Source of the DNA: Woeseia sp.
GTDB taxonomy: Bacteria; Pseudomonadota; Gammaproteobacteria; Steroidobacterales; Woeseiaceae
NCBI GenBank assembly: GCA_021773015.1
Contig: JAJFKW010000001.1
Coordinates: 2,215,305-2,279,304 of the forward strand
DNA length: 64,000 bases
Direction: 5' to 3'
A program made the translations under genes and the position numbers. The first letter of the stretch is position 1, and each line of letters opens with the position of its first letter. Of the stretch, positions 1 through 64,000 are shown piece by piece. The notes beneath the pieces are model-generated. The model ran no database searches, had not been told where the DNA came from, and was given only the letters and a program-made list of their open reading frames with translations.

Positions 1-684
1 GCTGGCGCCTGCAGATACCAGGTACATCACCGCGGCAACCACGTTTTCAATCGATGCCAACCTGCGCATCGGTATCATATTGAAAACAAAAGAATTAAAT
101 TCGGGATCGTCCAACATTGGTTTGGTCAGCGGGGTCTCAACGAAGGTCGGCGCTACCGTGTTGACGCGAATATCGTTGGTTGCCAATTCCACCGCCATTG
201 CTTTCGTCAGGCCCTCGATCGCGTGTTTGGTCATGCAGTAAACGGTGCGCTTCGGTGAGCCGACATGGCCCATTTGCGAGGACATATTGATGATCGAGCC
301 ACCTGCGCCGCGCACCAGCATCGATCTTGCCGCTGCTTGCGCAACCCGAAAAGCCGCCCGCACATTGATGTTCAGCACGAAGTCCAGCGCCTCGATGTCC
401 ACGTCGACAAACGGTTGCGGCCGGTTCGCGCCCGCATTGTTGACTAGGATACTCAGACCTTCGACTGCCTCAATTCGGCCCAGAATCTCGTCGCCGGTCA
501 CGTCAGCGGTCCAGCCCTCGATTCGGCCGGAAGGATGTTGTTCAAGGGAAGCCAGGTCCTTTTCAGTGCGGGCAACCGCGATAACTCGCGCGCCAGCAGC
601 CGCCAGCGCTTCGGCGCAGCCGCGCCCGATGCCGCGCCCAGCACCAGTAACCAGCGCAACTTGTCCGTCAAGCGAGTCCGCCAT
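1..684 (-). CDS. SDR-family NAD(P)-dependent oxidoreductase (3' end cut by window edge)
   Basis: The minus strand is open for 228 codons from an ATG at 682-684 to the window edge, so the C-terminus is missing. The N-terminal Rossmann motif VTGAGRGIGRG, the NNAG motif, the catalytic Ser in INMSSQMG and the YCMTK (YxxxK) pair are all present, which is the classical short-chain dehydrogenase/reductase layout. GGAGG lies 5 nt upstream of the ATG. It is transcribed divergently from the LacI-type regulator at 771 and probably oxidises or reduces an alcohol/ketone intermediate of the adjacent catabolic locus. The substrate cannot be deduced; the closest generic label would be 3-oxoacyl-ACP-reductase-like SDR. 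Confidence 0.93.
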   Translation of the reverse strand, partial: MADSLDGQVALVTGAGRGIGRGCAEALAAAGARVIAVARTEKDLASLEQHPSGRIEGWTADVTGDEILGRIEAVEGLSILVNNAGANRPQPFVDVDIEALDFVLNINVRAAFRVAQAAARSMLVRGAGGSIINMSSQMGHVGSPKRTVYCMTKHAIEGLTKAMAVELATNDIRVNTVAPTFVETPLTKPMLDDPEFNSFVFNMIPMRRLASIENVVAAVMYLVSAGAS

Positions 685-770
685 ATCTTCCTCCAATTGC
701 ATGCGGATTCATTATTGCCTAGCATCTAGGACGATTGGAAGTATCAGCCGCGACTTTGAAGGAGTGATCC

Positions 771-1826
771 GTGAGCAAGCTGGTAGGTATAGATAAGAAC
801 ATCGACAAACTTGACCGCCGGCGCGCGACATCTTACGACGTTGCGAAACTTGCTGGCGTATCGCAATCAGCCGTATCACGAGTATTTCAGCAAGGCGCAA
901 GTGCATCCAAGGCGATGCGCGACCGGGTGCTGCATGCGGCGGACGAACTGGGCTATCGGCCGAACGCAATCGCGCGCGGCTTGATCACACAACGCTCCAA
1001 CATGGTCGCTGTCATTATTTCGAAGCTGACCAACCTTTATTACCCTGAGGTTTTGGTGCAACTCACCCAGCGATTCTCAGAGCATGGCGTGCGCGTGCTG
1101 CTTTTTGCTCTCGAACATGAGGGCGATATCGAATCTATCTTGGAACAAACGTTGCAGTATCAGGTCGACGGCATTCTCACCGCGGCGATGATGACACCAG
1201 CGCAACTCCGAACTGTTGATCGCATTGGCATCCCCGTCGTCTTTTACAATCGAAGTTACAACGACGAGCTCGTCAACTCAGTGCGATGTGATCAAGAAGA
1301 AGGAGAGCGCTGGCTAGTCGGCGAATTGGTCAAGGCAGGACATAAGAGTTTTGGCATTGTCGAAGGCCCAGAGGACTCTGTGGTCAGTGCGGAACGCACC
1401 GCCGGTGCGCGTCGGAAGCTTCGCGAAATGAATATTACGGACATTACGTCAGTCAGTGGCGACTACGGATATGACACGGGACGACGTTGTTTCGCAAAAC
1501 TTGTTGCGCAGCGCGGTAGCGCTCCCGATGCGACTATCGCAGCGAACGATGTGATGGCGATCGGCTGCATTGACGAAGCACGTGAAGGATTCGGATTGGA
1601 TGTGCCCGGCGACATTTCAATTGTCGGCTTTGATGGTGTGGGACCGGCAAGTTATGCAGCATATGACGTTACTACTGTTCGCCAGCCGGTTGGCAGAATG
1701 ACGGAAGCGGCGATCTCCATGCTGCTTGAACGTATCGAGAACCCCGATCTCTCTCCAGAAAAACGCGCGTTTTCGGGTCTCCGTGTACGCGGCGGTTCGG
1801 CGCGGCTTTTATCCGACGAAACCTGA
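771..1826 (+). CDS. LacI-family transcriptional regulator
   Basis: 351 residues. The N-terminal LacI helix-turn-helix with hinge (about residues 20-75; TSYDVAKLAGVSQSAVSRVF, then LGYRPNAIARGL) is followed by a periplasmic-binding-protein-like effector domain (about 80-345). Start is GTG 771, with AAGGAG at 759-764 giving a 6-nt spacer. Members of this family bind near-palindromic operators with a central CpG and usually respond to a pathway substrate. It is the first gene of a plus-strand run with the hydrolase, MetE-like protein and aldolase that follow, and is divergent from the SDR gene. I infer that it controls the TTCGAA-centred sites at 6394, 6483 and 14811. The effector is unknown. Confidence 0.95.
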   Translation: MSKLVGIDKNIDKLDRRRATSYDVAKLAGVSQSAVSRVFQQGASASKAMRDRVLHAADELGYRPNAIARGLITQRSNMVAVIISKLTNLYYPEVLVQLTQRFSEHGVRVLLFALEHEGDIESILEQTLQYQVDGILTAAMMTPAQLRTVDRIGIPVVFYNRSYNDELVNSVRCDQEEGERWLVGELVKAGHKSFGIVEGPEDSVVSAERTAGARRKLREMNITDITSVSGDYGYDTGRRCFAKLVAQRGSAPDATIAANDVMAIGCIDEAREGFGLDVPGDISIVGFDGVGPASYAAYDVTTVRQPVGRMTEAAISMLLERIENPDLSPEKRAFSGLRVRGGSARLLSDET

Positions 1827-1837
1827 GCACTAGTTCG

Positions 1838-2533
1838 TTGTCTGCAACGCATGCTGTACTTTTACCCGGCATGATGTGTGATCGACGGCTTTGGACTGCG
1901 CAAATTGACGCGCTGGATATACCCGTTATGGTCGCTGACCTAAGTCGCGCCGACAATTTTCCGGCAATGGCGACAGCGATACTTGCCGATGCACCCGATC
2001 AATTCGCGCTAGCCGGTTTGTCGATGGGTGGGATTCTCGCGTTTGAAATTTGGCGGCAGGCGCCCGAACGAGTTACGCATCTTGCAGTGATGGATACCAA
2101 TCCGTATCTGGATAGTGCTGCTAAACGATCACTTCGCATGCAGCAGATCGAAGATGTGCTATCGGGCGGATTGCGAGCGTTGGCCGTCGACTCATTGAAG
2201 CCCTTGTATCTTGCAAAAAAGAATCAAAACAACGAGTCGCTCCTCAATACCATCCTCGACATGGCGCTTGACTTGGGGCCGGATGTTTTCGCTCGCCAGT
2301 CAACGGCGCTCATCAATCGCTCGGACTCGGTGCCGACGCTTCCCACTGTAACCTGTCCGGCGACCGTCGTTTGCGGCCGCGAAGACATGCTATGCCCCGT
2401 CGCTAATCACGAGTTCATGGCAAGCGAGATTCCAAATGCAACTCTCACCGTCATCGATAACTGCGGCCATCTTGCCACGATGGAACAATCCGGTGTCGTC
2501 AACGAAGCATTACGGCGTTTGTTCGCACAATAA
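1838..2533 (+). CDS. alpha/beta hydrolase
   Basis: 231 residues if the TTG at 1838 is the start; the LacI stop is only 11 bp upstream. The next in-frame ATG, at 1871, would remove the conserved LLPGMMCD strand, so the TTG start is preferred. The nucleophile elbow GLSMGG puts the catalytic Ser near residue 62. A late Asp lies in GREDML and the catalytic His in NCGHLATME near residue 211. No signal peptide is seen, so it should be cytoplasmic. The size and motif order match enol-lactonase/MhpC-like hydrolases, which open lactones or cleave C-C bonds. The context in a LacI-led operon supports a catabolic ester or lactone substrate. Confidence 0.88.
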   Translation: MSATHAVLLPGMMCDRRLWTAQIDALDIPVMVADLSRADNFPAMATAILADAPDQFALAGLSMGGILAFEIWRQAPERVTHLAVMDTNPYLDSAAKRSLRMQQIEDVLSGGLRALAVDSLKPLYLAKKNQNNESLLNTILDMALDLGPDVFARQSTALINRSDSVPTLPTVTCPATVVCGREDMLCPVANHEFMASEIPNATLTVIDNCGHLATMEQSGVVNEALRRLFAQ

Positions 2534-2547
2534 TCAAAGGACAATTT

Positions 2548-3693
2548 ATGCATTTCAGCAATGACAGAATTCTCACGTCACACGTTGGCAGCTTGCCGCG
2601 CTCGCAAGCCGTTACCGATGTCGTCTTTGCGCAAGAGCGTGGCGAACATCCCACGGATGCAGAACAGATTATCCATACGGCGGTTCATGACGTTGTTAGT
2701 CAGCAAGTACAGGCACGAGTCGATATTGTCAGCGATGGGGAAATGTCGAAGATTAGTTATGCCACGTACATCAAAGACCGCATAAGCGGCTTTGACGGTG
2801 ACAGCGAGCGCAGACCGCCAAGTGACTTGGAAGACTTTCCCGGTTTCTTGAAACGTCAAGCCAGCTCCGGCGGGACACCGACATATCGTCGACCGTGCTG
2901 TGTCGGCAACATCGAAGTAAAAGACATGGGCCCTGTGAAATCGGATATTGCCAACCTTCAGTCCGCCGTCGCATCGAGCAAACCGACTGGCGCATTCATG
3001 AACGCCGCATCGCCTGGTGTTATCGCACTATTTCAACCAAACAAATACTACGCGTCGCATGAGGATTACCTGGAAGCACTTGCAGCTGCAATGGCGCACG
3101 AATATCGGGCTATCGTCGAAGCCGGTATCGTATTGCAGCTCGATTCGCCGGACCTAGGTCTGGGACGACATATGTTGTTTAAGGGGAAAAGCGACAAGGA
3201 ATACCAGAAGCTCGCGGCAACGCATGTCGATGCGCTGAATCACGCGTTGGAGGGCATTCCAAAGGAGATGGTCCGCCTACATGTCTGTTGGGGCAATTAT
3301 GAAGGCCCGCATCATCACGATGCGCCGATGGAACTTGTGCTGCCGATCGCGGTAAGGGCTAATGTTGGGGCGATACTGTTCGAATCCGCAAATCCACGTC
3401 ATGCGCATGAGTGGCAAACATTTGCCGACGCATCACTGCCAGACGATCTGGTGCTGGTGCCTGGAGTAATTGATTCGACAACCAATTTTATCGAGCATCC
3501 GAATCTCGTCGCACAACGTATTGTGCAATTTGCCAATATTGTTGGCCGCGATCGCGTCATCGCCGGTACTGACTGCGGCTTCTCAACGTTTGCGGGGTTT
3601 GGTGCGGTGGATCAGGATATCGTTTATGCAAAACTTGCGAGTCTTGGCGAAGGCGCTGCGCTGGCCAGTAAGCAACTCTGGGCGGCGTCATGA
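2548..3693 (+). CDS. cobalamin-independent methionine synthase-like (MetE C-terminal domain) protein
   Basis: 381 residues, about the size of a lone MetE catalytic barrel. The zinc-binding pattern of this superfamily is visible: His245-x-Cys247 in LHVCWGNYEG, Glu279 in LFESAN and Cys343 in GTDCGF. The N-terminal SHVGSLPRS motif is typical of this family. AAGGA lies 6 nt before the ATG. Stand-alone members include methionine synthases and epoxyalkane:coenzyme M transferase-like enzymes, in which zinc activates a thiol. Inside a catabolic operon it more likely transfers a methyl or alkyl group to or from a thiol than makes methionine; that is inference. It overlaps the next gene by 4 bp (ATGA), so the two are translationally coupled. 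Confidence 0.88.
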   Translation: MHFSNDRILTSHVGSLPRSQAVTDVVFAQERGEHPTDAEQIIHTAVHDVVSQQVQARVDIVSDGEMSKISYATYIKDRISGFDGDSERRPPSDLEDFPGFLKRQASSGGTPTYRRPCCVGNIEVKDMGPVKSDIANLQSAVASSKPTGAFMNAASPGVIALFQPNKYYASHEDYLEALAAAMAHEYRAIVEAGIVLQLDSPDLGLGRHMLFKGKSDKEYQKLAATHVDALNHALEGIPKEMVRLHVCWGNYEGPHHHDAPMELVLPIAVRANVGAILFESANPRHAHEWQTFADASLPDDLVLVPGVIDSTTNFIEHPNLVAQRIVQFANIVGRDRVIAGTDCGFSTFAGFGAVDQDIVYAKLASLGEGAALASKQLWAAS

Positions 3694-4457
3694 GCGAACA
3701 AAGGTCACACAGCTTTCGCTCCCGTTTGCAGCGAAAAGACGCGTTGATTGGCACGTTCCTGAAGACGCCGTCACCAATAACAGCGGAAGTACTCACCCAC
3801 TCCTCACTCGACGTTTTTTGCATCGACACGGAACACGCGCCGTTTGGGCGGGTCGAGTTGGACGCCTGCATCGCAGCTTTCTACGCAGCCAATAAGCCAT
3901 GTATTGTGCGCACACAGAATAGCTCCTCAACAGAAATTCGTGTCGCTCTCGACAGTGGCGCAACTGGAATCCTTGTGCCACATGTGACCTCGGCCGAGCA
4001 GGCCAGCGCAATTGCAGCAGCCGCACATTTCGGCGAAGGCGGACGCGGTTACGCTGGATCGACGCGCGCAGCAAATTACACCACGAAGAGCATGCGCGAC
4101 CACTTGAGAGATAGCGCGGAACAAACGACGGTTATCGTGCAAATTGAAGATCTGGCGGCTCTCGACCGCGTAGCCGAGATCGCCGCGGTCAAAGGGGTCG
4201 ATGCTATCTTTATCGGACGAGTCGATTTGGCAGTTGCAATGGGCAAAGTGGTGTCAGACCCCGCCGTTATCGATACGGTGCGCCACATTTGCAGCGCGGC
4301 AACGGAATTAGGCATCCCGGTTGGCATGTTTACAGCCGATCTCACCGAACTTGCGGCTTGGCGGGCGGCGGGTGTCAGCCTGTTTTTACTCAGCTCCGAC
4401 CACAGTTTGATGCTCGCAGGCGCGAATACCTTGGCAGGCGCAGTTCACGATAACTAA
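3690..4457 (+). CDS. HpcH/HpaI-family aldolase
   Basis: 255 residues. Family signatures in order: IGTFLKTPSP, FCIDTEHAPFG (the DxEH segment with catalytic His), LVPHVTSAEQA, the GGRGYAGSTRAA loop and IFIGRVDLAVAMG. This is a metal-dependent class II pyruvate/oxaloacetate aldolase fold, related to 2,4-dihydroxyhept-2-enedioate aldolase and macrophomate synthase. It would release pyruvate or a similar 2-oxoacid from the pathway's carbon skeleton. The start codon overlaps the stop of the MetE-like gene. It is the last gene of the plus-strand run and converges with the amidohydrolase at 4470, with no visible terminator in the 12-bp gap. Confidence 0.92.
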   Translation: MSEQRSHSFRSRLQRKDALIGTFLKTPSPITAEVLTHSSLDVFCIDTEHAPFGRVELDACIAAFYAANKPCIVRTQNSSSTEIRVALDSGATGILVPHVTSAEQASAIAAAAHFGEGGRGYAGSTRAANYTTKSMRDHLRDSAEQTTVIVQIEDLAALDRVAEIAAVKGVDAIFIGRVDLAVAMGKVVSDPAVIDTVRHICSAATELGIPVGMFTADLTELAAWRAAGVSLFLLSSDHSLMLAGANTLAGAVHDN

Positions 4458-4469
4458 GCGTGTGTAACA

Positions 4470-5369
4470 TCAGAGTCGGTAGAAGTTCTTAGCGGTATCT
4501 GTAAACAGCAACTGTTGCTCGAGTTCGCTTAGTCCAGCAGTAGCGGCTTCGTAGGATTGCCAGATCTCAGCGTAAGACCGGTGTAATTTGTCCACCGGGA
4601 AGTTAGAGCCGAACATTGTTCGGGAGGCACCGAATACGCCGATACAGGTTTCGATATAAGGGCGGATGCTGTCGTGCGTCCAATGATGATCAAACATGCC
4701 GAATCCGGAAATTTTGCAATAGACGTTGGGTAGCGATGAGAGAGTTCGCAAACCGTCCGTCCAATATTTTCGGCCGGTTTGACTGTGATCACTGGGTGAT
4801 CCGCAATGGCACAGAGCGACTTTCAGATCCGGTATATCCGACAACAATTCCGCAATCTTGTGCATTTGCGGTGGAATTAGCTGCAGGTCGAAACTTAATC
4901 CGAGTTCGCTAACGACGCGGAGATTGTCGCGCCATTGGGGATCGTCGACAAGTTGTCCGCTACCGGTTGCCGCGTCTTCTTCGATCGAGCGACCAATAAT
5001 GTGCCGCACCCCACGCAGACGGGATCGTTGCGTCTGCATTTCCAATTGTTTAGGTGCGCTCGATTTCAACAGATCGCAATAGGCAACAATTGCAGCAGGC
5101 AGACCGTGCCGATTCGCAACGCCTTCAAGCCAGTCAGATTCTTTGACTTCGTCACCCTCAGCAACCCCAACCTGTACGTGTACGGAAGCGAGCAACTCGT
5201 AATCCGACGCATCATTTCGAAACTCGTCAATAAGGTAGTTGCGCTGGATTTCTGATGGATCTCCGAAGAACCGTTTAACACCATCTGCCATCAGCCACGG
5301 ATAGTGACAGGCTTCAAGGTCCCACAGGTGATGATGGGCATCGACGATTGACCGTCGCAGATCAGACAT
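4470..5369 (-). CDS. COG3618-type amidohydrolase / lactonase (TIM barrel)
   Basis: 299 residues. Starts with IVDAHHHLWD (metal-binding HxH near residues 12-14), contains LCHCGSPSD late in the barrel and MFGSNFPVD near the C-terminus, the hallmarks of the amidohydrolase_2 group. Characterised relatives hydrolyse sugar lactones (L-fuconolactonase) or 2-pyrone-4,6-dicarboxylate. No signal peptide. Its start lies 2 bp from the stop of the SnoaL-like gene upstream, so the two form one minus-strand operon. A lactone ring-opening step in the catabolic pathway is the most natural guess; an amide substrate is not excluded. Confidence 0.9.
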   Translation of the reverse strand: MSDLRRSIVDAHHHLWDLEACHYPWLMADGVKRFFGDPSEIQRNYLIDEFRNDASDYELLASVHVQVGVAEGDEVKESDWLEGVANRHGLPAAIVAYCDLLKSSAPKQLEMQTQRSRLRGVRHIIGRSIEEDAATGSGQLVDDPQWRDNLRVVSELGLSFDLQLIPPQMHKIAELLSDIPDLKVALCHCGSPSDHSQTGRKYWTDGLRTLSSLPNVYCKISGFGMFDHHWTHDSIRPYIETCIGVFGASRTMFGSNFPVDKLHRSYAEIWQSYEAATAGLSELEQQLLFTDTAKNFYRL

Positions 5370-5370
5370 T

Positions 5371-6354
5371 TCAGACCAATTGGCCCATGACTGCTAACGT
5401 ATCGAAGACTGTCCATTCCGACACAATACGGCCTTCGACAATGCGCCAGTGCGTGACACCAAATACAAATACCGGTTTATCCGTCGGCGCGATGCTCTGG
5501 TATTCGCCAACATGAGTTGCCCCGATAGCCCACCGAACCGCAACTCGATAACCTCGTTCGCCCCATTTTTGCACGCAAGTGTGATCGACACTCAATCCGG
5601 ATACGCTAAACGCACTGCGCAATGCCGCGTAGTGATTTATGACCGACTTGCGTCCAGACAACGTGTGAACTGGGGAACGATGTGCGACAGCGTATGGCGC
5701 ATAGGCCGCTTCCTGTAACGCTTGATCGCCTGTAACCCAGCTAGCTCCGAGGACGCCGCGTGCGAATTCAGGAATGCCATCCGCCGCGAATGGAGCACCG
5801 TCTGATTCAATGCCAACACTCGCCACTCTAGCGGCCTCAGATACAAACCATTCGTCCAATTCGCTGGTGCGTCTTGATGCGACGATGCGTGCCGACGCCA
5901 ACGGGTCGAAACCAAGTTGTTCCACGAGCGCGAAATTATCTCGTGCCAACCACTCCAATGTGACGACGGCGTCTTCAACGACGCAGTCAGCCATATTCAT
6001 GAAGCGAACATGTCGCCCCGTCGCCGATCCGAAAATCGAGTCGCCGGTATTTGTCGCGGGACTGAGTACTCGATGAGACGAATAGCCTCGAACGCAGTCG
6101 CCTGAGGTAATGACGTCGTCCCCTAGCAACAGACGATCCGGAAACGTAACCAGCATATTTCGGGTGCCCGTTATTGCCTCGGCAGCGCCGTGGGTGATGC
6201 CATCAAGCGCATAAACAGTCGTCTCTGGATCATAATACTGGTCGATTAACTCAATACCTCGGGCTTCCCAAATCTCGAAGGTAATACCAAGAATGTAATC
6301 TACGATGTCATCCTGGGCACCATACGCCCCGGCGGTCGTTTTCTGGTCGGTCAC
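5371..6354 (-). CDS. tandem SnoaL/NTF2-like domain protein
   Basis: 327 residues with two NTF2-like cone domains: about residues 12-135 (YILGITFEIWEARG, YDPETTVYALDG) and about 195-325 (YAPYAVAHRSP, VRWAIGATHVGEY, FGVTHWRIVEGRIVSEWTVFD). The aromatic-rich last strand is typical of SnoaL/ester-cyclase relatives, which include polyketide cyclases, isomerases and dehydratases. No signal peptide. First gene of the minus-strand operon with the amidohydrolase. A TTCGAA-centred motif sits 40-54 bp upstream of the start. Its reaction in the pathway (dehydration, isomerisation or lactone formation) cannot be assigned from sequence. Confidence 0.82.
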   Translation of the reverse strand: MTDQKTTAGAYGAQDDIVDYILGITFEIWEARGIELIDQYYDPETTVYALDGITHGAAEAITGTRNMLVTFPDRLLLGDDVITSGDCVRGYSSHRVLSPATNTGDSIFGSATGRHVRFMNMADCVVEDAVVTLEWLARDNFALVEQLGFDPLASARIVASRRTSELDEWFVSEAARVASVGIESDGAPFAADGIPEFARGVLGASWVTGDQALQEAAYAPYAVAHRSPVHTLSGRKSVINHYAALRSAFSVSGLSVDHTCVQKWGERGYRVAVRWAIGATHVGEYQSIAPTDKPVFVFGVTHWRIVEGRIVSEWTVFDTLAVMGQLV

Positions 6355-6393
6355 GTTATCTCCTGTACCACAACGTCTGCAAAGGGAGCGGAT

Positions 6394-6408
6394 TGTACTT
6401 CGAATGCA
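6394..6408 (-). promoter_or_regulatory. operator-like motif, copy 1 (upstream of SnoaL gene)
   Basis: On the minus strand the site reads TGCATTCGAAGTACA and is followed by AT, creating a -10-like TACAAT hexamer (5/6 to consensus). It lies 40-54 bp upstream of the SnoaL-like start. No good -35 hexamer is seen at 17 bp. The identical 15-mer occurs at 6483-6497 and 14811-14825. A near-palindromic core with central CpG is usual for LacI-family operators, and a LacI-type gene lies at 771. Binding is inferred. Confidence 0.6.
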
Positions 6409-6470
6409 TCGCCCAGTGGTACTACAATCAGCATATTCTCTTGCAGATTTCCGAGCGCTGAGAGTTTATC

Positions 6471-6499
6471 TTGAATTCATTTTGCATTCGAAGTACATT
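6471..6499 (+). promoter_or_regulatory. candidate sigma-70 promoter of the bicupin/HisD operon
   Basis: TTGAAT at 6471-6476 and TACATT at 6494-6499 are separated by exactly 17 bp. Each hexamer matches the sigma-70 consensus at 4 of 6 positions. The spacer contains most of the operator-like 15-mer at 6483-6497, so a bound repressor would block polymerase directly. The bicupin ATG follows about 49 bp downstream. Confidence 0.42.
6483..6497 (+). promoter_or_regulatory. operator-like motif, copy 2 (upstream of bicupin gene)
   Basis: Perfect copy of TGCATTCGAAGTACA, in plus orientation, 51-65 bp upstream of the bicupin ATG. Starts 89 bp after copy 1 and points the opposite way, so each divergent gene has the motif in the same orientation relative to itself. 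Overlaps the candidate promoter spacer and its -10 hexamer. Confidence 0.6.
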
Positions 6500-6547
6500 T
6501 ACCTTCCAGAGATAAGCAATGACAGAATAAAGTCGGGAAAACCGTAT

Positions 6548-7582
6548 ATGAATCAAGGCGTAAATACCCCACTGACCGCACTAGCAGCCCTGCAAAAGCG
6601 GCTTGTCCGGTACCGTGATCTGCGCCCGTGCACGACGGCTTTCATCGATACCCGCACACCCGGCAGCGCCGAAAAGGAGAATTTTACAATTATCGGCCCA
6701 GGGGTTGCCGAGAATCCGGATCAGCATGTCCATATCGATATTCCGCACGGCTTCAATATCGGCGCGGCACGACAGCCCCCTGGTTGCATCAATTCACAGC
6801 ACAGTCATGAGACAGCGGAAGTATTTGTTGTTCACGCCGGCCGCTGGGCATTTATTCTCGGGCCGAATCGTGAGGATGGCGAAATTATTCTTGAACCGGG
6901 CGACACCATTTCAATACCGGTAAATGTATTTCGCGGCTTTAAGAACGTTGGTAACGATGTTGGATTTCTTTTTGCTGTGCTCGGTGGCGATGATCCGGGG
7001 CATGTTACCTGGGCGCCTTACGTATTCGAGGCTGCAGCAGAATACGGTCTGGTTCTGTTAGAGGATGGAAGCCTGGTCGACACAGCACGCGGTGAGCAGA
7101 TTCCGGATGGCAAGAAAGCGATGCCCGCGACGACAGCGGAAGAGGTTGCCAAACACCGGCGGCCATCCGCGGACGAGCTATCTGACTGTGTTGTGGCGCG
7201 TGCGGAAATTAGTTTGGAAAGTGCTGCTACCCCGCAGCTACCGGAGTTGCACGAGTTTCCGATTATCGGCAACGCCAATCCTGACGAACATATTGCGGCG
7301 AGCAAACTCAGTTGGCGACACGGGTTTTGTTTGCGACACGTTTCGATTAAGCCGGGAGACGCTACGCAAAAACACGTTCGAAGCGACGAAGAAGTCATTT
7401 TTTTGCACGCCGGTCAAATGACGATCGAAACCCCGGACGGTGATATCAACCTGCAACCTGGCGACACATTTACAACGCCTCCTGGCATGCCACGCAGATT
7501 TGTGAATGATGGCGCCGACACAGCTTCTGCTTATCTCGTACGCGGCGGAGATCAACCCAGCGCACCGGAATTAATTGGCTAG
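6548..7582 (+). CDS. bicupin protein, ring-cleavage-dioxygenase-like
   Basis: 344 residues from the ATG at 6548. The frame is open further upstream, but that part covers the promoter and operator region and has no cupin similarity. The N-terminal cupin has motif 1 as HSHETAEVF (His85, His87, Glu91) and the C-terminal cupin as KHVRSDEEVIF (His276). In both domains the motif-2 histidine is replaced: PVNVFRGF has Arg129 and PPGMPRRF has Arg316/317. The layout resembles gentisate/quercetin-dioxygenase-type bicupins, but the incomplete metal site makes a dioxygenase role uncertain. First gene of an operon with the HisD-family gene 42 bp downstream. Confidence 0.85.
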   Translation: MNQGVNTPLTALAALQKRLVRYRDLRPCTTAFIDTRTPGSAEKENFTIIGPGVAENPDQHVHIDIPHGFNIGAARQPPGCINSQHSHETAEVFVVHAGRWAFILGPNREDGEIILEPGDTISIPVNVFRGFKNVGNDVGFLFAVLGGDDPGHVTWAPYVFEAAAEYGLVLLEDGSLVDTARGEQIPDGKKAMPATTAEEVAKHRRPSADELSDCVVARAEISLESAATPQLPELHEFPIIGNANPDEHIAASKLSWRHGFCLRHVSIKPGDATQKHVRSDEEVIFLHAGQMTIETPDGDINLQPGDTFTTPPGMPRRFVNDGADTASAYLVRGGDQPSAPELIG

Positions 7583-7624
7583 CGACAGAAACGTTTTGAA
7601 TTAAATCACCATGAGGACTAGACA

Positions 7625-8908
7625 GTGATTAGGGTTATAAAATCGGGCGTCAGCGATGAAGCTGCTGCCGACAGAGATGCCATGGTAAAAATGACCGTTG
7701 AAGGCATCTTGAAGGATATTGAAGAACACGGCGACGACACAGTACGTACGCTGTCGAAGAAATTCGATGACTGGTCGCCGGAGAGTTTCCGCCTCAGCGA
7801 GGCTGACATTCAGGCCGCAATTTCACGTTTGCCGCAGCAGACGATCGACGACATTCACTTTGCGCAGGCGCAAATTAGAAGATTTGCCGAGATTCAAAAA
7901 GCCGCGCTGGTAGACGTTGAGGAGGAAACCATACCCGGCGTTATTCTGGGCCACAAAAACATACCGGTCGCGAGCGTGGGTTGTTACATCCCGGGCGGTA
8001 AATACCCGATGGTTGCCAGCGCACATATGAGTGTATTGACGGCCAAAGTTGCTGGCGTAAAGCGTGTTATTGCATGCGCACCGCCGCACGGCAAAGCGCC
8101 AAACGATGCGATCGTGGCGGCAATGAGTTTTGCCGGCGCGGATGAAATTTATTGCCTCGGCGGTGTGCAAGCGGTAGGTGCGATGGCTATCGGTACAGAG
8201 TCTATCTCCCCGGTCGATATGCTCGTTGGCCCCGGGAACGCGTTCGTTGCAGAGGCAAAACGGCAGCTCTTTGGACGCGTTGGAATCGATCTGTTCGCGG
8301 GTCCTACTGAAACCCTGATTATTGCTGACGACTCTTGTGACGGCGAAATGGCCGCCACCGATATCCTAGGTCAGGCTGAACATGGCCCAACATCACCTTC
8401 CATATTGCTAACGACATCCGAGAAACTGGTGGAAAGCACACAACGTGAAATCGAGCGGCAACTGAAGACACTAAAAACCGCGGACGTCGCTGGCGTCGCA
8501 TGGCGTGACTACGGTCAGATCATCCTGTGCGATACGCAGGAGGAAATGCTTCAGGAAGCTGACCGCATAGCCAGCGAGCACGTTCAGATCTTAACGAAGG
8601 ACCCAGACTATTTTCTCAATAACATGCGCAACTACGGCGCGCTTTTCTTGGGACCTGAGACTAATGTTTCGTACGGCGACAAGGTTATTGGCACTAACCA
8701 CACGTTGCCAACTAATCGAGCTGCGCGCTATACAGGCGGATTGTGGGTTGGCAAATTCATCAAGACTTGCACTTACCAAAAAGTGAAACCTGATGCCACG
8801 GCTGCGATCGGCGAATACTGTTCGCGACTATGTGAGCTTGAGGGATTCGCAGGGCATCAAGCGCAAGCTGATTTGCGTGTCGCACGTTACAAAAAGCACG
8901 CCGCTTGA
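7625..8908 (+). CDS. HisD-family dehydrogenase, resembling sulfopropanediol 3-dehydrogenase (HpsN)
   Basis: 427 residues, GTG start at 7625 with GAGGA 7 nt upstream. Histidinol-dehydrogenase residues are kept: zinc ligands Gln250/His253 (GQAEHGP), Asp352 and His411, and the catalytic pair Glu318-His319 (ASEHVQI). The segment [20 protein letters not shown] resembles what I recall of HpsN-type paralogues rather than histidine-biosynthetic HisD. No his genes are nearby. These enzymes oxidise an alcohol to a carboxylate in two NAD-dependent steps; HpsN acts on 2,3-dihydroxypropane-1-sulfonate. Here the substrate is probably a pathway alcohol. Whether it is sulfonated is open. Confidence 0.9.
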
Positions 8909-8926
8909 AGTAACTGCAAAAATGCG

Positions 8927-9814
8927 CTAACGGTCAACCATCGTAGAGCGAAAGAACGCAACGTCCCTATCGGCCGCGAGCTCGCGCATCTTCCCAACGA
9001 ACAAATGATCGCTACCATTGTAACTGTGTAACGTCCGTGGATGACCAATAGCTTGAAGCGCCTCCGCCAGACGACCAGAATTATGGTAGTACGTTGACTC
9101 GTCATCCACTGAGTGATGAATCATTACCGGTCCTTCGAGCGCATCAAAGTACTGAAACAGGTCATCAACATTCATGGTCGCCCAGAAAGTCGAAGACCTT
9201 ACAACATCCGTAGCAAGCATCGCGCGCATGGCAACAGCACCGCCCATCGAATGGGACCACAAGAAAATATTCTCCGTATCCGCGTTTTCGATTTGGTCAA
9301 TTGCCGATATCAGCGCAACGACGTCTTCTGCGTAATAGGCTACCGACTGATCATTTTGTGGGTCGACGAATTCGAAGCCTGTCGAGCTGTTGTGACCGCG
9401 ATAATCCGGCATGACGACTAGAAATCCACGCGACGTATATAGCTCTGGTATTGATCGGTAGTAGTCACCTGGCCGCGAGTTTACGCCTTCACGCGTAATG
9501 CCGTACGTTGGCGGCTCTGGAACGTAGCCATGATTTGCGATCACTATCGGAAAACCAGGCGCAGGACGTTCGGTTCGCGGAACGGCTATCAACGTATGCA
9601 ACTTTAGCCCGCCATATTCGTAGGAGGACACGCTAGCGGTGAAACTTCTGCCACCTTGTAGCGCGTGCTCGAACGTCAGCTTTGAATCGACGCTGTACGA
9701 TGCAAGTTCATCAATTGAAAGTGGTGCTGGCAAGATGTTTGCCGGCAAGTCCGTGGATGAATTAGAGCAACTAGCGGTGATGATGATCAATGCCAGCACC
9801 ATCGTTAGGTTCAT
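8927..9814 (-). CDS. alpha/beta hydrolase lipoprotein (esterase/peptidase-like)
   Basis: 295 residues from ATG 9812-9814. The frame also has a TTG at 9871 that would add 19 residues, including Lys11 and Lys16, and overlap the sulfatase stop. Neither start has a clear ribosome-binding site, so the start is uncertain. A hydrophobic segment ends in ITASC, a lipobox-like motif with Cys16, suggesting a lipoprotein. Catalytic triad candidates: Ser in SHSMGGA, Asp in HSVDDES and His in GSDHLF. HGYVPEP supplies the oxyanion-hole segment. It lies directly downstream of the sulfatase in the same direction and probably deacylates or hydrolyses an extracytoplasmic substrate. Confidence 0.85.
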   Translation of the reverse strand: MNLTMVLALIIITASCSNSSTDLPANILPAPLSIDELASYSVDSKLTFEHALQGGRSFTASVSSYEYGGLKLHTLIAVPRTERPAPGFPIVIANHGYVPEPPTYGITREGVNSRPGDYYRSIPELYTSRGFLVVMPDYRGHNSSTGFEFVDPQNDQSVAYYAEDVVALISAIDQIENADTENIFLWSHSMGGAVAMRAMLATDVVRSSTFWATMNVDDLFQYFDALEGPVMIHHSVDDESTYYHNSGRLAEALQAIGHPRTLHSYNGSDHLFVGKMRELAADRDVAFFRSTMVDR

Positions 9815-9848
9815 TGAGGCGAATTTGTTATTCAGGAATTTGTTCAGA

Positions 9849-12092
9849 TCACACCATATCAACGTCGACAACTACCCGGTGTATGCGTTGGTTAAATACG
9901 AACGGCGGTTCGTAAGCTCGCGTAACGGGAGCTTGACGGTTTTCGCCACAACGTATCCCGGCGTTTGCTGCATAGATAGGCCACATTTTGGTCAATTCCA
10001 TTTTGCCTACATCCACGTCGTCGACTGTCATCGTAACGATGCCGGAATCAGCGCTAATCTTCTCAATCTCAAGCGCCAATTTTTGCGAACCGACCGCGAG
10101 CCTGTTGTTCGAACGCAGCTCGTAAATCTCGTGACGCGTAAAAACATATACGAAATAGACGAATCCATCTTTGACGAATAACTCATACCCGCAACTACTA
10201 TCGCCCGCCGCAACGATCACCCCATCTACGGAAGCTGTCGAAATCGTAATGTCCGCAATAAGTCTGGAGTTGTATGTGTATATATCGGGTGCACTAAGTC
10301 GATCCAATCGAGTCATTCGCGGGTAGAACACGTAGGTCTCACGGGGCGGTGGCACAGAATTCTGGTACAACTTGAGGGTATCGTCATCAAGCGGCAGTAC
10401 ATCGTAGCGTTCCGCCTCCGCTCGCCACAGCGCGACAAGATCTGCAAGACGCTGCGGATGCTCACCAGCCAGATTGTTGGTTTCGGAAAAATCTTCCGCT
10501 GCATGATAGAGCTCCCAAACATCATCTTCGAATGCGCTTCCAGGTAGGTGCCTCGCCACCGCCTTCCAGCCATCAGACCAAATTGCCCGATCGCCGAGTG
10601 TTTCGAAATATTGTGACTTCTTTTTCGTTGGGGTATTCGGCTGATCAAATGAATACGCAAAGCTGGTCCCTTGGATAGGTAATGGCGATGCGCCACGAAA
10701 CTCTTGCGGCAATGACTCGCCGATCATATTGAGGACAGTTGGTACGATGTCAATGGCGTGATGATACTGGGCGTTAATTCCGCCTTGCGGTAAATCTCCG
10801 CCGGGCCAACTGACGACGAGAGGTGCACGAATACCGCCCTCATAGGTATCGGCTTTGTACCACTTCAGCGGCGTATTGCCCGCCTGAGCCCAACCGCGGG
10901 AATAGGAACAATAAGAGGCGTCCGTTCCCATAAGATCAATATCCGCAAGGAACTCCTCTATTGGTGCCGGACCCAAGTAAGCATCACGTCGAACATCGAG
11001 CCTGCCTTCAATTGGACCGCCATAAGCTGCGCCGTTATCAGACAGCACCAGAATAACGGTGTCGTCGAACTGTTGCTCCGCTTTTAGAAACTCGATCAGT
11101 CGAGCTATCTGGGCATCCGTGTGTTGTAGAAAAGCCGCGTATACTTCCTGCCCGCGTGCCGCGAGCCGACGTTGATCGGCATTCAGGTCGGTCCACGCAG
11201 GCGCATCTGGGTTTCTCGGTGCCAGTTTCGTACCTTCGGGAACAATGCCGGATGCGAGCTGACGTCTAAATCGATCCGCGCGCACCTGGTCCCAGCCGTG
11301 ATCGTACTGACCACGATGACTACGAATATCGTCAGCGGGTGCGTGCAACGGAAAATGCATCGCGCCAAACGCGAGGTAAAGAAAAAATGGGTTTTCTGGC
11401 GTCGCCGCCAAATGATCCGCAACATAGCCTATCGAGCGATCCACCAGATCGGCGCTTAGATGATAATCCTCGTTCTTTTCCGGGTATGCTGCGGAGGTAT
11501 TCTCGAACATTTCTGGATGCCAATGATCAATCGCGTTGCCGTGAAATCCATACCAGTGATCGAAGCCGCGGCGCACTGGCCAATGATCAAATGGCCCGGT
11601 GCCGTTTTGATCTGCCAGCGAGGACAAGTGCCATTTGCCGGTCGCCATTGTCGAGTATCCTGCTGGCTTCAATATTTCCGCAAGCGTCATCGCGTCTTGC
11701 CGAATCCATCCCCGATAGCCTGGATGATCTTCGCGACCCCATTCTGCGATATTGCCGACCCCGACCGCATGCGCATTGCGACCGGTTAGCAGGCAAGCGC
11801 GCGTGGGCGCACAGAGTGCCGTCACATGAAAATTATTGAATCGAGTGCCGGTGTTGGCAAGAGAATCGATGCATGGGGTGTTGTGTTCCGCGCCGTAACA
11901 ACCTAAATCGGCGAAGCCGACGTCATCCAACACAATCACGGCGACGTTGGGTTTTCGTTTTAGCGTCCGGGGCTGCCAACCTAAATCTTCAATCGACGTC
12001 TGTGCAGCGCCGCTGCGGTCGGCTGCCCCGGCGAGCGGCAGCGCGCTGGATGCCGCCGTTGCCTGAAGAAACTGCCGCCGCGTAATGCTCAC
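9849..12092 (-). CDS. Tat-exported type I sulfatase (arylsulfatase-like)
   Basis: 747 residues, GTG start with GGGAGGG 6 nt upstream. The N-terminus TRRQFLQA followed by a hydrophobic stretch is a twin-arginine signal. The mature part begins with PNVAVIVLDDVGFADLG (calcium-binding Asp56/Asp57). The formylglycine motif is CAPTR with Cys94, followed by ACLLTGR. ATGKWHLS and LSDNGAAYGG carry further metal and sulfate ligands. Length and motif spacing fit the long PAS/AtsA-type arylsulfatases. It cleaves sulfate esters in the periplasm and needs a formylglycine-generating enzyme, which is not in this window. With the downstream lipoprotein esterase it forms a two-gene operon. Confidence 0.95.
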   Translation of the reverse strand: MSITRRQFLQATAASSALPLAGAADRSGAAQTSIEDLGWQPRTLKRKPNVAVIVLDDVGFADLGCYGAEHNTPCIDSLANTGTRFNNFHVTALCAPTRACLLTGRNAHAVGVGNIAEWGREDHPGYRGWIRQDAMTLAEILKPAGYSTMATGKWHLSSLADQNGTGPFDHWPVRRGFDHWYGFHGNAIDHWHPEMFENTSAAYPEKNEDYHLSADLVDRSIGYVADHLAATPENPFFLYLAFGAMHFPLHAPADDIRSHRGQYDHGWDQVRADRFRRQLASGIVPEGTKLAPRNPDAPAWTDLNADQRRLAARGQEVYAAFLQHTDAQIARLIEFLKAEQQFDDTVILVLSDNGAAYGGPIEGRLDVRRDAYLGPAPIEEFLADIDLMGTDASYCSYSRGWAQAGNTPLKWYKADTYEGGIRAPLVVSWPGGDLPQGGINAQYHHAIDIVPTVLNMIGESLPQEFRGASPLPIQGTSFAYSFDQPNTPTKKKSQYFETLGDRAIWSDGWKAVARHLPGSAFEDDVWELYHAAEDFSETNNLAGEHPQRLADLVALWRAEAERYDVLPLDDDTLKLYQNSVPPPRETYVFYPRMTRLDRLSAPDIYTYNSRLIADITISTASVDGVIVAAGDSSCGYELFVKDGFVYFVYVFTRHEIYELRSNNRLAVGSQKLALEIEKISADSGIVTMTVDDVDVGKMELTKMWPIYAANAGIRCGENRQAPVTRAYEPPFVFNQRIHRVVVDVDMV

Positions 12093-12187
12093 GCAAAGCC
12101 CTCCCGTATCTATTTACCTATGCCGACGAATCAATCGTAGCTACTTTATTGGTCCGTTCAATTGAGCTGACGTATTTATCACTAAAA

Positions 12188-12216
12188 ACGCCCGAGATTC
12201 ACGACATCTCGGGCGT
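12188..12216 (-). terminator. Rho-independent terminator of the TonB receptor gene
   Basis: Perfect 10-bp inverted repeat (ACGCCCGAGA / TCTCGGGCGT) with a 9-nt loop. On the minus strand the stem is followed by TTTT. It starts 49 bp after the receptor stop codon and separates the receptor from the sulfatase operon. Confidence 0.88.
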
Positions 12217-12264
12217 TGTATTCCACACCGCAGAGCAAACCGTACTGCCCGTCAGTCAACTCGC

Positions 12265-14727
12265 TTATTCGAAAAATGCTCGAAGACGAATGCCGGAATT
12301 GCGAGGGGCAAGATATGACGTTTGCCCGAAGTCGTTACCGCCCACATTTGCGCGCGCGTTGACGGCCTCGTCTTCGATATTTTCGACAAACGCTTCAACC
12401 GAATACTTTTCGTCCGCAGAAACCCAAATCAGGCGAAGATCAGTTTTCGTAAACGAATCCTGGAAGCCGGAGGGATCGATTGGAAGATTGCCAGAAACAC
12501 TGTAAGAATCGCTCCAGAACGTTTGTAGCGCAGGGGTTAAAATACCATTGCTGCCCAGATCAAAATCGTAACTGGCGTTGAAGTTGATCGTTAAATCCGG
12601 CGACCACGGTGTGGTCTCGCCTTCCAGCTGAATAGAACCACCTAAGACGGTTGATCTGCCGTTGATCGTGACAGGCGTGCCGCCGTTGATAGGCAGGTCA
12701 CCGCTATAGGCTTGGTAGAGATTGCCAAAACCAAATTCACCATATTCCGAGTCGAGAAACGCGATGTTCGCCGACAAATTCAATGCATCGGTCGGTAACC
12801 ACACAGCCTCAATCTCCAGCCCGTTCGCATTGATCTCGCCGCCATTTCGCGTCGTGGTGCCAATGTTACCAGTATTGGGATCGACTGTTTGCAACTGCGC
12901 CAAGAGGTTGGTGTAGTCGGTCGAGTGTATAGCCACATTGACTTGCAGGGTCTCGTCCAGATACAGGCCCTTCAGTCCGATTTCGATAACTTCAGACTCC
13001 TGTTCATCGGTATCGTCACGAGCTGCGTTGACTGACCCGGACAAAAATCCAGTCGAGGCAGTCCCGTACAATAAAACACTGTCACCCAGATCATACTCAA
13101 TGCCTGCCCGCCAGGAAACATTGTCGTAACTCGAACTTGATGAAGAGATCCCGGGAACACCGAGATCGTAAACGAACACCTCCCGTGGTCTAATTGGAAT
13201 CACGGTCGGACTGGTACCAGTTTCGAAACCTGGACGAACGGTGACTGGCGGCGCATCAGAAAAATTGCTGCCGCCAACAACTGATTTGTCTTCGTCATTG
13301 AAACGTATTCCGCCAACTACTCTCAGTTGGTCATTGAACGCCCATTCACCCTGGAAATAGGCACCGAAGTAGTCGCTCTCAACTTCTGTTGCATCGGCAA
13401 AGTGGCCGTTGAGACTGGTATCCAAAGAGACCAGTGGCGATGCAATAAACAACGGCACGTCGATATCCATACCTTCGGCATCGATTGCCGTTACCGAGCC
13501 AATTCCAGAACGATCATCCATCGTGTGTCGAAAATCGCTAAAGCTGAAGAACACCGTGTCGGTCGAATAATATACGCCAGCCGTCCAGGAAAGCGGACCA
13601 TCGCTCGACGACGTAAGCTGAATTTCTTGGGTAAACGACTCAGCGTTTTCTTCAAACCAGAAACGCTCGAACGGATTTGGACCCGCGTCTCCGTCAAGAC
13701 CAACAAGACTTTCATAGTCAGTGTATGAGGTGATCGACTTCACTGAAAAGCTCGCGAAGTCGACATTGGCCTCCAGCGTGAAGTTGTCCTCGGTGAGATC
13801 TGTTTCGCTTACAAAATCTTGCTCAATCTGATATGGACCGGTGACGTCGAATGGCGTTGCTCCTACCCCACCACGCCGCGGATTGTTGCAATCCGTCAAC
13901 CCACCTGCTGCGTCCGTCAAACCGTCGACATCGACCGGACGACACAGACCGCCATAGGAGAATACGCCGAGCGATGTACCGCCTTCATCGGAATTACTGT
14001 AGCGAAACAGGAAATTCACAGTGTCGCTTGCATCCCATAACGCAGAAACGCGAAAACTGAGTTTGTCGTCTTCTCCAAGATTGCGGCCAGCCAGGTTTTC
14101 AACGTAACCGTCACTGGTCTGCTTAACGGCAGCGACGCGAAACGCGAGAGTATCGCTTGCCGGTAAGTTAAAGAATCCCTCGGTGCGAAACTTGTCGAAG
14201 CTCCCCGTTGAAATGGTAATACCTGCGCTCACACCGTCCGTGTTCGGTTTGTTGGTGTGCAGATTCATCGCACCAGCAAACGTATTACGACCATACAATG
14301 TACCCTGCGGCCCCCTAAGAAATTCCACTCGCTCCACATCGAAGAACTGTCGCGTTTGCTGCGAAGCACGCGGCTTGTAAACACCGTCGGTAAACACGCC
14401 AACAATTGATGCGTTGTCGCCGAATGTGTTGTTTGAATTTGCACCACGCACATTGAATTTCGCGTCGTTACCGATAAAGGCGAAGTTAACGCCTGGCACC
14501 AGCAAACCGATTCTCGTGGCGTCGTTGACGCCGCCTTTGGCCAAGTCATTAGAGCCAATTGCAGTGACTGCCAGACCGATATCTTGGATATTCTCAGCGC
14601 GCTTCTGTGCAGTGACAATAATTTCCTCGATTTGTGCGTTGGCAACCGGTACCGCAGCCAGGCACGCGCCAAGTACGAATATAAGAAATGGTGCGCTCGA
14701 TTTTTGTCGCGCGTTGATACTTGTCAT
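12265..14727 (-). CDS. TonB-dependent outer-membrane receptor
   Basis: 820 residues from the ATG at 14725-14727. An ATG six codons upstream is open, but GGGGGG lies just ahead of 14727 at a suitable distance, so the inner start is chosen. Signal peptide about 1-32 (FLIFVLGACLAAVPVANA), TonB-box-like EEIIVTAQKR, plug domain about 45-160 (VERVEFLRGPQGTLYGRN) and a 22-strand-type barrel ending in a terminal Phe (RLRAFFE). Imports a bulky substrate across the outer membrane using TonB energy. Two operator-like motifs lie 84-98 and 173-187 bp upstream, linking it to the catabolic genes at 5-9 kb. The substrate is unknown. Confidence 0.95.
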   Translation of the reverse strand: MTSINARQKSSAPFLIFVLGACLAAVPVANAQIEEIIVTAQKRAENIQDIGLAVTAIGSNDLAKGGVNDATRIGLLVPGVNFAFIGNDAKFNVRGANSNNTFGDNASIVGVFTDGVYKPRASQQTRQFFDVERVEFLRGPQGTLYGRNTFAGAMNLHTNKPNTDGVSAGITISTGSFDKFRTEGFFNLPASDTLAFRVAAVKQTSDGYVENLAGRNLGEDDKLSFRVSALWDASDTVNFLFRYSNSDEGGTSLGVFSYGGLCRPVDVDGLTDAAGGLTDCNNPRRGGVGATPFDVTGPYQIEQDFVSETDLTEDNFTLEANVDFASFSVKSITSYTDYESLVGLDGDAGPNPFERFWFEENAESFTQEIQLTSSSDGPLSWTAGVYYSTDTVFFSFSDFRHTMDDRSGIGSVTAIDAEGMDIDVPLFIASPLVSLDTSLNGHFADATEVESDYFGAYFQGEWAFNDQLRVVGGIRFNDEDKSVVGGSNFSDAPPVTVRPGFETGTSPTVIPIRPREVFVYDLGVPGISSSSSSYDNVSWRAGIEYDLGDSVLLYGTASTGFLSGSVNAARDDTDEQESEVIEIGLKGLYLDETLQVNVAIHSTDYTNLLAQLQTVDPNTGNIGTTTRNGGEINANGLEIEAVWLPTDALNLSANIAFLDSEYGEFGFGNLYQAYSGDLPINGGTPVTINGRSTVLGGSIQLEGETTPWSPDLTINFNASYDFDLGSNGILTPALQTFWSDSYSVSGNLPIDPSGFQDSFTKTDLRLIWVSADEKYSVEAFVENIEDEAVNARANVGGNDFGQTSYLAPRNSGIRLRAFFE

Positions 14728-14810
14728 TGAAAGCCCCCCAGGCATTTAACCGGCGCCGAATTAACGGTGCGCCGCAACAAACGTAGATACAACCTTAGTT
14801 TGCAGCAGAA

Positions 14811-14825
14811 TGTACTTCGAATGCA
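14811..14825 (-). promoter_or_regulatory. operator-like motif, copy 3 (upstream of TonB receptor)
   Basis: Perfect third copy of TGCATTCGAAGTACA, read on the minus strand toward the receptor gene. It is followed by TT, giving a TACATT -10-like hexamer as in copy 2. The match to copy 2 extends to 18 bp (AATGTACTTCGAATGCAA on plus). It lies 84-98 bp upstream of the receptor ATG. Confidence 0.6.
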
Positions 14826-14899
14826 AGACATCTTCGAGAATTTGCTAAATTATGGTCTACTTTTCAATTATTATTAGGCAGTTATAGGGATTTTTCATA

Positions 14900-14914
14900 T
14901 GCATTCGCAGTTAT
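14900..14914 (+). promoter_or_regulatory. operator-like motif, copy 4 (degenerate)
   Basis: TGCATTCGCAGTTAT matches the 15-mer at 11 of 15 positions, including the first eight. It begins exactly 89 bp after copy 3 and is inverted relative to it, the same spacing and orientation as copies 1 and 2. There is no plus-strand gene for it to serve, so it may be an auxiliary site for DNA looping or a relic of a divergent promoter. Confidence 0.42.
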
Positions 14915-15068
14915 TTTGAAGGACAATTTGGCGAATTCAACGGCTTTCCAGGATAGGAGAACAGCGGGCCGTCACCTCGGCCACCACCAAAAGAACCGAA
15001 CTTAGCTGCTAGTGCCGCGCAGTAAGCTGCCGATAATTAGGAGTCAAACGAAAACACACAGTCGGCGC

Positions 15069-16721
15069 CTAAAAGGTCTCAGCACGAATTCGCTCAGATT
15101 TAACGCCAAGTTTTTGCAGGGCATTGTTGATGTTGGCGAGAAACGGTGCAGGACCGCAAAGATAGAAATCTGCGTCGTGATCCGGCAGGAATGCGTCGAC
15201 CATCTCGCCAGTTACACGACCCCGCTCATCATAATCAACACCTTGCACGTCCGTTTCATGTGGCTGGCTGTAGGCAGTCAACAGCTGCACGTTCGCATTT
15301 TGTTCTGCTATGCCGCGAACTTCCGTTGCGAGTGGGTGATGAGAACCATCGCGTACACCATGCACGAAATAAACAGGTCGGTTACCGGCATCCCGAGTAA
15401 GCGTCCGCAACATGCTTACCATCGGCGTCACACCAATGCCGGCACTGATGAGCACAACTGGCCGAGTGCCCTGTTCGAGAACAAAGTCGCCGTTTGGTTT
15501 CTTAGAACTGAGTATGTCGCCAATCTTGAGGTTGTCATGCAGGTACTGCGATACGATTCCCTGGGACTCGCGCTTGACGCTGATCCTGTAGCGGCCTTCT
15601 CGCGGCCCGCTGGACAACGAATAGGTTCGCTGCAGGGGCTGATCATGGCCGCCAATACGACATTCAATCGGTAAATGCTGCCCTGCATCGAAGTCCGCTA
15701 AGTCGCCACCGTCTCGCGCAGCAAACTCAAAGGAAACGACATCGTCGCTTTCCTGAACTTTGCTGGTAAGACGTAAAGAACGAATAGATCCTCTAGGTTC
15801 GCTCCAGCGCAACGGCAATACACCGGCTAGCCTAACAATGCTTTCAATCTCGATATTGACCAGCCTAAGGGCACCGGCATGCTTTCGCACTTCTTCCGAA
15901 TCCCAATCGATGCTCGCCTTGCCGGTAATCTGTAGCAAACTGCCGTTTTCAAAATCTACAAACGACAATCCGACACGCGAATCTACGACAAGATTGCCGA
16001 TCGTATTGAAGTGGTTATTACCGGCGTAATCTGGAAACACCAGTTTCGTATCGCTCAACACTTTAACGAAGCCCGCAGCACCGCCTCGATGCGAGGCATC
16101 CATGCCGTATGCGGATCCTTCGGTATTCTCTCTGTGATAACCGCTCGCGATAAACAGGGTGTCGGCCGCTTCAATCCAAGCGCGCATTTCCTGAGTGAGC
16201 TTCCCCGCACGCAGTACCGATGTATCAGCAGCACTCACTGGTACCTCAGTCCAGGACCGTTCAGTAATGTACTGCGGGCAATTACCGAAAGACTGGTCGA
16301 CAACGAAGCGTATGTTATCGAGCCCAACACCGCTGAGCTTGCCATTCACACGGTTACGCCGGCGCGTTTCAAGATCAATGCCAAGCAGGCCAAGTTCCAC
16401 GCCCTCGGACAGCGACCCCTGCAGCGCATCGCCGGATAATAAATTTGTCGCGAATTGCAATTGTGTCGCTTCGGGTGATTCCACAAAGCCTATCGGCCCG
16501 GTCAATAGTGTCGCCCATGGCCTGCCGTCACTATCACGCGCTGCGGCGACAACGAATGGAAGGTTTGCGTAAAATTCACGATGCTGGTTCGGCAAATAGG
16601 AGCGGACTACCTGACGTGCCCACGGCTCGATCATTTCGCGCACGCCGACCTTTTCTTGGACCGCTTGTTCACCTTCGTGAAATGGTGAACCCGCTGCATC
16701 GAATTGTGTAGAAGGCTGCAT
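15069..16721 (-). CDS. PNPOx-like / ferredoxin-NADP reductase-like fusion flavoprotein
   Basis: 550 residues. The N-terminal half (about 40-210) is a pyridoxamine-phosphate-oxidase-like split barrel (PFVVAAARDSDGRPWATLLTG, and YAGNNHFNTIGNL further on). The C-terminal half is a ferredoxin-reductase module: FAD motif RTYSLSSGPREG, NAD motif GIGVTPMVSMLRTL and terminal FYLCGPAPFL. Related proteins carry an extra C-terminal 2Fe-2S ferredoxin domain; this one stops at RAETF, where that domain would begin, and no continuation is visible in other frames. AAGGAAG lies 7 nt upstream of the ATG. Likely an NAD(P)H-dependent flavin reductase or electron donor, in an operon with the VOC protein. Confidence 0.85.
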   Translation of the reverse strand: MQPSTQFDAAGSPFHEGEQAVQEKVGVREMIEPWARQVVRSYLPNQHREFYANLPFVVAAARDSDGRPWATLLTGPIGFVESPEATQLQFATNLLSGDALQGSLSEGVELGLLGIDLETRRRNRVNGKLSGVGLDNIRFVVDQSFGNCPQYITERSWTEVPVSAADTSVLRAGKLTQEMRAWIEAADTLFIASGYHRENTEGSAYGMDASHRGGAAGFVKVLSDTKLVFPDYAGNNHFNTIGNLVVDSRVGLSFVDFENGSLLQITGKASIDWDSEEVRKHAGALRLVNIEIESIVRLAGVLPLRWSEPRGSIRSLRLTSKVQESDDVVSFEFAARDGGDLADFDAGQHLPIECRIGGHDQPLQRTYSLSSGPREGRYRISVKRESQGIVSQYLHDNLKIGDILSSKKPNGDFVLEQGTRPVVLISAGIGVTPMVSMLRTLTRDAGNRPVYFVHGVRDGSHHPLATEVRGIAEQNANVQLLTAYSQPHETDVQGVDYDERGRVTGEMVDAFLPDHDADFYLCGPAPFLANINNALQKLGVKSERIRAETF

Positions 16722-16748
16722 CTAATGGCTTCCTTACGTCGGGCCAAC

Positions 16749-17156
16749 CTAGGCCGCGATCAACTCAATGCGAATGTTGCCGGGAACACGGCACATCATA
16801 TGCCGGAGGCCCGAATTGCCGAGATTTTCCGGTTCAAATTCAATTTCAAGATCATCGCGAGTACCTAGCTCCGCACAAAGCTGCTCCAGGTCTGTCGCCG
16901 CGCTGACGCGTAAAGCGAGGTGATGTAAGCCAATATTTTTTCGTCGATCGAATGGCACAGCTGTTGCAGCATCCTCCGCCTGCCACAACGTGATCATGGT
17001 TGTACCATCACTTACGAATGCAGCCGGGTAGGCCGGCACGTCGCCGACCTGATTGAAGCCCAGCGCATCGATAAAAAAATCGCATGCCGCATTTAGATCT
17101 GGAACGGTTAGGCCAACATGGTGCACGCCTTGGGTTTTTGCTTGTGTTTCGCTCAT
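16749..17156 (-). CDS. VOC (glyoxalase/bleomycin-resistance) superfamily protein
   Basis: 135 residues from ATG 17154-17156, chosen because GGAGAG precedes it closely; an upstream in-frame ATG at 17192 would overlap the likely promoter. Two beta-alpha-beta-beta-beta modules: VHHVGLTVPDLNAACDFF and IGLHHLALRVS. His in each module and the late Glu in NIRIELIAA match the VOC metal site. Members include extradiol dioxygenases, lyases, isomerases and epimerases. Transcribed toward the flavin reductase 27 bp downstream and divergent from the LysR gene. The size suggests a single-domain lyase or isomerase rather than a dioxygenase. Confidence 0.87.
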   Translation of the reverse strand: MSETQAKTQGVHHVGLTVPDLNAACDFFIDALGFNQVGDVPAYPAAFVSDGTTMITLWQAEDAATAVPFDRRKNIGLHHLALRVSAATDLEQLCAELGTRDDLEIEFEPENLGNSGLRHMMCRVPGNIRIELIAA

Positions 17157-17239
17157 TTTTCTCTCCGTCGTCAATCGGTTGAATATTTGCAACGAGTCTG
17201 CGCCTTATCACTAAACGAATAAATGCCGTAAAACTGATA

Positions 17240-17266
17240 CTATTACTGCGATTTCTGCAGCAATAG
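17240..17266. promoter_or_regulatory. inverted repeat between VOC gene and LysR gene
   Basis: CTATTACTGC at 17240-17249 and GCAGCAATAG at 17257-17266 form a 10-bp inverted repeat with one mismatch and a 7-bp spacer. It touches the start of the LysR gene. LysR regulators commonly bind interrupted dyads in divergent promoters, so an autoregulatory operator is plausible. A cruciform or RNA hairpin at the 5' end is the alternative. Confidence 0.4.
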
Positions 17267-17271
17267 TGATA

Positions 17272-18171
17272 ATGAACAAACTTGCCGCCATGCGTACTTT
17301 CGTCGCGATCGTAGATCGGGGCAGCTTAACGGCGGCGGCTGAGGAGCTTGGTCGATCTCAACCTGCTGTCGTGCGCACCTTGGCGGCATTGGAGTCTCAC
17401 CTAGGAACCCGGCTGCTGCAACGTACAACGCGGCGTATGTCATTAACGCCGGAAGGACGTAATTATCTTGAACGTTGCCGCCATATTCTCGCGGATGTGG
17501 CAGCAGCAGAAGGTGCTGTTCAGCAAGATGGGAACGAGCCTAGCGGTGAATTACGCATCACAGCGCCAGTGCAATTCGGCCAACTACATATCGCTCCTGC
17601 AATTGCAGGTTTTCTCGGCACCTATACGAAGGTTCGTGTCGATCTGTTGCTGCTCGATAGAAACATAGATCTTGTCGAGGAAGGCATCGACCTCGCACTG
17701 CGTATAGGCCGCCTTGCAGATTCGTCCATGATAGCCACGCGCGTAGGTGAAGTTCGTCGGGTCGTATGTGCGAGCCCTGCATTGCTTGCGCAAACCGGCG
17801 TCCCGAAAGACGCTAGTTCGATGTCGAACCTGCCGTGCATACGCCAACAGAATATTTCGCATGGAACCGCATGGCAGTTTCGTCGTGGATCTCGCAACAC
17901 ATTGATTAAAATAGATGGTCCGTTTGGCTGTAATCAAATAGGTTCGGCTGTCGCAGCGTGTGCAAAGGGCGTTGGCTTCGGGCAGTTTCTGTCTTACCAA
18001 GTGCAAGAGCACGTTCGCCAGGGCGATCTCAGTATCGTATTGGAAGATTTTGAGGTCGAGCCATTACCGGTAAACTTGGTTCATCCAAGTGGCCGTCTCG
18101 TTTCTGTCAGACTGCGGGCGCTTATTGATTGGCTCAAGAGCGAGCTACAGAAAGAACAACCATTCGGATAG
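17272..18171 (+). CDS. LysR-family transcriptional regulator
   Basis: 299 residues from ATG 17272; a GTG at 17266 would add two residues. The N-terminal winged helix is typical (MRTFVAIVDRGSLTAAAEEL, then RSQPAVVRTLAALESHLGTR and LLQRTTRRMSLTPEG). The remaining 200 residues are the LysR substrate-binding fold (GELRITAPVQFG; DLALRIGRL), closest in style to the large CrgA/PecT-like group. Divergent from the VOC/flavin-reductase operon, which it likely controls. The inducer is unknown. Confidence 0.94.
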   Translation: MNKLAAMRTFVAIVDRGSLTAAAEELGRSQPAVVRTLAALESHLGTRLLQRTTRRMSLTPEGRNYLERCRHILADVAAAEGAVQQDGNEPSGELRITAPVQFGQLHIAPAIAGFLGTYTKVRVDLLLLDRNIDLVEEGIDLALRIGRLADSSMIATRVGEVRRVVCASPALLAQTGVPKDASSMSNLPCIRQQNISHGTAWQFRRGSRNTLIKIDGPFGCNQIGSAVAACAKGVGFGQFLSYQVQEHVRQGDLSIVLEDFEVEPLPVNLVHPSGRLVSVRLRALIDWLKSELQKEQPFG

Positions 18172-18281
18172 CTGAAAAGGACCGTCGGCGCGGACGAACC
18201 TTGCACCAGACAGATCTCCAGTAACTATGGAGAAACGGTGCACATTCGCTGAAATCCAGAAACACTTGTTACTCTAACGCT

Positions 18282-19706
18282 ATGCGGCTGACCATCACCA
18301 CCCGAATTTTCCTCGCTTTGACGATTGTCAGCATCGTGATACTGGCGTTGAATGCGGCCGTCACGCGATGGAGTTTTCAGGACGGATTCCTTGACTACAT
18401 CGCGCAGCAGGAACTTGAAACCATAGAGGAAGCCGTCGAACGTCTGATCGAGATGCATCGACGTGACGGCAATTGGCAGGCACTTCACAGCAATCCACGA
18501 CGCTGGAATGAACTATTACGCCAAAGCAACGATCGACCGCCACCCAAACGCCCGCCGCGCGGCGCCGGACGCTCAGACCACAGGCCGCCGCCGCACGACC
18601 CGCTTGAGCTTGGTCGTCGAACCTCCCTGGTCAGCACCAACGGTGAGAGAGTTGTTGGCCGCGAACGAAACGTAAATACCGACCAATCCGTACCGATTAC
18701 CGTTGATGGCGAAATCGTCGGGTACGTATTGATTGCACCGCAGCGCCGGCTAACGAATCAAATTGACCAGAACTTCGCTAGTGAGCAGGAACGATCGATT
18801 TACCTGGTTGCGCTGGCAGCCTTGTTGTTTGCCGCAGCCATTTCGGCATTCCTTGCCCGGCAGTTAACGCAACCCGTTCGCGCTATGGCAAAGGGCGCTC
18901 GTTCTATCACTGCGGGCAACATCAAAACACGCATTGCGGTATCCCGCCGCGACGAGCTTGGAGATTTGGCAAATGATCTAAATCAACTTGCTGAAACGTT
19001 GGAGAAGAATCAAGCGTCCCGGCAACGTTGGGTTGCCGATATCGCCCATGAACTGCGAACACCGCTGGCCGTGTTACGTGGTGAACTTGAAGCTATCGAA
19101 GATGGAATTCGGGCTTTTAACGAAGCAACGCGAAAGTCGTTGCAAGCTGAGGTCGGCCGCCTTACAAAACTGGTCGGTGACCTGCACGATCTTTCTGCCT
19201 ACGACGGTGGCAGTTTGGAATATCGACGTGAGCGAACCAATGTCGGCGCGCTGCTGCACGACGTACTAGATAATGCGGAAAATAGACTACGCGACGCCGG
19301 CATTGTACTGACTAGGCAAATTACCGGCAATCACGCTGAAGTAAATGCGGATTCGACAAGGCTTGAACAATTGTTTGTCAATCTATTGGAAAACACGATT
19401 CGCTATACCGACACGCCAGGAATATTGCGCGTTGCCTATACTGTTATGGCGGACACGGTTGAACTGGACTTTGCTGATTCGGCGCCTGGCGTAACGGAGC
19501 ACGAAATGAAACTATTGTTTGATCGCCTTTTTCGTGTGGATACGTCGCGCAGCCGAAACTCCGGCGGTTCCGGACTCGGGTTATCGATCTGCAAAGCCAT
19601 CGTCGAGGCTCACCAGGGAACCCTTCAAGCCATGCCGTCCGATGCGGGCGGATTGTTGATTCGAATTTGTTTACCGGTCGTGGGTGTAGCGAGACAAAGT
19701 CAATGA
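18282..19706 (+). CDS. sensor histidine kinase (BaeS-like)
   Basis: 474 residues. TM1 about 7-29, a periplasmic loop unusually rich in Pro/Arg/His around residues 84-106 (PPPKRPPRG), TM2 about 172-192, HAMP about 193-245, HisKA with H-box VADIAHELRTPL (His256), N-box LLENTIRYTD, G-boxes DSAPGV and GGSGLGLSICKAI. Autophosphorylates His256 and passes phosphate to the response regulator, whose ATG overlaps its stop (ATGA). The sensory loop has no recognisable domain; envelope stress or metal is typical of BaeS/CpxA-like kinases with this layout. No target genes are evident next to it. Confidence 0.94.
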   Translation: MRLTITTRIFLALTIVSIVILALNAAVTRWSFQDGFLDYIAQQELETIEEAVERLIEMHRRDGNWQALHSNPRRWNELLRQSNDRPPPKRPPRGAGRSDHRPPPHDPLELGRRTSLVSTNGERVVGRERNVNTDQSVPITVDGEIVGYVLIAPQRRLTNQIDQNFASEQERSIYLVALAALLFAAAISAFLARQLTQPVRAMAKGARSITAGNIKTRIAVSRRDELGDLANDLNQLAETLEKNQASRQRWVADIAHELRTPLAVLRGELEAIEDGIRAFNEATRKSLQAEVGRLTKLVGDLHDLSAYDGGSLEYRRERTNVGALLHDVLDNAENRLRDAGIVLTRQITGNHAEVNADSTRLEQLFVNLLENTIRYTDTPGILRVAYTVMADTVELDFADSAPGVTEHEMKLLFDRLFRVDTSRSRNSGGSGLGLSICKAIVEAHQGTLQAMPSDAGGLLIRICLPVVGVARQSQ

Positions 19707-20383
19707 GCGAACGTAGACCAATTCTTGTCGTTGAAGACGAACCAAAAATTGCTCAACTGCTACTCGACTACCTAAAGCAGTCGCACTATACGGCGCACTG
19801 GATTGATAACGGCGACGCGGTCGAAGATTGGGTAAGCGCTAACAACCCAGACCTTATCTTGCTCGATGTCATGATACCCGGAAAAGATGGATTAACGGTG
19901 TGTCGCGAACTGCGCTCACGTTCTCAGGTACCAATCATCATGGTAACCGCACGCGTCGATGAGATTGACCGGCTTCTGGGTCTGGAACTTGGTGCAGACG
20001 ACTATATCTGCAAGCCTTTTAGTCCTCGGGAGGTTATTGCCCGCGTAAAGGCATTGTTACGCCGCGTCGAGATGGTAAACACCAATCCGGAGACGGCTTA
20101 TCGTGGATTGTCCATTGACGAAGCAAAATTTTCGGCCGAGATCGATGGGCATCCGCTTGACCTCACACCGGTTGAGTTCCGTTTACTGGCACTACTTGCT
20201 TGTCAACCTGGTCGGGTCTACTCGCGCGACCAATTAATGACCAAAATTTACCTGGACGGTCGCGTGGTCAGTGACCGCACGGTTGATTCACACGTAAAAA
20301 ATTTGCGCCAAAAAATTAGCGACGCGATTGGAGGCGACGATATCGTTCATTCGATTTACGGCGTCGGTTATAAACTTGAGTAA
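19703..20383 (+). CDS. OmpR-family response regulator (BaeR-like)
   Basis: 226 residues from the ATG that overlaps the kinase stop; an upstream open stretch to 19667 lies inside the kinase gene and is rejected. Receiver domain about 5-118 with EDE acidic pocket and phospho-acceptor Asp55 (LILLDVMIPGKDG). C-terminal winged helix about 130-226 (LTPVEFRLLALLA; DRTVDSHVKNLRQKI; VYGVGYKLE-type end, here IYGVGYKLE). Partner of the kinase upstream. The gene ends 66 bp before the convergent VCBS-repeat gene, and no hairpin terminator is seen there. Confidence 0.95.
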   Translation: MSERRPILVVEDEPKIAQLLLDYLKQSHYTAHWIDNGDAVEDWVSANNPDLILLDVMIPGKDGLTVCRELRSRSQVPIIMVTARVDEIDRLLGLELGADDYICKPFSPREVIARVKALLRRVEMVNTNPETAYRGLSIDEAKFSAEIDGHPLDLTPVEFRLLALLACQPGRVYSRDQLMTKIYLDGRVVSDRTVDSHVKNLRQKISDAIGGDDIVHSIYGVGYKLE

Positions 20384-20449
20384 AAAACGAGTATTCCGCT
20401 GTTTCTACATTCCCTCTTAACATCGCAGTATTGGCGGCTCGTACGGCGT

Positions 20450-22156
20450 TTAGTTGCTGTCGGGCATTTGCAAAATTCGGTTTCCCTCGACGTTAGTCAC
20501 CGCAACCTGACGACCGTCGGGCCATAGGACCGCCACCCAATCGGCTCCGTTCCAGTGACCGAGGCCGAAGCGAGCACTCATTGCATTCTGCGATGCACGA
20601 CTCGAACCGCCAGTGATGTCTTTGAACTGCACTAAATCACCTGTGCGAACCACAACGCGTGCGCTGATTCCGCCCACTGCGCCACTGCCCGGAACCTGCG
20701 GGATTTTTACTTCGAGCCAGCCGTGAGTACCAACGTCCGTGTCATTGCGGAATAGGTTTACCCGGCTGCCGCTCGTTGAGGCGGTAATGGCATCCACTTT
20801 GCCATCATGGTCTATGTCGGCGAAAGCCACTGCGACGTTGTGTCCTGATGAGCCGACGGTACTGTGTTGCCAGTCCTGCCGGGCGAAGGTCGGCGGCGAG
20901 GTGCGCTGATTGCGAAATGTGAGATAAGGCCGGTCGTCTTCCTGCGCGACGAAGATATCCCACCAGCCATCATGATTTAGATCTTCAAAACCGAGACCCC
21001 AGCCAAAGTCACCCTGTGTCCCAGCCTGTGCGGATATATCCGAAAATGTGCCATCGCCATTGTTATGCAGCAACGGATTGGAATTTATGTTTGCAACGTA
21101 GTAGTCGATATGACCGTCGTGATCTAAATCGGCACCATCGATACCCATTGGATTCGAAACACTGAAGGTCGCACCGACAACCACACGGTCGTCGGTAAAC
21201 GCGCCGTTGTTGTTACGCATAAACGATCGGTTGCTTGTCGAATTGCCGCGATCGTTCCACACCCACAAATCCTGGTCGCCATCGGCATCCATGTCGGTCC
21301 ACATAACTGCGCATGGATTTCCCTGCGACGATATCACCATGTTGGTTTGTGTCGTAACGTCGGAAAACTGCCCATTGCCATCGTTACGCAGCAAATAGGC
21401 ACTCGAACCGTTGTCGAAAGTACTCGACGCGACAACGACATCCATACGACCATCGCCGTTGTAGTCACCCCACGCCGCAATTTTGCTTGCAGATCCTGGT
21501 TGAGTTGCGGGAGGCCCGCCTGCGCCTGCGTTAGCGGTTACGTCTGTGAAATTTCCGTTGCCGTCGTTTTGCAGCAAGAAGTCGGAAGGCATCGCAGTAA
21601 CGTATAAATCGTAGTCACCGTCACCGTCGTAGTCGGCGGCCGCGACAGAGTAACCATCAGTGCCCGCGCCTCCAGGATTTAAGATCGCACCCAGGCCGGA
21701 CGCTACCGTGCGATCAGTGAACGTGCCATCACCATCATTCATATACAACACGGAGTCGAATCCGCCGCCGTTAATCACAATTAGGTCTTCAAATCCGTCA
21801 AGATCGACATCAATGAAGCCAACACCCACACCATGGGGATTACCACCGGCGGCAACGTTCGCCAAACCTGCGGTGTCACCGACTTCTGCAAGCGTTAAGA
21901 CGGAACCGTCAATTTGCTGATTCGCTGGTAACTCTGACACGGCGAATCCGAGATCCGTTGCATTTCCGAGATCAAGCGTTTGCCAAAGAAATTCGGCATC
22001 GAAAGTATCGCCGACAGGCGGTAGCGGCGTAGGATCAGGTGGCATAGGCCCAGGCGGCGTTATGGTCGGCGTGCTACTCCCGCCACCGCAAGCGGCTGCG
22101 AGTACCAGGCAAACGATGGGTACGGACAATCGTTGGCAATGCGTTCGTAAGTCCAT
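20450..22156 (-). CDS. VCBS/FG-GAP repeat lipoprotein with ASPIC/UnbV C-terminus
   Basis: 568 residues from ATG 22154-22156 (AGGAG about 7 nt upstream; an upstream ATG at 22207 lacks a site). Lipoprotein signal ending LVLAAAC with Cys23, then a Pro-rich linker. At least seven calcium-type repeats of the DxDxDGxxD form are seen, for example DVDLDGFEDLIV, DYDGDGDYDLYV, DYNGDGRMDVVV, DLDHDGHIDYYV and DLNHDGWWDIFV, building a beta-propeller. The last 100 residues (GGISARVVVRTGD; FGLGHWNGADWVAVLWPDGR) match the ASPIC/UnbV domain of CRTAC1-like proteins. Probably an exported calcium-stabilised surface or periplasmic protein. Divergent from the ECF/kinase pair with a 265-bp gap. Confidence 0.9.
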   Translation of the reverse strand: MDLRTHCQRLSVPIVCLVLAAACGGGSSTPTITPPGPMPPDPTPLPPVGDTFDAEFLWQTLDLGNATDLGFAVSELPANQQIDGSVLTLAEVGDTAGLANVAAGGNPHGVGVGFIDVDLDGFEDLIVINGGGFDSVLYMNDGDGTFTDRTVASGLGAILNPGGAGTDGYSVAAADYDGDGDYDLYVTAMPSDFLLQNDGNGNFTDVTANAGAGGPPATQPGSASKIAAWGDYNGDGRMDVVVASSTFDNGSSAYLLRNDGNGQFSDVTTQTNMVISSQGNPCAVMWTDMDADGDQDLWVWNDRGNSTSNRSFMRNNNGAFTDDRVVVGATFSVSNPMGIDGADLDHDGHIDYYVANINSNPLLHNNGDGTFSDISAQAGTQGDFGWGLGFEDLNHDGWWDIFVAQEDDRPYLTFRNQRTSPPTFARQDWQHSTVGSSGHNVAVAFADIDHDGKVDAITASTSGSRVNLFRNDTDVGTHGWLEVKIPQVPGSGAVGGISARVVVRTGDLVQFKDITGGSSRASQNAMSARFGLGHWNGADWVAVLWPDGRQVAVTNVEGNRILQMPDSN

Positions 22157-22421
22157 TTTGATTCTCCTGACGGATGCTGCATCACTGGGTCTCTGAAATT
22201 CAGACAATCGTCGACCTGTTTTGTGGCAGATTCCTTGCGCTACGTCGCAAATCGCTGGGATTTGCGATCATAGGGTTATACATAGTAGAACAGCGTTGGT
22301 GTATGTCCGAAATACTACATGCTTACTTACCCGAAAAAACCCTATACGCGCGCGCAATGTTGTCTGTATTCGGCGACATGAGGCGGTATTCTATGCACAT
22401 CAGTAACGGTCGGAGATGAGC

Positions 22422-22997
22422 ATGGCAGGCGATCAAGCATTCGCGCCCGGAGATGTTACTCGGTTGCTTGAGGACTACGCAGCCGGCAATGAGCGATCAC
22501 TCAATGCAGTTATGCCAATCGTCTATCGAGAACTGAAGTCACTTGCGCGGGTACAACTCGGCCGATCCGGCGTTCGCCATCATATGAATACCACGGTTTT
22601 GGTTCACGAGGCCTACGAAAAACTAATGGTTGGCGAATCGCAAGGGATCGAAAATCGCCGACACTTCTTCGCAATAGCGTCGCGCGCCATGCGGCAAATT
22701 GTCGTGGATGCATATCGTCGCCAAATGTCGGCGAAACGCGGCGGCGGCGCCATAGTCGAACCACTCGATAGCAATATGCTTTCCGATCTTCAAGATCCCG
22801 AACACTTACTGCTGCTTGATCAGGCAGTGGAGACACTGGCTGCGGAAAACCAAGAGCTTGCCGAACTAATAGACCTTTCATGCTTTGCAGGCTTGTCCAC
22901 TGAAGAGATTGCGACGCTGCGTGACAGCAACGTGCGAACCGTGCAGCGGCAGATGCAGCGCGCCAAGGCTTGGATTGGTCATCTTCTCGATGCTTGA
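22422..22997 (+). CDS. ECF sigma factor (TIGR02999-like)
   Basis: 191 residues from ATG 22422 with GGAG 8 nt upstream; the ATG at 22416 sits directly on that site. Region 2 (YRELKSLARVQLG; TVLVHEAYEKLM; FFAIASRAMRQIVVDAYRR) and region 4 (LSCFAGLSTEEIATL; VRTVQRQMQRAKAWI) are clear. The RHHMNTTVLVHEAYEKL signature belongs to the ECF group usually found beside Ser/Thr kinases. No anti-sigma factor is nearby; the kinase gene overlaps its 3' end by 8 bp. In related ECF43-type systems the kinase activates the factor by phosphorylating region 2, and the same is a reasonable inference here. Confidence 0.92.
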   Translation: MAGDQAFAPGDVTRLLEDYAAGNERSLNAVMPIVYRELKSLARVQLGRSGVRHHMNTTVLVHEAYEKLMVGESQGIENRRHFFAIASRAMRQIVVDAYRRQMSAKRGGGAIVEPLDSNMLSDLQDPEHLLLLDQAVETLAAENQELAELIDLSCFAGLSTEEIATLRDSNVRTVQRQMQRAKAWIGHLLDA

Positions 22998-25908
22998 AAT
23001 GAATACCCATCCGCCGTCAAATTTTGCTGCAGTGGATACGCTACTAGACGAAGCTTTGCAGTTGCAAGGCGATGCGCAGAAAATTTTTCTAGATGGGTTG
23101 GATGCGTCGCTTCGCGTTCAAGTTATTGCGCTTTTACAACGTGTAGACTCGACACAAGTGGATGACATCGCTAGCGCGGCGCAGCGCTATGTAACGGCAG
23201 ACGAATCGCTTTCAGCTATTGATGCAGTCGCGAGTGCTGGACGCTGGCAACTCAAACAAACACTTGGCTCAGGCGGCATGGGTCAAGTATTTTATGCGGT
23301 ACGCGACGAGGACGATTACGCACAACGGGCTGCCGTTAAGATATTGTGGTCGCATCGCGCGGATTCCGATTTTGAAGCACGGTTTTATCGTGAACGACGT
23401 ATTCTTGCGTCGTTGGATCATCCTGGCGTTGCTCGCTTTTTGGATGGCGGCCTGCTTGCCGATGGTCGGCCATGGTTCGCGATGGAATACGTCGACGGCA
23501 TTGACGTGGCGACGTTTGCAGAAAATTTGCCGTTGGCGAAACGCCTTGAGTTGCTCCTGGCTATCTGCGAACCGCTGCAGTTTGCACATGAACGATTGGT
23601 CGTCCATCGAGATATTAAGCCACACAACATCTTAGTTGATGGGTCAGGACGACCACGTCTCCTTGATTTTGGTATCGCCACGATTACCAGCGAACTAAAT
23701 GACGGCGTGCACACTCGGACTGGTGGCAGCCTGCTAACATTGCAGTTTGCAAGCCCGGAACAGGTTAGTGGCGGTTTAGTAACGGTCGGCAGCGATGTCT
23801 ACCAATTGGGCTTATTAACCTACCAAATACTCACCGAAAGACTGCCGTATCAAGTGGCGAATAAGTCGCTACAAGAAACGCTTCAGTTGATTTGCGAAGA
23901 ACCCGTGCAAGCGCCCAGCACACACCGGCGCAACCTATCGCAGGATCTTGACGCCATTGTCTTATGCGCCTTGCGCAAAGATCCTGCTGAACGTTATCGG
24001 TCGGTCGCGGAATTTGCCAACGACATTCGCAAATACTTGGGTGGTCGCCCTGTCGATGCTCGACCGCATTCCCGCTGGTACCTGAGCAAACGATTCCTGC
24101 AACGAAACGCACTTACCATGAGTTTGCTCGCCACCGTTGCAATCGCTTTAGCCGCTGCTACAACGATCTCGATAAAAATGGCCGGCGAGGCCCGGGCAGA
24201 GGCGCAACGCAGCCAGAAAACGCAGCAAATACTGGCGAACGTCTTTCAGCAAGCCGACCCCTTTGGCAATACCGGCGGCGCCATGACACTCGCTGACGCG
24301 TTGGTTGCGGCCAAACCCTCAATCCAACAGCAGATCGGCGACGACCCGCGACTCGCATGGGAGGTTAACAAGACGTTGGGCGACATTTTTTCAAGCTTGA
24401 GCTTGTTTGACGAAGAGGCAACGTCATACACAGCGGCGCTTGAAGCCGCTCGGCAACTAGAGGGCGACAATGAGGATGAGGTTTTGGTGGCAATCGCAGG
24501 GCTTGGAAACGCACTTGTGCGCGACAACCCAAGCGAGGCGATTAATTTTTTTGCGAAAGAATTACCCGATGCTCCGGCAACAGACGCGTCCGCCCAATCC
24601 TGGCTGTCCGCAAAGTATGCACAGGTGAATGCACTGACGCGATTGCGTCGATATGACGACGCAGACATCGCGATATCACAGATGGCAGCAACCGCTGAGC
24701 GCTTCGGCACTGACGGGGCTCGGACACGCGGAAGACTGAGCCAGCTATTGGCTGGCCGCGCGGCTCGAGCGGATGATTTAACATCGGCAGATCAACATTG
24801 GCGGGACGCCGTCGCACACATGCGGGATGCCGACAATCCGTTTGCCCTGGCGGTAATTCTTAGTAACCAGGGCATCTATTTGGGTAGGGACGGACGCTAT
24901 GCGGAGGCCGATGAAGTATTCCGCGATTCGCTTACAGTATTCGAGGCGTACTCACCCGACGATGCAACGCATGCTAGCGTACTCCGAACCTACGCCGGAT
25001 TGCTGATTCGCATGGGCCATCAAGACGCAGCAATAGAGCGGCTCTACGAAGCACTCTCAATTCTCGGCAGCCTCAATGAGAATTACACACGCTACGTCGT
25101 TCTGGTGAACCTGGCTACTTTTACACTGGTTGCGGGTCGCATTGACGAGAGTTTGCCCGTCGCTATCGACGGCATGCGCCTCGCGCTGAAAGAATTTGGC
25201 GCCGACTCCTCAATGACTCAGCGCATGCTTGCCGTTTACGCGCGATTGATATTGTTTGGCGGACGCAATGATGAAGCTATGTCACTGCTGACATACGCGA
25301 CGCGTACTGATATTGCCGATGACTCGCAGAATCTTGCGCTTGCCGACGCGGCAATTGATATTGGCGCGGTGGCAATTGCTAACGCAAGTATCGAACGCCT
25401 AACCCAACCAGATACCGCTGCCAGTCAGCAGGTTCGCCTCCGGCATCGGTGTGCATTTGGCGAGCCGGCAATGTTGAGAAACCTGTTGGACGACATTGGT
25501 GCTAGCGGTGATACCACAAGTAATAGTGCAAAACACCGACACATTTGGGCCGCGATGTCCGACGCTGCATTGGTGGTTTCAAACCAAGATTCGATTGCCT
25601 CTAAAGTTGATGGTTCGGTGACCGCTTATCGCAAGTCACAGCATGTGTTTATGGACGCACTGGACCACTGGCGCGCGCTAGGCGCGTTGGAAGTATTGTC
25701 GATTGCTGCCGGTGTCGCGATGCCAATCGATCTTCAAGAGCGCCTAACTTCATTACGCCAGCTGAAAATCGAAACAACCCAGCTTCTCGAAACGCGGTAT
25801 GCGGACGAAATAACCATCTTGCAGTCTTCGTTCCCGCCATTTGCCGACGTCGAGGAATCAGCCGATCAGCTCGGCGAACCAACGTTTTGTGAGGCTATTC
25901 TGCCCTGA
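22990..25908 (+). CDS. transmembrane Ser/Thr protein kinase with TPR-like C-terminus
   Basis: 972 residues from ATG 22990, overlapping the sigma-factor stop; the frame is open upstream only within that gene. Kinase domain about 75-355: glycine loop LGSGGMGQVF, Lys117 (AAVKILW), catalytic HRDIKPHN (Asp208), DFG as DFGIA (Asp226), and SPEQVSGG in place of APE. TM segment about 377-397 (SLLATVAIALAAATTISI). The C-terminal half (about 420-900) is helical and TPR-like (LAVILSNQGIYLGRDGRYAEADEVF), as in PknB-type TPR kinases. The TPR part should lie in the periplasm and sense a signal. Coupled to the ECF factor, its likely substrate. Confidence 0.93.
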   Translation: MLEMNTHPPSNFAAVDTLLDEALQLQGDAQKIFLDGLDASLRVQVIALLQRVDSTQVDDIASAAQRYVTADESLSAIDAVASAGRWQLKQTLGSGGMGQVFYAVRDEDDYAQRAAVKILWSHRADSDFEARFYRERRILASLDHPGVARFLDGGLLADGRPWFAMEYVDGIDVATFAENLPLAKRLELLLAICEPLQFAHERLVVHRDIKPHNILVDGSGRPRLLDFGIATITSELNDGVHTRTGGSLLTLQFASPEQVSGGLVTVGSDVYQLGLLTYQILTERLPYQVANKSLQETLQLICEEPVQAPSTHRRNLSQDLDAIVLCALRKDPAERYRSVAEFANDIRKYLGGRPVDARPHSRWYLSKRFLQRNALTMSLLATVAIALAAATTISIKMAGEARAEAQRSQKTQQILANVFQQADPFGNTGGAMTLADALVAAKPSIQQQIGDDPRLAWEVNKTLGDIFSSLSLFDEEATSYTAALEAARQLEGDNEDEVLVAIAGLGNALVRDNPSEAINFFAKELPDAPATDASAQSWLSAKYAQVNALTRLRRYDDADIAISQMAATAERFGTDGARTRGRLSQLLAGRAARADDLTSADQHWRDAVAHMRDADNPFALAVILSNQGIYLGRDGRYAEADEVFRDSLTVFEAYSPDDATHASVLRTYAGLLIRMGHQDAAIERLYEALSILGSLNENYTRYVVLVNLATFTLVAGRIDESLPVAIDGMRLALKEFGADSSMTQRMLAVYARLILFGGRNDEAMSLLTYATRTDIADDSQNLALADAAIDIGAVAIANASIERLTQPDTAASQQVRLRHRCAFGEPAMLRNLLDDIGASGDTTSNSAKHRHIWAAMSDAALVVSNQDSIASKVDGSVTAYRKSQHVFMDALDHWRALGALEVLSIAAGVAMPIDLQERLTSLRQLKIETTQLLETRYADEITILQSSFPPFADVEESADQLGEPTFCEAILP

Positions 25909-26025
25909 CAACTCGAGCATCGTCACAGCGCTCTGTAAAAATTCAGAATTTTTCTCATTCGGTGTCACATTCGACGCTGTTTCTCGCATTAAGGAGTACA
26001 CACACTACTTTCTGAGGAATTTGGA

Positions 26026-26433
26026 ATGAAAAATCAACTCACTTCACTGCTTGCGGGACTATTACTGATCAGTGTTGCGGCATTTGCTGACGCACCGCTA
26101 AAAAGCGCTCTCGACCTCGATACGGACCAAGCAATGCAGGCTCAGGAAATCCAAAAAGGCTATAGACGAACGTTTGCGGCAAAACGGCAAAAGATGAACC
26201 GCGAAAACCGGATGTTACGTCGCGCTCGCAACGACCATGACAGTATGCTGATCGCAAAACAGGAGACGGTTGTTGCAGACCTGCAAGCAGAGTTAACGAA
26301 AATTCGCACCGCGGAGAACAGCGATATACGTCAGTTACTGACGCCTGAGCAGAATCTGAAATTTGACGAAGTTCTGGAGCAACGTCGTGCGATGGTCGGC
26401 AGCTCGCGGGACGCTTCTATTGTCAAGAATTAG
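26026..26433 (+). CDS. Spy/CpxP-like periplasmic protein
   Basis: 135 residues. Signal peptide MKNQLTSLLAGLLLISVAAFA, then an all-helical, highly charged body with an LTxxQ motif (QLLTPEQNLKFDEVL, about residues 104-118), the signature of Spy/CpxP/LTXXQ proteins. Such proteins act as periplasmic chaperones or stress modulators. It lies 117 bp after the kinase gene and may belong to its regulon, since ECF/kinase modules often sit beside their target; that is inference. A 34-bp hairpin follows at 26468. Only one clear LTxxQ motif is present; E. coli Spy has two. Confidence 0.72.
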   Translation: MKNQLTSLLAGLLLISVAAFADAPLKSALDLDTDQAMQAQEIQKGYRRTFAAKRQKMNRENRMLRRARNDHDSMLIAKQETVVADLQAELTKIRTAENSDIRQLLTPEQNLKFDEVLEQRRAMVGSSRDASIVKN

Positions 26434-26467
26434 ATGGACGTCCAGCAAGACTGGATATGCGTCAATC

Positions 26468-26501
26468 GGGCAGTGGCCGCGGTGTAGTTAGGCCACTGTC
26501 C
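26468..26501. other. hairpin-forming inverted repeat after the Spy-like gene
   Basis: GGGCAGTGGCC and GGCCACTGTCC form an 11-bp stem with one G.U pair in RNA and a 12-nt loop. There is no T-run on either side, so it is not a canonical intrinsic terminator. It could be a Rho-associated or mRNA-stabilising hairpin. Confidence 0.45.
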
Positions 26502-26608
26502 GTCGATGCATCAGAATGCGCTGATGGTCAGAGAATTGAGGCGTCGGTCGCATAATGTTGGCACCACGTTATATAGAGTCAAGCTCGTGGTAATTGAACG
26601 CGTCTTTC

Positions 26609-27733
26609 TGCATGGACAAACACATTCATCCAATTGCGGCGTCCGCGGCGGTCTTGATCTGTATTGCGATATTCGCAATCTGGTTCTGGAGTGCCGCCGA
26701 GGCTAAGAATTTCGGCGGCCCAGCTGGTCTGACATTGGATGCAGACGGTCGTTTATATATCCAAATCCAGAACCAACTTATTGAGCACGACAAAAACGCC
26801 GGTTTCGCGCAACGTCATGATCTCGCCGAACTGGGCGTCGATACATTGCTTGGAGGAACCGCATTCTTTGCTGACGGCGATATTCTATTGCGCCGCGGAC
26901 CCGATACGCGAAGCCTTTGGGACACCATCCGAGCGTATTTACGAAAAGAAAATCAGAAGTCTCTTGTTCCGGATGCGCCAAACACCGGCATCTATCGATG
27001 TAATCTCGACAAGAAGCGATGCGATCAATTTGGCCACGAGCCTATTGACCTAAAATCCGCGTTCAGTGTGTTTATTGACAGAGAATCCGATGATGTATTC
27101 ATCAGCGACACATCGCGCCACGTGGTTCGCAAATTCACTGGCGAGGGCATGGCCGCGGTCGAACCCATCGGCGGCTTTCGATTCCCGAATCATCTGATGA
27201 TCCACGACGGACAACTACTCGTTGCTGACACCAACCATCATCGAATACGCGCGATACGAATTGATTCTGGCGAATTCGGTGCTGAATCCTACGCCAGCGC
27301 CGTTGTCCCACCGGTAGCGAGCGACAACGAACAGTCCTGGCCCAGCCACTTCGCCAGGGTAAATAACGAATGGTGGGTCATTAACATGACGTCCGCAATG
27401 AACTACGGCGGTATTTATGCGTTCGATGAGGCATGGCGGTTCACGCGAGAAATCCCGTTGCCGCGAAATGCGGATCCGATCTCGCTGGTTGCCTTCAACG
27501 GCGAGATTCTGGTCAGCGATTGGTACGGCAATCGAGTACATCGACTCTCGACCGACGGCACGGCGCTTGGCGACTTCCAGTCGTACGGACTCGCGGAGGT
27601 CCTTGATGAGTTTGCAAGCGAACGCCGAAAATTCATATTCTATGCGTGGGCGGCAGTGATTCTCGGGCTGCTTTTGCTGGTCATCGTCGTCATCAAGGGA
27701 ACCGCTTGGAACAAGCCTATTACCAAATCATAG
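26609..27733 (+). CDS. membrane-anchored NHL/SMP-30-like beta-propeller protein
   Basis: 374 residues from ATG 26609; a TTG five codons earlier is possible. An N-terminal membrane segment (AVLICIAIFAIWFW) and a C-terminal one (WAAVILGLLLLVIVVI) flank a propeller with NHL-like repeats (GGPAGLTLDADGRLYIQ; FRFPNHLMIHDGQLLVADTN; ISLVAFNGEILVSDWYGNRV). The propeller should face the periplasm, with a short cytoplasmic tail KGTAWNKPITKS. No catalytic residues can be assigned. NHL domains bind proteins or RNA, or form lactonase-like sites. It lies between the Spy-like gene and the alpha-2-macroglobulin gene on the same strand, with gaps over 100 bp, so it need not be co-transcribed. Confidence 0.75.
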   Translation, partial: CMDKHIHPIAASAAVLICIAIFAIWFWSAAEAKNFGGPAGLTLDADGRLYIQIQNQLIEHDKNAGFAQRHDLAELGVDTLLGGTAFFADGDILLRRGPDTRSLWDTIRAYLRKENQKSLVPDAPNTGIYRCNLDKKRCDQFGHEPIDLKSAFSVFIDRESDDVFISDTSRHVVRKFTGEGMAAVEPIGGFRFPNHLMIHDGQLLVADTNHHRIRAIRIDSGEFGAESYASAVVPPVASDNEQSWPSHFARVNNEWWVINMTSAMNYGGIYAFDEAWRFTREIPLPRNADPISLVAFNGEILVSDWYGNRVHRLSTDGTALGDFQSYGLAEVLDEFASERRKFIFYAWAAVILGLLLLVIVVIKGTAWNKPITKS

Positions 27734-27868
27734 TCACCGGCTAGACGTATACTTCTGAAAAGGTGGCCAATTTGTGCTGATGCAGAATTCGCCACAATTC
27801 AGACACGTTTGGTTACTGGTCAGCGAGTTAGAATCAACACTCACAATTTGCACCTGGCGGAATTGCGC

Positions 27869-30800
27869 ATGACTGTTTTGAAGAAACTACTCGGGGAATT
27901 CACCTGGGCACCACCACACTGGTTGCAACAATACGGCTCGCGTAAGGTCGCCATTTACTTTGGGGGCGGCGCACTGCTAGCACTGCTCGTCTATGCCGGC
28001 ACCGTCTATTACAACTCCTTGCCTAAGCCGGCGCAGGTCGTCGCCGCTATGGACGCACCGGGCCTAACCCCCATTATCAATGGCGAATTGCGTCCAGATG
28101 CCTTGACGTTGAAATTTTCGGTACGGCCAGACCCGCGAACACCGGTCATTACAGTCAATTCCGTCGCCCGTCTGGACCAAATTGACGAAGTTGTAACCGA
28201 GGGAATATCGATTCAACCGGCAATCGCCGGTGAGTGGCGCTGGATAAATGAAACTGAACTACGTTTTTCGCCAGCCGAGGATTGGCCCGCAGGACAAACT
28301 TATGCTGTCCACTACGATTTGTCGTTGTTTGCGCCAAACCTGCAGCTTTTTACCACCCAAAGCGAGTTTACGACTCCAGAATTCGCTGCAGATATCTCCG
28401 AGCTCGTTTTTTATCAGGACCCAGTCGAGCGATCATTAAGAAAAGTCGTCGGAACCCTGATATTCAGCCACCCTATCGACACCGATAGTCTCAAGCAGCA
28501 CTTGCAATATTCAATGCGCGCACCCGGGGCAACGGTCCGTGAAGCTGCACAGGACGTCACCTACGAAATTCAATTCGATCAACATCGTCGCACGGCCTAT
28601 GTACATTCGGCGCCGATACAGATTCCGCCGCAGGAGACGTACCTGACACTGCACGTTGCTGAAGGTCTGGCTCCTAACAGTGGCCCTTCGCGCCTTGAAG
28701 ACGAGCTACTGCAAAACGTGCGTATACCAGATATTGGCAGCTACTTTCGAGTAAGCGATGCGCGAGCCGTCATTGCACGTAATACGGACGATGATCCCGT
28801 ACAGACATTGATGATCAATTTTACCGATCGTGTGCAGACAAATCGCTTGCAGGAGCGAATCAGCGCATATCTTTTGCCACCAGAGATTAACTTGAACGGC
28901 GCTGTACGGAGAATAACGCGTTGGCAATCGCCTCGCGAGGTCACGCCAGATGTTCTACGCCAAGCCGAAAAATTGGAGTTTGAACTGACGCCCGTCAAAA
29001 ACGATTCTGCATCGCTGCATAGCATCGCGCTCGACGTACCCGAGGCTCGAACCGTATACCTGAAAATCGACGAGGGCCTCACTTCGGACGGAGATTTTGA
29101 ACTCAGTCGGCCATATGACAATGTCATTTTTGTGCCGCAATACCCGAAAGAAGCGAAGATTGCGCAATCCGGGGCAATCCTGCCACTGACCAGCGAGCAC
29201 CGGCTCACATTCGTATCACGTGGCGTTGATACATTGCAGGTCGAACTCGGCCGCTTACTGGACGAGGATGTAAACCACCTTGCAAGCCAGACTGGTGGCG
29301 ACATTCAGAGTCCGTACTTCAGTAACTATCAATTCAATCAGGACAATATTACCGTGCGATCGACGCGTTATATCGATCTGAAGAAAACACACCCAAGAGA
29401 GGCGGTCTTTTCGAGTTTCGATTTAAGCGAATATCTCAGTGAGGGCGGCTACTACTTTGTCAAAGTGCAAGGCTGGAACAGAGAAAACAGTCGGCCCGTT
29501 GGCAATGCTGACAACCGCTTTATCCTAATTACCGACATCGGTTTGCTCGTCAAATCTAATGCGGATAACACGCAGGATGTATTTGTCCATTCAATTGCGA
29601 CCGGCCGACCAATAGCCGGAGCAGACATCGAATTGCTAGGAAAAAATGGCGCAGCCATTATGCAGCGCAAGTCGTCAGAGGCCGGACGCGCTTCGCTGCC
29701 ATCCACTGAGGGATTCAAGAGAGAAAAGGCCCCAACGGTATTGGTCATTCGACATGGCAACGACTCGATATTCATGCCCCATTTTCGGCATGGGCGGATG
29801 CTGCAGTATTCGCGATTCGACACGGGCGGCGAATACCTTCAACAACGCCCTGACGACGAGCAGATTCGGGCACAGGTTTTTACCGATCGAGGAATCTACC
29901 GACCAGGAGACAGCGCGAATATTGCAGCAATCGTTAAACGTGACGATTGGGGATCGCTCGGCAATGTGCCCCTGAGACTGACAATCACGGATCCACGTGG
30001 GCAGATCGCACTAAACAAGAATATCCGTTTACCTGATGATGGTTTTCTGGACGAACAATTTGCTACCGAGCTCGCATCACCGACAGGTAATTACAATGCA
30101 ACGCTATCGCTCGACGAACACAGCTATAAATGGCGCACCATCGGCAGTACGGCATTCAAAGTTGAAGAGTTTCTTCCGGATCGATTGCGAATTCGTACCG
30201 AAATCATTGGACAAAAACCGAAAGGATGGTTGAAGCCCGGCAATTTACTCGCGACGGTTGAATTAGAAAATCTATTTGGTACTCCCGCCCAAGCTCGGCG
30301 CGTGAACGGTGAAATGACTTTGACGCCGTCCAGTATTCGAATCAGCGACTTTGAAAACTTTATCTTTGACGATCCGCTACGCGATAAAGGCACTAACATC
30401 AGCCAAGTTAAGCAGGATTTGGCAGATACGACAACGGATGCCGCTGGCCATGCTGCATTACCTTTAGACGTTTCCCGGTATGACAAGGGTATCTATCAAT
30501 TAACAGTTCTTGCCGAGGGTTTCGAAGAGGGCGGCGGTCGGAGCGTTCGCGCTAGGGCAAGCGTCATGATGTCGCCGCTAGATCATTTGGTTGGCTACAA
30601 GACCGACGGCGACCTCAGCTATGTCACAAAAGATTCTCAACACTCTATTGAGTTCCTCGCTGTCGACAATGCGGCACAGTCGATAGAGCTCAATAACCTA
30701 GAATTGTCGATTGTTGAGTATCGCTATGTGTCGACCCTTGTAGAACGGCCAAACGGCACGTACGCCTACCAGTCGATACGTAAGGAAATCCCGATTTCGG

Positions 30801-33565
30801 TAGCGCCCTATTCGGTAACTAGCGGCGGCCAGACTTTCGTGCTGCCAACCGGTGATCCGGGTTCATTTGCCGTGAAAATATCTGACAGCAGTAATTTGAT
30901 TTTCAGTAAGGTGCCGTACACCGTAGCCGGCGCTCGCAATGTCGCTGGGAATCTCGAGCGAGATGCCGAGCTCAAACTAAACATTAACGGTAAGAGTTTC
31001 CTTCCTGGCGAGGAAATAGAAATGGAGATCACGGCGCCATATACCGGTACTGGACTCATTACGATCGAGCGGGATCGTGTGTTTACGCACAAATGGTTTA
31101 CCACTGATTCCAGTACGTCGGTACAGACAATTCGTGTCCCCGACGATATTGAGGGTAACGCCTACGTCAACGTTGCATTTATCCGCGAACTGGACTCACC
31201 GGAAATTTATGTAAGCCCTTTGAGTTATGCCGTTGTACCGTTCTCAATCAACCGCTCTGCGCGTACCGTTGAGATTGATATGCATACGCCCGCGCTGGTA
31301 CGGCCCGGCGATGAATTGAAGATCGCCTACAGCACGTCAATAGATGCTCGGATTGTCGTGTATGCGGTTGACGAAGGCATCTTGCAGGTTGCCAAGTACC
31401 AAATGCCCGACCCATTGGCGTTCTTTCTCCGCAAAATGGCCTTGCAGGTGAACACTTTTCAGATGGTCGACTTGATCCTTCCCGATTATGCGGCCTACCA
31501 GCAGCGTGCCGCACCAGGTGGAGGCGAAGCAGCCGGACTCGCCGGCAATAACCTAAATCCATTTCGCCGTAAGACTGATGCACCGATCGCATTTTGGTCA
31601 GGAATTATGCGCAGCACGCCGGAACAACAGACGTACTCGATTTCCGTGCCAGACTCGTTTAACGGTCAGCTACGCGTAATGGCTGTCGCGGTAACCGATT
31701 CCGCACTTGGGAAATCCCAAGACTCGACGGTCATTCGCGGCCCATTTGTCATTACCCCGAATGTATTAACCGCCGCTGCGCCCGGCGATGAATTCGACGT
31801 CAATGTCGGCCTGTCCAACAACATCGAAGAATCCGGCGACAATGTGCAAATCGAACTCAGTGTCACGCCGTCGGAGCACCTTGAAATTATCGGAGAAAAT
31901 CGTGCGACGTTGCGCATTTCCGAAGGTAATGAAGGTCGCGCTAAGTTTAGGGTGCGGGCGCGCAATATGCTCGGTGCCGCAAGTTTGAAGTTCGAGGCGC
32001 GATCCGGCGATGAATCGGCGCGACTGGACGCCACACTCAGTGTTCGCCCTGCCGTTGCTTACGTCGCCACAATGACGGCGGGCAGTAGCGGCAACGACCC
32101 AATCGAGTTCCAATTCGAGCGCAAGATGTACGACGAATTTGCGCTTCAATCTGCTGCCGCGTCAGCCAGTCCGTTGATCTTGGCTGATGGCATGCTAAAT
32201 TATCTCCAAGCGTTTCCGCACGCATGCGCGGAGCAAATCGTGAGCAAGGTGTTCCCGCAGATCGGCTTTCTGGGCAACGGCGATTTTGTCGTCGATGAAG
32301 CTGAAGTTCGCGAATCGTTTCGCCATACGACTGCAAAACTCCGCAGCCGCCAGGGCCCGGAAGGTGGATTTCGCTTCTGGGCAACATCAGCAGAACCCGC
32401 CGAATTCCCGAGTGCTTACATCATGCACTTCTTTACAGATGCTGCGGCACTTGGACTTCCCGTGCCTGCCGACATGCTTCGTTCCGGACTTGGCTTTCTC
32501 CAGTTACTGGCGTCGCAGGAGGTCACATCACTGCGTGACGCCCGCTTGCGGGCCTATGCCATTTACGTATTGACACGAAACGGCATGGTGACCACAAACT
32601 ACCTGACGAATCTGCATGAGTATCTGAATCGCGCCTTCGAGGACGATTGGCGTAAGGATCTTAGTGCACAATACATGGCTGCGAGCTATCAACTTCTTAA
32701 GCAGTCGCAACTTGCTCAACAACTTATCAAAGGATATGAGTTTGGTGGCGGCGACGAAATGACAAGCGATTTCGACACCAGGCTTGGCCGCGACGCTCAA
32801 CACGTGTACTTGATTGCGCGCCATTTTCCGCAGCGGCTCGCGGATATCAAACCCGCAACCATTCAGAAACTCGTCGAGCCTGTCATGCAAAATCGTTTCA
32901 ATACTCTGTCATCCGCATATACAATCCTCGCGCTTGGCGAATATACGCGCGCGGTTTTCGCTCAATCGGGCAACGGTGAACTCACGATTACCACCACTGT
33001 GAACGACGCCGTTCAGACACTTGTCGCGGCAGCGCGTTTCGCGCGTACTGATGTTGCAAACGCAGTGAGAAGCATTCAAATTTCTGGCGCCGATGAGCAT
33101 GATATCTATTATGTGTTGTCGCAAACAGGATTCGATGCAACTCCGCCGCAGGACGCAGTAGCCGAGGGCCTGGAGGTTCAGCGCGTATATCTTGATCGAA
33201 ACGGTAACGCCGTTACAACCGCTGGGATTGGCGAAGAACTGACGGTACGATTGCGCATTCGGTCAACCGGACAGCCTCGCAGCAATGTCGCGGTGGTCGA
33301 TATGTTGCCCGGCGGGTTTGAAGTTCTCAGTGACAGCGTACGGCGCCAATACGGGGGTTGGCGAGCGGATTACACGGATATTCGCGAAGACCGGGTTGTT
33401 GTTTACGGTAACTTCTATGATCGCATGACTGAAATTCAGTATCGCGTCAAGCTCACTGCCGCCGGAAATTTTGTCCTACCATCCGCGTTTGCCGGATCGA
33501 TGTATGACCGAAGTATTCAAGCGCGCACCAAGCCCGGACGTTTTGAGGTCAGTCCGGTTCAATGA
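27869..33565 (+). CDS. bacterial alpha-2-macroglobulin (YfhM-type)
   Basis: 1898 residues from ATG 27869; the longer open frame begins with a TTG at 27809 and lacks support. Macroglobulin-like domains run through the first 1100 residues (MG2 segment VFTDRGIYRPGDSANI; bait region near residues 1210-1250 after LPDYAAYQQR). Thioester motif CAEQ is intact (Cys1453, bases 32225-32236). The C-terminal receptor-binding-like domain ends near VDMLPGGFEVL. It traps attacking proteases in the periplasm. E. coli YfhM is a lipoprotein; here residues about 27-47 form a membrane anchor (YFGGGALLALLVYAGTVYY) with no lipobox Cys. Coupled to pbpC by ATGA. Confidence 0.93.
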   Translation: MTVLKKLLGEFTWAPPHWLQQYGSRKVAIYFGGGALLALLVYAGTVYYNSLPKPAQVVAAMDAPGLTPIINGELRPDALTLKFSVRPDPRTPVITVNSVARLDQIDEVVTEGISIQPAIAGEWRWINETELRFSPAEDWPAGQTYAVHYDLSLFAPNLQLFTTQSEFTTPEFAADISELVFYQDPVERSLRKVVGTLIFSHPIDTDSLKQHLQYSMRAPGATVREAAQDVTYEIQFDQHRRTAYVHSAPIQIPPQETYLTLHVAEGLAPNSGPSRLEDELLQNVRIPDIGSYFRVSDARAVIARNTDDDPVQTLMINFTDRVQTNRLQERISAYLLPPEINLNGAVRRITRWQSPREVTPDVLRQAEKLEFELTPVKNDSASLHSIALDVPEARTVYLKIDEGLTSDGDFELSRPYDNVIFVPQYPKEAKIAQSGAILPLTSEHRLTFVSRGVDTLQVELGRLLDEDVNHLASQTGGDIQSPYFSNYQFNQDNITVRSTRYIDLKKTHPREAVFSSFDLSEYLSEGGYYFVKVQGWNRENSRPVGNADNRFILITDIGLLVKSNADNTQDVFVHSIATGRPIAGADIELLGKNGAAIMQRKSSEAGRASLPSTEGFKREKAPTVLVIRHGNDSIFMPHFRHGRMLQYSRFDTGGEYLQQRPDDEQIRAQVFTDRGIYRPGDSANIAAIVKRDDWGSLGNVPLRLTITDPRGQIALNKNIRLPDDGFLDEQFATELASPTGNYNATLSLDEHSYKWRTIGSTAFKVEEFLPDRLRIRTEIIGQKPKGWLKPGNLLATVELENLFGTPAQARRVNGEMTLTPSSIRISDFENFIFDDPLRDKGTNISQVKQDLADTTTDAAGHAALPLDVSRYDKGIYQLTVLAEGFEEGGGRSVRARASVMMSPLDHLVGYKTDGDLSYVTKDSQHSIEFLAVDNAAQSIELNNLELSIVEYRYVSTLVERPNGTYAYQSIRKEIPISVAPYSVTSGGQTFVLPTGDPGSFAVKISDSSNLIFSKVPYTVAGARNVAGNLERDAELKLNINGKSFLPGEEIEMEITAPYTGTGLITIERDRVFTHKWFTTDSSTSVQTIRVPDDIEGNAYVNVAFIRELDSPEIYVSPLSYAVVPFSINRSARTVEIDMHTPALVRPGDELKIAYSTSIDARIVVYAVDEGILQVAKYQMPDPLAFFLRKMALQVNTFQMVDLILPDYAAYQQRAAPGGGEAAGLAGNNLNPFRRKTDAPIAFWSGIMRSTPEQQTYSISVPDSFNGQLRVMAVAVTDSALGKSQDSTVIRGPFVITPNVLTAAAPGDEFDVNVGLSNNIEESGDNVQIELSVTPSEHLEIIGENRATLRISEGNEGRAKFRVRARNMLGAASLKFEARSGDESARLDATLSVRPAVAYVATMTAGSSGNDPIEFQFERKMYDEFALQSAAASASPLILADGMLNYLQAFPHACAEQIVSKVFPQIGFLGNGDFVVDEAEVRESFRHTTAKLRSRQGPEGGFRFWATSAEPAEFPSAYIMHFFTDAAALGLPVPADMLRSGLGFLQLLASQEVTSLRDARLRAYAIYVLTRNGMVTTNYLTNLHEYLNRAFEDDWRKDLSAQYMAASYQLLKQSQLAQQLIKGYEFGGGDEMTSDFDTRLGRDAQHVYLIARHFPQRLADIKPATIQKLVEPVMQNRFNTLSSAYTILALGEYTRAVFAQSGNGELTITTTVNDAVQTLVAAARFARTDVANAVRSIQISGADEHDIYYVLSQTGFDATPPQDAVAEGLEVQRVYLDRNGNAVTTAGIGEELTVRLRIRSTGQPRSNVAVVDMLPGGFEVLSDSVRRQYGGWRADYTDIREDRVVVYGNFYDRMTEIQYRVKLTAAGNFVLPSAFAGSMYDRSIQARTKPGRFEVSPVQ

Positions 33566-35895
33566 CCAAACGTCGGAAAATCGTCTACGGTCTGACAGTG
33601 ATCATGACCGCTGCGCTACTGGTTGTAGCATTTTGCCCGCGGCCAAACCTCTACGGTGAAACTACATTCTCAACCGCTATTCAGGACCGCAATGGAAAAT
33701 TAATGCGGCTAGCACTTGCCCGCGATGATCGCTATCGCCTGAAGCAATCGCTGCATGAAATTGCGCCAGCGGCTATCGACGCGACGCTGCTTTACGAAGA
33801 CCGCTACTATTGGTCGCATCCTGGTTTTAACGTTGTCGCTTTGGCGCGTGCGACGTGGTCGACATATGTATCGCGCGATCGCACGGTAGGCGCGTCAACT
33901 ATCACAATGCAACTTGCGCGAATGCGCTACGCGCTGAATACAAGATCCATCGGCGGGAAACTTATCCAAATCGCTCGCGCCGTTCAGTTGGAACGTCACT
34001 TTTCCAAAGACGAAATTCTTGAGGCCTATCTCAATTTGGCACCGTATGGCGGCAATATCGAAGGTATCGGCACCGCCTCTCTCATTTATTTCGACAAACC
34101 CGCGTCCCAACTCACATTACCAGAGGCGTTGAGCCTCGCTGTGATCGCGCAGAATCCATTGAGGCGCGATCCCAGCTCAGACAATGGCTACGCCGAAATG
34201 CATCGTGCCCGAAACCGGCTTCTCAAAATGTGGGAAACGGAATACGAACTGACTGCAGAAGAGCGGCAGATGTTCGATCTTCCACTCAGCGTTCGCAGCA
34301 GTAAGGAATTGCCTTTTCACGCACCGCATTTATCTCAGCGCATTGTCGCCAACATGGCTAATAGCGCTGTCATCATTCAGGCGACGCTGGAATTGAGCAC
34401 GCAATCGCTGCTGGAACAGCGTATCGAAAGTTACGTTGAGCGAAAGCGTTCGCTTGGGATTCGTAACGCTAGCGCGATGTTGCTCGATCATCGCACAATG
34501 GAGGTTATCGCATCCGTCGGTTCTGCAAACTTCTTTGATGCAGCACTGCATGGACAAGTCGACGGCACCGTCGCAAAACGCTCTCCAGGATCAACACTCA
34601 AGCCGTTTGTGTATGGGCTTGCCATGGACCAGGGAATTATTCACCCAATGAGCTTGCTACACGATGCACCCACGCGCTTCGCCGCCTACACACCGGAAAA
34701 TTTCGATCGTGGTTTCATGGGGCCGATCAAAGCTGAGGAAGCGTTGATATTCAGCCGCAACGTACCGGCAATTGATTTGCTGTCGAGGGTCGGACATGAC
34801 CTATTTCATGAGTTCCTAACTGAAGCGGACGTGTCCGGCTTACGCGAACCAGATCACTACGGGTTGGCAATGATACTTGGCGGTAACGAACTCACGATGC
34901 AAGAGCTGGTTGCGCTGTACGCGATGCTTGCTAACGGCGGTATCGTGCAGCCACTCTCGATCACGCGCCATGAAAACACGCCGCAATTTCATGCACAGCT
35001 GTTGAGTCCCGAGGCCAGTTTTTTGGTTCTGGATATGCTGCGCAAAAACCCACGACCGGATGCGGTTGCGATAAGTAGCGGCCAGCGTGAGGTGCCAGTC
35101 GCGTGGAAAACCGGTACCTCATACGCGTTTCGCGATGCCTGGACAGTGGGCGTTTTCGGGCCATACGTACTGGCAGTCTGGGTTGGTAATTTCGATGGCT
35201 CAGGCAATCCGGCGTTTGTTGGACGCTCGGCCGCGGCGCCACTGTTCTTCGAAATATTCGACGCGCTGGAAGACTCTCTACCAACATCAGAGAGCGACTC
35301 GTTTCCTCATCCAAACCTAAACCTTCGGAAAGTGGAAGTGTGTGCCGACACAGGTGATCTTCCGGGTCGGCACTGCCCACGCACAATACAGTCGTGGTTT
35401 ATTCCTGGCACATCTCCAATCACGGTTTCTAACGTACATCGAGAAATAAGAATTGACAGGCGAACTGGAAAACGATCATGCAGTTTTGATTCAATAGAGA
35501 CACGCGCCGAAGTTTTTGAATTCTGGCCCACCGACATATTGCAGTTGTTTAGCAAAGCAGGGATCGCCATCAGAAGACCGCCCGCCTGGTCAGACGAATG
35601 TGCATTGGATGTGCAAACAGCAAATGGTGTCGAGCCGCGTATTACATCACCGTCGTCACGCTTAACCTACCATGTTCGGCCGGATCACATCGACAATGAA
35701 GAAATACCGCTGCTAGCGACAGTCGATAGCGACGTCCAATGGTTGTATTGGTTTGCCAACGATCGTTTTCTCGCGAGGACGCAACGCGACGCGCCATTTT
35801 TTTGGCGGCCCTCTGTTGGCGAATTCAGTATTCTTGCGATAGATGATTTGGGACGCAGTCATTCACGACAACTGTCGGTAAGAATGGCGCAATGA
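33562..35895 (+). CDS. pbpC: penicillin-binding protein 1C
   Basis: 777 residues. Membrane anchor about 6-25, family-51 transglycosylase domain with Glu79 (LLYEDRYYW) and GASTITMQLARM, transpeptidase domain with nucleophile Ser344 (SxxK in GSTLKPF), SRN motif in IFSRNVPAIDLL and KTG with Lys516 (WKTGTSYAFRDAWTVG), and the C-terminal BiPBP_C domain (about 690-777; EIPLLATVDSDVQWLYWFAN). Polymerises and may crosslink peptidoglycan in the periplasm. The alpha-2-macroglobulin/pbpC pairing is conserved in many proteobacteria and is thought to couple wall repair to protease defence. Start overlaps the upstream stop by 4 bp. Confidence 0.96.
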   Translation: MTKRRKIVYGLTVIMTAALLVVAFCPRPNLYGETTFSTAIQDRNGKLMRLALARDDRYRLKQSLHEIAPAAIDATLLYEDRYYWSHPGFNVVALARATWSTYVSRDRTVGASTITMQLARMRYALNTRSIGGKLIQIARAVQLERHFSKDEILEAYLNLAPYGGNIEGIGTASLIYFDKPASQLTLPEALSLAVIAQNPLRRDPSSDNGYAEMHRARNRLLKMWETEYELTAEERQMFDLPLSVRSSKELPFHAPHLSQRIVANMANSAVIIQATLELSTQSLLEQRIESYVERKRSLGIRNASAMLLDHRTMEVIASVGSANFFDAALHGQVDGTVAKRSPGSTLKPFVYGLAMDQGIIHPMSLLHDAPTRFAAYTPENFDRGFMGPIKAEEALIFSRNVPAIDLLSRVGHDLFHEFLTEADVSGLREPDHYGLAMILGGNELTMQELVALYAMLANGGIVQPLSITRHENTPQFHAQLLSPEASFLVLDMLRKNPRPDAVAISSGQREVPVAWKTGTSYAFRDAWTVGVFGPYVLAVWVGNFDGSGNPAFVGRSAAAPLFFEIFDALEDSLPTSESDSFPHPNLNLRKVEVCADTGDLPGRHCPRTIQSWFIPGTSPITVSNVHREIRIDRRTGKRSCSFDSIETRAEVFEFWPTDILQLFSKAGIAIRRPPAWSDECALDVQTANGVEPRITSPSSRLTYHVRPDHIDNEEIPLLATVDSDVQWLYWFANDRFLARTQRDAPFFWRPSVGEFSILAIDDLGRSHSRQLSVRMAQ

Positions 35896-36138
35896 CGTCA
35901 CGCTGACTGGCAGTCTGGGCCTGCATTCACCCACTACCAACAATGCCCATTTTGCAACCGGTATTCATGCCCATGTCCTAGCAACTATCTGCTTGTGGCT
36001 ATTCCGCCTATAGTAGTGTCAGTACCGCGACCTTTCTGTCAATTGAGACGGGGCTTTGCGAAATGTTGCGCAACGTGGTTGCCGCGATGAGATGCTACAC
36101 TTCGCCGATACGGGAAAACAACAATAACGAGAACCCGC

Positions 36139-37620
36139 ATGACCACTGAAACCATTGTTCTCACTGGGGTCGGCCTCTATATGGCGACGATGATGCTGAT
36201 CGGGTTTTACGCTTCACGCGGTAAGCAGTCGTTGACCGACTTCGTCGTTGCTGGCCGCAAAATGCCGCTCTGGTTGTGCTCCGTTTCAATCTTCGCAACT
36301 TGGTTTGGCAGCGGCATTATGATGGGCGCCACAACCGCCGCGTATGAGGGCGACACCATATTGATGATCGGTGAACCATTCGGCTCGGGCGTAGCGCTAC
36401 TCCTTTCCGGGTTGTTTTTCGCGCGCCTGTATCGGCGCACTCGACGGCTGACTTGGCCCGAATTTTTTGAGGCCCGTTATGGTCGCTTTGCCGGCGCTTT
36501 CGGCGCGATTGCCGACATCGCCGCAGGCATCATTTGGCTCGGCGGCATGTTGTTCACTTTTGGTGTTCTTCTCGAGTCGCTTGCAGGTGTACCGATGGCC
36601 ATAGGTGTTTTCGGCGGACTGCTGGTCATCGTTGCATACACAATGATCGGCGGAATGTGGGCCGTCGCGTTAACAGATTTCATACAGATGGCAGTATTCG
36701 TCGTCGGTCTGCTAATTCTGCTGTTTGTTGTCTTGGACGACGCCGGTGGCTGGAGCGCCGTCGTGGCACAGCTACCTGAACACTCGTTCCGGATGATGCC
36801 GTTAGAACATACGATGTCGAATTGGATGCAGCACATACATGTGTGGCTGGCGTTGGGACTCGCAGGCGTGGCAGCGTCATCGGTAATTCAGCGTGCTTTG
36901 TCCGCGCGCAGCGAGCGGGTAGCGCAAAACTCTTTTTACATCGCAGCATTTGGGTATATCACCATCGGCGTCGTGCCGCTTATGCTCGGTTTTGCCGCTG
37001 CAGTCACGATGCCTAGCCTCGAAAACCCTAATGCCGTTCTAACCGACCTTGCCGTTATTCATCTGCACCCCGTCTTGGTCGCCGTTTTTGTCGGCGCGAT
37101 TGTTTCCGCGGGTATGAGTTCCTCAGACAGCATTCTACTCAGCGCATCTTCAATCGTGAGTACGAATTTGTTGCCGCTTGTAAATAAACAGCCTAGTGAC
37201 AAACTGCGCTTACAAGTCGTTCGGTTTTCGATTCCTGTCTGCGCGCTTCTCGCTACTTACGTTGCCTTTAACGCCGACCGGGCAGTTCAGGTAATTATCG
37301 ACTCGACTGCTGTCCTGCTTGCCGCGGTCATCGTGCCATTCATCTTTTGCTTTTGGTGGCCGAAAGCAAATCGTACTGGCGCACTCGCAGCAATCGGCTT
37401 TGGCGTCGGCGGCTGGGTTACGGCTTCATTTCTTGAATCGACGTATCCGCCAGATCTTATTGGCTTCTGTGTCTCGCTATTGGCGATGGTAGTGGTCACC
37501 CTGCTCACGCAGACGTTTGATCCACCACGCCCACTGACCGACTACGATGGCAGCCCACTTGAACTGAAAGATCGATTTGGTCGGTTAGGACTACGATTAC
37601 GAGCAAGCGCTGACGACTAG
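36139..37620 (+). CDS. sodium:solute symporter family transporter
   Basis: 493 residues with about 13 hydrophobic helices. Family signatures: SLTDFVVAGRKMPLWLCSVS, FATWFGSGIMMGATTAAYEG, YTMIGGMWAVALTDFIQMAVF and IVSAGMSSSDSILLSASSIV (sodium-site Ser/Thr region). Inner-membrane Na+-coupled uptake of an organic solute such as an acid, amino acid or sugar; the substrate cannot be told from sequence. It stands alone between pbpC (243-bp gap) and the convergent RND operon (48-bp gap). A possible extended -10 (TGCTACACT) lies about 45 bp upstream, but the -35 is unclear. Confidence 0.93.
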   Translation: MTTETIVLTGVGLYMATMMLIGFYASRGKQSLTDFVVAGRKMPLWLCSVSIFATWFGSGIMMGATTAAYEGDTILMIGEPFGSGVALLLSGLFFARLYRRTRRLTWPEFFEARYGRFAGAFGAIADIAAGIIWLGGMLFTFGVLLESLAGVPMAIGVFGGLLVIVAYTMIGGMWAVALTDFIQMAVFVVGLLILLFVVLDDAGGWSAVVAQLPEHSFRMMPLEHTMSNWMQHIHVWLALGLAGVAASSVIQRALSARSERVAQNSFYIAAFGYITIGVVPLMLGFAAAVTMPSLENPNAVLTDLAVIHLHPVLVAVFVGAIVSAGMSSSDSILLSASSIVSTNLLPLVNKQPSDKLRLQVVRFSIPVCALLATYVAFNADRAVQVIIDSTAVLLAAVIVPFIFCFWWPKANRTGALAAIGFGVGGWVTASFLESTYPPDLIGFCVSLLAMVVVTLLTQTFDPPRPLTDYDGSPLELKDRFGRLGLRLRASADD

Positions 37621-37668
37621 CAGCAGGTTGAGCAGTTGCCCTGACCATGTTGCGACTAGACCTACCGA

Positions 37669-40600
37669 CTAAGGCGTTTCAGATACGCTCGACGTTTCTG
37701 ACCGATTGAAAACCCAATTAGATATTCGTCTGGTTCTGGCAAACCCGTCCAACTGCAACAGATACAACGAAGGAATCAAGAACAACGTTATTGCGGTAGC
37801 AAACAAAATCCCGAAGCAAAGCGAAATCGCCATTGGGATCATGTACTGTGCCTGCACGCTCGACTCGAACATAATGGGCATAAGGCCCGCCGCAGTCGTA
37901 AATGATGTCAAAATGATTGCACGAAAGCGCTGCGTACCTGACTGTACTACTGCTTGTTTCAACGGCACGCCAGCTTGTCGAGCTTTGTTGATGAAGTCCA
38001 CCATTATCAAACTGTCATTGACCACGACACCGGACAACGCAACTAGACCGAATAGCGAAAACATACTGATCGCCTTGCCCATGACGATGTGACCAATTAC
38101 TGCGCCAATTAGGCCAAACGGAATTACTGACATAATTACCAGCGGTTGACTGTAAGAGTGCAACGGTATTGCTATGAGTGCATAAATGAGGAATAGCGCA
38201 GCGACGGATGCAACGCCCAGGTTACGTTTGAACTCCTTCTCTTCTTGGCTGGCGCCCTGAAGACCAAAACTTACGCCCGCATGACGCGAAAGCAGCCCCG
38301 GAATGAAGTCATCAGTGATCTCGCTGATCACCTCGCCCGGCTGCACGATATCTGGATCGATGTCACCCGACACGGTAAGGGTTCGAGCACGATTTAACCT
38401 GCTAATTAACGAATAACTTTTGCCAAATGAAACTTCAGCAACAGACTTGAACGGAACCTCGTCGCCATCTGGCGTACGAATTCGCATATTTTCTAAGTCG
38501 GCAATTGACCGCCGATCATCGAGCGGGTAGCGCACCATCACTTTCAATTCATCTTTACCGCGCTGGATCCGCTGCGCCTCTTCGCCGTAAAAAGCCTGGC
38601 GTACTTGCCGCCCCAACGATGTAATTGTCAGCCCCAGCGCCTCAGCCTCCGGTTTTATCGATAGTCGAATTTCGTCGCCCCCCCTATTCGACGAATTGCG
38701 AATATCGAATACCCCTCCGTACTCAGCCAACTTTAATTCCAACTCCTCTGCAGCTCCTTCCAGGCTGACGAAATTATCGCCGCTCAGTTGAAAGCTGATC
38801 GGATCACCGCCGCCGAAATTATCGCCGTCATGGAAGATGAGCTCGCGAACACCAGAAATTTCACCCACTCGTTCGCGCCACAATGCGGTGACATCGGAAG
38901 CCTGCAAAGCGCGATCATCAACCATAGGCATTTCCGTCCAGGCGACGGCGCTCGTATCGCCCTGCGTGAAGGAGCCGATGTGACTTATCATCGGATCTAG
39001 ATCAGGATTCTCAGCGATATACTCGTCATTCAAATCCAGTATCGCCTGCTCTATTCGGCTGAGTGCCGCGTTACGCGCCTCCGGCGCCGCACCACTCTCC
39101 ATTTCCAATTCCATCCGAATGAAATCGCCAGGTACTTCTGGAAATAGCACAAAACGCACCAGCCCGCCGCCGATAAGGCCCATCGTAATGATCAGCAAGC
39201 CCCCAAATACCGCTACGGTGAAGCCGCGGTTGTTCAGCGATTTCTCCAACGCGGGTTTGTAGTAGTGGTGAATCAATCTTTGCAGGCCATGTTGTGTACG
39301 GCGTTGAATTTTCTGAAAAAATCTCGGGATCCGTAAAAGCATCGGTATTCGCCGCTGCGGGTTGAACAAATCCGCCTCATCGACAGGCTTAATTTTCGCG
39401 TGCACAAGATGCGCCGGGAGAATCAACTTCGATTCAACTAACGAAAACACCAAGCATAGGATAACCACCATCGAAAGCGCCTCGAAGAATGGTCCAACAA
39501 CGCCTCCAACGAACAACATCGGCGCAAACGCTGCAATGGTCGTCAGCACACCAAACGTTGCGGGCACAGCAACCTTCTTGGCGCCTTTGACGACGTTATC
39601 TAGCGTGTGTCCGTCCTCCCGAATTTTGGTGTAAATACTTTCACCGATAATAATCGCATCGTCGACCACTATTCCGAGCACGATAATGAAGCCGAATAAG
39701 CTGATCATATTTATCGTAACCGGCCACGGCGTGTGCGGCATCAGAGCAATCGCACCGAGAAACGTAATTGGAATTCCTATGATGACCCAAGCAGCGACTT
39801 TCATGCGCAGAAACAATGACAAAACTAGAAACACCAGCAGAGCGCCCTGCCACATGTTTTTCGTCATCGTTTTCAGTCGGCCTTCCAAATAGTGCGACCG
39901 GTCAACCCATGTATCCATCTCCACACCAGCCGGTAGGTGCTCGCGTTTTTCTTCAACATAATTTTTTACTGCGGCAGCAGTTTTCATTTCGTTTTGTTGG
40001 CCGGTCGCAAGAACATTGAGGGTTGCTGATGCATCTCCATCAAAGCGGCCAAATTCGTCCGCCTCTACGAAGCCATCGTTGATCGTTGCAACGTCACCCA
40101 GCGTCAGGCGCGTGCCATCCGGAAATGTGCGAAGTACGAGTTCAGCATATTCCGTACCCGTATAGACTTGGCCCTCTGTGCGCAACAGGATGTTGCCACT
40201 CTCTGCTTTGATTGTGCCGCCCGGAAGATCTACCGATGTTGCGCGAATCGCCTCAGATATTTCCGACATTGTTAGACCGAATTGCCGCAAATCGTGCTCG
40301 GAAACTTCAACACTAATCTCAAACGCTCGGTCGCCATAGAAATCGACTTTGCTAATCTCCGGCATTGCGAGTAGTTCGTTACGAACTTCCTGTGCAATCA
40401 ACTTCCTTGAGACAGGGTCGACTGCCCCATGAATCTCGACAAAGATAACCGGTGTATCGGGCTCTCGTTTGTAAATAACGGGCTTTTCGGTAAGCGCCGG
40501 AAAGGTTGAAATCGCATCAACGCGCGTTTTTACTTCCGTCAACACCTCGTTGATATCTTTGTCACGCGAAACTTCGATCGTTACGCTACCGAGTCCTTCA

Positions 40601-40881
40601 GAAGCGCCGGAATTGATTTCGACGATACCCTGAATATCTTGTATCGCTTCTTCCACCTTGATGATAACGCCCTCTTCGACTTCCTGTGGCGCTGCGCCGA
40701 GATACGACACCCGTACCTCAATCAAATTAAACTCGAAATCAGGTGTCGTTTGTTTGCGTATTGTTAGAACGGATATCAAGCCGGCAACAATGATGAATAG
40801 CATCAGCAGATTCGCTGCAACGCTGTTTGCGGCAAACCAAGCGATTAGGCCTTTTTCTGTGCCTTGTAATCTCGGAGTCAT
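37669..40881 (-). CDS. RND efflux pump inner-membrane permease
   Basis: 1070 residues, the normal size for AcrB-type permeases. TM1 about 15-40 (NSVAANLLMLFIIVAGLISV), large periplasmic loops after TM1 and TM7, TM4 proton-relay pair in IVLGIVVDDAIIIGESIY (Asp-Asp) and GVVVNDSLIMVDFINKAR in TM10. Trimeric proton-driven export of hydrophobic or toxic compounds, working with the adaptor encoded 11 bp upstream and an outer-membrane channel not found here. The sequence style is nearer to the MexB-like group of environmental HAE pumps with unknown drugs than to AcrB itself. Minus-strand operon with the adaptor. Confidence 0.95.
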   Translation of the reverse strand: MTPRLQGTEKGLIAWFAANSVAANLLMLFIIVAGLISVLTIRKQTTPDFEFNLIEVRVSYLGAAPQEVEEGVIIKVEEAIQDIQGIVEINSGASEGLGSVTIEVSRDKDINEVLTEVKTRVDAISTFPALTEKPVIYKREPDTPVIFVEIHGAVDPVSRKLIAQEVRNELLAMPEISKVDFYGDRAFEISVEVSEHDLRQFGLTMSEISEAIRATSVDLPGGTIKAESGNILLRTEGQVYTGTEYAELVLRTFPDGTRLTLGDVATINDGFVEADEFGRFDGDASATLNVLATGQQNEMKTAAAVKNYVEEKREHLPAGVEMDTWVDRSHYLEGRLKTMTKNMWQGALLVFLVLSLFLRMKVAAWVIIGIPITFLGAIALMPHTPWPVTINMISLFGFIIVLGIVVDDAIIIGESIYTKIREDGHTLDNVVKGAKKVAVPATFGVLTTIAAFAPMLFVGGVVGPFFEALSMVVILCLVFSLVESKLILPAHLVHAKIKPVDEADLFNPQRRIPMLLRIPRFFQKIQRRTQHGLQRLIHHYYKPALEKSLNNRGFTVAVFGGLLIITMGLIGGGLVRFVLFPEVPGDFIRMELEMESGAAPEARNAALSRIEQAILDLNDEYIAENPDLDPMISHIGSFTQGDTSAVAWTEMPMVDDRALQASDVTALWRERVGEISGVRELIFHDGDNFGGGDPISFQLSGDNFVSLEGAAEELELKLAEYGGVFDIRNSSNRGGDEIRLSIKPEAEALGLTITSLGRQVRQAFYGEEAQRIQRGKDELKVMVRYPLDDRRSIADLENMRIRTPDGDEVPFKSVAEVSFGKSYSLISRLNRARTLTVSGDIDPDIVQPGEVISEITDDFIPGLLSRHAGVSFGLQGASQEEKEFKRNLGVASVAALFLIYALIAIPLHSYSQPLVIMSVIPFGLIGAVIGHIVMGKAISMFSLFGLVALSGVVVNDSLIMVDFINKARQAGVPLKQAVVQSGTQRFRAIILTSFTTAAGLMPIMFESSVQAQYMIPMAISLCFGILFATAITLFLIPSLYLLQLDGFARTRRISNWVFNRSETSSVSETP

Positions 40882-40892
40882 GTTTGCGCCTC

Positions 40893-42098
40893 TTAGTCGT
40901 TTTCGGCACTAGACGCGATCTGCGCGTCGTCACCTGCGCCGTTTGAATCAGCGGATTTTTCGTCCGCGTTTTCATCATTGAGCATATCCGAAGTTCTGAC
41001 AGACATGCCGTTTGTTGGTGTTTCGATTGCGGTGGTGGTAATTCGTTCGCCCGCGACAATTCCTCCCCCAACATAAGCGTACTTCCCGTCGGCTCTAATG
41101 ACGTCAACAGTGCGTATCTCGATTGTATTTCCGCTACTGACAACGAGTACTTGATCTGAGCCACGCAATGCAGATCGCGGAACGCGAACTACATCCACCA
41201 ATTCAGAGCCGCCAATCTCTGCTGAAACGAACGTCCCGATTGGCAACGGTGTACCCGCGGTGTGCAAGCGATAGGGATCCACCACTTCGGCAACCACGTA
41301 AGTCACTCGGCTTCTCTCGTCGACGACACCCTCTGATCGCACCACTTGTGCAGGCCACTCCTCTGAACGGCCTTTTTGCGTTGCGGTGAGTGTGGCATTC
41401 GGACCTTTTGCAAAACCCGATGCATTAGCCGCCGACGCCCTCGGCATTTCGACGAACGCGAGATCCCGATCAGTCAGTGGTAACCGCACTTCGGCACGAT
41501 CAGTCGCGAATGTCACGCCGAGCATCGTGCCTGGATTCACAAACTGACCGACATCCGCTTCTTTGCTGAGTACCATACCTTCATATGGTAGCCGAATATA
41601 AGTGCGTTCAAGATCCCGCTTGGCGCCGACCAAGTCAGCCTCGGCCGCTGCCAGCGCCGCTGCGGCCGAAGCATGCTCGGACTCAGCCCGGTAACCCTGG
41701 CTTCTGAGTTTACTTGCGCCGTCAAACTCGATTTGCCGCTGCTTAACCAGCGCGTCCGCCCTTTTAACCGCGACGCTGTAGTTTGTTGGGTCGATACGCA
41801 TCAGCACTTCGTTTTTTTCGAAAATGCCGCCAGCTACAAATTTGGGTGACAAGCTAATGATCGCGCCCGACACCTCTGCGCTAACCGCAGTTTGCGTTCT
41901 GGGGCGGACAGTGCCCTGACTCTGGATACGGAATCGCTCGGAAGATGCCTGCAACGACAATACTTCGACCAGTAAATCCGGCCTCCCAATTTCCTTTTTT
42001 TCCGGTTCAGGCTTTAACTGGGACAGCCCCACGGCAATACCAATGGCAACGAAAATAACGCCGGGCAATAGCACGAATTTGCGAACTATAGGCTTCAT
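40893..42098 (-). CDS. RND efflux periplasmic adaptor (membrane fusion protein)
   Basis: 401 residues. N-terminal membrane anchor about 8-26, lipoyl half-motif TVRPRTQTAVSAEVSGAI, alpha-hairpin about 115-175 (Ala/Glu-rich heptads, AAALAAAEADLVGAKRDL), second lipoyl half (IRLPYEGMVLSKEADVGQFV), then beta-barrel and membrane-proximal domains. Acidic low-complexity tail (residues about 375-401, rich in Asp, Glu, Ser, Ala), which is unusual for the family. First gene of the efflux operon. No regulator gene is adjacent. Confidence 0.94.
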   Translation of the reverse strand: MKPIVRKFVLLPGVIFVAIGIAVGLSQLKPEPEKKEIGRPDLLVEVLSLQASSERFRIQSQGTVRPRTQTAVSAEVSGAIISLSPKFVAGGIFEKNEVLMRIDPTNYSVAVKRADALVKQRQIEFDGASKLRSQGYRAESEHASAAAALAAAEADLVGAKRDLERTYIRLPYEGMVLSKEADVGQFVNPGTMLGVTFATDRAEVRLPLTDRDLAFVEMPRASAANASGFAKGPNATLTATQKGRSEEWPAQVVRSEGVVDERSRVTYVVAEVVDPYRLHTAGTPLPIGTFVSAEIGGSELVDVVRVPRSALRGSDQVLVVSSGNTIEIRTVDVIRADGKYAYVGGGIVAGERITTTAIETPTNGMSVRTSDMLNDENADEKSADSNGAGDDAQIASSAEND

Positions 42099-42702
42099 GA
42101 TTTCTCGGATTCGAACTCGTTTTCGAGAGTTCTTGTAGTTAGGGGGTATTCGATCAAGGAACGCTGAATTCGTTCAGTTTTGTGATCGTTCGAAGATTTT
42201 AACACGGCTTTGCAAAACGCGTATGGAACGATAGTTTTAATCTACTTTACAGCGGCGCTGACGAAGCAAGTAATGCCGCACCAGGCCGTTTGCAGACCTT
42301 GATATCGCGCTCGATTTTGGAGTCTGCGCAAAAGATCCAGTCGCCACACGTTGCTAACGCGCGGCCCCGACGAACGTCTACCTGACATCGCTCTAGCCGG
42401 GCGTCCAATTGCGTGACAGCGGCTCTCTGTGTACCGAGAAATACTGTAAATTGCTCGCAGCAACTGTGGTCTTTTTGCAACGAATACATTTCGCCAGGTT
42501 CTATTCTGCGCCTAATAACGAATCAGTATTTGATTTAATAGATTGTTTTTTATTGATTTTATTGGAAATACCCAACAGCTATATTAACTCGAGGAACATG
42601 CCAAGTTTTGTGTGGTCGACGCTACATACGGAGGAGCCTGAATCGGGCTCGTCGTGAACGTTTAGTTTTCAAAGCAATTTTCATTCACGAAAAGGAGCGA
42701 TC
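42099..42702. other. 604-bp spacer between efflux operon and TonB receptor
   Basis: Carries the divergent promoters for the adaptor gene (minus) and the receptor gene (plus). The middle part holds one possible small minus-strand frame (42247-42489). From about 42520 to 42600 it is strongly A+T-rich, fitting a promoter or protein-binding region for the receptor. A small hairpin (GAGCC/GGCTC) lies at about 42635-42650. No RNA gene or mobile-element end is recognised. Confidence 0.5.
42247..42489 (-). CDS. possible small cysteine-rich protein
   Basis: 80 codons from ATG with no good ribosome-binding site. The product has six Cys (CC near residue 10, then four spread singly), no signal peptide and no match to a family I know. 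It is the only frame of any length in the 604-bp spacer. It may be a chance frame; it is listed because the residue composition is not obviously that of a shadow frame. Confidence 0.22.
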   Translation of the reverse strand: MYSLQKDHSCCEQFTVFLGTQRAAVTQLDARLERCQVDVRRGRALATCGDWIFCADSKIERDIKVCKRPGAALLASSAPL

Positions 42703-45700
42703 ATGTTGAAGCAAAACAGATTTGTCGGCGGCGGGTTTTCGTTGGCAATGATTCTCGCCGGGATGGCATGGCAATCCGCCAGTGCCCAAGGTACGACTTC
42801 GGATGAAATAGAAGAGGTCGTTGTTACGGGCACACGTATTCGGCAAAACCCGCTGGACGCGAGTGCGCCTATCATGAATATCGACGCCGCGGATCTCGAA
42901 CGAACCGGACTGAGTTCGCTCGCGGACAATCTTCAACGCTTGCCAGGAATGGGTTCCGCGTTGAACTCGCGTTTCAATAGCTCGGGGAACTTTGGCTCTA
43001 CACAGCCCGGTGAAGGTGTCGGCGCAGGTGCGGCACAGGTCAATCTGCGTCATCTAGATTCAAAACGGACTTTGGTCTTAGTCGATGGCATTCGTTGGGT
43101 CAACGCAGCATCGGCAACTGGCATTCCTGGTGCTGCTGATCTGAACACGATCCCAATTAGCATCATCGAGCGTGTCGAAGTATTGCAAGACGGCGCCTCC
43201 GCAATCTATGGATCGGATGCCATTGGTGGCGTAGTCAATATCATCACCAAGAAAAATTTCCATGGGTTCCGACTAGACGCCAAAACAGGTGCATTCCTTG
43301 ACGACAGCGATGGCGAAACCGTTGATCTCTCGGCAACCTTTGGGACGACAACCGAGCGATCGAGTACGATGTTTTCCGTTGGCTACGTCGACCAGCGTGA
43401 AGTTCAGTCAATCGATAGACCCGAAACACGATTCCTATTTGGACTCGACGGTTGTATCGCGCTTTGCTCGTCCGGAACGCCGCAGGGACGTTTTTTCTTG
43501 AATGACAACACCACTCGCAACGGCTTCGGCGGTGTATTCACGATTGCCGACGGCGCGGTACCTGCCGCCGGTGCAACGGCATTAACACCGGCCGACTTTC
43601 GCGGCTTCGTTAGTCCCGATGACCGCTTCAATTTTCAGGAGCGTAATCTGACGGTTACACCCAACGAGCGCATAAATATTTTTCTACAGAGTCGCTACGA
43701 ACTAGCACCAAACATCGATGTCTACATGCGTGGTCTTTACAACAATCGCAAATCCAGAAACCGTGCCGCACCAGAGCCAATTTTCCTTGGACCATTTGCT
43801 GCAACCAACGGCCCGCTGGATACGATCGTTATTGATCAAACGAACCCTTTCAACCCCTTCGGCTGTGATATATCGACGGCATTAACGCCAGGCTTTGACC
43901 CAACGACTGACTGTGAAAATACGGTGTTTATCGCAAGGCGTCCCATTGAAGCTGGCAACCGAATATTCGATCAGGAAGTAAACACTTGGTACATTTCTAC
44001 CGGTCTGCAGGGTGATTTCGAAGTATCAGATAAGAACTGGTTTTGGGATGCCAACGTCGTCTTCGCCGAAAACCGCGGTACCCAAGTTAAACAAGGCGGC
44101 TTCATCGTCAGCAGGCTGGTACAGGCGCTAGGCCCCGTCAACCAATGCGTCGGCGCCGCCAATGGCTGTGTCCCTTTCAATATCTTCGGCGGCCAGGGCG
44201 CTGGCGGCGGCACCATAACGCCGGAAATGCTCGACTTTGTAGGGTTTTCTGCGAAGAGCCTCAGCGGCCAAGATCTAATGGACTTCACAATTAACCTTTC
44301 CGGCACATTAGCGGAATTGCCCGCGGGCCCATTGGGCGTTGCGGTTGGTTACGAGTTCCGCGATCAGAGCGGCTTCTTTGATCCCGACCCAATTGTCGCA
44401 GCCGGGGACTCCAACGGCGTACCCGCATTTGCCTCGGCTGGCGAGTATGACGTTAGCGAAGTCTACGGCGAAATAAGGATTCCGCTGTTACGAGATGCGC
44501 CGGGCGCAGACTTACTCGAGGTCTCAGCCGCCATACGTTCGACAAACTATGACTTTACTGGCGCCGAAACAACTTGGCGCGGTTCGTTCTTGTGGCGGCC
44601 GGTCAGTGAACTTTCGTTTCGCGGTTCGGTATCGACAGGTCTGAGAGCACCGTCGATCGGCGAGTTGTTTACCACTGAGGAGGCGATCGACGAAGTGTTT
44701 GATGACCCGTGCGCCGCGGATCGTTTGTCGACTGACCTTGACGTGCAAGCAGGTTGTACTGTGTTCGGTGCACTGAATACGTTCCAGCCGAACGAACAGT
44801 TACGAATCATCGCACTTGGCAACGAAGATCTGCGACCGGAAGAGTCTGATAATGTAACGCTTGGTCTGACCTATGCTCCAGCTTGGGGCGAAGGCAAGAA
44901 TTGGTCCGATAGCCTGGTATTTGAAATCAACTGGTATCAGATTGAGCTTGATGATGCGATTCGCGTACGTGATGCCGGCACTCAGCTGCAACTGTGTTTG
45001 GCAGCAACGGGCCGCGTCGCAAATGGCGATCCTAGCTCACAAGCCGATGCAGACTTTCTGTGCGACGGCATACAGCGCAACGCACTCGGTGCACTTTCGA
45101 GATTTGAGTCACCGCTGCAAAATATCTCATCACTTGACACCTCTGGCGTTGACTTCAGTGTTGCGTACCGCAGCCCAGAAACAAGCGCCGGTAGGTTTGG
45201 CGTGAATTTTACTGCCAGTGTGCTGACCGAGTTTGAAGAAACATTTCCAGTGAATGCAAATGGTGACCAAGTTTTGGTTGTCGATCGTAAAGGCAAAGTT
45301 GTTGCAGGTACGCGTGAGCTGGCATTCCCGGAGCTCCGCTTCAACACGATTGTGGACTGGTATCGAAACGATTGGTCCGCAGCGGTGACTTTCCGCTTTG
45401 TCGACGAGGTACAGGAACGTTGCGCAACCAACGGCGCGCTCGGCACGTTCCCGGACTCGCTGTGTTCCGAATTTATACCCGGTCTTTTTGATGCGGTAAC
45501 GGAAACCGGACCGAAGAACACGCTCGATTCAACGTTGTACGCGGATTTGCAGGTGAGTTGGCAGCCAAGCAATGTTCTCGATTCGAATCTACGACTATCA
45601 CTCGGTCTGAACAACGTGCTAGACGAAGACCCACCGCTGTGCACCTCATGTGGATTGAATAACTTCAATGCAACACTGCATGACGTACCGGGCGTTTACG

Positions 45701-45732
45701 GCTACTTCCAGGCGACTTATACCTACGAATAG
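42703..45732 (+). CDS. TonB-dependent outer-membrane receptor
   Basis: 1009 residues. AAAAGGAGCG precedes the ATG closely. Signal peptide about 1-28 (LAMILAGMAWQSASAQG), TonB-box-like EEVVVTGTRIR, plug about 45-165 (VNLRHLDSKRTLVLVDGIRW; IERVEVLQDGASAIYGSDAI) and a long barrel ending YFQATYTYE. The plug style and length match the large group of receptors for peptides, polysaccharide fragments or other organic ligands in environmental proteobacteria. Followed by a strong terminator, so it is monocistronic. Extracellular loops contain several Cys pairs (DGCIALCSSG, FGCDIS), fairly common in this group. The substrate is unknown; the secreted amidohydrolase next to it is a possible partner. Confidence 0.95.
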   Translation: MLKQNRFVGGGFSLAMILAGMAWQSASAQGTTSDEIEEVVVTGTRIRQNPLDASAPIMNIDAADLERTGLSSLADNLQRLPGMGSALNSRFNSSGNFGSTQPGEGVGAGAAQVNLRHLDSKRTLVLVDGIRWVNAASATGIPGAADLNTIPISIIERVEVLQDGASAIYGSDAIGGVVNIITKKNFHGFRLDAKTGAFLDDSDGETVDLSATFGTTTERSSTMFSVGYVDQREVQSIDRPETRFLFGLDGCIALCSSGTPQGRFFLNDNTTRNGFGGVFTIADGAVPAAGATALTPADFRGFVSPDDRFNFQERNLTVTPNERINIFLQSRYELAPNIDVYMRGLYNNRKSRNRAAPEPIFLGPFAATNGPLDTIVIDQTNPFNPFGCDISTALTPGFDPTTDCENTVFIARRPIEAGNRIFDQEVNTWYISTGLQGDFEVSDKNWFWDANVVFAENRGTQVKQGGFIVSRLVQALGPVNQCVGAANGCVPFNIFGGQGAGGGTITPEMLDFVGFSAKSLSGQDLMDFTINLSGTLAELPAGPLGVAVGYEFRDQSGFFDPDPIVAAGDSNGVPAFASAGEYDVSEVYGEIRIPLLRDAPGADLLEVSAAIRSTNYDFTGAETTWRGSFLWRPVSELSFRGSVSTGLRAPSIGELFTTEEAIDEVFDDPCAADRLSTDLDVQAGCTVFGALNTFQPNEQLRIIALGNEDLRPEESDNVTLGLTYAPAWGEGKNWSDSLVFEINWYQIELDDAIRVRDAGTQLQLCLAATGRVANGDPSSQADADFLCDGIQRNALGALSRFESPLQNISSLDTSGVDFSVAYRSPETSAGRFGVNFTASVLTEFEETFPVNANGDQVLVVDRKGKVVAGTRELAFPELRFNTIVDWYRNDWSAAVTFRFVDEVQERCATNGALGTFPDSLCSEFIPGLFDAVTETGPKNTLDSTLYADLQVSWQPSNVLDSNLRLSLGLNNVLDEDPPLCTSCGLNNFNATLHDVPGVYGYFQATYTYE

Positions 45733-45749
45733 CCTAAGTTGGGGGGAAC

Positions 45750-45787
45750 GGGGCCGAATCCAAAGAACCGTAGTTGGATTTGGCCCC
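45750..45787 (+). terminator. Rho-independent terminator after the TonB receptor
   Basis: 14-bp stem (GGGGCCGAATCCAA / TTGGATTTGGCCCC) with one G.U pair, 10-nt loop and a following ACTTTTGTTT tract on the plus strand. It begins 17 bp after the receptor stop and lies between convergent genes. Confidence 0.9.
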
Positions 45788-45812
45788 ACTTTTGTTTAGC
45801 GCGCTTTCTTGC

Positions 45813-47057
45813 CTACCGCACGCCGCTCCATTTATAGACAATACCGCCGCGCATCACGAACACGACGCGTCGCACAGCAGTTATGTCTTCCAAGGGATTG
45901 CCATCAAGCGCAATTATGTCCGCCTGATAACCAGGCGCGAGTCTTCCCAGCTCATCGTCCATTTCAAGTGACTCCGCCGCCACTTTGTGCGCAGATAATA
46001 GTGCTGCTGCCGGCGATTGTTCACAGTATTTTACCCGTCCAATAAATTCCTCAGCGTTCTTGCCATGGGCTCCAGCAGTAGCGTCCGTTGAAAATACCAG
46101 TTTGGCGTTTGCTAAATGCGCCGCCAATTTACATATCTCAAAGTCGTAGTGCATGTCGCGCTCCATCGTCTGCATTCCTTCAACCGTATAGTTGCCTTCG
46201 CCTAGATAGCGGTCTTGGTTTTCGATGTAGTTTTGCACAACCAAACCGACTTGCGGACTGATGAACAATCCCGCGTCGACGGCGACCCGTAATTCTTTTT
46301 CGGTAGCATAAGTTGCGTGCTCAATTTGGTGGCAGCCTGCTCGGGCGGCCGTCGCCACCTGCGATCTATAAGCATGGACCATAGGACGCAGGCCGACTGC
46401 GCGCACTTCGTCACAGAGAATTCTGAGTTGCGCCTCCGTTAGAATTGGCTTAGCCCCGACACGCTGGCTAGACGACGCTCTGATTTTCACAAGGTCTGCG
46501 CCTTGCGACTTTCGCTCTCGAACGATTGCCTGTAGTTCATCCGGCGAAGTTTCCGGATCAACTTCGATCCAATCCAGAGAAGTCAGTACACGGGGACCCG
46601 GCAGGCCCCGGTCGCGAATCGCATCGCGCAACGGTCTCTCAGTCAGCTCACCAACAGTTTGCACTGTCGTAAAGCCGGCCATTAACGTATCCCACGCGGC
46701 CGCGGCCATTCCCAACGCCGCTTCCATCGGTGGATCGTCTGTCGTTGCAATTCTGCCCTTTTTGTTGAAGTAAGAAGAGAGATGCACATGCGTATCTATC
46801 CATCCCGGCATAACGGTGTATTCGCTGAGATCGATGACTTGGCCGTCGGAAGCAGCCGAAAGCGAGGTAATCTTTCCTCCAGCTACGCTGATTCGTGCGT
46901 TCTCAAGAATGCCGCCGTGGCCGTCCAGTGCCTGGCCAGTCAAAATCACGACGGGTCCGGACGGTGGGAGCGGAGCTGGAATGGGCGCTACGCCAGCCGC
47001 GTAGCTGGGCGACGCAACGGTCGCGATATGTAGAGCCACAAGAAAAATTCTAAGCAT
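45813..47057 (-). CDS. secreted amidohydrolase (imidazolonepropionase/prolidase-like)
   Basis: 414 residues. Signal peptide about 1-21 (IFLVALHIATVASPSYAAG). Metal motif MPGWIDTHVHLSSYF (HxH), Lys in DLVKIRASSS (carboxylated-lysine position), IEHATYATEK with His, and FSTDATAGAHG with the last metal Asp. The C-terminal strand YQADIIALDGNPLEDI is typical of the COG1228 group, whose secreted members hydrolyse Xaa-Pro dipeptides or other amides. Acts in the periplasm. Convergent with the TonB receptor, and may process what the receptor imports. Preceded by 244 bp without a gene. Confidence 0.92.
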   Translation of the reverse strand: MLRIFLVALHIATVASPSYAAGVAPIPAPLPPSGPVVILTGQALDGHGGILENARISVAGGKITSLSAASDGQVIDLSEYTVMPGWIDTHVHLSSYFNKKGRIATTDDPPMEAALGMAAAAWDTLMAGFTTVQTVGELTERPLRDAIRDRGLPGPRVLTSLDWIEVDPETSPDELQAIVRERKSQGADLVKIRASSSQRVGAKPILTEAQLRILCDEVRAVGLRPMVHAYRSQVATAARAGCHQIEHATYATEKELRVAVDAGLFISPQVGLVVQNYIENQDRYLGEGNYTVEGMQTMERDMHYDFEICKLAAHLANAKLVFSTDATAGAHGKNAEEFIGRVKYCEQSPAAALLSAHKVAAESLEMDDELGRLAPGYQADIIALDGNPLEDITAVRRVVFVMRGGIVYKWSGVR

Positions 47058-47300
47058 ATTCGGATCCTCACTGATGCCAGTTGGTTAAGCGACAACATGC
47101 TCATCCTAGACGAAAACTGAACTGCCCTTACAAATATGACGAAATGCCCGGGGAATTTAATACTCTGGAACAGTCTCGAGGCTGACGGCGAACTGCTTGA
47201 GCAGCAAACGCGCCTCACTTCATCGCTCTGCGGAATTGCGGAATCAGCCTCAGAACGACGCGACAGACTTCGTTAATTTGTTGCCGCACCGACGCCGAAC

Positions 47301-48545
47301 TCAAAAAACTCGAACGGCTCCCAGAGTAAAAACATTACGGCGGTAATCGAATGTCGCATCGGTCGAGTTATTATTGCTGGACTCATATTCGAACAAGAAC
47401 CGCCAGTCGCCAAATATCTTCCGCGTCAGACCAGCGCTTGCTGTCAGCAGATTCTCAGTACGGCTAACTGTCATATCGCCGAAATCACTGGTCCTGTAGC
47501 TTGCACCAAACTCGAACCCCCACCCGACATCTGGGTGGTACCGATAGTCTGCGGAAAGGCCGCTGCGATCCGGCGATACGTTGGGATCAATACGGTCGTT
47601 GAGATCTTGACGAATGCGCACCACAATCTGGCGGCTATCGCCTAGATACCGTCGATACAGCACCTGAAATTTTTGCCGCGAGCCGTCAATTCCGGCAAAG
47701 CGTGAGTCCGCATCTTTGACGTTATCGTAGTCATAATTGAAGGTTAGTGATGACATCTCGTTCAGGTAGCGAATGGCCTGAAAGATGGCACCGCCCTTGC
47801 GATCGAAGCTTTCCCCACCCAGCGAACCAGCGCCGTATTGCGCACCGACTTGCAATCGCCAGTCACCCGACCGCCAGCCATACATGACACCCACAGAAAT
47901 TTCGTTTTGGTTAAATTCCGACGCATCGAAATTTCTCACCGCATAAATGTTTCCTTCGACACTGAAACCACTAGCGCCACCGATTGGGCGGTTTACAGTT
48001 GCGAACAACTCAGCGATAGGCGTCTCGGCAGTGATGCTGGCAGGAATGACATCTGTATCGCGCAGCGTAATGTTGTCATCGTATCCTGCACGCAAGCCAA
48101 GCGCCCCCGTCCATTCGGACGCTGCTCGAATTTCGGGCTCGAGTTCACGCAACTGGCGCGACGCCAGCACGCGAATCTCGCGATCATTTGGACTGGCTCT
48201 ATACGCGGCAACAAAATGCGCTATTGCTGCCTCCGGATTACCGAGGCGCTGTTCCGCAAGCCCCAAATTATACTCGGCAAGGCCGCGCATCTTCGGGAAT
48301 TGGCCAGCGACTAATCGAAATGTGCTGGCCGCGTCCGAATACCTTTTAAGACGGTATTGGCAAACTCCGATGTTGTAGTGAACAGCGGGACCGGTAGTGC
48401 CCGCGTCGCGGGCAGATTCAAAGTGAAACAACGCAGTCGCATAGTTGCCACGTTGAAACGCGGCGGCGCCGTCGTTCCACGAGGCGGCTTGCACAAAAGT
48501 AGAAAACAGCAGCACAAATAAGATGAAGATTTTTCTTGTGATCAT
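47301..48545 (-). CDS. TPR protein with C-terminal outer-membrane beta-barrel-like domain
   Basis: 414 residues from ATG 48543-48545; the frame extends 25 codons upstream, but those precede the clear signal peptide MITRKIFILFVLLFSTFVQA. Residues about 25-150 hold three or four TPR units (WNDGAAAFQRGNYATALFHF; YNIGVCQYRLKRYSDAASTF; YNLGLAEQRLGNPEAAIAHF). The rest alternates polar and aromatic residues in beta-strands (GFSVEGNIYAVRNFD; WRLQVGAQYGAGSL) and ends in RVF, a terminal-Phe outer-membrane signature. The architecture resembles surface-lipoprotein assembly modifiers and exopolysaccharide-export TPR porins. Last gene of the sigma/anti-sigma operon, 117 bp after the Pro/Gly-rich gene. Confidence 0.75.
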   Translation of the reverse strand: MITRKIFILFVLLFSTFVQAASWNDGAAAFQRGNYATALFHFESARDAGTTGPAVHYNIGVCQYRLKRYSDAASTFRLVAGQFPKMRGLAEYNLGLAEQRLGNPEAAIAHFVAAYRASPNDREIRVLASRQLRELEPEIRAASEWTGALGLRAGYDDNITLRDTDVIPASITAETPIAELFATVNRPIGGASGFSVEGNIYAVRNFDASEFNQNEISVGVMYGWRSGDWRLQVGAQYGAGSLGGESFDRKGGAIFQAIRYLNEMSSLTFNYDYDNVKDADSRFAGIDGSRQKFQVLYRRYLGDSRQIVVRIRQDLNDRIDPNVSPDRSGLSADYRYHPDVGWGFEFGASYRTSDFGDMTVSRTENLLTASAGLTRKIFGDWRFLFEYESSNNNSTDATFDYRRNVFTLGAVRVF

Positions 48546-48662
48546 TTCAGCAGATAGAGGCCACCGGGGTAAGAATCTTAAGTACGCACAACCAATTGAA
48601 TCTACCGCGCAACAGCGCAACGGGTCAGCTCGACAAATTCGGCTTGCGTTTCGAACTATAAC

Positions 48663-49076
48663 CTAATTTCCTGGGGGCCCTGGTTGCTCCGGAGGGCCTG
48701 GCGGATCTGGCGGGTCTGGGGGGTCGGGGCGATCCCCGGACCTGCCGCGAGATTCACGATTTTGCTGTGCTTCCTCTGCGATTTCGGCGCCGCGTTCGCG
48801 AGCCTCATCGGCACGACTCACACCATCATCGCGCCTCGCGCGGTTGGCGTTTGCCTTTTCCAAACCGTTGGTCGCGTTATCCACGGCAGCGGAATCGTCG
48901 GCTAAGGATTGCGGTAGTGAGATTTCCTTAGTGACCGCATCTGGCAACGCTGCTTCGGCTACACCCATGAGTCTGATTGTCGCCTCAGCATCGCTCGATT
49001 CACTCTCCTGCGCCCACAGTACATTGCCATACAAAAGCAATGTGGTAGCGCAACAAATCCATGTTTTCATAACCAT
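48663..49076 (-). CDS. exported small protein with Pro/Gly-rich tail
   Basis: 137 residues from ATG 49074-49076 (GGTGGG just upstream); an ATG at 49112 would overlap the anti-sigma stop. Signal peptide about 1-23 (WICCATTLLLYGNVLWAQ). The middle is charged and helical (ANANRARRDDGVSRADEARE) and the last 24 residues are a repeat of PDPP units passing into GPPEQPGPPGN, which resembles a collagen or polyproline type II stretch. No family is recognised. Its place between an anti-sigma factor and an outer-membrane-type protein suggests a periplasmic or surface role, perhaps a binding partner of the barrel. Confidence 0.68.
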   Translation of the reverse strand: MVMKTWICCATTLLLYGNVLWAQESESSDAEATIRLMGVAEAALPDAVTKEISLPQSLADDSAAVDNATNGLEKANANRARRDDGVSRADEARERGAEIAEEAQQNRESRGRSGDRPDPPDPPDPPGPPEQPGPPGN

Positions 49077-49108
49077 TTCAATTCCCACCTTCAGCGTCCG
49101 TCCAATCC

Positions 49109-49735
49109 TCACGATTCAACCGGCAGCTGAACAACGAATACCTGCTCGCTCAACGGGTGCGTCAGCCGTACGACCATCTGTCCGCCAGAGATGCCATTGG
49201 CGATTATTGGCAGACTCAAGCGGTTGACGCCAGCCTCAAGATTTTCAGACCATGATAGCTCGCGGCGCGTGCCGTATCCGTCAATTTCAATGTCACCCGC
49301 AAGCAGAATGCTGATAGTTGCTCCTGAGAGTTTCTTGTCGGTCTCGAATGCGATACTCATCGTCCTTGGCTCGTCTAGCGACACCAGAAACTGTTCGGTC
49401 ACGCTGGTCGGTGCAACGCCGCCCCAATTCAGAAATAGTGCAATTGCGAATATGGAGGCCGCGACGGCACCGAATCCTGCACCCAGCCAAAACCGACTTC
49501 GGTCCGGCGCCCGACCGACCGTGCGGCCGACAGTCTCAATTACGGTGTTGAAAAAATGTTCTGGCGGCTGTGCCATCCCCCTGGCGTGCAACGCATTGAG
49601 TGCCTCAGCGCCATGCAACGCTGACCGACATTCTGCACAGTGCTCGATGTGCACCATGGCTGCTGCACGTTCTTCGGCAGCCAATTCTCCGGATGCCAAA
49701 GCCCGAATGCGCGCACTGGCTGCCTCACAATTCAT
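49109..49735 (-). CDS. zinc-finger anti-sigma factor
   Basis: 208 residues from ATG 49733-49735. The anti-sigma zinc finger shows Cys3 and His29-x3-Cys33-x2-Cys36 (HIEHCAECRSAL). A membrane segment lies about residues 84-108 (GAGFGAVAASIFAIALFLNW). The periplasmic part is beta-rich (SGATISILLAGDIEIDGYG; LEAGVNRLSLPIIANG). It should hold the ECF factor encoded upstream at the membrane. Its start lies 11 bp inside the sigma gene, implying translational coupling. The upstream extension of this frame to 49798 is inside the sigma gene and is rejected. Confidence 0.9.
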   Translation of the reverse strand: MNCEAASARIRALASGELAAEERAAAMVHIEHCAECRSALHGAEALNALHARGMAQPPEHFFNTVIETVGRTVGRAPDRSRFWLGAGFGAVAASIFAIALFLNWGGVAPTSVTEQFLVSLDEPRTMSIAFETDKKLSGATISILLAGDIEIDGYGTRRELSWSENLEAGVNRLSLPIIANGISGGQMVVRLTHPLSEQVFVVQLPVES

Positions 49736-50300
49736 TGTTGTTTCCAACGGCCATAAGGTTCGGGCCGAGTGAGCGGTCGTTTGCCAAAAGCCGCCCAAGA
49801 CGGGCGCGGGTCCGATGCAACTGCGCCTTGATCGTGCCGGCTGGCATCCCCGTTAGATCGTGGAGTTCCGAAATGCTAAAGCCTTCGATATCCCGCAACG
49901 CCACGAGAGCAGCCAAGTCACTATTTAGGTGTTTCATTGCCATGAGAATTCTTACGATACGTACATCGCGATCTGCTTCCTCGTCTGGTAACCAACGGCT
50001 TTCTGGCCGTTCATCCGGGTCGAGCGAATCCGCCCCTGTATCTGCCTGGCTGATTGGGGAGCGCGCCGACAGCCGCTGATTATCGATGAATTTGTTGTAC
50101 ATGACTCTTAATAACCATGCTCGTTGATACGCGATCCGCTCAAACTCTTCGATACGCAGAAATGCTTTCAGGCAGACGTCCTGGACCAGGTCCTCGGCGT
50201 CGACCGACGACAGGGTCATGCGCCTAGCTGCGCCGTACAACGCATCGAAATGTGGCCGCAACAACACTTCAAACCGTTTTTTCTGCGAGTTGTGCTGCAT
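49725..50300 (-). CDS. ECF RNA polymerase sigma factor
   Basis: 191 residues. Region 2 (FDALYGAARRMTLSSVDAED, LVQDVCLKAFLRIEEF, then YQRAWLLRVMYNKFIDNQR) and region 4 (LVALRDIEGFSISELHDLTG, then MPAGTIKAQLHRTRARLGRL) are canonical. A 28-residue acidic linker between them (GADSLDPDERPESRWLPDEE) is longer than usual. Paired with the zinc-finger anti-sigma factor, so activity should depend on release at the membrane. The operon continues with the Pro/Gly-rich protein and the TPR/barrel protein, the likely regulated products. Divergent from the DUF4382 lipoprotein with a 170-bp gap. Confidence 0.94.
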   Translation of the reverse strand: MQHNSQKKRFEVLLRPHFDALYGAARRMTLSSVDAEDLVQDVCLKAFLRIEEFERIAYQRAWLLRVMYNKFIDNQRLSARSPISQADTGADSLDPDERPESRWLPDEEADRDVRIVRILMAMKHLNSDLAALVALRDIEGFSISELHDLTGMPAGTIKAQLHRTRARLGRLLANDRSLGPNLMAVGNNNEL

Positions 50301-50470
50301 ATCAATGTCGCCTGATAGTTAGAACGCCGCGAGATGAGATCTGGTTGCCAGTTTTTGACATAACGCGAAACTCGAATTCGACCGATATTATGTCGAATCA
50401 ACGCAACCATTGGCTCTCGATCATCGTTAGGGACGTTATAACCCCAATTTAAACATGCAGGAATGAAACA

Positions 50471-51427
50471 ATGAGCAAAATGACGATTCGATCGGTGATA
50501 GGTCTGACGGTGGCAGCATTGGTTGTCGTAAGCGGCTGCGGCGGCGGCGCCAGTTCGGGCGCGAATGACCAGGCCACTACTGGTTTTCTGTCGCTGGGCA
50601 TCAGTGACGGGCCGATTCATAGTGCGAAGAAAGTCTGCATAACGTTTGATAGTGTCGAAATACATGGCGACGGCAACACCGAATTAATCGCACTGGACCC
50701 AGCGGAAAAGGTCAACCTGCTAGCCGTCCAGGGAGCGAACGCGGCACCAATTTTACTGAACTACGAAATTCCAGCCGGAAATTATCAATGGCTACGCCTG
50801 GGAGTTGATGCCGAGAGGGGCGGCATGGGCGGTGCAGACGATAGCGGTGACGAATTGATTTGCGACGGCGCGGGTTCATACATCGTCATGGATGACGAGA
50901 CCGTCTATAACCTGTTCGTGCCTAGCGGCGCACAAAATGGTCTCAAGCTCGTAAGCGGCGTAACTGTGCCGGCCAACGGATTCTCTAATGTAACCGCGGA
51001 ATTTGACCTCGCACGCTCAATAACGAATCCGCCCGGATTAGAACCGGACGTGATACTGAAACCAGTGATTCGACTTGTAGATAACACAGAGGTCGGGACA
51101 CTAACTGGCGTTGTTGCAACGGAACTTGCAACAGCAGAAGCATGCGAACCTTCCGTATGTCTTTTCGACGACGGCGTCACGCCGAATCCGATAGACGACG
51201 GTGAGGTGGCTGATCCGGAAGATCCTGTGGCGACAGCGATGGTACATGAGCACTTCAATGATGACGGTTCGGTCACATGGAACTACGAGATCGGCTACCT
51301 ACTGGCGGGCGATTATGAGGCGGCGTTCACCTGTGATGGCGAGTTGTTTGAACCCACCGATGGCCAGCCGGCTCAAATAATCACCAACGAAGTAACAGTT
51401 GTTGGTTTCGAGGCACCTGCCATGTAA
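50471..51427 (+). CDS. DUF4382-domain lipoprotein
   Basis: 318 residues. AGGA lies 9 nt upstream of the ATG. Lipoprotein signal with lipobox VVSGC (Cys23), a Gly/Ser linker, then a DUF4382 domain about 38-200 (GFLSLGISDGPIHSAKKVCI; FDSVEIHG; YEIPAGNYQWLRLGVDAE; GFSNVTAEFDLARS; ILKPVIRLV). The rest (about 205-318) resembles a carboxypeptidase-regulatory or fibronectin-like module (TGVVATEL; YEIGYLLAGDYEAAFTCDG). Envelope-anchored, function unknown. Divergent from the ECF sigma gene and possibly part of its regulon. Acidic throughout (many Asp/Glu), as in other exported lipoproteins here. Confidence 0.88.
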   Translation: MSKMTIRSVIGLTVAALVVVSGCGGGASSGANDQATTGFLSLGISDGPIHSAKKVCITFDSVEIHGDGNTELIALDPAEKVNLLAVQGANAAPILLNYEIPAGNYQWLRLGVDAERGGMGGADDSGDELICDGAGSYIVMDDETVYNLFVPSGAQNGLKLVSGVTVPANGFSNVTAEFDLARSITNPPGLEPDVILKPVIRLVDNTEVGTLTGVVATELATAEACEPSVCLFDDGVTPNPIDDGEVADPEDPVATAMVHEHFNDDGSVTWNYEIGYLLAGDYEAAFTCDGELFEPTDGQPAQIITNEVTVVGFEAPAM

Positions 51428-51456
51428 CAACATAGCGGAGTATTGAGAGAACTGGC

Positions 51457-51964
51457 ATACCGAAACCAACCATCAATATAGACAAGCTCGAATACCAACT
51501 TTTCGGCTAGGGTGAAAAATTTGCCGCGATTCGTGCATCAATTTCAACGCACATAGGTGCAAAGAAGTTGGGCTAGGCTGTCATCAAATTGCAGCCAGAC
51601 ACGAGCGCGTAGCCATAGCATAAACGTCACGTGGTAGAGCAGACATTTTTCGTGATATCTGGTAGCGGCACATTGAGACATTCGGATGAAGAGCACCCCA
51701 CGTCCCGCTGGCGTCATCTGCTCGCCGACGGACTCTCAGCTGACCCAGCAGATTATAATCACTTAGTCTGAAGAGCTTACGTGGATTGCGCATAGCAACG
51801 AAATAACAACAGATGTAAAGTTATATCCAGATTCTGGAAAATATGGGGTCTGGCATGGTGACGCCAGCAATTTCCGGGCGCCAGGCAACTCTCTGGCATT
51901 TGCGCGCAAGGATACCGCCGTCGACTATTGGGACGGAGAATTAGCGGAAGCCGAAAAACCGTAA
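51457..51964 (+). pseudogene. decayed cupin-domain gene
   Basis: Read in frame from 51457 the stretch gives PKPTINIDKLEYQLFG, GEKFAAIRASISTHIGAKKL, VIKLQPDTSA, HKRHVVEQTFFVISGSGTLR and HSDEEHP. After a +1 shift in the CCCC run at 51696-51699 it continues as PAGVICSP, SEELTWIAHSNEI, YPDSGKYGVWHG and DYWDGE, then stops at TAA 51962-51964. This is the order of a common cupin family that begins MPKP and ends YPDSGK...DYWDGE. The start is ATA instead of ATG, and TAG stops interrupt at 51508, 51574, 51610, 51616 and 51764, several where relatives have Tyr. No transposon is adjacent. About 169 codons originally. Confidence 0.85.
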
Positions 51965-52062
51965 AGATCTCCCAGTCAGTCACCTGTTAAGCTGTTGTTG
52001 CTAGTGACCGCAAATTCAGATATTGCGATATTTGTTAAGCACTACTGGAGGGGTTTGACGAA

Positions 52063-52620
52063 ATGACTAAAAGCCGCATTTTCCTTTGCGTAGCCTGGTT
52101 GGCGGGAAGTCTTTTCGCGACGACAGCGCCAGTATCAAGTGCAGCAGCAGACCCGCTGGCCGATGAAGCGATGGAGATCCTTAGAGCAGAAATTGGGACA
52201 TGGACATCACGCTGGGACAATCTAAATGCCGCGGGCGAAGTCGTCCGCTCCGTCGAGGGCATCGAGACATTTTCGATTTTTAACGGTGAACGGGTCCTCC
52301 TGTTGGAAACACACATCGCGTCGGCCGGACGTACCAATAAGGCGTTTCGCTTTTACAGCCCCGAACTTAAGAAACTAATGATCATCGATGTTCAAGAGGA
52401 CGGACGGCATTACGTCCTCCATCAGGATGTGGGAGAACCCGTAATACAAAGTGAGCCGGTGACCGGTCGCAACGGGCGGACTTCTATCTTACGATTCACG
52501 ACAATTGAGGAAACCGCAGGCAAGAAAACAGTAAATCACGAGATTTCCCATGACGACGGCGCTACTTGGCGACTGTTTCGCCGTCAATACATGGAAAAAA
52601 TTTCCATGTCAGCGGAATAA
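52063..52620 (+). CDS. exported protein of unknown function
   Basis: 185 residues. Signal peptide about 1-29 (IFLCVAWLAGSLFATTAPVS). TGGAGGGG lies about 8 nt before the ATG. The mature part is beta-rich, with EIGTWTSRWDNLNAAGEV near the start and FRFYSPELKKLMIIDVQEDG in the middle. The order resembles DUF1579-like lipocalin-type proteins, in which a total-weight/assay-like strand set binds a small ligand, but I cannot name a family firmly. Gene stands alone, 74 bp before the next small gene. Secreted to the periplasm. Confidence 0.72.
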   Translation: MTKSRIFLCVAWLAGSLFATTAPVSSAAADPLADEAMEILRAEIGTWTSRWDNLNAAGEVVRSVEGIETFSIFNGERVLLLETHIASAGRTNKAFRFYSPELKKLMIIDVQEDGRHYVLHQDVGEPVIQSEPVTGRNGRTSILRFTTIEETAGKKTVNHEISHDDGATWRLFRRQYMEKISMSAE

Positions 52621-52694
52621 TGCTTAATCATCTCATAGTGTGATCGACTATTAGCAGTCTCCACATCGCAGGGCCTATCTCCGAGATAATCTAG

Positions 52695-53126
52695 ATGACT
52701 GTCGAACTCTTACGCCAAAACTGGGCAATCACTATTGCAGCAGTAATATTGATGATTGTTGCAGCCATAATCATTGCCGCAATTTATCGCCGTTCGGCGG
52801 GTGGCCAGCTTGCACAAGTCGCCACGGGCGCAAGTGCCGCGAGAATCAAACTATCGAAAGCACACAACGCAATCGTCGAGGCCGAAAAACGAGTATCAAA
52901 ATTGCAAAGTAAAGCGGTATCGGTTAAGCCGCGCATCTTGGAGGAGGCTAAGCTCACTCTACAAGATGCGAAAGCATTGCAGAAGATCGCGCATGATGGC
53001 GTTCTGGTAGCGAACAACCAGTTACGTCGCGTCATATTCGAGGAATTCCCACCCGCAAAACACGAGGCACTTCGAAAAAAGTACTTACCGGACGACAAAC
53101 CGGACGCAAATCCTTTTTCCTTTTGA
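52695..53126 (+). CDS. small membrane-anchored coiled-coil protein
   Basis: 143 residues. TM segment about 11-31 (ITIAAVILMIVAAIIIAAIY), followed by a helical, Lys/Ala/Glu-rich body with coiled-coil character (LSKAHNAIVEAEKRVSKLQS; ILEEAKLTLQDAKALQKIAH) and a short Pro/Asp tail (DDKPDANPFSF). No family recognised. The topology, with short N-terminus outside or inside undecided, suits an inner-membrane organiser or a partner of another envelope protein. Ends 6 bp from the convergent next gene. Confidence 0.7.
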   Translation: MTVELLRQNWAITIAAVILMIVAAIIIAAIYRRSAGGQLAQVATGASAARIKLSKAHNAIVEAEKRVSKLQSKAVSVKPRILEEAKLTLQDAKALQKIAHDGVLVANNQLRRVIFEEFPPAKHEALRKKYLPDDKPDANPFSF

Positions 53127-53131
53127 GAGAT

Positions 53132-53584
53132 TCAGTCTCCGCCCCTTTCGATTCCGTTTTTCTCGGAACTCGTTAGAGCGGAAACTTGCTTATCAAATAC
53201 GATAGACAAAACCACAAGCAGCGCCATCACAATATGCGACACGAATAGCACATTCCGCGCAATGCTATGGCCAGGCCCTTCAAGTCGCTCGGCAACTTGA
53301 ATTACCAAAAGGTTGCTTCGGCAACACTCATCCATAACGTAACGCGCTATTTCCTGATTCGCGGTATGGGAAAACTCGATCAAGGTTCTCGTAACGAGGT
53401 AATTGATGAGCGCGAATCCCGCATAAATAATTAGCGCCCCCACCTTTTCAGAACGCGACAGGGGCCGGTCCACATAAATAATTCCGCCGAATATTGCCAT
53501 GTGAACCGTGATGAACAAGCCCCACTGAATGTCGACGCGATTCGCGGTCGCGATGACTAGATCGAATAACTCATAAGGTGTCAT
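53132..53584 (-). CDS. small integral membrane protein
   Basis: 150 residues with three clear hydrophobic helices: about 20-38 (WGLFITVHMAIFGGIIYV), 48-68 (VGALIIYAGFALINYLVTRT) and 110-130 (NVLFVSHIVMALLVVLSIVF), with an acidic C-terminal tail. The second extramembrane part has a CC pair (DECCRSN). No family recognised. Same strand as the following 120-residue protein, 87 bp apart, so the two could be co-transcribed. Confidence 0.7.
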   Translation of the reverse strand: MTPYELFDLVIATANRVDIQWGLFITVHMAIFGGIIYVDRPLSRSEKVGALIIYAGFALINYLVTRTLIEFSHTANQEIARYVMDECCRSNLLVIQVAERLEGPGHSIARNVLFVSHIVMALLVVLSIVFDKQVSALTSSEKNGIERGGD

Positions 53585-53671
53585 GTATTCGTTTCATTTT
53601 GCAGTTACCTGGAAGCCTGCGAGATTCGGAACTATTATCGGAGGTTCGAATGGGCACCATTTGGGTGTCCG

Positions 53672-54034
53672 CTATTTACCGGATAGCCTAAAAGGTCCGA
53701 ATTTTTTGGTAAGACCCTTTTGTTTTCCGGTAACCGGATCGGTCATCTCAAAATCGACGTCTGTGAAGACTTGTGATCGAAAAACTTCGTCACCGTTTCT
53801 ACGGACGACGAAATAGAGATCTGGCGTTGTCTCGCCCATGGAATCAAAGGACAGAATGTCTGCAGCAGATATGAGAAACTCTGCCACGCCCTCAACAGTT
53901 AGTTCTTGCTCGCCCAATTTGTCGTCAAAAAATTTATCTTCGTCAAGAAGCACAATTGAATACTGGTCTCCGTGCAGTGGAGCTCCACTAGCGTCCACAA
54001 ATTCCGCGATTACTTTAAAGATTCCGGTCGTCAT
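53672..54034 (-). CDS. small acidic beta-rich protein of unknown function
   Basis: 120 residues, no signal peptide. The pattern (IFKVIAEFVDASGAPLHGDQ; YSIVLLDEDKFFDDKLGEQE; LTVEGVAEFLISAADILSFD; PDLYFVVRRNGDEVFRSQVF) suggests a single Ig-like or transthyretin-like beta-sandwich. No catalytic motif is visible. ATG at 54032-54034 has no strong ribosome-binding site. It is upstream of the small membrane protein on the same strand. The 225 bp before it hold nothing recognisable. Confidence 0.62.
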   Translation of the reverse strand: MTTGIFKVIAEFVDASGAPLHGDQYSIVLLDEDKFFDDKLGEQELTVEGVAEFLISAADILSFDSMGETTPDLYFVVRRNGDEVFRSQVFTDVDFEMTDPVTGKQKGLTKKFGPFRLSGK

Positions 54035-54259
54035 TGATCAGCATTCCTGCAACTTCTTAATTCACTTAGAGCCAACAATATCACCCATTCTGGTCAATAC
54101 GCTAATCAATTAGCAATTCGATTTATGAAACGCGAATGGGCTGCCAAGAAAATGTCCAACACGCGATCGCGCCAGGCAATCTTCAATAATTGCCCGTAAG
54201 ACCAGCATTCATACAACCTACAATGCGGCGCAGCTTAGTCACGAAACGTAGCGGCCAAG

Positions 54260-55075
54260 CTAATAAGGAGTTGATTCGCGAACGAACTTTTTCAGTGCTT
54301 TTGAAAGCACATCCGGCTCCTCCACCATCAACGCATGACCGCTGTTCTCAAACCAAACCAGCTGGCATTCCGCGATTCGCGATGCCATGTAGTCCGACCA
54401 GCCTGGCGGGGCGACCTTATCGTGCCGGCCGTGGCATATAAGCGTAGGCAAATTGACATCCTGCAACTTGTTTCGCAGATCTTCATTGAGCAGAGTATTA
54501 AAGCAGTTGTAGCCGACATAAGCCGGCATCTTCAGCCACTGGCTCAGGAACCAGTTAACAGTCGCTTGCATATCATCGCGGTGAAAATTTACACCTGCGA
54601 ATGCGGCCATGGTCTCCGGCAAAGCAGTCCGCATACCCTCAAGCGTTGCCTGCGCCATCTCAGCATTCAGACCAAATGGTTCCGAGTCGGTCGCCAGCAA
54701 TCGTGGTGTGGCCGGCCCGACCATCGCCAACCTCGTTACGCGCATGTCCTCATTGAATTCAGTAACGTACTTTAGACCTATGCCGGCACCCATAGACCAC
54801 CCTATGAGCGTAACGTCATGTAAGTCTAGCGCCAGCAAGAATGCATTCACGTCACTGCACATCTCGTCATAATCATAGCTGGAATACGGTTTGTCGGAAT
54901 CGCCATGGCCGCGCAGATCAAGACAAATACAGCGAAATTGACTGTGCAATTCGAGCACTTGATAGTTCCAAGTGTCTAAGGTCGCTGCGAGGCCGGGAAT
55001 AAATACAAGCGGTTCGTCCTTCCCGCCATCCCGGTAGTGCATACGTATGCCCGTACTTAATTCTATGAATGGCAT
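54260..55075 (-). CDS. alpha/beta hydrolase
   Basis: 271 residues. HG-type oxyanion region (LVFIPGLAATLDTW), DLRGHGDSDKPYSSYDYDEM, nucleophile elbow IGWSMGAGIG, late Asp in CHGRHDKVAPP and His in NSGHALMVEEPDVL. This is the 3-oxoadipate enol-lactonase/epoxide-hydrolase/C-C hydrolase type. Cytoplasmic. The start overlaps the end of the upstream esterase gene by 13 bp, so it belongs to the minus-strand array that begins with the zinc alcohol dehydrogenase. Likely the last enzyme of a small ester or lactone pathway. Confidence 0.92.
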   Translation of the reverse strand: MPFIELSTGIRMHYRDGGKDEPLVFIPGLAATLDTWNYQVLELHSQFRCICLDLRGHGDSDKPYSSYDYDEMCSDVNAFLLALDLHDVTLIGWSMGAGIGLKYVTEFNEDMRVTRLAMVGPATPRLLATDSEPFGLNAEMAQATLEGMRTALPETMAAFAGVNFHRDDMQATVNWFLSQWLKMPAYVGYNCFNTLLNEDLRNKLQDVNLPTLICHGRHDKVAPPGWSDYMASRIAECQLVWFENSGHALMVEEPDVLSKALKKFVRESTPY

Positions 55076-56028
55076 ATTAGTCGTCCCTTCAGCATTTTCA
55101 CAATCTCATCAAGAGCCGCAGCGGCGCCCGTCACAACTCCAGTCAGACCAATAAACCCATGCACCAAACTATCGAAACATCGATACTCGACATCGACACC
55201 GGCATCACGTAATTTGGTCGCATACGCTGCACCTTCGTCCCGCAGCGGATCGAATCCAGCGGTTACGACAATTGCGGGAGGTAATCCCGAATGCGTCTCG
55301 GCATACAAAGGAGAGGCTCTGTAATCCATAATATCACTGCCATCTCGCAGGTAATTGGTGCTGGACCAGATCATCAGGGATCGCGTCAGTCTAAAACCGT
55401 CGCCAAACGAATTGTGCGACGGGTAGGACATTGATAAATCAGTTGCGGGGTAGATCAGCAGCTGACAGTAAAAATTAATTCGACTGTCCCGCCGTGCATG
55501 CAAAGCCACAACCGCTGCCAGATTAGCACCCGCACTGTCACCTGCAAGAACGATTCGAGACGGATCTGCGCCGAGTGCTTCAGCATTTTTTCCTGCCCAC
55601 TCACCGGCTTCAATTGCGTCATCCACCGCCCTGGGAAATTTGTATTCGGGTGCCAGGCTGTATTCCACTGAAGCAACAATTGTCGAAGCACCAGTGCAGA
55701 TCGCTCGACATGCAGCATCATGCGTTTCAATACTGCCAAAGCTCCAGCCGCCACCATGGAAATACAAGACCATCGGTATTGGTGAATCATCCGTTGCCTC
55801 GGGATAATAAATTCGTACTGGCAGATGCCGGTCGGTGTCGTTTATCTCGGTGTTGAGTATTCGTGCAACACGTTCGCCGCGACTAGCAAGCAGTTTGGCG
55901 CCGTTCGCGTAGGCGATTCGGGCATCTACTGGACTTAACGATTGTAGTGGCACAGACCCCGCTTCCTGCAACTCCCGCAGAAGATCGGCAATCTGCGGGT
56001 CCAGTTCTCTGAAGTTCTCTTCCGTCAT
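55063..56028 (-). CDS. HSL-type (family IV) esterase/lipase
   Basis: 321 residues. HGGGWSFGS supplies the oxyanion hole and GDSAGANLAAVV the nucleophile Ser, the signature pair of the hormone-sensitive-lipase family. Late Asp in TAGFDPLRDEG and His in DSLVHGFIGLTG complete the triad. No signal peptide. Family members hydrolyse short- to medium-chain esters, including those of terpenes and aromatics. Eight bp after the alcohol dehydrogenase stop and overlapping the next hydrolase, so tightly within the operon. Confidence 0.94.
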   Translation of the reverse strand: MTEENFRELDPQIADLLRELQEAGSVPLQSLSPVDARIAYANGAKLLASRGERVARILNTEINDTDRHLPVRIYYPEATDDSPIPMVLYFHGGGWSFGSIETHDAACRAICTGASTIVASVEYSLAPEYKFPRAVDDAIEAGEWAGKNAEALGADPSRIVLAGDSAGANLAAVVALHARRDSRINFYCQLLIYPATDLSMSYPSHNSFGDGFRLTRSLMIWSSTNYLRDGSDIMDYRASPLYAETHSGLPPAIVVTAGFDPLRDEGAAYATKLRDAGVDVEYRCFDSLVHGFIGLTGVVTGAAAALDEIVKMLKGRLICHS

Positions 56029-56036
56029 GCAAAATA

Positions 56037-57173
56037 TCAGTCGTCATCGAACAAAATGATTTGGCGAGTGGACTCACCGCCAGCCAGCCTATCAAACGCT
56101 GCATTGATGTCCGACAATGAAAGTGTTTCCCCCATCAGTTTTTCGACGGGCAACAGTCCTTTTTGGTGAAGGTCTATGTAATTGGGTATATCCCTTACAG
56201 GCACACAACTCCCGAGATAACTGCCACGAAGCGTTCTCTCTTCGCCCACCACCTGTAATGCTGGAATCGATAGCCTTGCGTCGGGACCGGGCAACCCTGC
56301 TGTCACAGTTTGGCCACCGCGCCTGGTAATTGCCCACGCTAACTCGAGCGCCGAAGTGGATCCGACCATCTCTAGAGCACAGTCCACGCCACCATTACTC
56401 AAACTACGGACGATTGCCGCGCACTCCGGATTGTCCGCCTTCACGGTTTCCGTTGCGCCCAGTTCCTTGCTCAGAGAAAGCTTTTTGTCTTTTAGATCTA
56501 TCGCAATTATTTGTCGTGCGCCGGCCAATCTAGCGCCTAGTACGGCGTTCATGCCAACGCCACCCAATCCGACCACGGCGACCGTTGAGCCGGCTTTGAC
56601 CCGCGCGGTATTCAATACCGCGCCGACACCGGTAATGACCGCGCAGCCAAACAATGCCGCATGATCAAACGGCAAGGCGGGATCGATACTGACAACAGAG
56701 TGCTTGCTAACGACTGCATATTCCGCGAACGCCGAAACGCCGAGGTGGTGATTAACCGGCGCGCCGTTTCGATACAGGCGACGCGCTCCGGAAAGAAGAC
56801 TGCCTTCGTTGTTGGCAGTCGCTGCCGGTTCGCAAAGCGCCGGCCGCCCCTCCGCGCATGGTACGCAGTGACCGCAACTTGGAACAAAGACGATCACGAC
56901 ATGGTCGCCGGTTGTAAATCCTTCAACACCCGGCCCCGTCCCCACCACAATACCTGCAGCTTCGTGCCCGAGAACCATTGGCGTGGGCCGCACGCGCGAT
57001 CCACTAATGACAGATAAATCTGAATGACAGAGTCCTGCCGCACGGATTTTCACCATCACCTCGTCACGTCCAGGCGGCATCAATTCAAAAGAGCGAATTT
57101 TAAGCGGCTTGCTCTTCGCGTAGGGCTGATCAGCACCAACACTCTCAAGCACGGCCGCCTCAATGATCTGCAC
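56037..57173 (-). CDS. zinc-dependent alcohol dehydrogenase (class III-like MDR)
   Basis: 378 residues. Catalytic zinc Cys in AAGLCHSDLSVISG, GHEAAGIV with the conserved Glu, structural zinc cluster CGHCVPCAEGRPALC and Rossmann motif VVGLGGVGMNAVLGA with a following Asp (AIDLKDKKL) favouring NAD+. The layout matches the aryl/long-chain alcohol dehydrogenases of the medium-chain superfamily. It should oxidise an alcohol released by the esterases downstream. The gene begins 35 bp after the TonB receptor stop, so the receptor and enzymes may be co-transcribed. Confidence 0.94.
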   Translation of the reverse strand: MQIIEAAVLESVGADQPYAKSKPLKIRSFELMPPGRDEVMVKIRAAGLCHSDLSVISGSRVRPTPMVLGHEAAGIVVGTGPGVEGFTTGDHVVIVFVPSCGHCVPCAEGRPALCEPAATANNEGSLLSGARRLYRNGAPVNHHLGVSAFAEYAVVSKHSVVSIDPALPFDHAALFGCAVITGVGAVLNTARVKAGSTVAVVGLGGVGMNAVLGARLAGARQIIAIDLKDKKLSLSKELGATETVKADNPECAAIVRSLSNGGVDCALEMVGSTSALELAWAITRRGGQTVTAGLPGPDARLSIPALQVVGEERTLRGSYLGSCVPVRDIPNYIDLHQKGLLPVEKLMGETLSLSDINAAFDRLAGGESTRQIILFDDD

Positions 57174-57208
57174 AACTCACCCCCTTTTGCGCCGCCAAGT
57201 TAGATCAG

Positions 57209-59734
57209 TTAGAAGCTATAGCTGAGCTGTATTCCATAGGTTCGCGGCGCCGCCAAAAAACCTTCCGGTTTGCCAGTTTCAACACCAGATTCTAGGATGT
57301 TTAGAAAATAATCCTCATCCAGAGCATTTCTCACAAACGCCGCCATCGACCAAGAACCATCGTTGTCACTGAAACTGACGCGAGCGTTAAGCATGCTGAA
57401 CGCATCCTGCGCTGAAAGATCGCGATTAAAAGTCGTGAAGAAACTCTTGTCCTGATACTGATAGTCCACGCGAAACGTCAGCTCGTTTGTATTACCGAAT
57501 GGAACGGCATATTCGCTACCGATGTTCGCCGAAAAATCTGGTGAGCGCGGCAAATTGTTTCCATTGAGATCGATTGTACCCAGCTGCGGATTGCTCGGAT
57601 CTTCCGTCAAAAACTCGTCGAACTCGGCGCTCAAAAACGATAAGCCAGCATTCAGCCGCCAGCGATCTGTAGGCTGTGCAAGCAATTCGACTTCAGCACC
57701 AAAAATCGTCGCATCGGCCGCATTGGTTATAACGCCGGCGTTATTCTCAAGTTTGGATACTTGCAAATCCGTATAATCGTAGAAAAACGCTGACCCGTTT
57801 AGAATAACCGAGCCTTCAGCAAGCTTTGATTTGAATCCGGTTTCATAGGCCCAAACGAACTCCGGATCGAAACTTGGTTGAATTCCATTGAAAGTGAAAC
57901 CGCCACTTTTAAATCCGCGCGTCACGGTGGCGTACCACAATACGTCGTCGCTAACCGAATATTCAATTCCGAATTTCGGCGTCAATTCATCCGAATCGGT
58001 ACTCAGATCTGCCGGTGGAAAAGGCGGGCCTAAGCCGATGAATTCCGAAAGTTGTACCGCCTCCTTTTCCTCGGAGTTAAATCGCAATCCGGCGGTGAGG
58101 GACAGACGATCTGATACCTTGTAGGTGGCCTGACCAAACACCGCGTATGCATCGGTTGACATCGTCGCGATATGAAGAATATCGAAGCCGAAGCCCGGTA
58201 TCGGAATAAAAATACTCGTGTCACCATCGTCGTTGAAGTAGTACGCACCAACAATCCAGTTCCACGAATCGGAATTGTCGGACGCCAAACGAAACTCTTG
58301 AGAGAACTGCTGAGTATCGTCACGGTCTTCGAAATTTTGAAATGTAATATCTACCGCGTCACCGTCGAAAACCGCCTCGAATTCGGTATCGCGATATGAC
58401 GAAACCGAGCTAAACGACATTCCGTCAAGATCCCAGTTGATAATCCCTGTAATTCCAAATTGATCCTGCATTTCTGTAACCGGCGATTCCTGTGATACCG
58501 CGCGCAATCCGGGAGGATCATTGGCGCCCAGGCCGCCCTCGAACAGATCTGAAAATTCGAGCTGCTTGAACGGCGCAGGACTGCTATCGTCTTGCGCAAA
58601 ATCAGCGATTAGATCAATAGTAAGGTCGTCGCTGGGCAAGAATCGAAGGCGAAGGCGACCCATCAGCAGATCTTCGTCAAACAGATCCTCTCCGGTAAAC
58701 AAGTTAGGGGTGAATCCGTCGCGATCGCTTTTGACAATTGCGACACGAGCCAGCACTTTGTCCTCGACAAGTGGCCCGCTGAAAACGGCACCAAGCCGAA
58801 GATAGTCAAAATCGCCGACTTCCGCCGTAACTTTGCCTTCAAATTCAGTGGTCGGCGCGTTTGAGAGAATGTTGACAGTACCACCGGTGGCATTCCTTCC
58901 ATAAAGCGTTCCCTGCGGTCCACGCAGCACCTCAACTCGTTCTACATCGTACAAATCAAAAATCGCCGCCGACGTTCTTGCAATGTACGCCCCATCGGTA
59001 TGCACAGCCACTCCAGGATCGCCGCCGATTGTAAGATTTTCTGCGCCAATTCCCCGGATATATATTTTGCCGACAATTTCCTTATTGACGATCATCCCTG
59101 GCGTCTGAATACCAACATCGTACAAATCCTGGATGATCGATTTTTCCAATTGCTCCGACGTAAATGCAGCAATTGAGAGTGGCGCTCGTTGAAGGCTTTC
59201 TTGCCGCTTCTGAGCCGTCACGATGATTTCCTGCAGAACAGTCCCAGAGCTGGACCGATTCGGTGCTGGCGGTGTCGGTTCATCGTCAATATCTACGGCG
59301 TCTGTATCTGAACTAGCGGGCTCAACACGACTTTCGCCTTCGGCGGCAGAATTCTGTCCCCGATCACCACCGGTCGGCATGACTGTCACCGTTCGGGCAC
59401 TTGAGTACTCGTAACTTAGGCCGGTCTGCGCAAGCAACTTATCTAATGCATCGTTCGGCTGCATTGATCCGGACACTGCCACACTACGCAGGCCGTCGAC
59501 CGCCGATGCATCGACGATGATCTGCAAATCCGCTTGCTCGGAAAAACTAAGCAAGGCAGACGCCACCGATTGCGGCGGTATTTCAAACTTTATGACCGCA
59601 GATTGCTGTTGCGCCGCAACCGTCCCGGACCAGACTGCGATTGCTATCGCCAATGCTATTACGCTTAGAACGCGCCACGAATTTCCAAATCTGCTGTCGG
59701 AACGTAGCAATTTTTTTTGCCATTCATCAATCAT
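57209..59734 (-). CDS. TonB-dependent receptor with STN signalling domain (FecA-like architecture)
   Basis: 841 residues from ATG 59732-59734; AGGAGG lies 8 nt upstream and an ATG at 59779 does not have such a site. Signal or membrane segment about 22-42 (VLSVIALAIAIAVWSGTVAA), STN domain about 48-105 (FEIPPQSVASALLSFSEQAD; LDKLLAQTGLSYEY), an acidic linker, TonB-box-like EIIVTAQKRQESL, plug about 190-310 (VERVEVLRGPQGTLYGRN), barrel ending IQLSYSF. STN domains contact FecR-type proteins; fecR and fecI homologues lie immediately upstream. Imports an unknown substrate and reports its presence. Confidence 0.95.
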   Translation of the reverse strand: MIDEWQKKLLRSDSRFGNSWRVLSVIALAIAIAVWSGTVAAQQQSAVIKFEIPPQSVASALLSFSEQADLQIIVDASAVDGLRSVAVSGSMQPNDALDKLLAQTGLSYEYSSARTVTVMPTGGDRGQNSAAEGESRVEPASSDTDAVDIDDEPTPPAPNRSSSGTVLQEIIVTAQKRQESLQRAPLSIAAFTSEQLEKSIIQDLYDVGIQTPGMIVNKEIVGKIYIRGIGAENLTIGGDPGVAVHTDGAYIARTSAAIFDLYDVERVEVLRGPQGTLYGRNATGGTVNILSNAPTTEFEGKVTAEVGDFDYLRLGAVFSGPLVEDKVLARVAIVKSDRDGFTPNLFTGEDLFDEDLLMGRLRLRFLPSDDLTIDLIADFAQDDSSPAPFKQLEFSDLFEGGLGANDPPGLRAVSQESPVTEMQDQFGITGIINWDLDGMSFSSVSSYRDTEFEAVFDGDAVDITFQNFEDRDDTQQFSQEFRLASDNSDSWNWIVGAYYFNDDGDTSIFIPIPGFGFDILHIATMSTDAYAVFGQATYKVSDRLSLTAGLRFNSEEKEAVQLSEFIGLGPPFPPADLSTDSDELTPKFGIEYSVSDDVLWYATVTRGFKSGGFTFNGIQPSFDPEFVWAYETGFKSKLAEGSVILNGSAFFYDYTDLQVSKLENNAGVITNAADATIFGAEVELLAQPTDRWRLNAGLSFLSAEFDEFLTEDPSNPQLGTIDLNGNNLPRSPDFSANIGSEYAVPFGNTNELTFRVDYQYQDKSFFTTFNRDLSAQDAFSMLNARVSFSDNDGSWSMAAFVRNALDEDYFLNILESGVETGKPEGFLAAPRTYGIQLSYSF

Positions 59735-59880
59735 ATCGGTATGTCCTCCTGCACTAAACATGTTGGAGCATACGAACAACGCTCAGCATTAAGACGACGA
59801 GCGAACCGATTTTGAGAATTTGTGGCTAAAGAGATACTGGCGATCGCAAAAGAGACGGTGCAAATCGGCATTAAGCAACA

Positions 59881-60936
59881 TTACCGGTCCGCGTGAATGA
59901 TAAGAATTCCATGTTCGTCAACTTTGATTTGCCGCAGCGGGAAAACGTGCTCAATACCTGCCAGCCAATTGTCGATATCGTTTGAAAATATCGTGCCGGT
60001 GAATATTAATTGTTTCGTCGCTTCATCACCGATGATGATTTCAGTTTCCGAATAGCGATTTACGTCTGCAATCACGGACTCCAAACGCGCGCCGTCATAA
60101 GCAAGCCGCCCGTTCAGCCACGACGTACTGAGCATCGGATCTGCCTCACTAACGATTTCGAGGCCGCCAGCTGCGTTGAAGTCCAGAACATCGCCAGAGC
60201 CAAGATCTAGAATCGTCGCTGAACCAGATTGGCCGGTTGCTTCGCTGTCTTGCAGCGCAGGACCTTCTACGCGAACCTGTCCCTCGATTACGGACACCTT
60301 GATATCACGCACACCGATGTTGACATCAAATTCGGTGCCGAGCGCGCGAACGGTTCTAGCTCCTGCCGCAACTATGAATGGCCTCGACGCATCTTTCGCA
60401 ACTTTGAAATATGCTTCGCCACTGCGCAGCTCGATTCGACGTGCACTTCTACTGTAGGCAATTCGCACATCCGACTCTGCGCCCAGCGTAACGCTCGATC
60501 CATCCGCAAGTTGAATCAATCGATGCTCGGCTGTCGCAGTTTCATAGCCGGCAGGATCTTCGATATTGTCGTGTAGCAATCCAAATCCAATCAGGCATGC
60601 AACGACTAACGATGCGGCGGCCGCCATCCAAAACAAACCGCTGTTACGTTGATGTCGCACCGGATGGGGTGACGCAACGGGCAACGGCGTCTGCCCGTCG
60701 TAAATGTCCGCTGTTAATTCGTCCTCGCTTGGCCATGGCAATTCGGTTAGCAAATCCGTCTCCTGCCAGAACTCGCGTACGGCGTCAAAAGCCGCGGCAT
60801 GCGTATCATCTTCTGCCAACCACTGTCGCCACTGCCGAAAATCAGCTTGCGAGAATCCGTCGCGGATTCGCAAAAACCAGGTTTCGGCCTCTTCCCTAGT
60901 CTCATCTACGTAGCGATTTTGATCACCTCGATCCAT
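59881..60936 (-). CDS. FecR-family anti-sigma/signal-transducing protein
   Basis: 351 residues. N-terminal DUF4880-type segment with the conserved Trp-rich helix (FRQWRQWLAEDDTHAAAFDA), TM about 93-113 (FWMAAAASLVVACLIGFGLL), periplasmic FecR domain about 130-240 (HRLIQLADGSSVTLGAESDV; RIELRSGEAYFKVAKDASRP; VRALGTEFDVNIGVRDIKVS) and a C-terminal STN-like domain (FTGTIFSNDIDNWLAGIEHV). Receives the receptor's signal in the periplasm and releases the sigma factor. Lies between fecI-like and receptor genes, with gaps of 30 and 146 bp. Confidence 0.94.
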   Translation of the reverse strand: MDRGDQNRYVDETREEAETWFLRIRDGFSQADFRQWRQWLAEDDTHAAAFDAVREFWQETDLLTELPWPSEDELTADIYDGQTPLPVASPHPVRHQRNSGLFWMAAAASLVVACLIGFGLLHDNIEDPAGYETATAEHRLIQLADGSSVTLGAESDVRIAYSRSARRIELRSGEAYFKVAKDASRPFIVAAGARTVRALGTEFDVNIGVRDIKVSVIEGQVRVEGPALQDSEATGQSGSATILDLGSGDVLDFNAAGGLEIVSEADPMLSTSWLNGRLAYDGARLESVIADVNRYSETEIIIGDEATKQLIFTGTIFSNDIDNWLAGIEHVFPLRQIKVDEHGILIIHADR

Positions 60937-60966
60937 GTATGTTTTCCTCCAACTACCGGCATGCCG

Positions 60967-61581
60967 TCACTGGCCGCCAAGGTTTTCATTGTCAAGACGC
61001 GACCGACAATAGGCAATCGCTCTTAATACGTACTTTCGAATCATGCTTTCCGTTAGCTGCATTTGCTCCGCAATTTCGGAATATGACAGTTCTTTGAACT
61101 TGTACAGTAGGAATGCCTTGCGGCATTTCGGCGGCAATTCCGCAACAATCTTCATTATCAATGACAGTTGCTCACGTGCACCCACGATCGTATCGACGGA
61201 AACTGCCGGTGCAGGAAGGCCATCGCTAACGCCATCGAACGATAGGTGTTGCGGTTGTCGACCTTGGCTGCGCATCCGGTCAATCGCGATATTTGACGCT
61301 ATCTTGAAAAGATACGCCTGCATGTGGCTGATCGTGTCGGATTCGTCTAGTTTGAGCATCCGTGCATACGCTTCCTGCGCGACTTCCTCCGCGTCTCTTC
61401 GGGAACACAGACGGACGCTTAAGTAGCGAACCAGAGACTCGTTATACTTCTGAAACGCACGTCCGACGACGTCCGTGGATGATGCACTTTCCTCGATCGG
61501 TGCTGATGCATTTACCTCACGCTCAGCGTGCTGCTTCGCTGGCCGTTTTTGCGATACCGCTTTAGAGGTCGAATTCTGCAT
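60967..61581 (-). CDS. FecI-type ECF sigma factor
   Basis: 204 residues from ATG 61579-61581; the frame extends 44 codons upstream without family similarity. Residues 1-45 are a polar leader. Region 2 (YNESLVRYLSVRLCSRRDAE; EVAQEAYARMLKLDE; AYLFKIASNIAIDRMRS) and region 4 (LPPKCRKAFLLYKFKELSYS; EIAEQMQLTESMIRKYVLRA) are clear, in the FecI subfamily style. It should direct transcription of the receptor and downstream enzymes when FecR signals. The long leader is unusual; the start could be lower if the Lys/Arg-rich leader is not translated. Confidence 0.93.
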   Translation of the reverse strand: MQNSTSKAVSQKRPAKQHAEREVNASAPIEESASSTDVVGRAFQKYNESLVRYLSVRLCSRRDAEEVAQEAYARMLKLDESDTISHMQAYLFKIASNIAIDRMRSQGRQPQHLSFDGVSDGLPAPAVSVDTIVGAREQLSLIMKIVAELPPKCRKAFLLYKFKELSYSEIAEQMQLTESMIRKYVLRAIAYCRSRLDNENLGGQ

Positions 61582-61808
61582 AGGTTGACTGCCGTTTAGA
61601 CAATATAGACGACAGAGCAGTCGAATTTGGGAATATTTTTGGATCGAATTAGCGCGATCAGCTTGAAATTTCGAATTCGAGGCAATCTTTGGAACAGATG
61701 TGCAAGTTTCCAACGCTATTCGGTCAGAGCACCGAACCGAGAGTGCCAGACAGATCTAGGCAGCGTAATTGGCGGCGTTTTACTGATTTGTATTTTCCTT
61801 AATTCAAA

Positions 61809-63605
61809 TTAGTCACCCGCCTGTAGCGGTTCTGGAAGCTGATCTGCCTTTCCAGATTTCCGCAAAATTGCGAGCGCATTACCGCCAAAAAAACGTTCTT
61901 TATACTGTGACAGATCTCCAGTAAAAACAGCTTCGAATGCGGATACCATCTTTTCGTAATTCCGTTCCTTTATGACCATCATCCAATCGCTACCGTACAT
62001 AATTTTGTCAAAAATGGAGTACTCCATGGGCGCGTGTGTTGTCCGACACGACTGCGGAAAAAGCTCTGCAGCACTGGTTGTTGTAGATCTATCATGCATT
62101 GCTTGAAGCCGCGTTCTCAGCGCGTTCTTGCCATCGTCAGTCAATACGTTTTCGTGATATCCAAAATCGCAATACACGTTTTCGTAAGTAACACACAGGT
62201 TATGTGCCTGCACACCAAAGGACCGATCGAAGTCCGCATCAGTGCCGTACCACGCATCACCGCCAGAGTGTCCGAGAATCAACCGTAGCTTCGGGTTTTC
62301 TTTCAGCCGCGGTAGCCACTTACATGGATCAGCGAACTCTTGTCCATACCCTTTGTAACCTTCAAACCCCTGCGGCGTATGGTGCGCGAAGATTAGCAAT
62401 CCCTCATTCTCGGCAAATTCGAAAAATCGCTGCGATACCCCCTCCAGCGTTTGCTCCTTTGCCTTGCTAGGATTGGTCACCGTGACCCCCCAGTTTCTTC
62501 GAACGCGGTTGCTGCCTAATGGATTGTAACGGTGCTTCCATTGTTTGCGAGCACCGCCTTGGTAGATAATGCCCCGAAATCGTTTCGGCTTTCGTGGAAT
62601 TCTGTCAACCGATGCGCTGTAGCCACTCGGCGGATAATATTTGGCACCAACAACGCCGCTAGCAATTGCAGTTTTCAAAATCGATAAATCATAATCGTCG
62701 TAGCGGAAAGGTACGAATGCTGAAAATGTTATCAATCGATCGTCGTTTAGCTCGCGCATCTTTTTGACGATCGCGTGCTGATCTGCGAATGCAACCGGCG
62801 GTGCACTGTTGTATACCGGCTCAAGGTCCATCATGTAATGCACAAAATAGTCAACCATACAATTTTCATCTAGCAGTTGCTGAGCAAGCTTGTCCTCTGG
62901 CTGTATCATCACTGCAAAAAACCGGTATGCGCCCTGTACGGTAGCGACTAGCTCGAATGGCTTAATGAGCAGCGCAACAAGTCGATCAACGATTTTCAAC
63001 TCTGCCATCGCATTGACCATCGCGGCGTGACCGTCAGGCGCGAGCGCACCAATGTTGAAACTGCTGGCGCCCGGTTGACCGGACAAGTCAGCAAAATAGT
63101 CTGTCAACGGCGTATCCGCCGGTTGACCAAGCGCAGACGCATTTGTCCTCATCGCTTGCTCGTTCTCCAGTTCGGAGACAAGATATTCGTTCAGCTCGCG
63201 ATCAAATCTGTCTCGTTCCGGCGTACTGAGTGACTCAATCGGTGCATCTAGATAATCGATGTTCGCAGATATTGCACGGGTCCTGAAATCTACGCTAATC
63301 GCATCGCTGCCAGTGCGATATTGTAGCGACGCGAATTGATCTGCAGCCGATTCCTCGACGCGTCCGGTCATTCCCCAGATAATGTCAGCCGCCACACCGG
63401 CGACAAAATCGGGGACGCCCCAACCGTAGAGGATGCCGCGTAGCGGAAGATGCCGGAAATTGAACGTGTGTGCGTGAAAATCGACAACCGGGTAATCCAT
63501 GTCCTTTTTGCGGCACGCACCTTTTTCCCAGGCCTCCGCCGCAACACTGTTGCTCGCAACAACGATCCCGAATATTGCTATTAGTATTCTGTAACTTGTT
63601 CGCAT
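61809..63605 (-). CDS. secreted TIM-barrel amidohydrolase (amidohydrolase_2 type)
   Basis: 598 residues. Signal peptide about 1-23 (ILIAIFGIVVASNSVAAEA). Metal motif VVDFHAHTFNF, a His pair in LLIFAHHTPQGFEGY, ILGHSGGDAW and the last Asp in IMYGSDWMMV, all in the order of the ACMSD/amidohydrolase_2 barrel. It is about 250 residues longer than typical members; a large helical insertion (about 75-260) separates the HxH strand from the rest of the barrel. Acts in the periplasm, probably a hydrolase or decarboxylase. Same strand as the FecI/FecR/receptor array but 228 bp upstream of it, so co-regulation is only possible. Confidence 0.88.
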   Translation of the reverse strand: MRTSYRILIAIFGIVVASNSVAAEAWEKGACRKKDMDYPVVDFHAHTFNFRHLPLRGILYGWGVPDFVAGVAADIIWGMTGRVEESAADQFASLQYRTGSDAISVDFRTRAISANIDYLDAPIESLSTPERDRFDRELNEYLVSELENEQAMRTNASALGQPADTPLTDYFADLSGQPGASSFNIGALAPDGHAAMVNAMAELKIVDRLVALLIKPFELVATVQGAYRFFAVMIQPEDKLAQQLLDENCMVDYFVHYMMDLEPVYNSAPPVAFADQHAIVKKMRELNDDRLITFSAFVPFRYDDYDLSILKTAIASGVVGAKYYPPSGYSASVDRIPRKPKRFRGIIYQGGARKQWKHRYNPLGSNRVRRNWGVTVTNPSKAKEQTLEGVSQRFFEFAENEGLLIFAHHTPQGFEGYKGYGQEFADPCKWLPRLKENPKLRLILGHSGGDAWYGTDADFDRSFGVQAHNLCVTYENVYCDFGYHENVLTDDGKNALRTRLQAMHDRSTTTSAAELFPQSCRTTHAPMEYSIFDKIMYGSDWMMVIKERNYEKMVSAFEAVFTGDLSQYKERFFGGNALAILRKSGKADQLPEPLQAGD

Positions 63606-63625
63606 TCGGTTTGCTCCTCGAAGAA

Positions 63626-64000
63626 TTACTGTGAGTCGGTCACCAATTCTAGGCTTATTTTCTTATCCTGAAGATCAGCGAGAATCAGGCCGATATGCAC
63701 CGCTCGATTGAGAAGATTGTTGTTGTCTTCCTCAAAACCCAAGTGATGCAAGCCAACAACCTGTCGCTGCTGCCTATCAATTACCGGTGCACCCGAGCTT
63801 CCGGTTTCGGTGTCACAAAGATGTTCGAAATCGGAAGCCGGGTTCTTCCGACCGACCACATTAGGCCTTCCAACCTCGCAATCGATAACCGACACGTGCT
63901 TAATTTTCCCGCCAGGATGCTGAATGATCATGAGGTCCTGAGTGGCGGTAACGGCCACCGCACGAAAGTTGAGTGCCGGCCGATCTATCGGCGCTACCAT
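63626..64000 (-). CDS. trypsin-like serine protease, C-terminal part (cut by window edge)
   Basis: 124 codons read to the edge; the Met at the edge is probably internal because the catalytic His and Asp of a trypsin-like domain are absent. What remains has DLMIIQHPGGKIKHVSV, a Cys pair (IDCEVGRP and HLCDTETG) and the nucleophile motif TGSSGAPVID with the catalytic Ser in place of GDSGGP, followed by VVGLHHLG. This is the V8/S1B style of trypsin-like protease. The gene ends 20 bp before the secreted amidohydrolase starts, so the two are probably one transcription unit. Confidence 0.8.
   Translation of the reverse strand: MVAPIDRPALNFRAVAVTATQDLMIIQHPGGKIKHVSVIDCEVGRPNVVGRKNPASDFEHLCDTETGSSGAPVIDRQQRQVVGLHHLGFEEDNNNLLNRAVHIGLILADLQDKKISLELVTDSQ

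Follow-up and report, generated by a model that had tools for sequence, protein, structure and literature searches.

A putative non-iron FecI/FecR signalling unit linked to esterases and an alcohol dehydrogenase in Woeseia, and the exchange of its sensing front end among relatives

The genes described here lie in a 64,000-nucleotide stretch of a Woeseia sp. contig (the window), where six of them form one packed array on the minus strand. The first encodes a FecI-like ECF sigma factor (60967..61581), which is 204 aa long from its ATG and carries the Sigma70_r2 and Sigma70_r4_2 domains of Pfam; a TTG frame further 5', at 61713, is also open, but it begins before the predicted promoter of the gene. 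After a gap of 30 bp follows a FecR-type anti-sigma/sigma regulator of 351 aa (59881..60936), with a DUF4880 domain and a FecR domain (Pfam E 1.4e-21), so that the ECF sigma and FecR genes are adjacent, as in FecI/FecR cell-surface signalling systems. The third gene encodes a TonB-dependent receptor (57209..59734) that has the architecture of a transducer, namely a signal peptide and an N-terminal STN domain followed by the Plug and TonB_dep_Rec_b-barrel domains of Pfam. Its start was placed at the ATG at 59734, which is served by an AGGAGG site, and the frame is open as far as a TTG at 59779.

Three enzyme genes complete the array. A zinc-dependent alcohol dehydrogenase (ADH), probably NAD-linked (56037..57173; 378 aa, GTG start, ADH_N and ADH_zinc_N), begins 35 bp after the receptor gene; it is followed after 8 bp by an HSL-family esterase (Abhydrolase_3, 55063..56028), which in turn overlaps by 13 bp an alpha/beta hydrolase (Abhydrolase_1, 54260..55075) with a GWSMG nucleophile elbow and 5h3h as its nearest solved chain. 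The original prediction had described a six-gene array with these gaps and this overlap, and every gene and spacing in it was confirmed. An amidohydrolase gene upstream (61809-63605) was excluded from the unit because it was not detected beside it in relatives.

The catalytic residues of the enzymes are conserved across orthologues in the alignments. In the ADH, the catalytic zinc Cys/His/Cys, the structural zinc cysteines and the GxGxxG motif, which mark it as a zinc MDR protein, are conserved in seven aligned rows. The esterase contains the HGGGW, GDSAG, D(PLRDE) and H(GF) motifs of the HSL family, all kept in aligned relatives, and has no obvious signal peptide; against the LipP1-family HSL model (NF058653) it scored 338 bits, below the curated cut-off of 350, and it was not assigned to that family.

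To determine how widely the arrangement occurs, as the original prediction had proposed, we sought it in other genomes, and it was found in gammaproteobacteria and, in part, in alphaproteobacteria, including one Sphingomonadales MAG. The order receptor-ADH-esterase-hydrolase is kept in seven of seven gammaproteobacterial loci (the window, L024-L028 and L033), with no flank homology around the unit in the locus pairs compared. Among alphaproteobacterial loci with receptors more than 55% identical (L029-L032 and L034), the HSL esterase lies downstream of the receptor in all five and immediately after it in four. Loci L035-L038, with receptors of 30-38% identity, lack both the front end and the enzyme trio and were left out of these counts. 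Orthologues of the ADH (E<=1e-100) and of the hydrolase (E<=1e-60) occur in exactly those 5 of 107 family genomes that hold a receptor more than 70% identical, and a second unit (L095) has a different receptor barrel (39%) followed by the same ADH-esterase-hydrolase order. Because the ordered array recurs elsewhere and the ADH, hydrolase and receptor co-occur across the 107 family genomes, the arrangement is more than chance, and the six-gene array is a real unit.

These results bear on the possibility that the genes are merely co-located, with the enzymes acting on unrelated substrates and the sigma factor controlling the receptor alone. Consistent with this possibility, the ADH, although present in L029 and L032, does not accompany the receptor in L030 or L034, an unrelated iron-type ADH is found near the receptor in L031, and the esterase paralogues differ. 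However, the kept order without shared flanks, the agreement in presence and absence, and the recurrence of the trio behind another barrel all argue against it, as does the 35-bp gap between the receptor and ADH genes, which contains no ECF motif and in which terminator-like matches are no higher than in shuffled sequences. We therefore regard simple co-location as very improbable.

We next examined the upstream regions for control elements. Predicted ECF promoters lie on the minus strand 5' of the sigma gene (61605..61633; TTCCCAAA-N14-CGTCTAT), suggesting autoregulation, and 5' of the receptor-enzyme operon (59790..59818; TTCTCAAA-N14-CGTCTTA). Their shared motif, TTCYCAAA-N14-CGTCTWW, has only these two exact matches in the 4.84-Mb genome, and across 107 genomes there are seven, six of which belong to the unit's own sigma or receptor genes; the promoters are predicted by motif, and the patterns were derived from the same loci in which they are counted. 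The reversed pattern, used as a control, gave no match in the genome itself and three across the 107 genomes. The fit is loose at L030, with one mismatch at the receptor and three at the sigma gene. The originally predicted wiring of the enzymes to the receptor is thus supported, since the motif is found 5' of the receptor and sigma genes, not before the enzymes, and nowhere else in the genome.

An association with iron was considered in the same regions. No Fur box with three or fewer mismatches was detected in the window, and the best Fur-like matches upstream of genes in the unit had seven to nine mismatches. As a positive control, the best Fur box of the genome, with two mismatches, was located approximately 60 bp before an iron-binding-protein-like (iron-transporter-like) gene. 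The Fur boxes that would have spoken for iron control, according to the original prediction, were thus not found, and its statement that no iron gene is present holds for the six genes and those directly adjoining them, none of which is a gene for iron transport or reduction; the conserved unit of the relatives contains no such gene either. Because the motif occurs at only two sites in the genome and no Fur box was detected, the sequence data favour a dedicated non-iron regulon with two predicted targets.

Uptake of iron nevertheless has to be weighed against this reading. Fes/IroE-type or PfeE enzymes open ester-bonded siderophores, and the receptor might similarly import an ester-bonded ferric xenosiderophore that the esterases open, the ADH being incidental. 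Among receptors of solved structure, those closest in sequence take up siderophores, with the ferripyoverdine receptor 5odw at E 3e-27, and FecI/FecR/STN systems classically serve iron, as the available part of one account states (PMC9249621). The best NCBIfam model for the receptor is TonB-siderophor, at 199.9 bits, below its cut-off of 223.5. In contrast to what this explanation would predict, however, Fur-like matches at the unit are far poorer than the one at the iron-binding-protein-like gene, the HSL and Abhydrolase_1 enzymes lack evident signal peptides and come with an ADH rather than belonging to a siderophore esterase family, and the conserved unit includes no ferric reductase or ABC transporter. 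Thus, iron uptake appears quite unlikely.

Clues to the substrate of the putative non-iron regulon were sought among more distant relatives. The nearest plasmid-borne ADHs examined (56-63%) have acetolactate-synthase-like, CoA-transferase, lactonase or regulator genes as neighbours, with no common theme, and since their contexts vary, no substrate can be read from the ADH. Plasmid-borne receptors (35-37%) likewise have varied neighbours and no esterase trio, one of these loci (L042) carrying no annotation, and relatives of the hydrolase on plasmids reached only 31-35% among the 20 matches listed. More distant receptors of the lineage adjoin genes for an alpha/beta hydrolase, an E1 dehydrogenase and an AMP-ligase (L101), an HSL esterase and a short SDR fragment (L104), or an MFS protein (L105), and these neighbourhoods are suggestive of organic acids or esters, but not decisive; inspection of the neighbourhoods of L102 and L103 yielded no clear indication.

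It is also conceivable that the unit serves to detect and inactivate an ester or lactone that is a signal or a toxin, for example from biofilm neighbours, and that the products are not catabolised. The conserved unit lacks an inner-membrane transporter, an aldehyde dehydrogenase and an acyl-CoA ligase, and the distribution is patchy: among 369 class genomes only one has the hydrolase orthologue, and among 398 phylum genomes only one has the receptor, in both cases the genome studied here. However, a toxin would be an odd cargo for active import through a TonB receptor, the pathway could be completed by general metabolism, and the more distant L101 receptor of the lineage adjoins catabolic genes. 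We therefore consider inactivation unlikely.

Comparison of the loci also revealed that the front end, comprising both promoters, the sigma factor, FecR and the STN domain (59375..59527; Pfam E 1.9e-13), was replaced as a block in two lineages, while the barrel and the enzymes were kept. The receptors of L025 and L026 are only 29-30% identical to the window receptor in the STN domain, as compared to 88-91% in the plug and 85-86% in the barrel. The retained part (TonB box, plug and barrel; 57209..59230) begins where DNA homology to the front-end-swapped L025 starts, placing the joint at the TonB box. In a barrel tree of 12 rows, which did not include the two receptor-b rows, a clade of the window, L024 and L033 was rejected (p-AU 0.003). 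Exchange of this kind lay beyond the view of the original prediction, which was made from a single sequence.

The conserved motif upstream of the receptor pairs with the class of sigma factor. Three types, TTCYCAAA-N14-CGTCT, TGGAAA-N13-CGTCR and TGGAGG-N16-CGTAW, are found on one barrel-plus-enzyme unit, and a fourth, GTCCAMA-N14-YGCCT, accompanies another barrel that is followed by these enzymes. The class-D pattern has four matches in total, including the L029 receptor-b promoter. The replacement front end of one lineage matches a Woeseiaceae class that drives unrelated receptors elsewhere; the strict class-B pattern is missing at the donor-class loci L097 and L099. Thus, the sensing front end and the plug-barrel with its enzymes appear to be separable evolutionary modules. 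We think there is a good case that such front ends are natural plug-in cartridges. On this view, sigma promoter, sigma factor, FecR, receptor promoter and STN domain move together as one uninterrupted stretch, exchanged by recombination that stops at the TonB box. A single ligand-specific unit of barrel and enzymes would thereby have come under three unrelated sigma/promoter pairs, and another barrel with this enzyme set under a fourth, at least one of the cartridges deriving from a class whose other receptors within the family are unrelated.

Taken together, the locus is probably a self-contained pair of cell-surface-signalling operons with a separable front end, and the ligand would be an organic compound, in all likelihood an ester or lactone. 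A ligand bound by the receptor would signal through the STN domain to FecR, which would then free or activate the sigma factor; that the STN domain was replaced along with FecR and the sigma factor lends indirect support to such a contact. From the two matching promoters, the sigma factor would transcribe both the sigma-fecR operon to which it belongs and the receptor-ADH-esterase-hydrolase operon; judging by the motif, it would have no further targets in the genome. The cytoplasmic esterases may then split the imported ligand, and the NAD-type zinc ADH may oxidise the alcohol set free. The original proposal that an ester is imported and that both its alcohol and its acid part are used is, like this order of reactions, an inference.

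The ferric-citrate system FecIRA of E. coli similarly combines an ECF sigma factor, FecR and an STN-bearing TonB receptor whose operon the sigma factor drives, and its fecIR genes are described, in the available part of that account, as Fur-regulated and not autoregulated (PMC9249621). Here, in contrast, the motif also lies 5' of the sigma gene, no Fur box was detected, and esterases and an ADH occupy the downstream position held by fecBCDE in E. coli. The Pseudomonas FoxIRA, Pup and FpvA transducers, of which FpvA is the nearest solved receptor to that of the window, share the contact between signalling domain and anti-sigma factor, but they serve siderophores and lack the esterase-ADH trio, as far as the available portions of the reports extend (PMC11637429, PMC7186176). 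In Xanthomonas, genes for carbohydrate-utilisation TonB receptors cluster with degradative enzymes for the presumed ligand, whereas the available part of that report links the FecI/FecR transducer locus to Fur, discusses it in terms of iron signalling and shows no FecI/FecR-receptor-esterase-ADH unit (PMC1790865). ECF/FecR-controlled glycan loci of Bacteroidetes apply the FecI/FecR/STN-receptor logic to a carbon source, but they differ in serving glycans through SusC/SusD with other enzymes in another phylum.

This unit offers a clean and testable candidate for a FecI/FecR regulon unrelated to iron, whose promoter motif is defined and whose predicted targets number just two. Its natural swaps indicate which parts travel together (sigma factor, FecR, STN domain and both promoters) and where they join (the TonB box), which may be relevant to how specificity between anti-sigma factor and receptor is kept, and may provide natural designs for receptors that report chosen ligands.

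An extracytoplasmic function (ECF) sigma factor gene (Pfam Sigma70_r2/r4_2), a FecR gene (FecR + DUF4880), a receptor gene (STN-Plug-barrel), and genes for a zinc alcohol dehydrogenase (ADH; ADH_N + ADH_zinc_N), an HSL-type esterase (Abhydrolase_3) and another alpha/beta hydrolase (Abhydrolase_1) lie where the original prediction had placed them, all on the minus strand. The predicted spacing was likewise borne out, with a receptor-ADH gap of 35 bp, an ADH-esterase gap of 8 bp and an esterase-hydrolase overlap of 13 bp. For the sigma gene the likeliest start is ATG 61581, and for the receptor gene ATG 59734, because longer frames run into or adjoin the predicted promoters. Upstream of the sigma gene and on the same strand, window 61809-63605 encodes a 598-aa secreted-looking amidohydrolase (Amidohydro_2) that is not conserved with the unit, and a further minus-strand open frame (49725-50300), a few kb off, reads like an ECF sigma factor.

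Reading of the upstream regions revealed TTCCCAAA-N14-CGTCT 5' of the sigma gene and again 5' of the receptor gene. The pattern TTCYCAAA-N14-CGTCTWW (class A) has exactly two matches in the genome holding the window, the predicted sigma and receptor promoters, and seven among 107 genomes of the same family. Six of these lie in G000, G047 and G049 as the promoters of sigma and receptor, the seventh elsewhere, in G068; the reversed-pattern control gave none in the own genome and three in all 107. With two mismatches allowed, the own-genome count was 32, barely above the control (30). In 380,956 bases of compared loci, both strands, the strict pattern occurs 12 times, the number of exactly fitting sigma and receptor promoters in the six class-A loci; the patterns were derived from these same loci, and their informative part is specificity outside them. 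One alphaproteobacterial locus, L030, fits loosely, with 1 and 3 mismatches. Separate promoters for the enzymes, which would have spoken against co-expression with the receptor, were looked for, and no motif was found between receptor and enzymes; terminator-like hits there showed no excess over shuffles. The presence of only two matches in the genome, none of them in this interval, argues for a predicted regulon of the sigma and receptor-enzyme operons only. At the level of sequence, the wiring of the enzymes to the signalling genes is well supported.

A role in iron or siderophore uptake would agree with the nearest solved receptors, which are siderophore receptors. Fur boxes, named in the original prediction as a mark of such a role, were not found within the window at ≤3 mismatches, and the best matches upstream of the unit genes have 7-9 mismatches of 19. 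A 2-mismatch Fur box elsewhere in the own genome lies ~60 bp 5' of a gene that, by eye, reads as an iron-binding periplasmic protein and is followed by a permease-like gene. E. coli fecIR is under Fur control, without autoregulation (PMC9249621). On both of its own refuting conditions, Fur boxes and separate enzyme promoters, the original prediction therefore stood.

All three enzymes appear intact in what we take to be their catalytic residues: the HSL esterase retains HGGGW, GDSAG, Asp and His, the hydrolase its nucleophile serine, Asp and His, and the ADH its zinc ligands, both catalytic and structural, together with GxGxxG and an acidic residue presumably typical of NAD use. Inspection by eye found no evident signal peptide at the start of any of them; the chemistry is therefore probably cytoplasmic, and the ligand would need some other route across the inner membrane. 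Ester use by the unit can reasonably be inferred.

The receptor (>70% identical) is present in 5 of the 107 family genomes (G000, G047-G050), and the ADH (E≤1e-100) and hydrolase (E≤1e-60) occur in exactly those five. The hydrolase, at the same threshold, was found in 1/369 class genomes and the receptor (E≤1e-150) in 1/398 phylum genomes, in both cases the own genome, so within these samples the unit is a rare one. DNA homology among relatives begins just 5' of the sigma promoter and stops at the hydrolase gene, with 82.8% identity between L024 and L033 (6134 to 13417) and 70.2% across 7.4 kb between L024 and the window, and none was found outside the unit in the flanks of the compared relatives. 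The unit behaves as a discrete element sited at different places.

A receptor scan of genome contigs yielded 15 loci, 11 with a receptor 56-78% identical; the other four (L035-L038, 30-38%) were left out of unit counts. The enzyme trio is in order in 7/7 gammaproteobacterial loci, window included, and the six-gene order is kept in L024, L033, L027 and L028. In four of the five alphaproteobacterial loci (L030, L031, L032, L034) an HSL esterase lies directly 3' of the receptor, the L034 match being two adjoining pieces; it is followed by an ADH and then a second esterase in L032, and on the opposite strand L031 has a further HSL esterase as well as an ADH of the iron type. The fifth, L029, carries a second sigma-FecR-receptor set, then hydrolase-ADH-esterase. 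Between its receptor A and second sigma gene lies a 36-residue ADH C-terminus remnant (6237-6344), which suggests a receptor-ADH unit as the ancestral state, into which the second front end was inserted along with its receptor. Record titles of 10/11 close relatives, spanning gamma- and alphaproteobacteria, bear the isolate code OFTM, apparently Oslofjord tunnel biofilm MAGs, as the code appears in papers on that tunnel (PMC10732223); its predominance could reflect habitat-linked transfer or sampling bias only.

A further unit in G050 (L095) comprises sigma-b, FecR-b, receptor-b, ADH (77%), esterase (64%) and a hydrolase (73%) that runs off the contig end, with promoters of a fourth kind, GTCCAMA-N14-YGCCT. 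Its receptor is 72% identical to the second receptor of L029, and its barrel 39% to that of the window. Two different barrels thus share the enzyme trio, which points to ligands of a common class. By eye, an AbiEi/AbiEii-type-like pair and a HipA-like gene adjoin this unit (L095 7199-11112), as in a genomic island.

Two gammaproteobacterial loci, L025 and L026, keep receptor-ADH-esterase-hydrolase behind a different sigma and FecR (26% and 30% identity). Compared with the window, the STN, plug and barrel of L024 and L033 are 71-74%, 88% and 84-85% identical, respectively; in L025 and L026 the STN domain is 29-30% identical, yet the plug is 88-91% and the barrel 85-86%. L024-L025 DNA identity rises from ~20-50% to 67-87% at L025 position ~8536-8541, at the codons EEIIVTAQKR, which we take to be the TonB box. 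In the barrel tree L025/L026 are sister to L024/L033 (99/99) and a window+L024+L033 clade is rejected (p-AU 0.003); in the sigma tree, which has some long branches, L025/L026 group instead with L096, L098, L099 and L100 (100/99). Both promoters are changed as well, TGGAAA-N13-CGTCR (class B) standing 5' of sigma and of receptor. Donor-class sets in L096-L100 are related in sigma (51-60% identity), FecR (43-52%) and STN (54-69%); the strict class-B pattern occurs twice in three of these five loci (L096, L098, L100) and is lacking in L097 and L099, and the window barrel finds no match in the receptors behind them. A third front end, with an STN domain 30-32% identical to that of the window and TGGAGG-N16-CGTAW 5' of both genes, is present in L031 and L034. 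By hand count, at least two front-end replacements would be needed on the 12-row barrel tree.

In L025 (8064-8560) and at the equivalent place in L026, the linker that joins STN to the TonB box contains another signal-peptide-like stretch, MNVKKKAGLLAVLAGVFTGGANAQ, whose ATG is preceded by a ribosome-site-like GAGGGG. This may be a scar left by a fusion, or else an internal start yielding an STN-less receptor.

Open-access titles and abstract starts contained no description of a FecI/FecR-receptor-esterase-ADH unit or of natural block exchange of sigma-FecR-STN, which is weak evidence of novelty because the search covers open-access papers only. Of most interest in the finding is the exchangeable front end: promoters, sigma, FecR and STN domain were replaced together, and the TonB box, plug, barrel and enzymes were retained.
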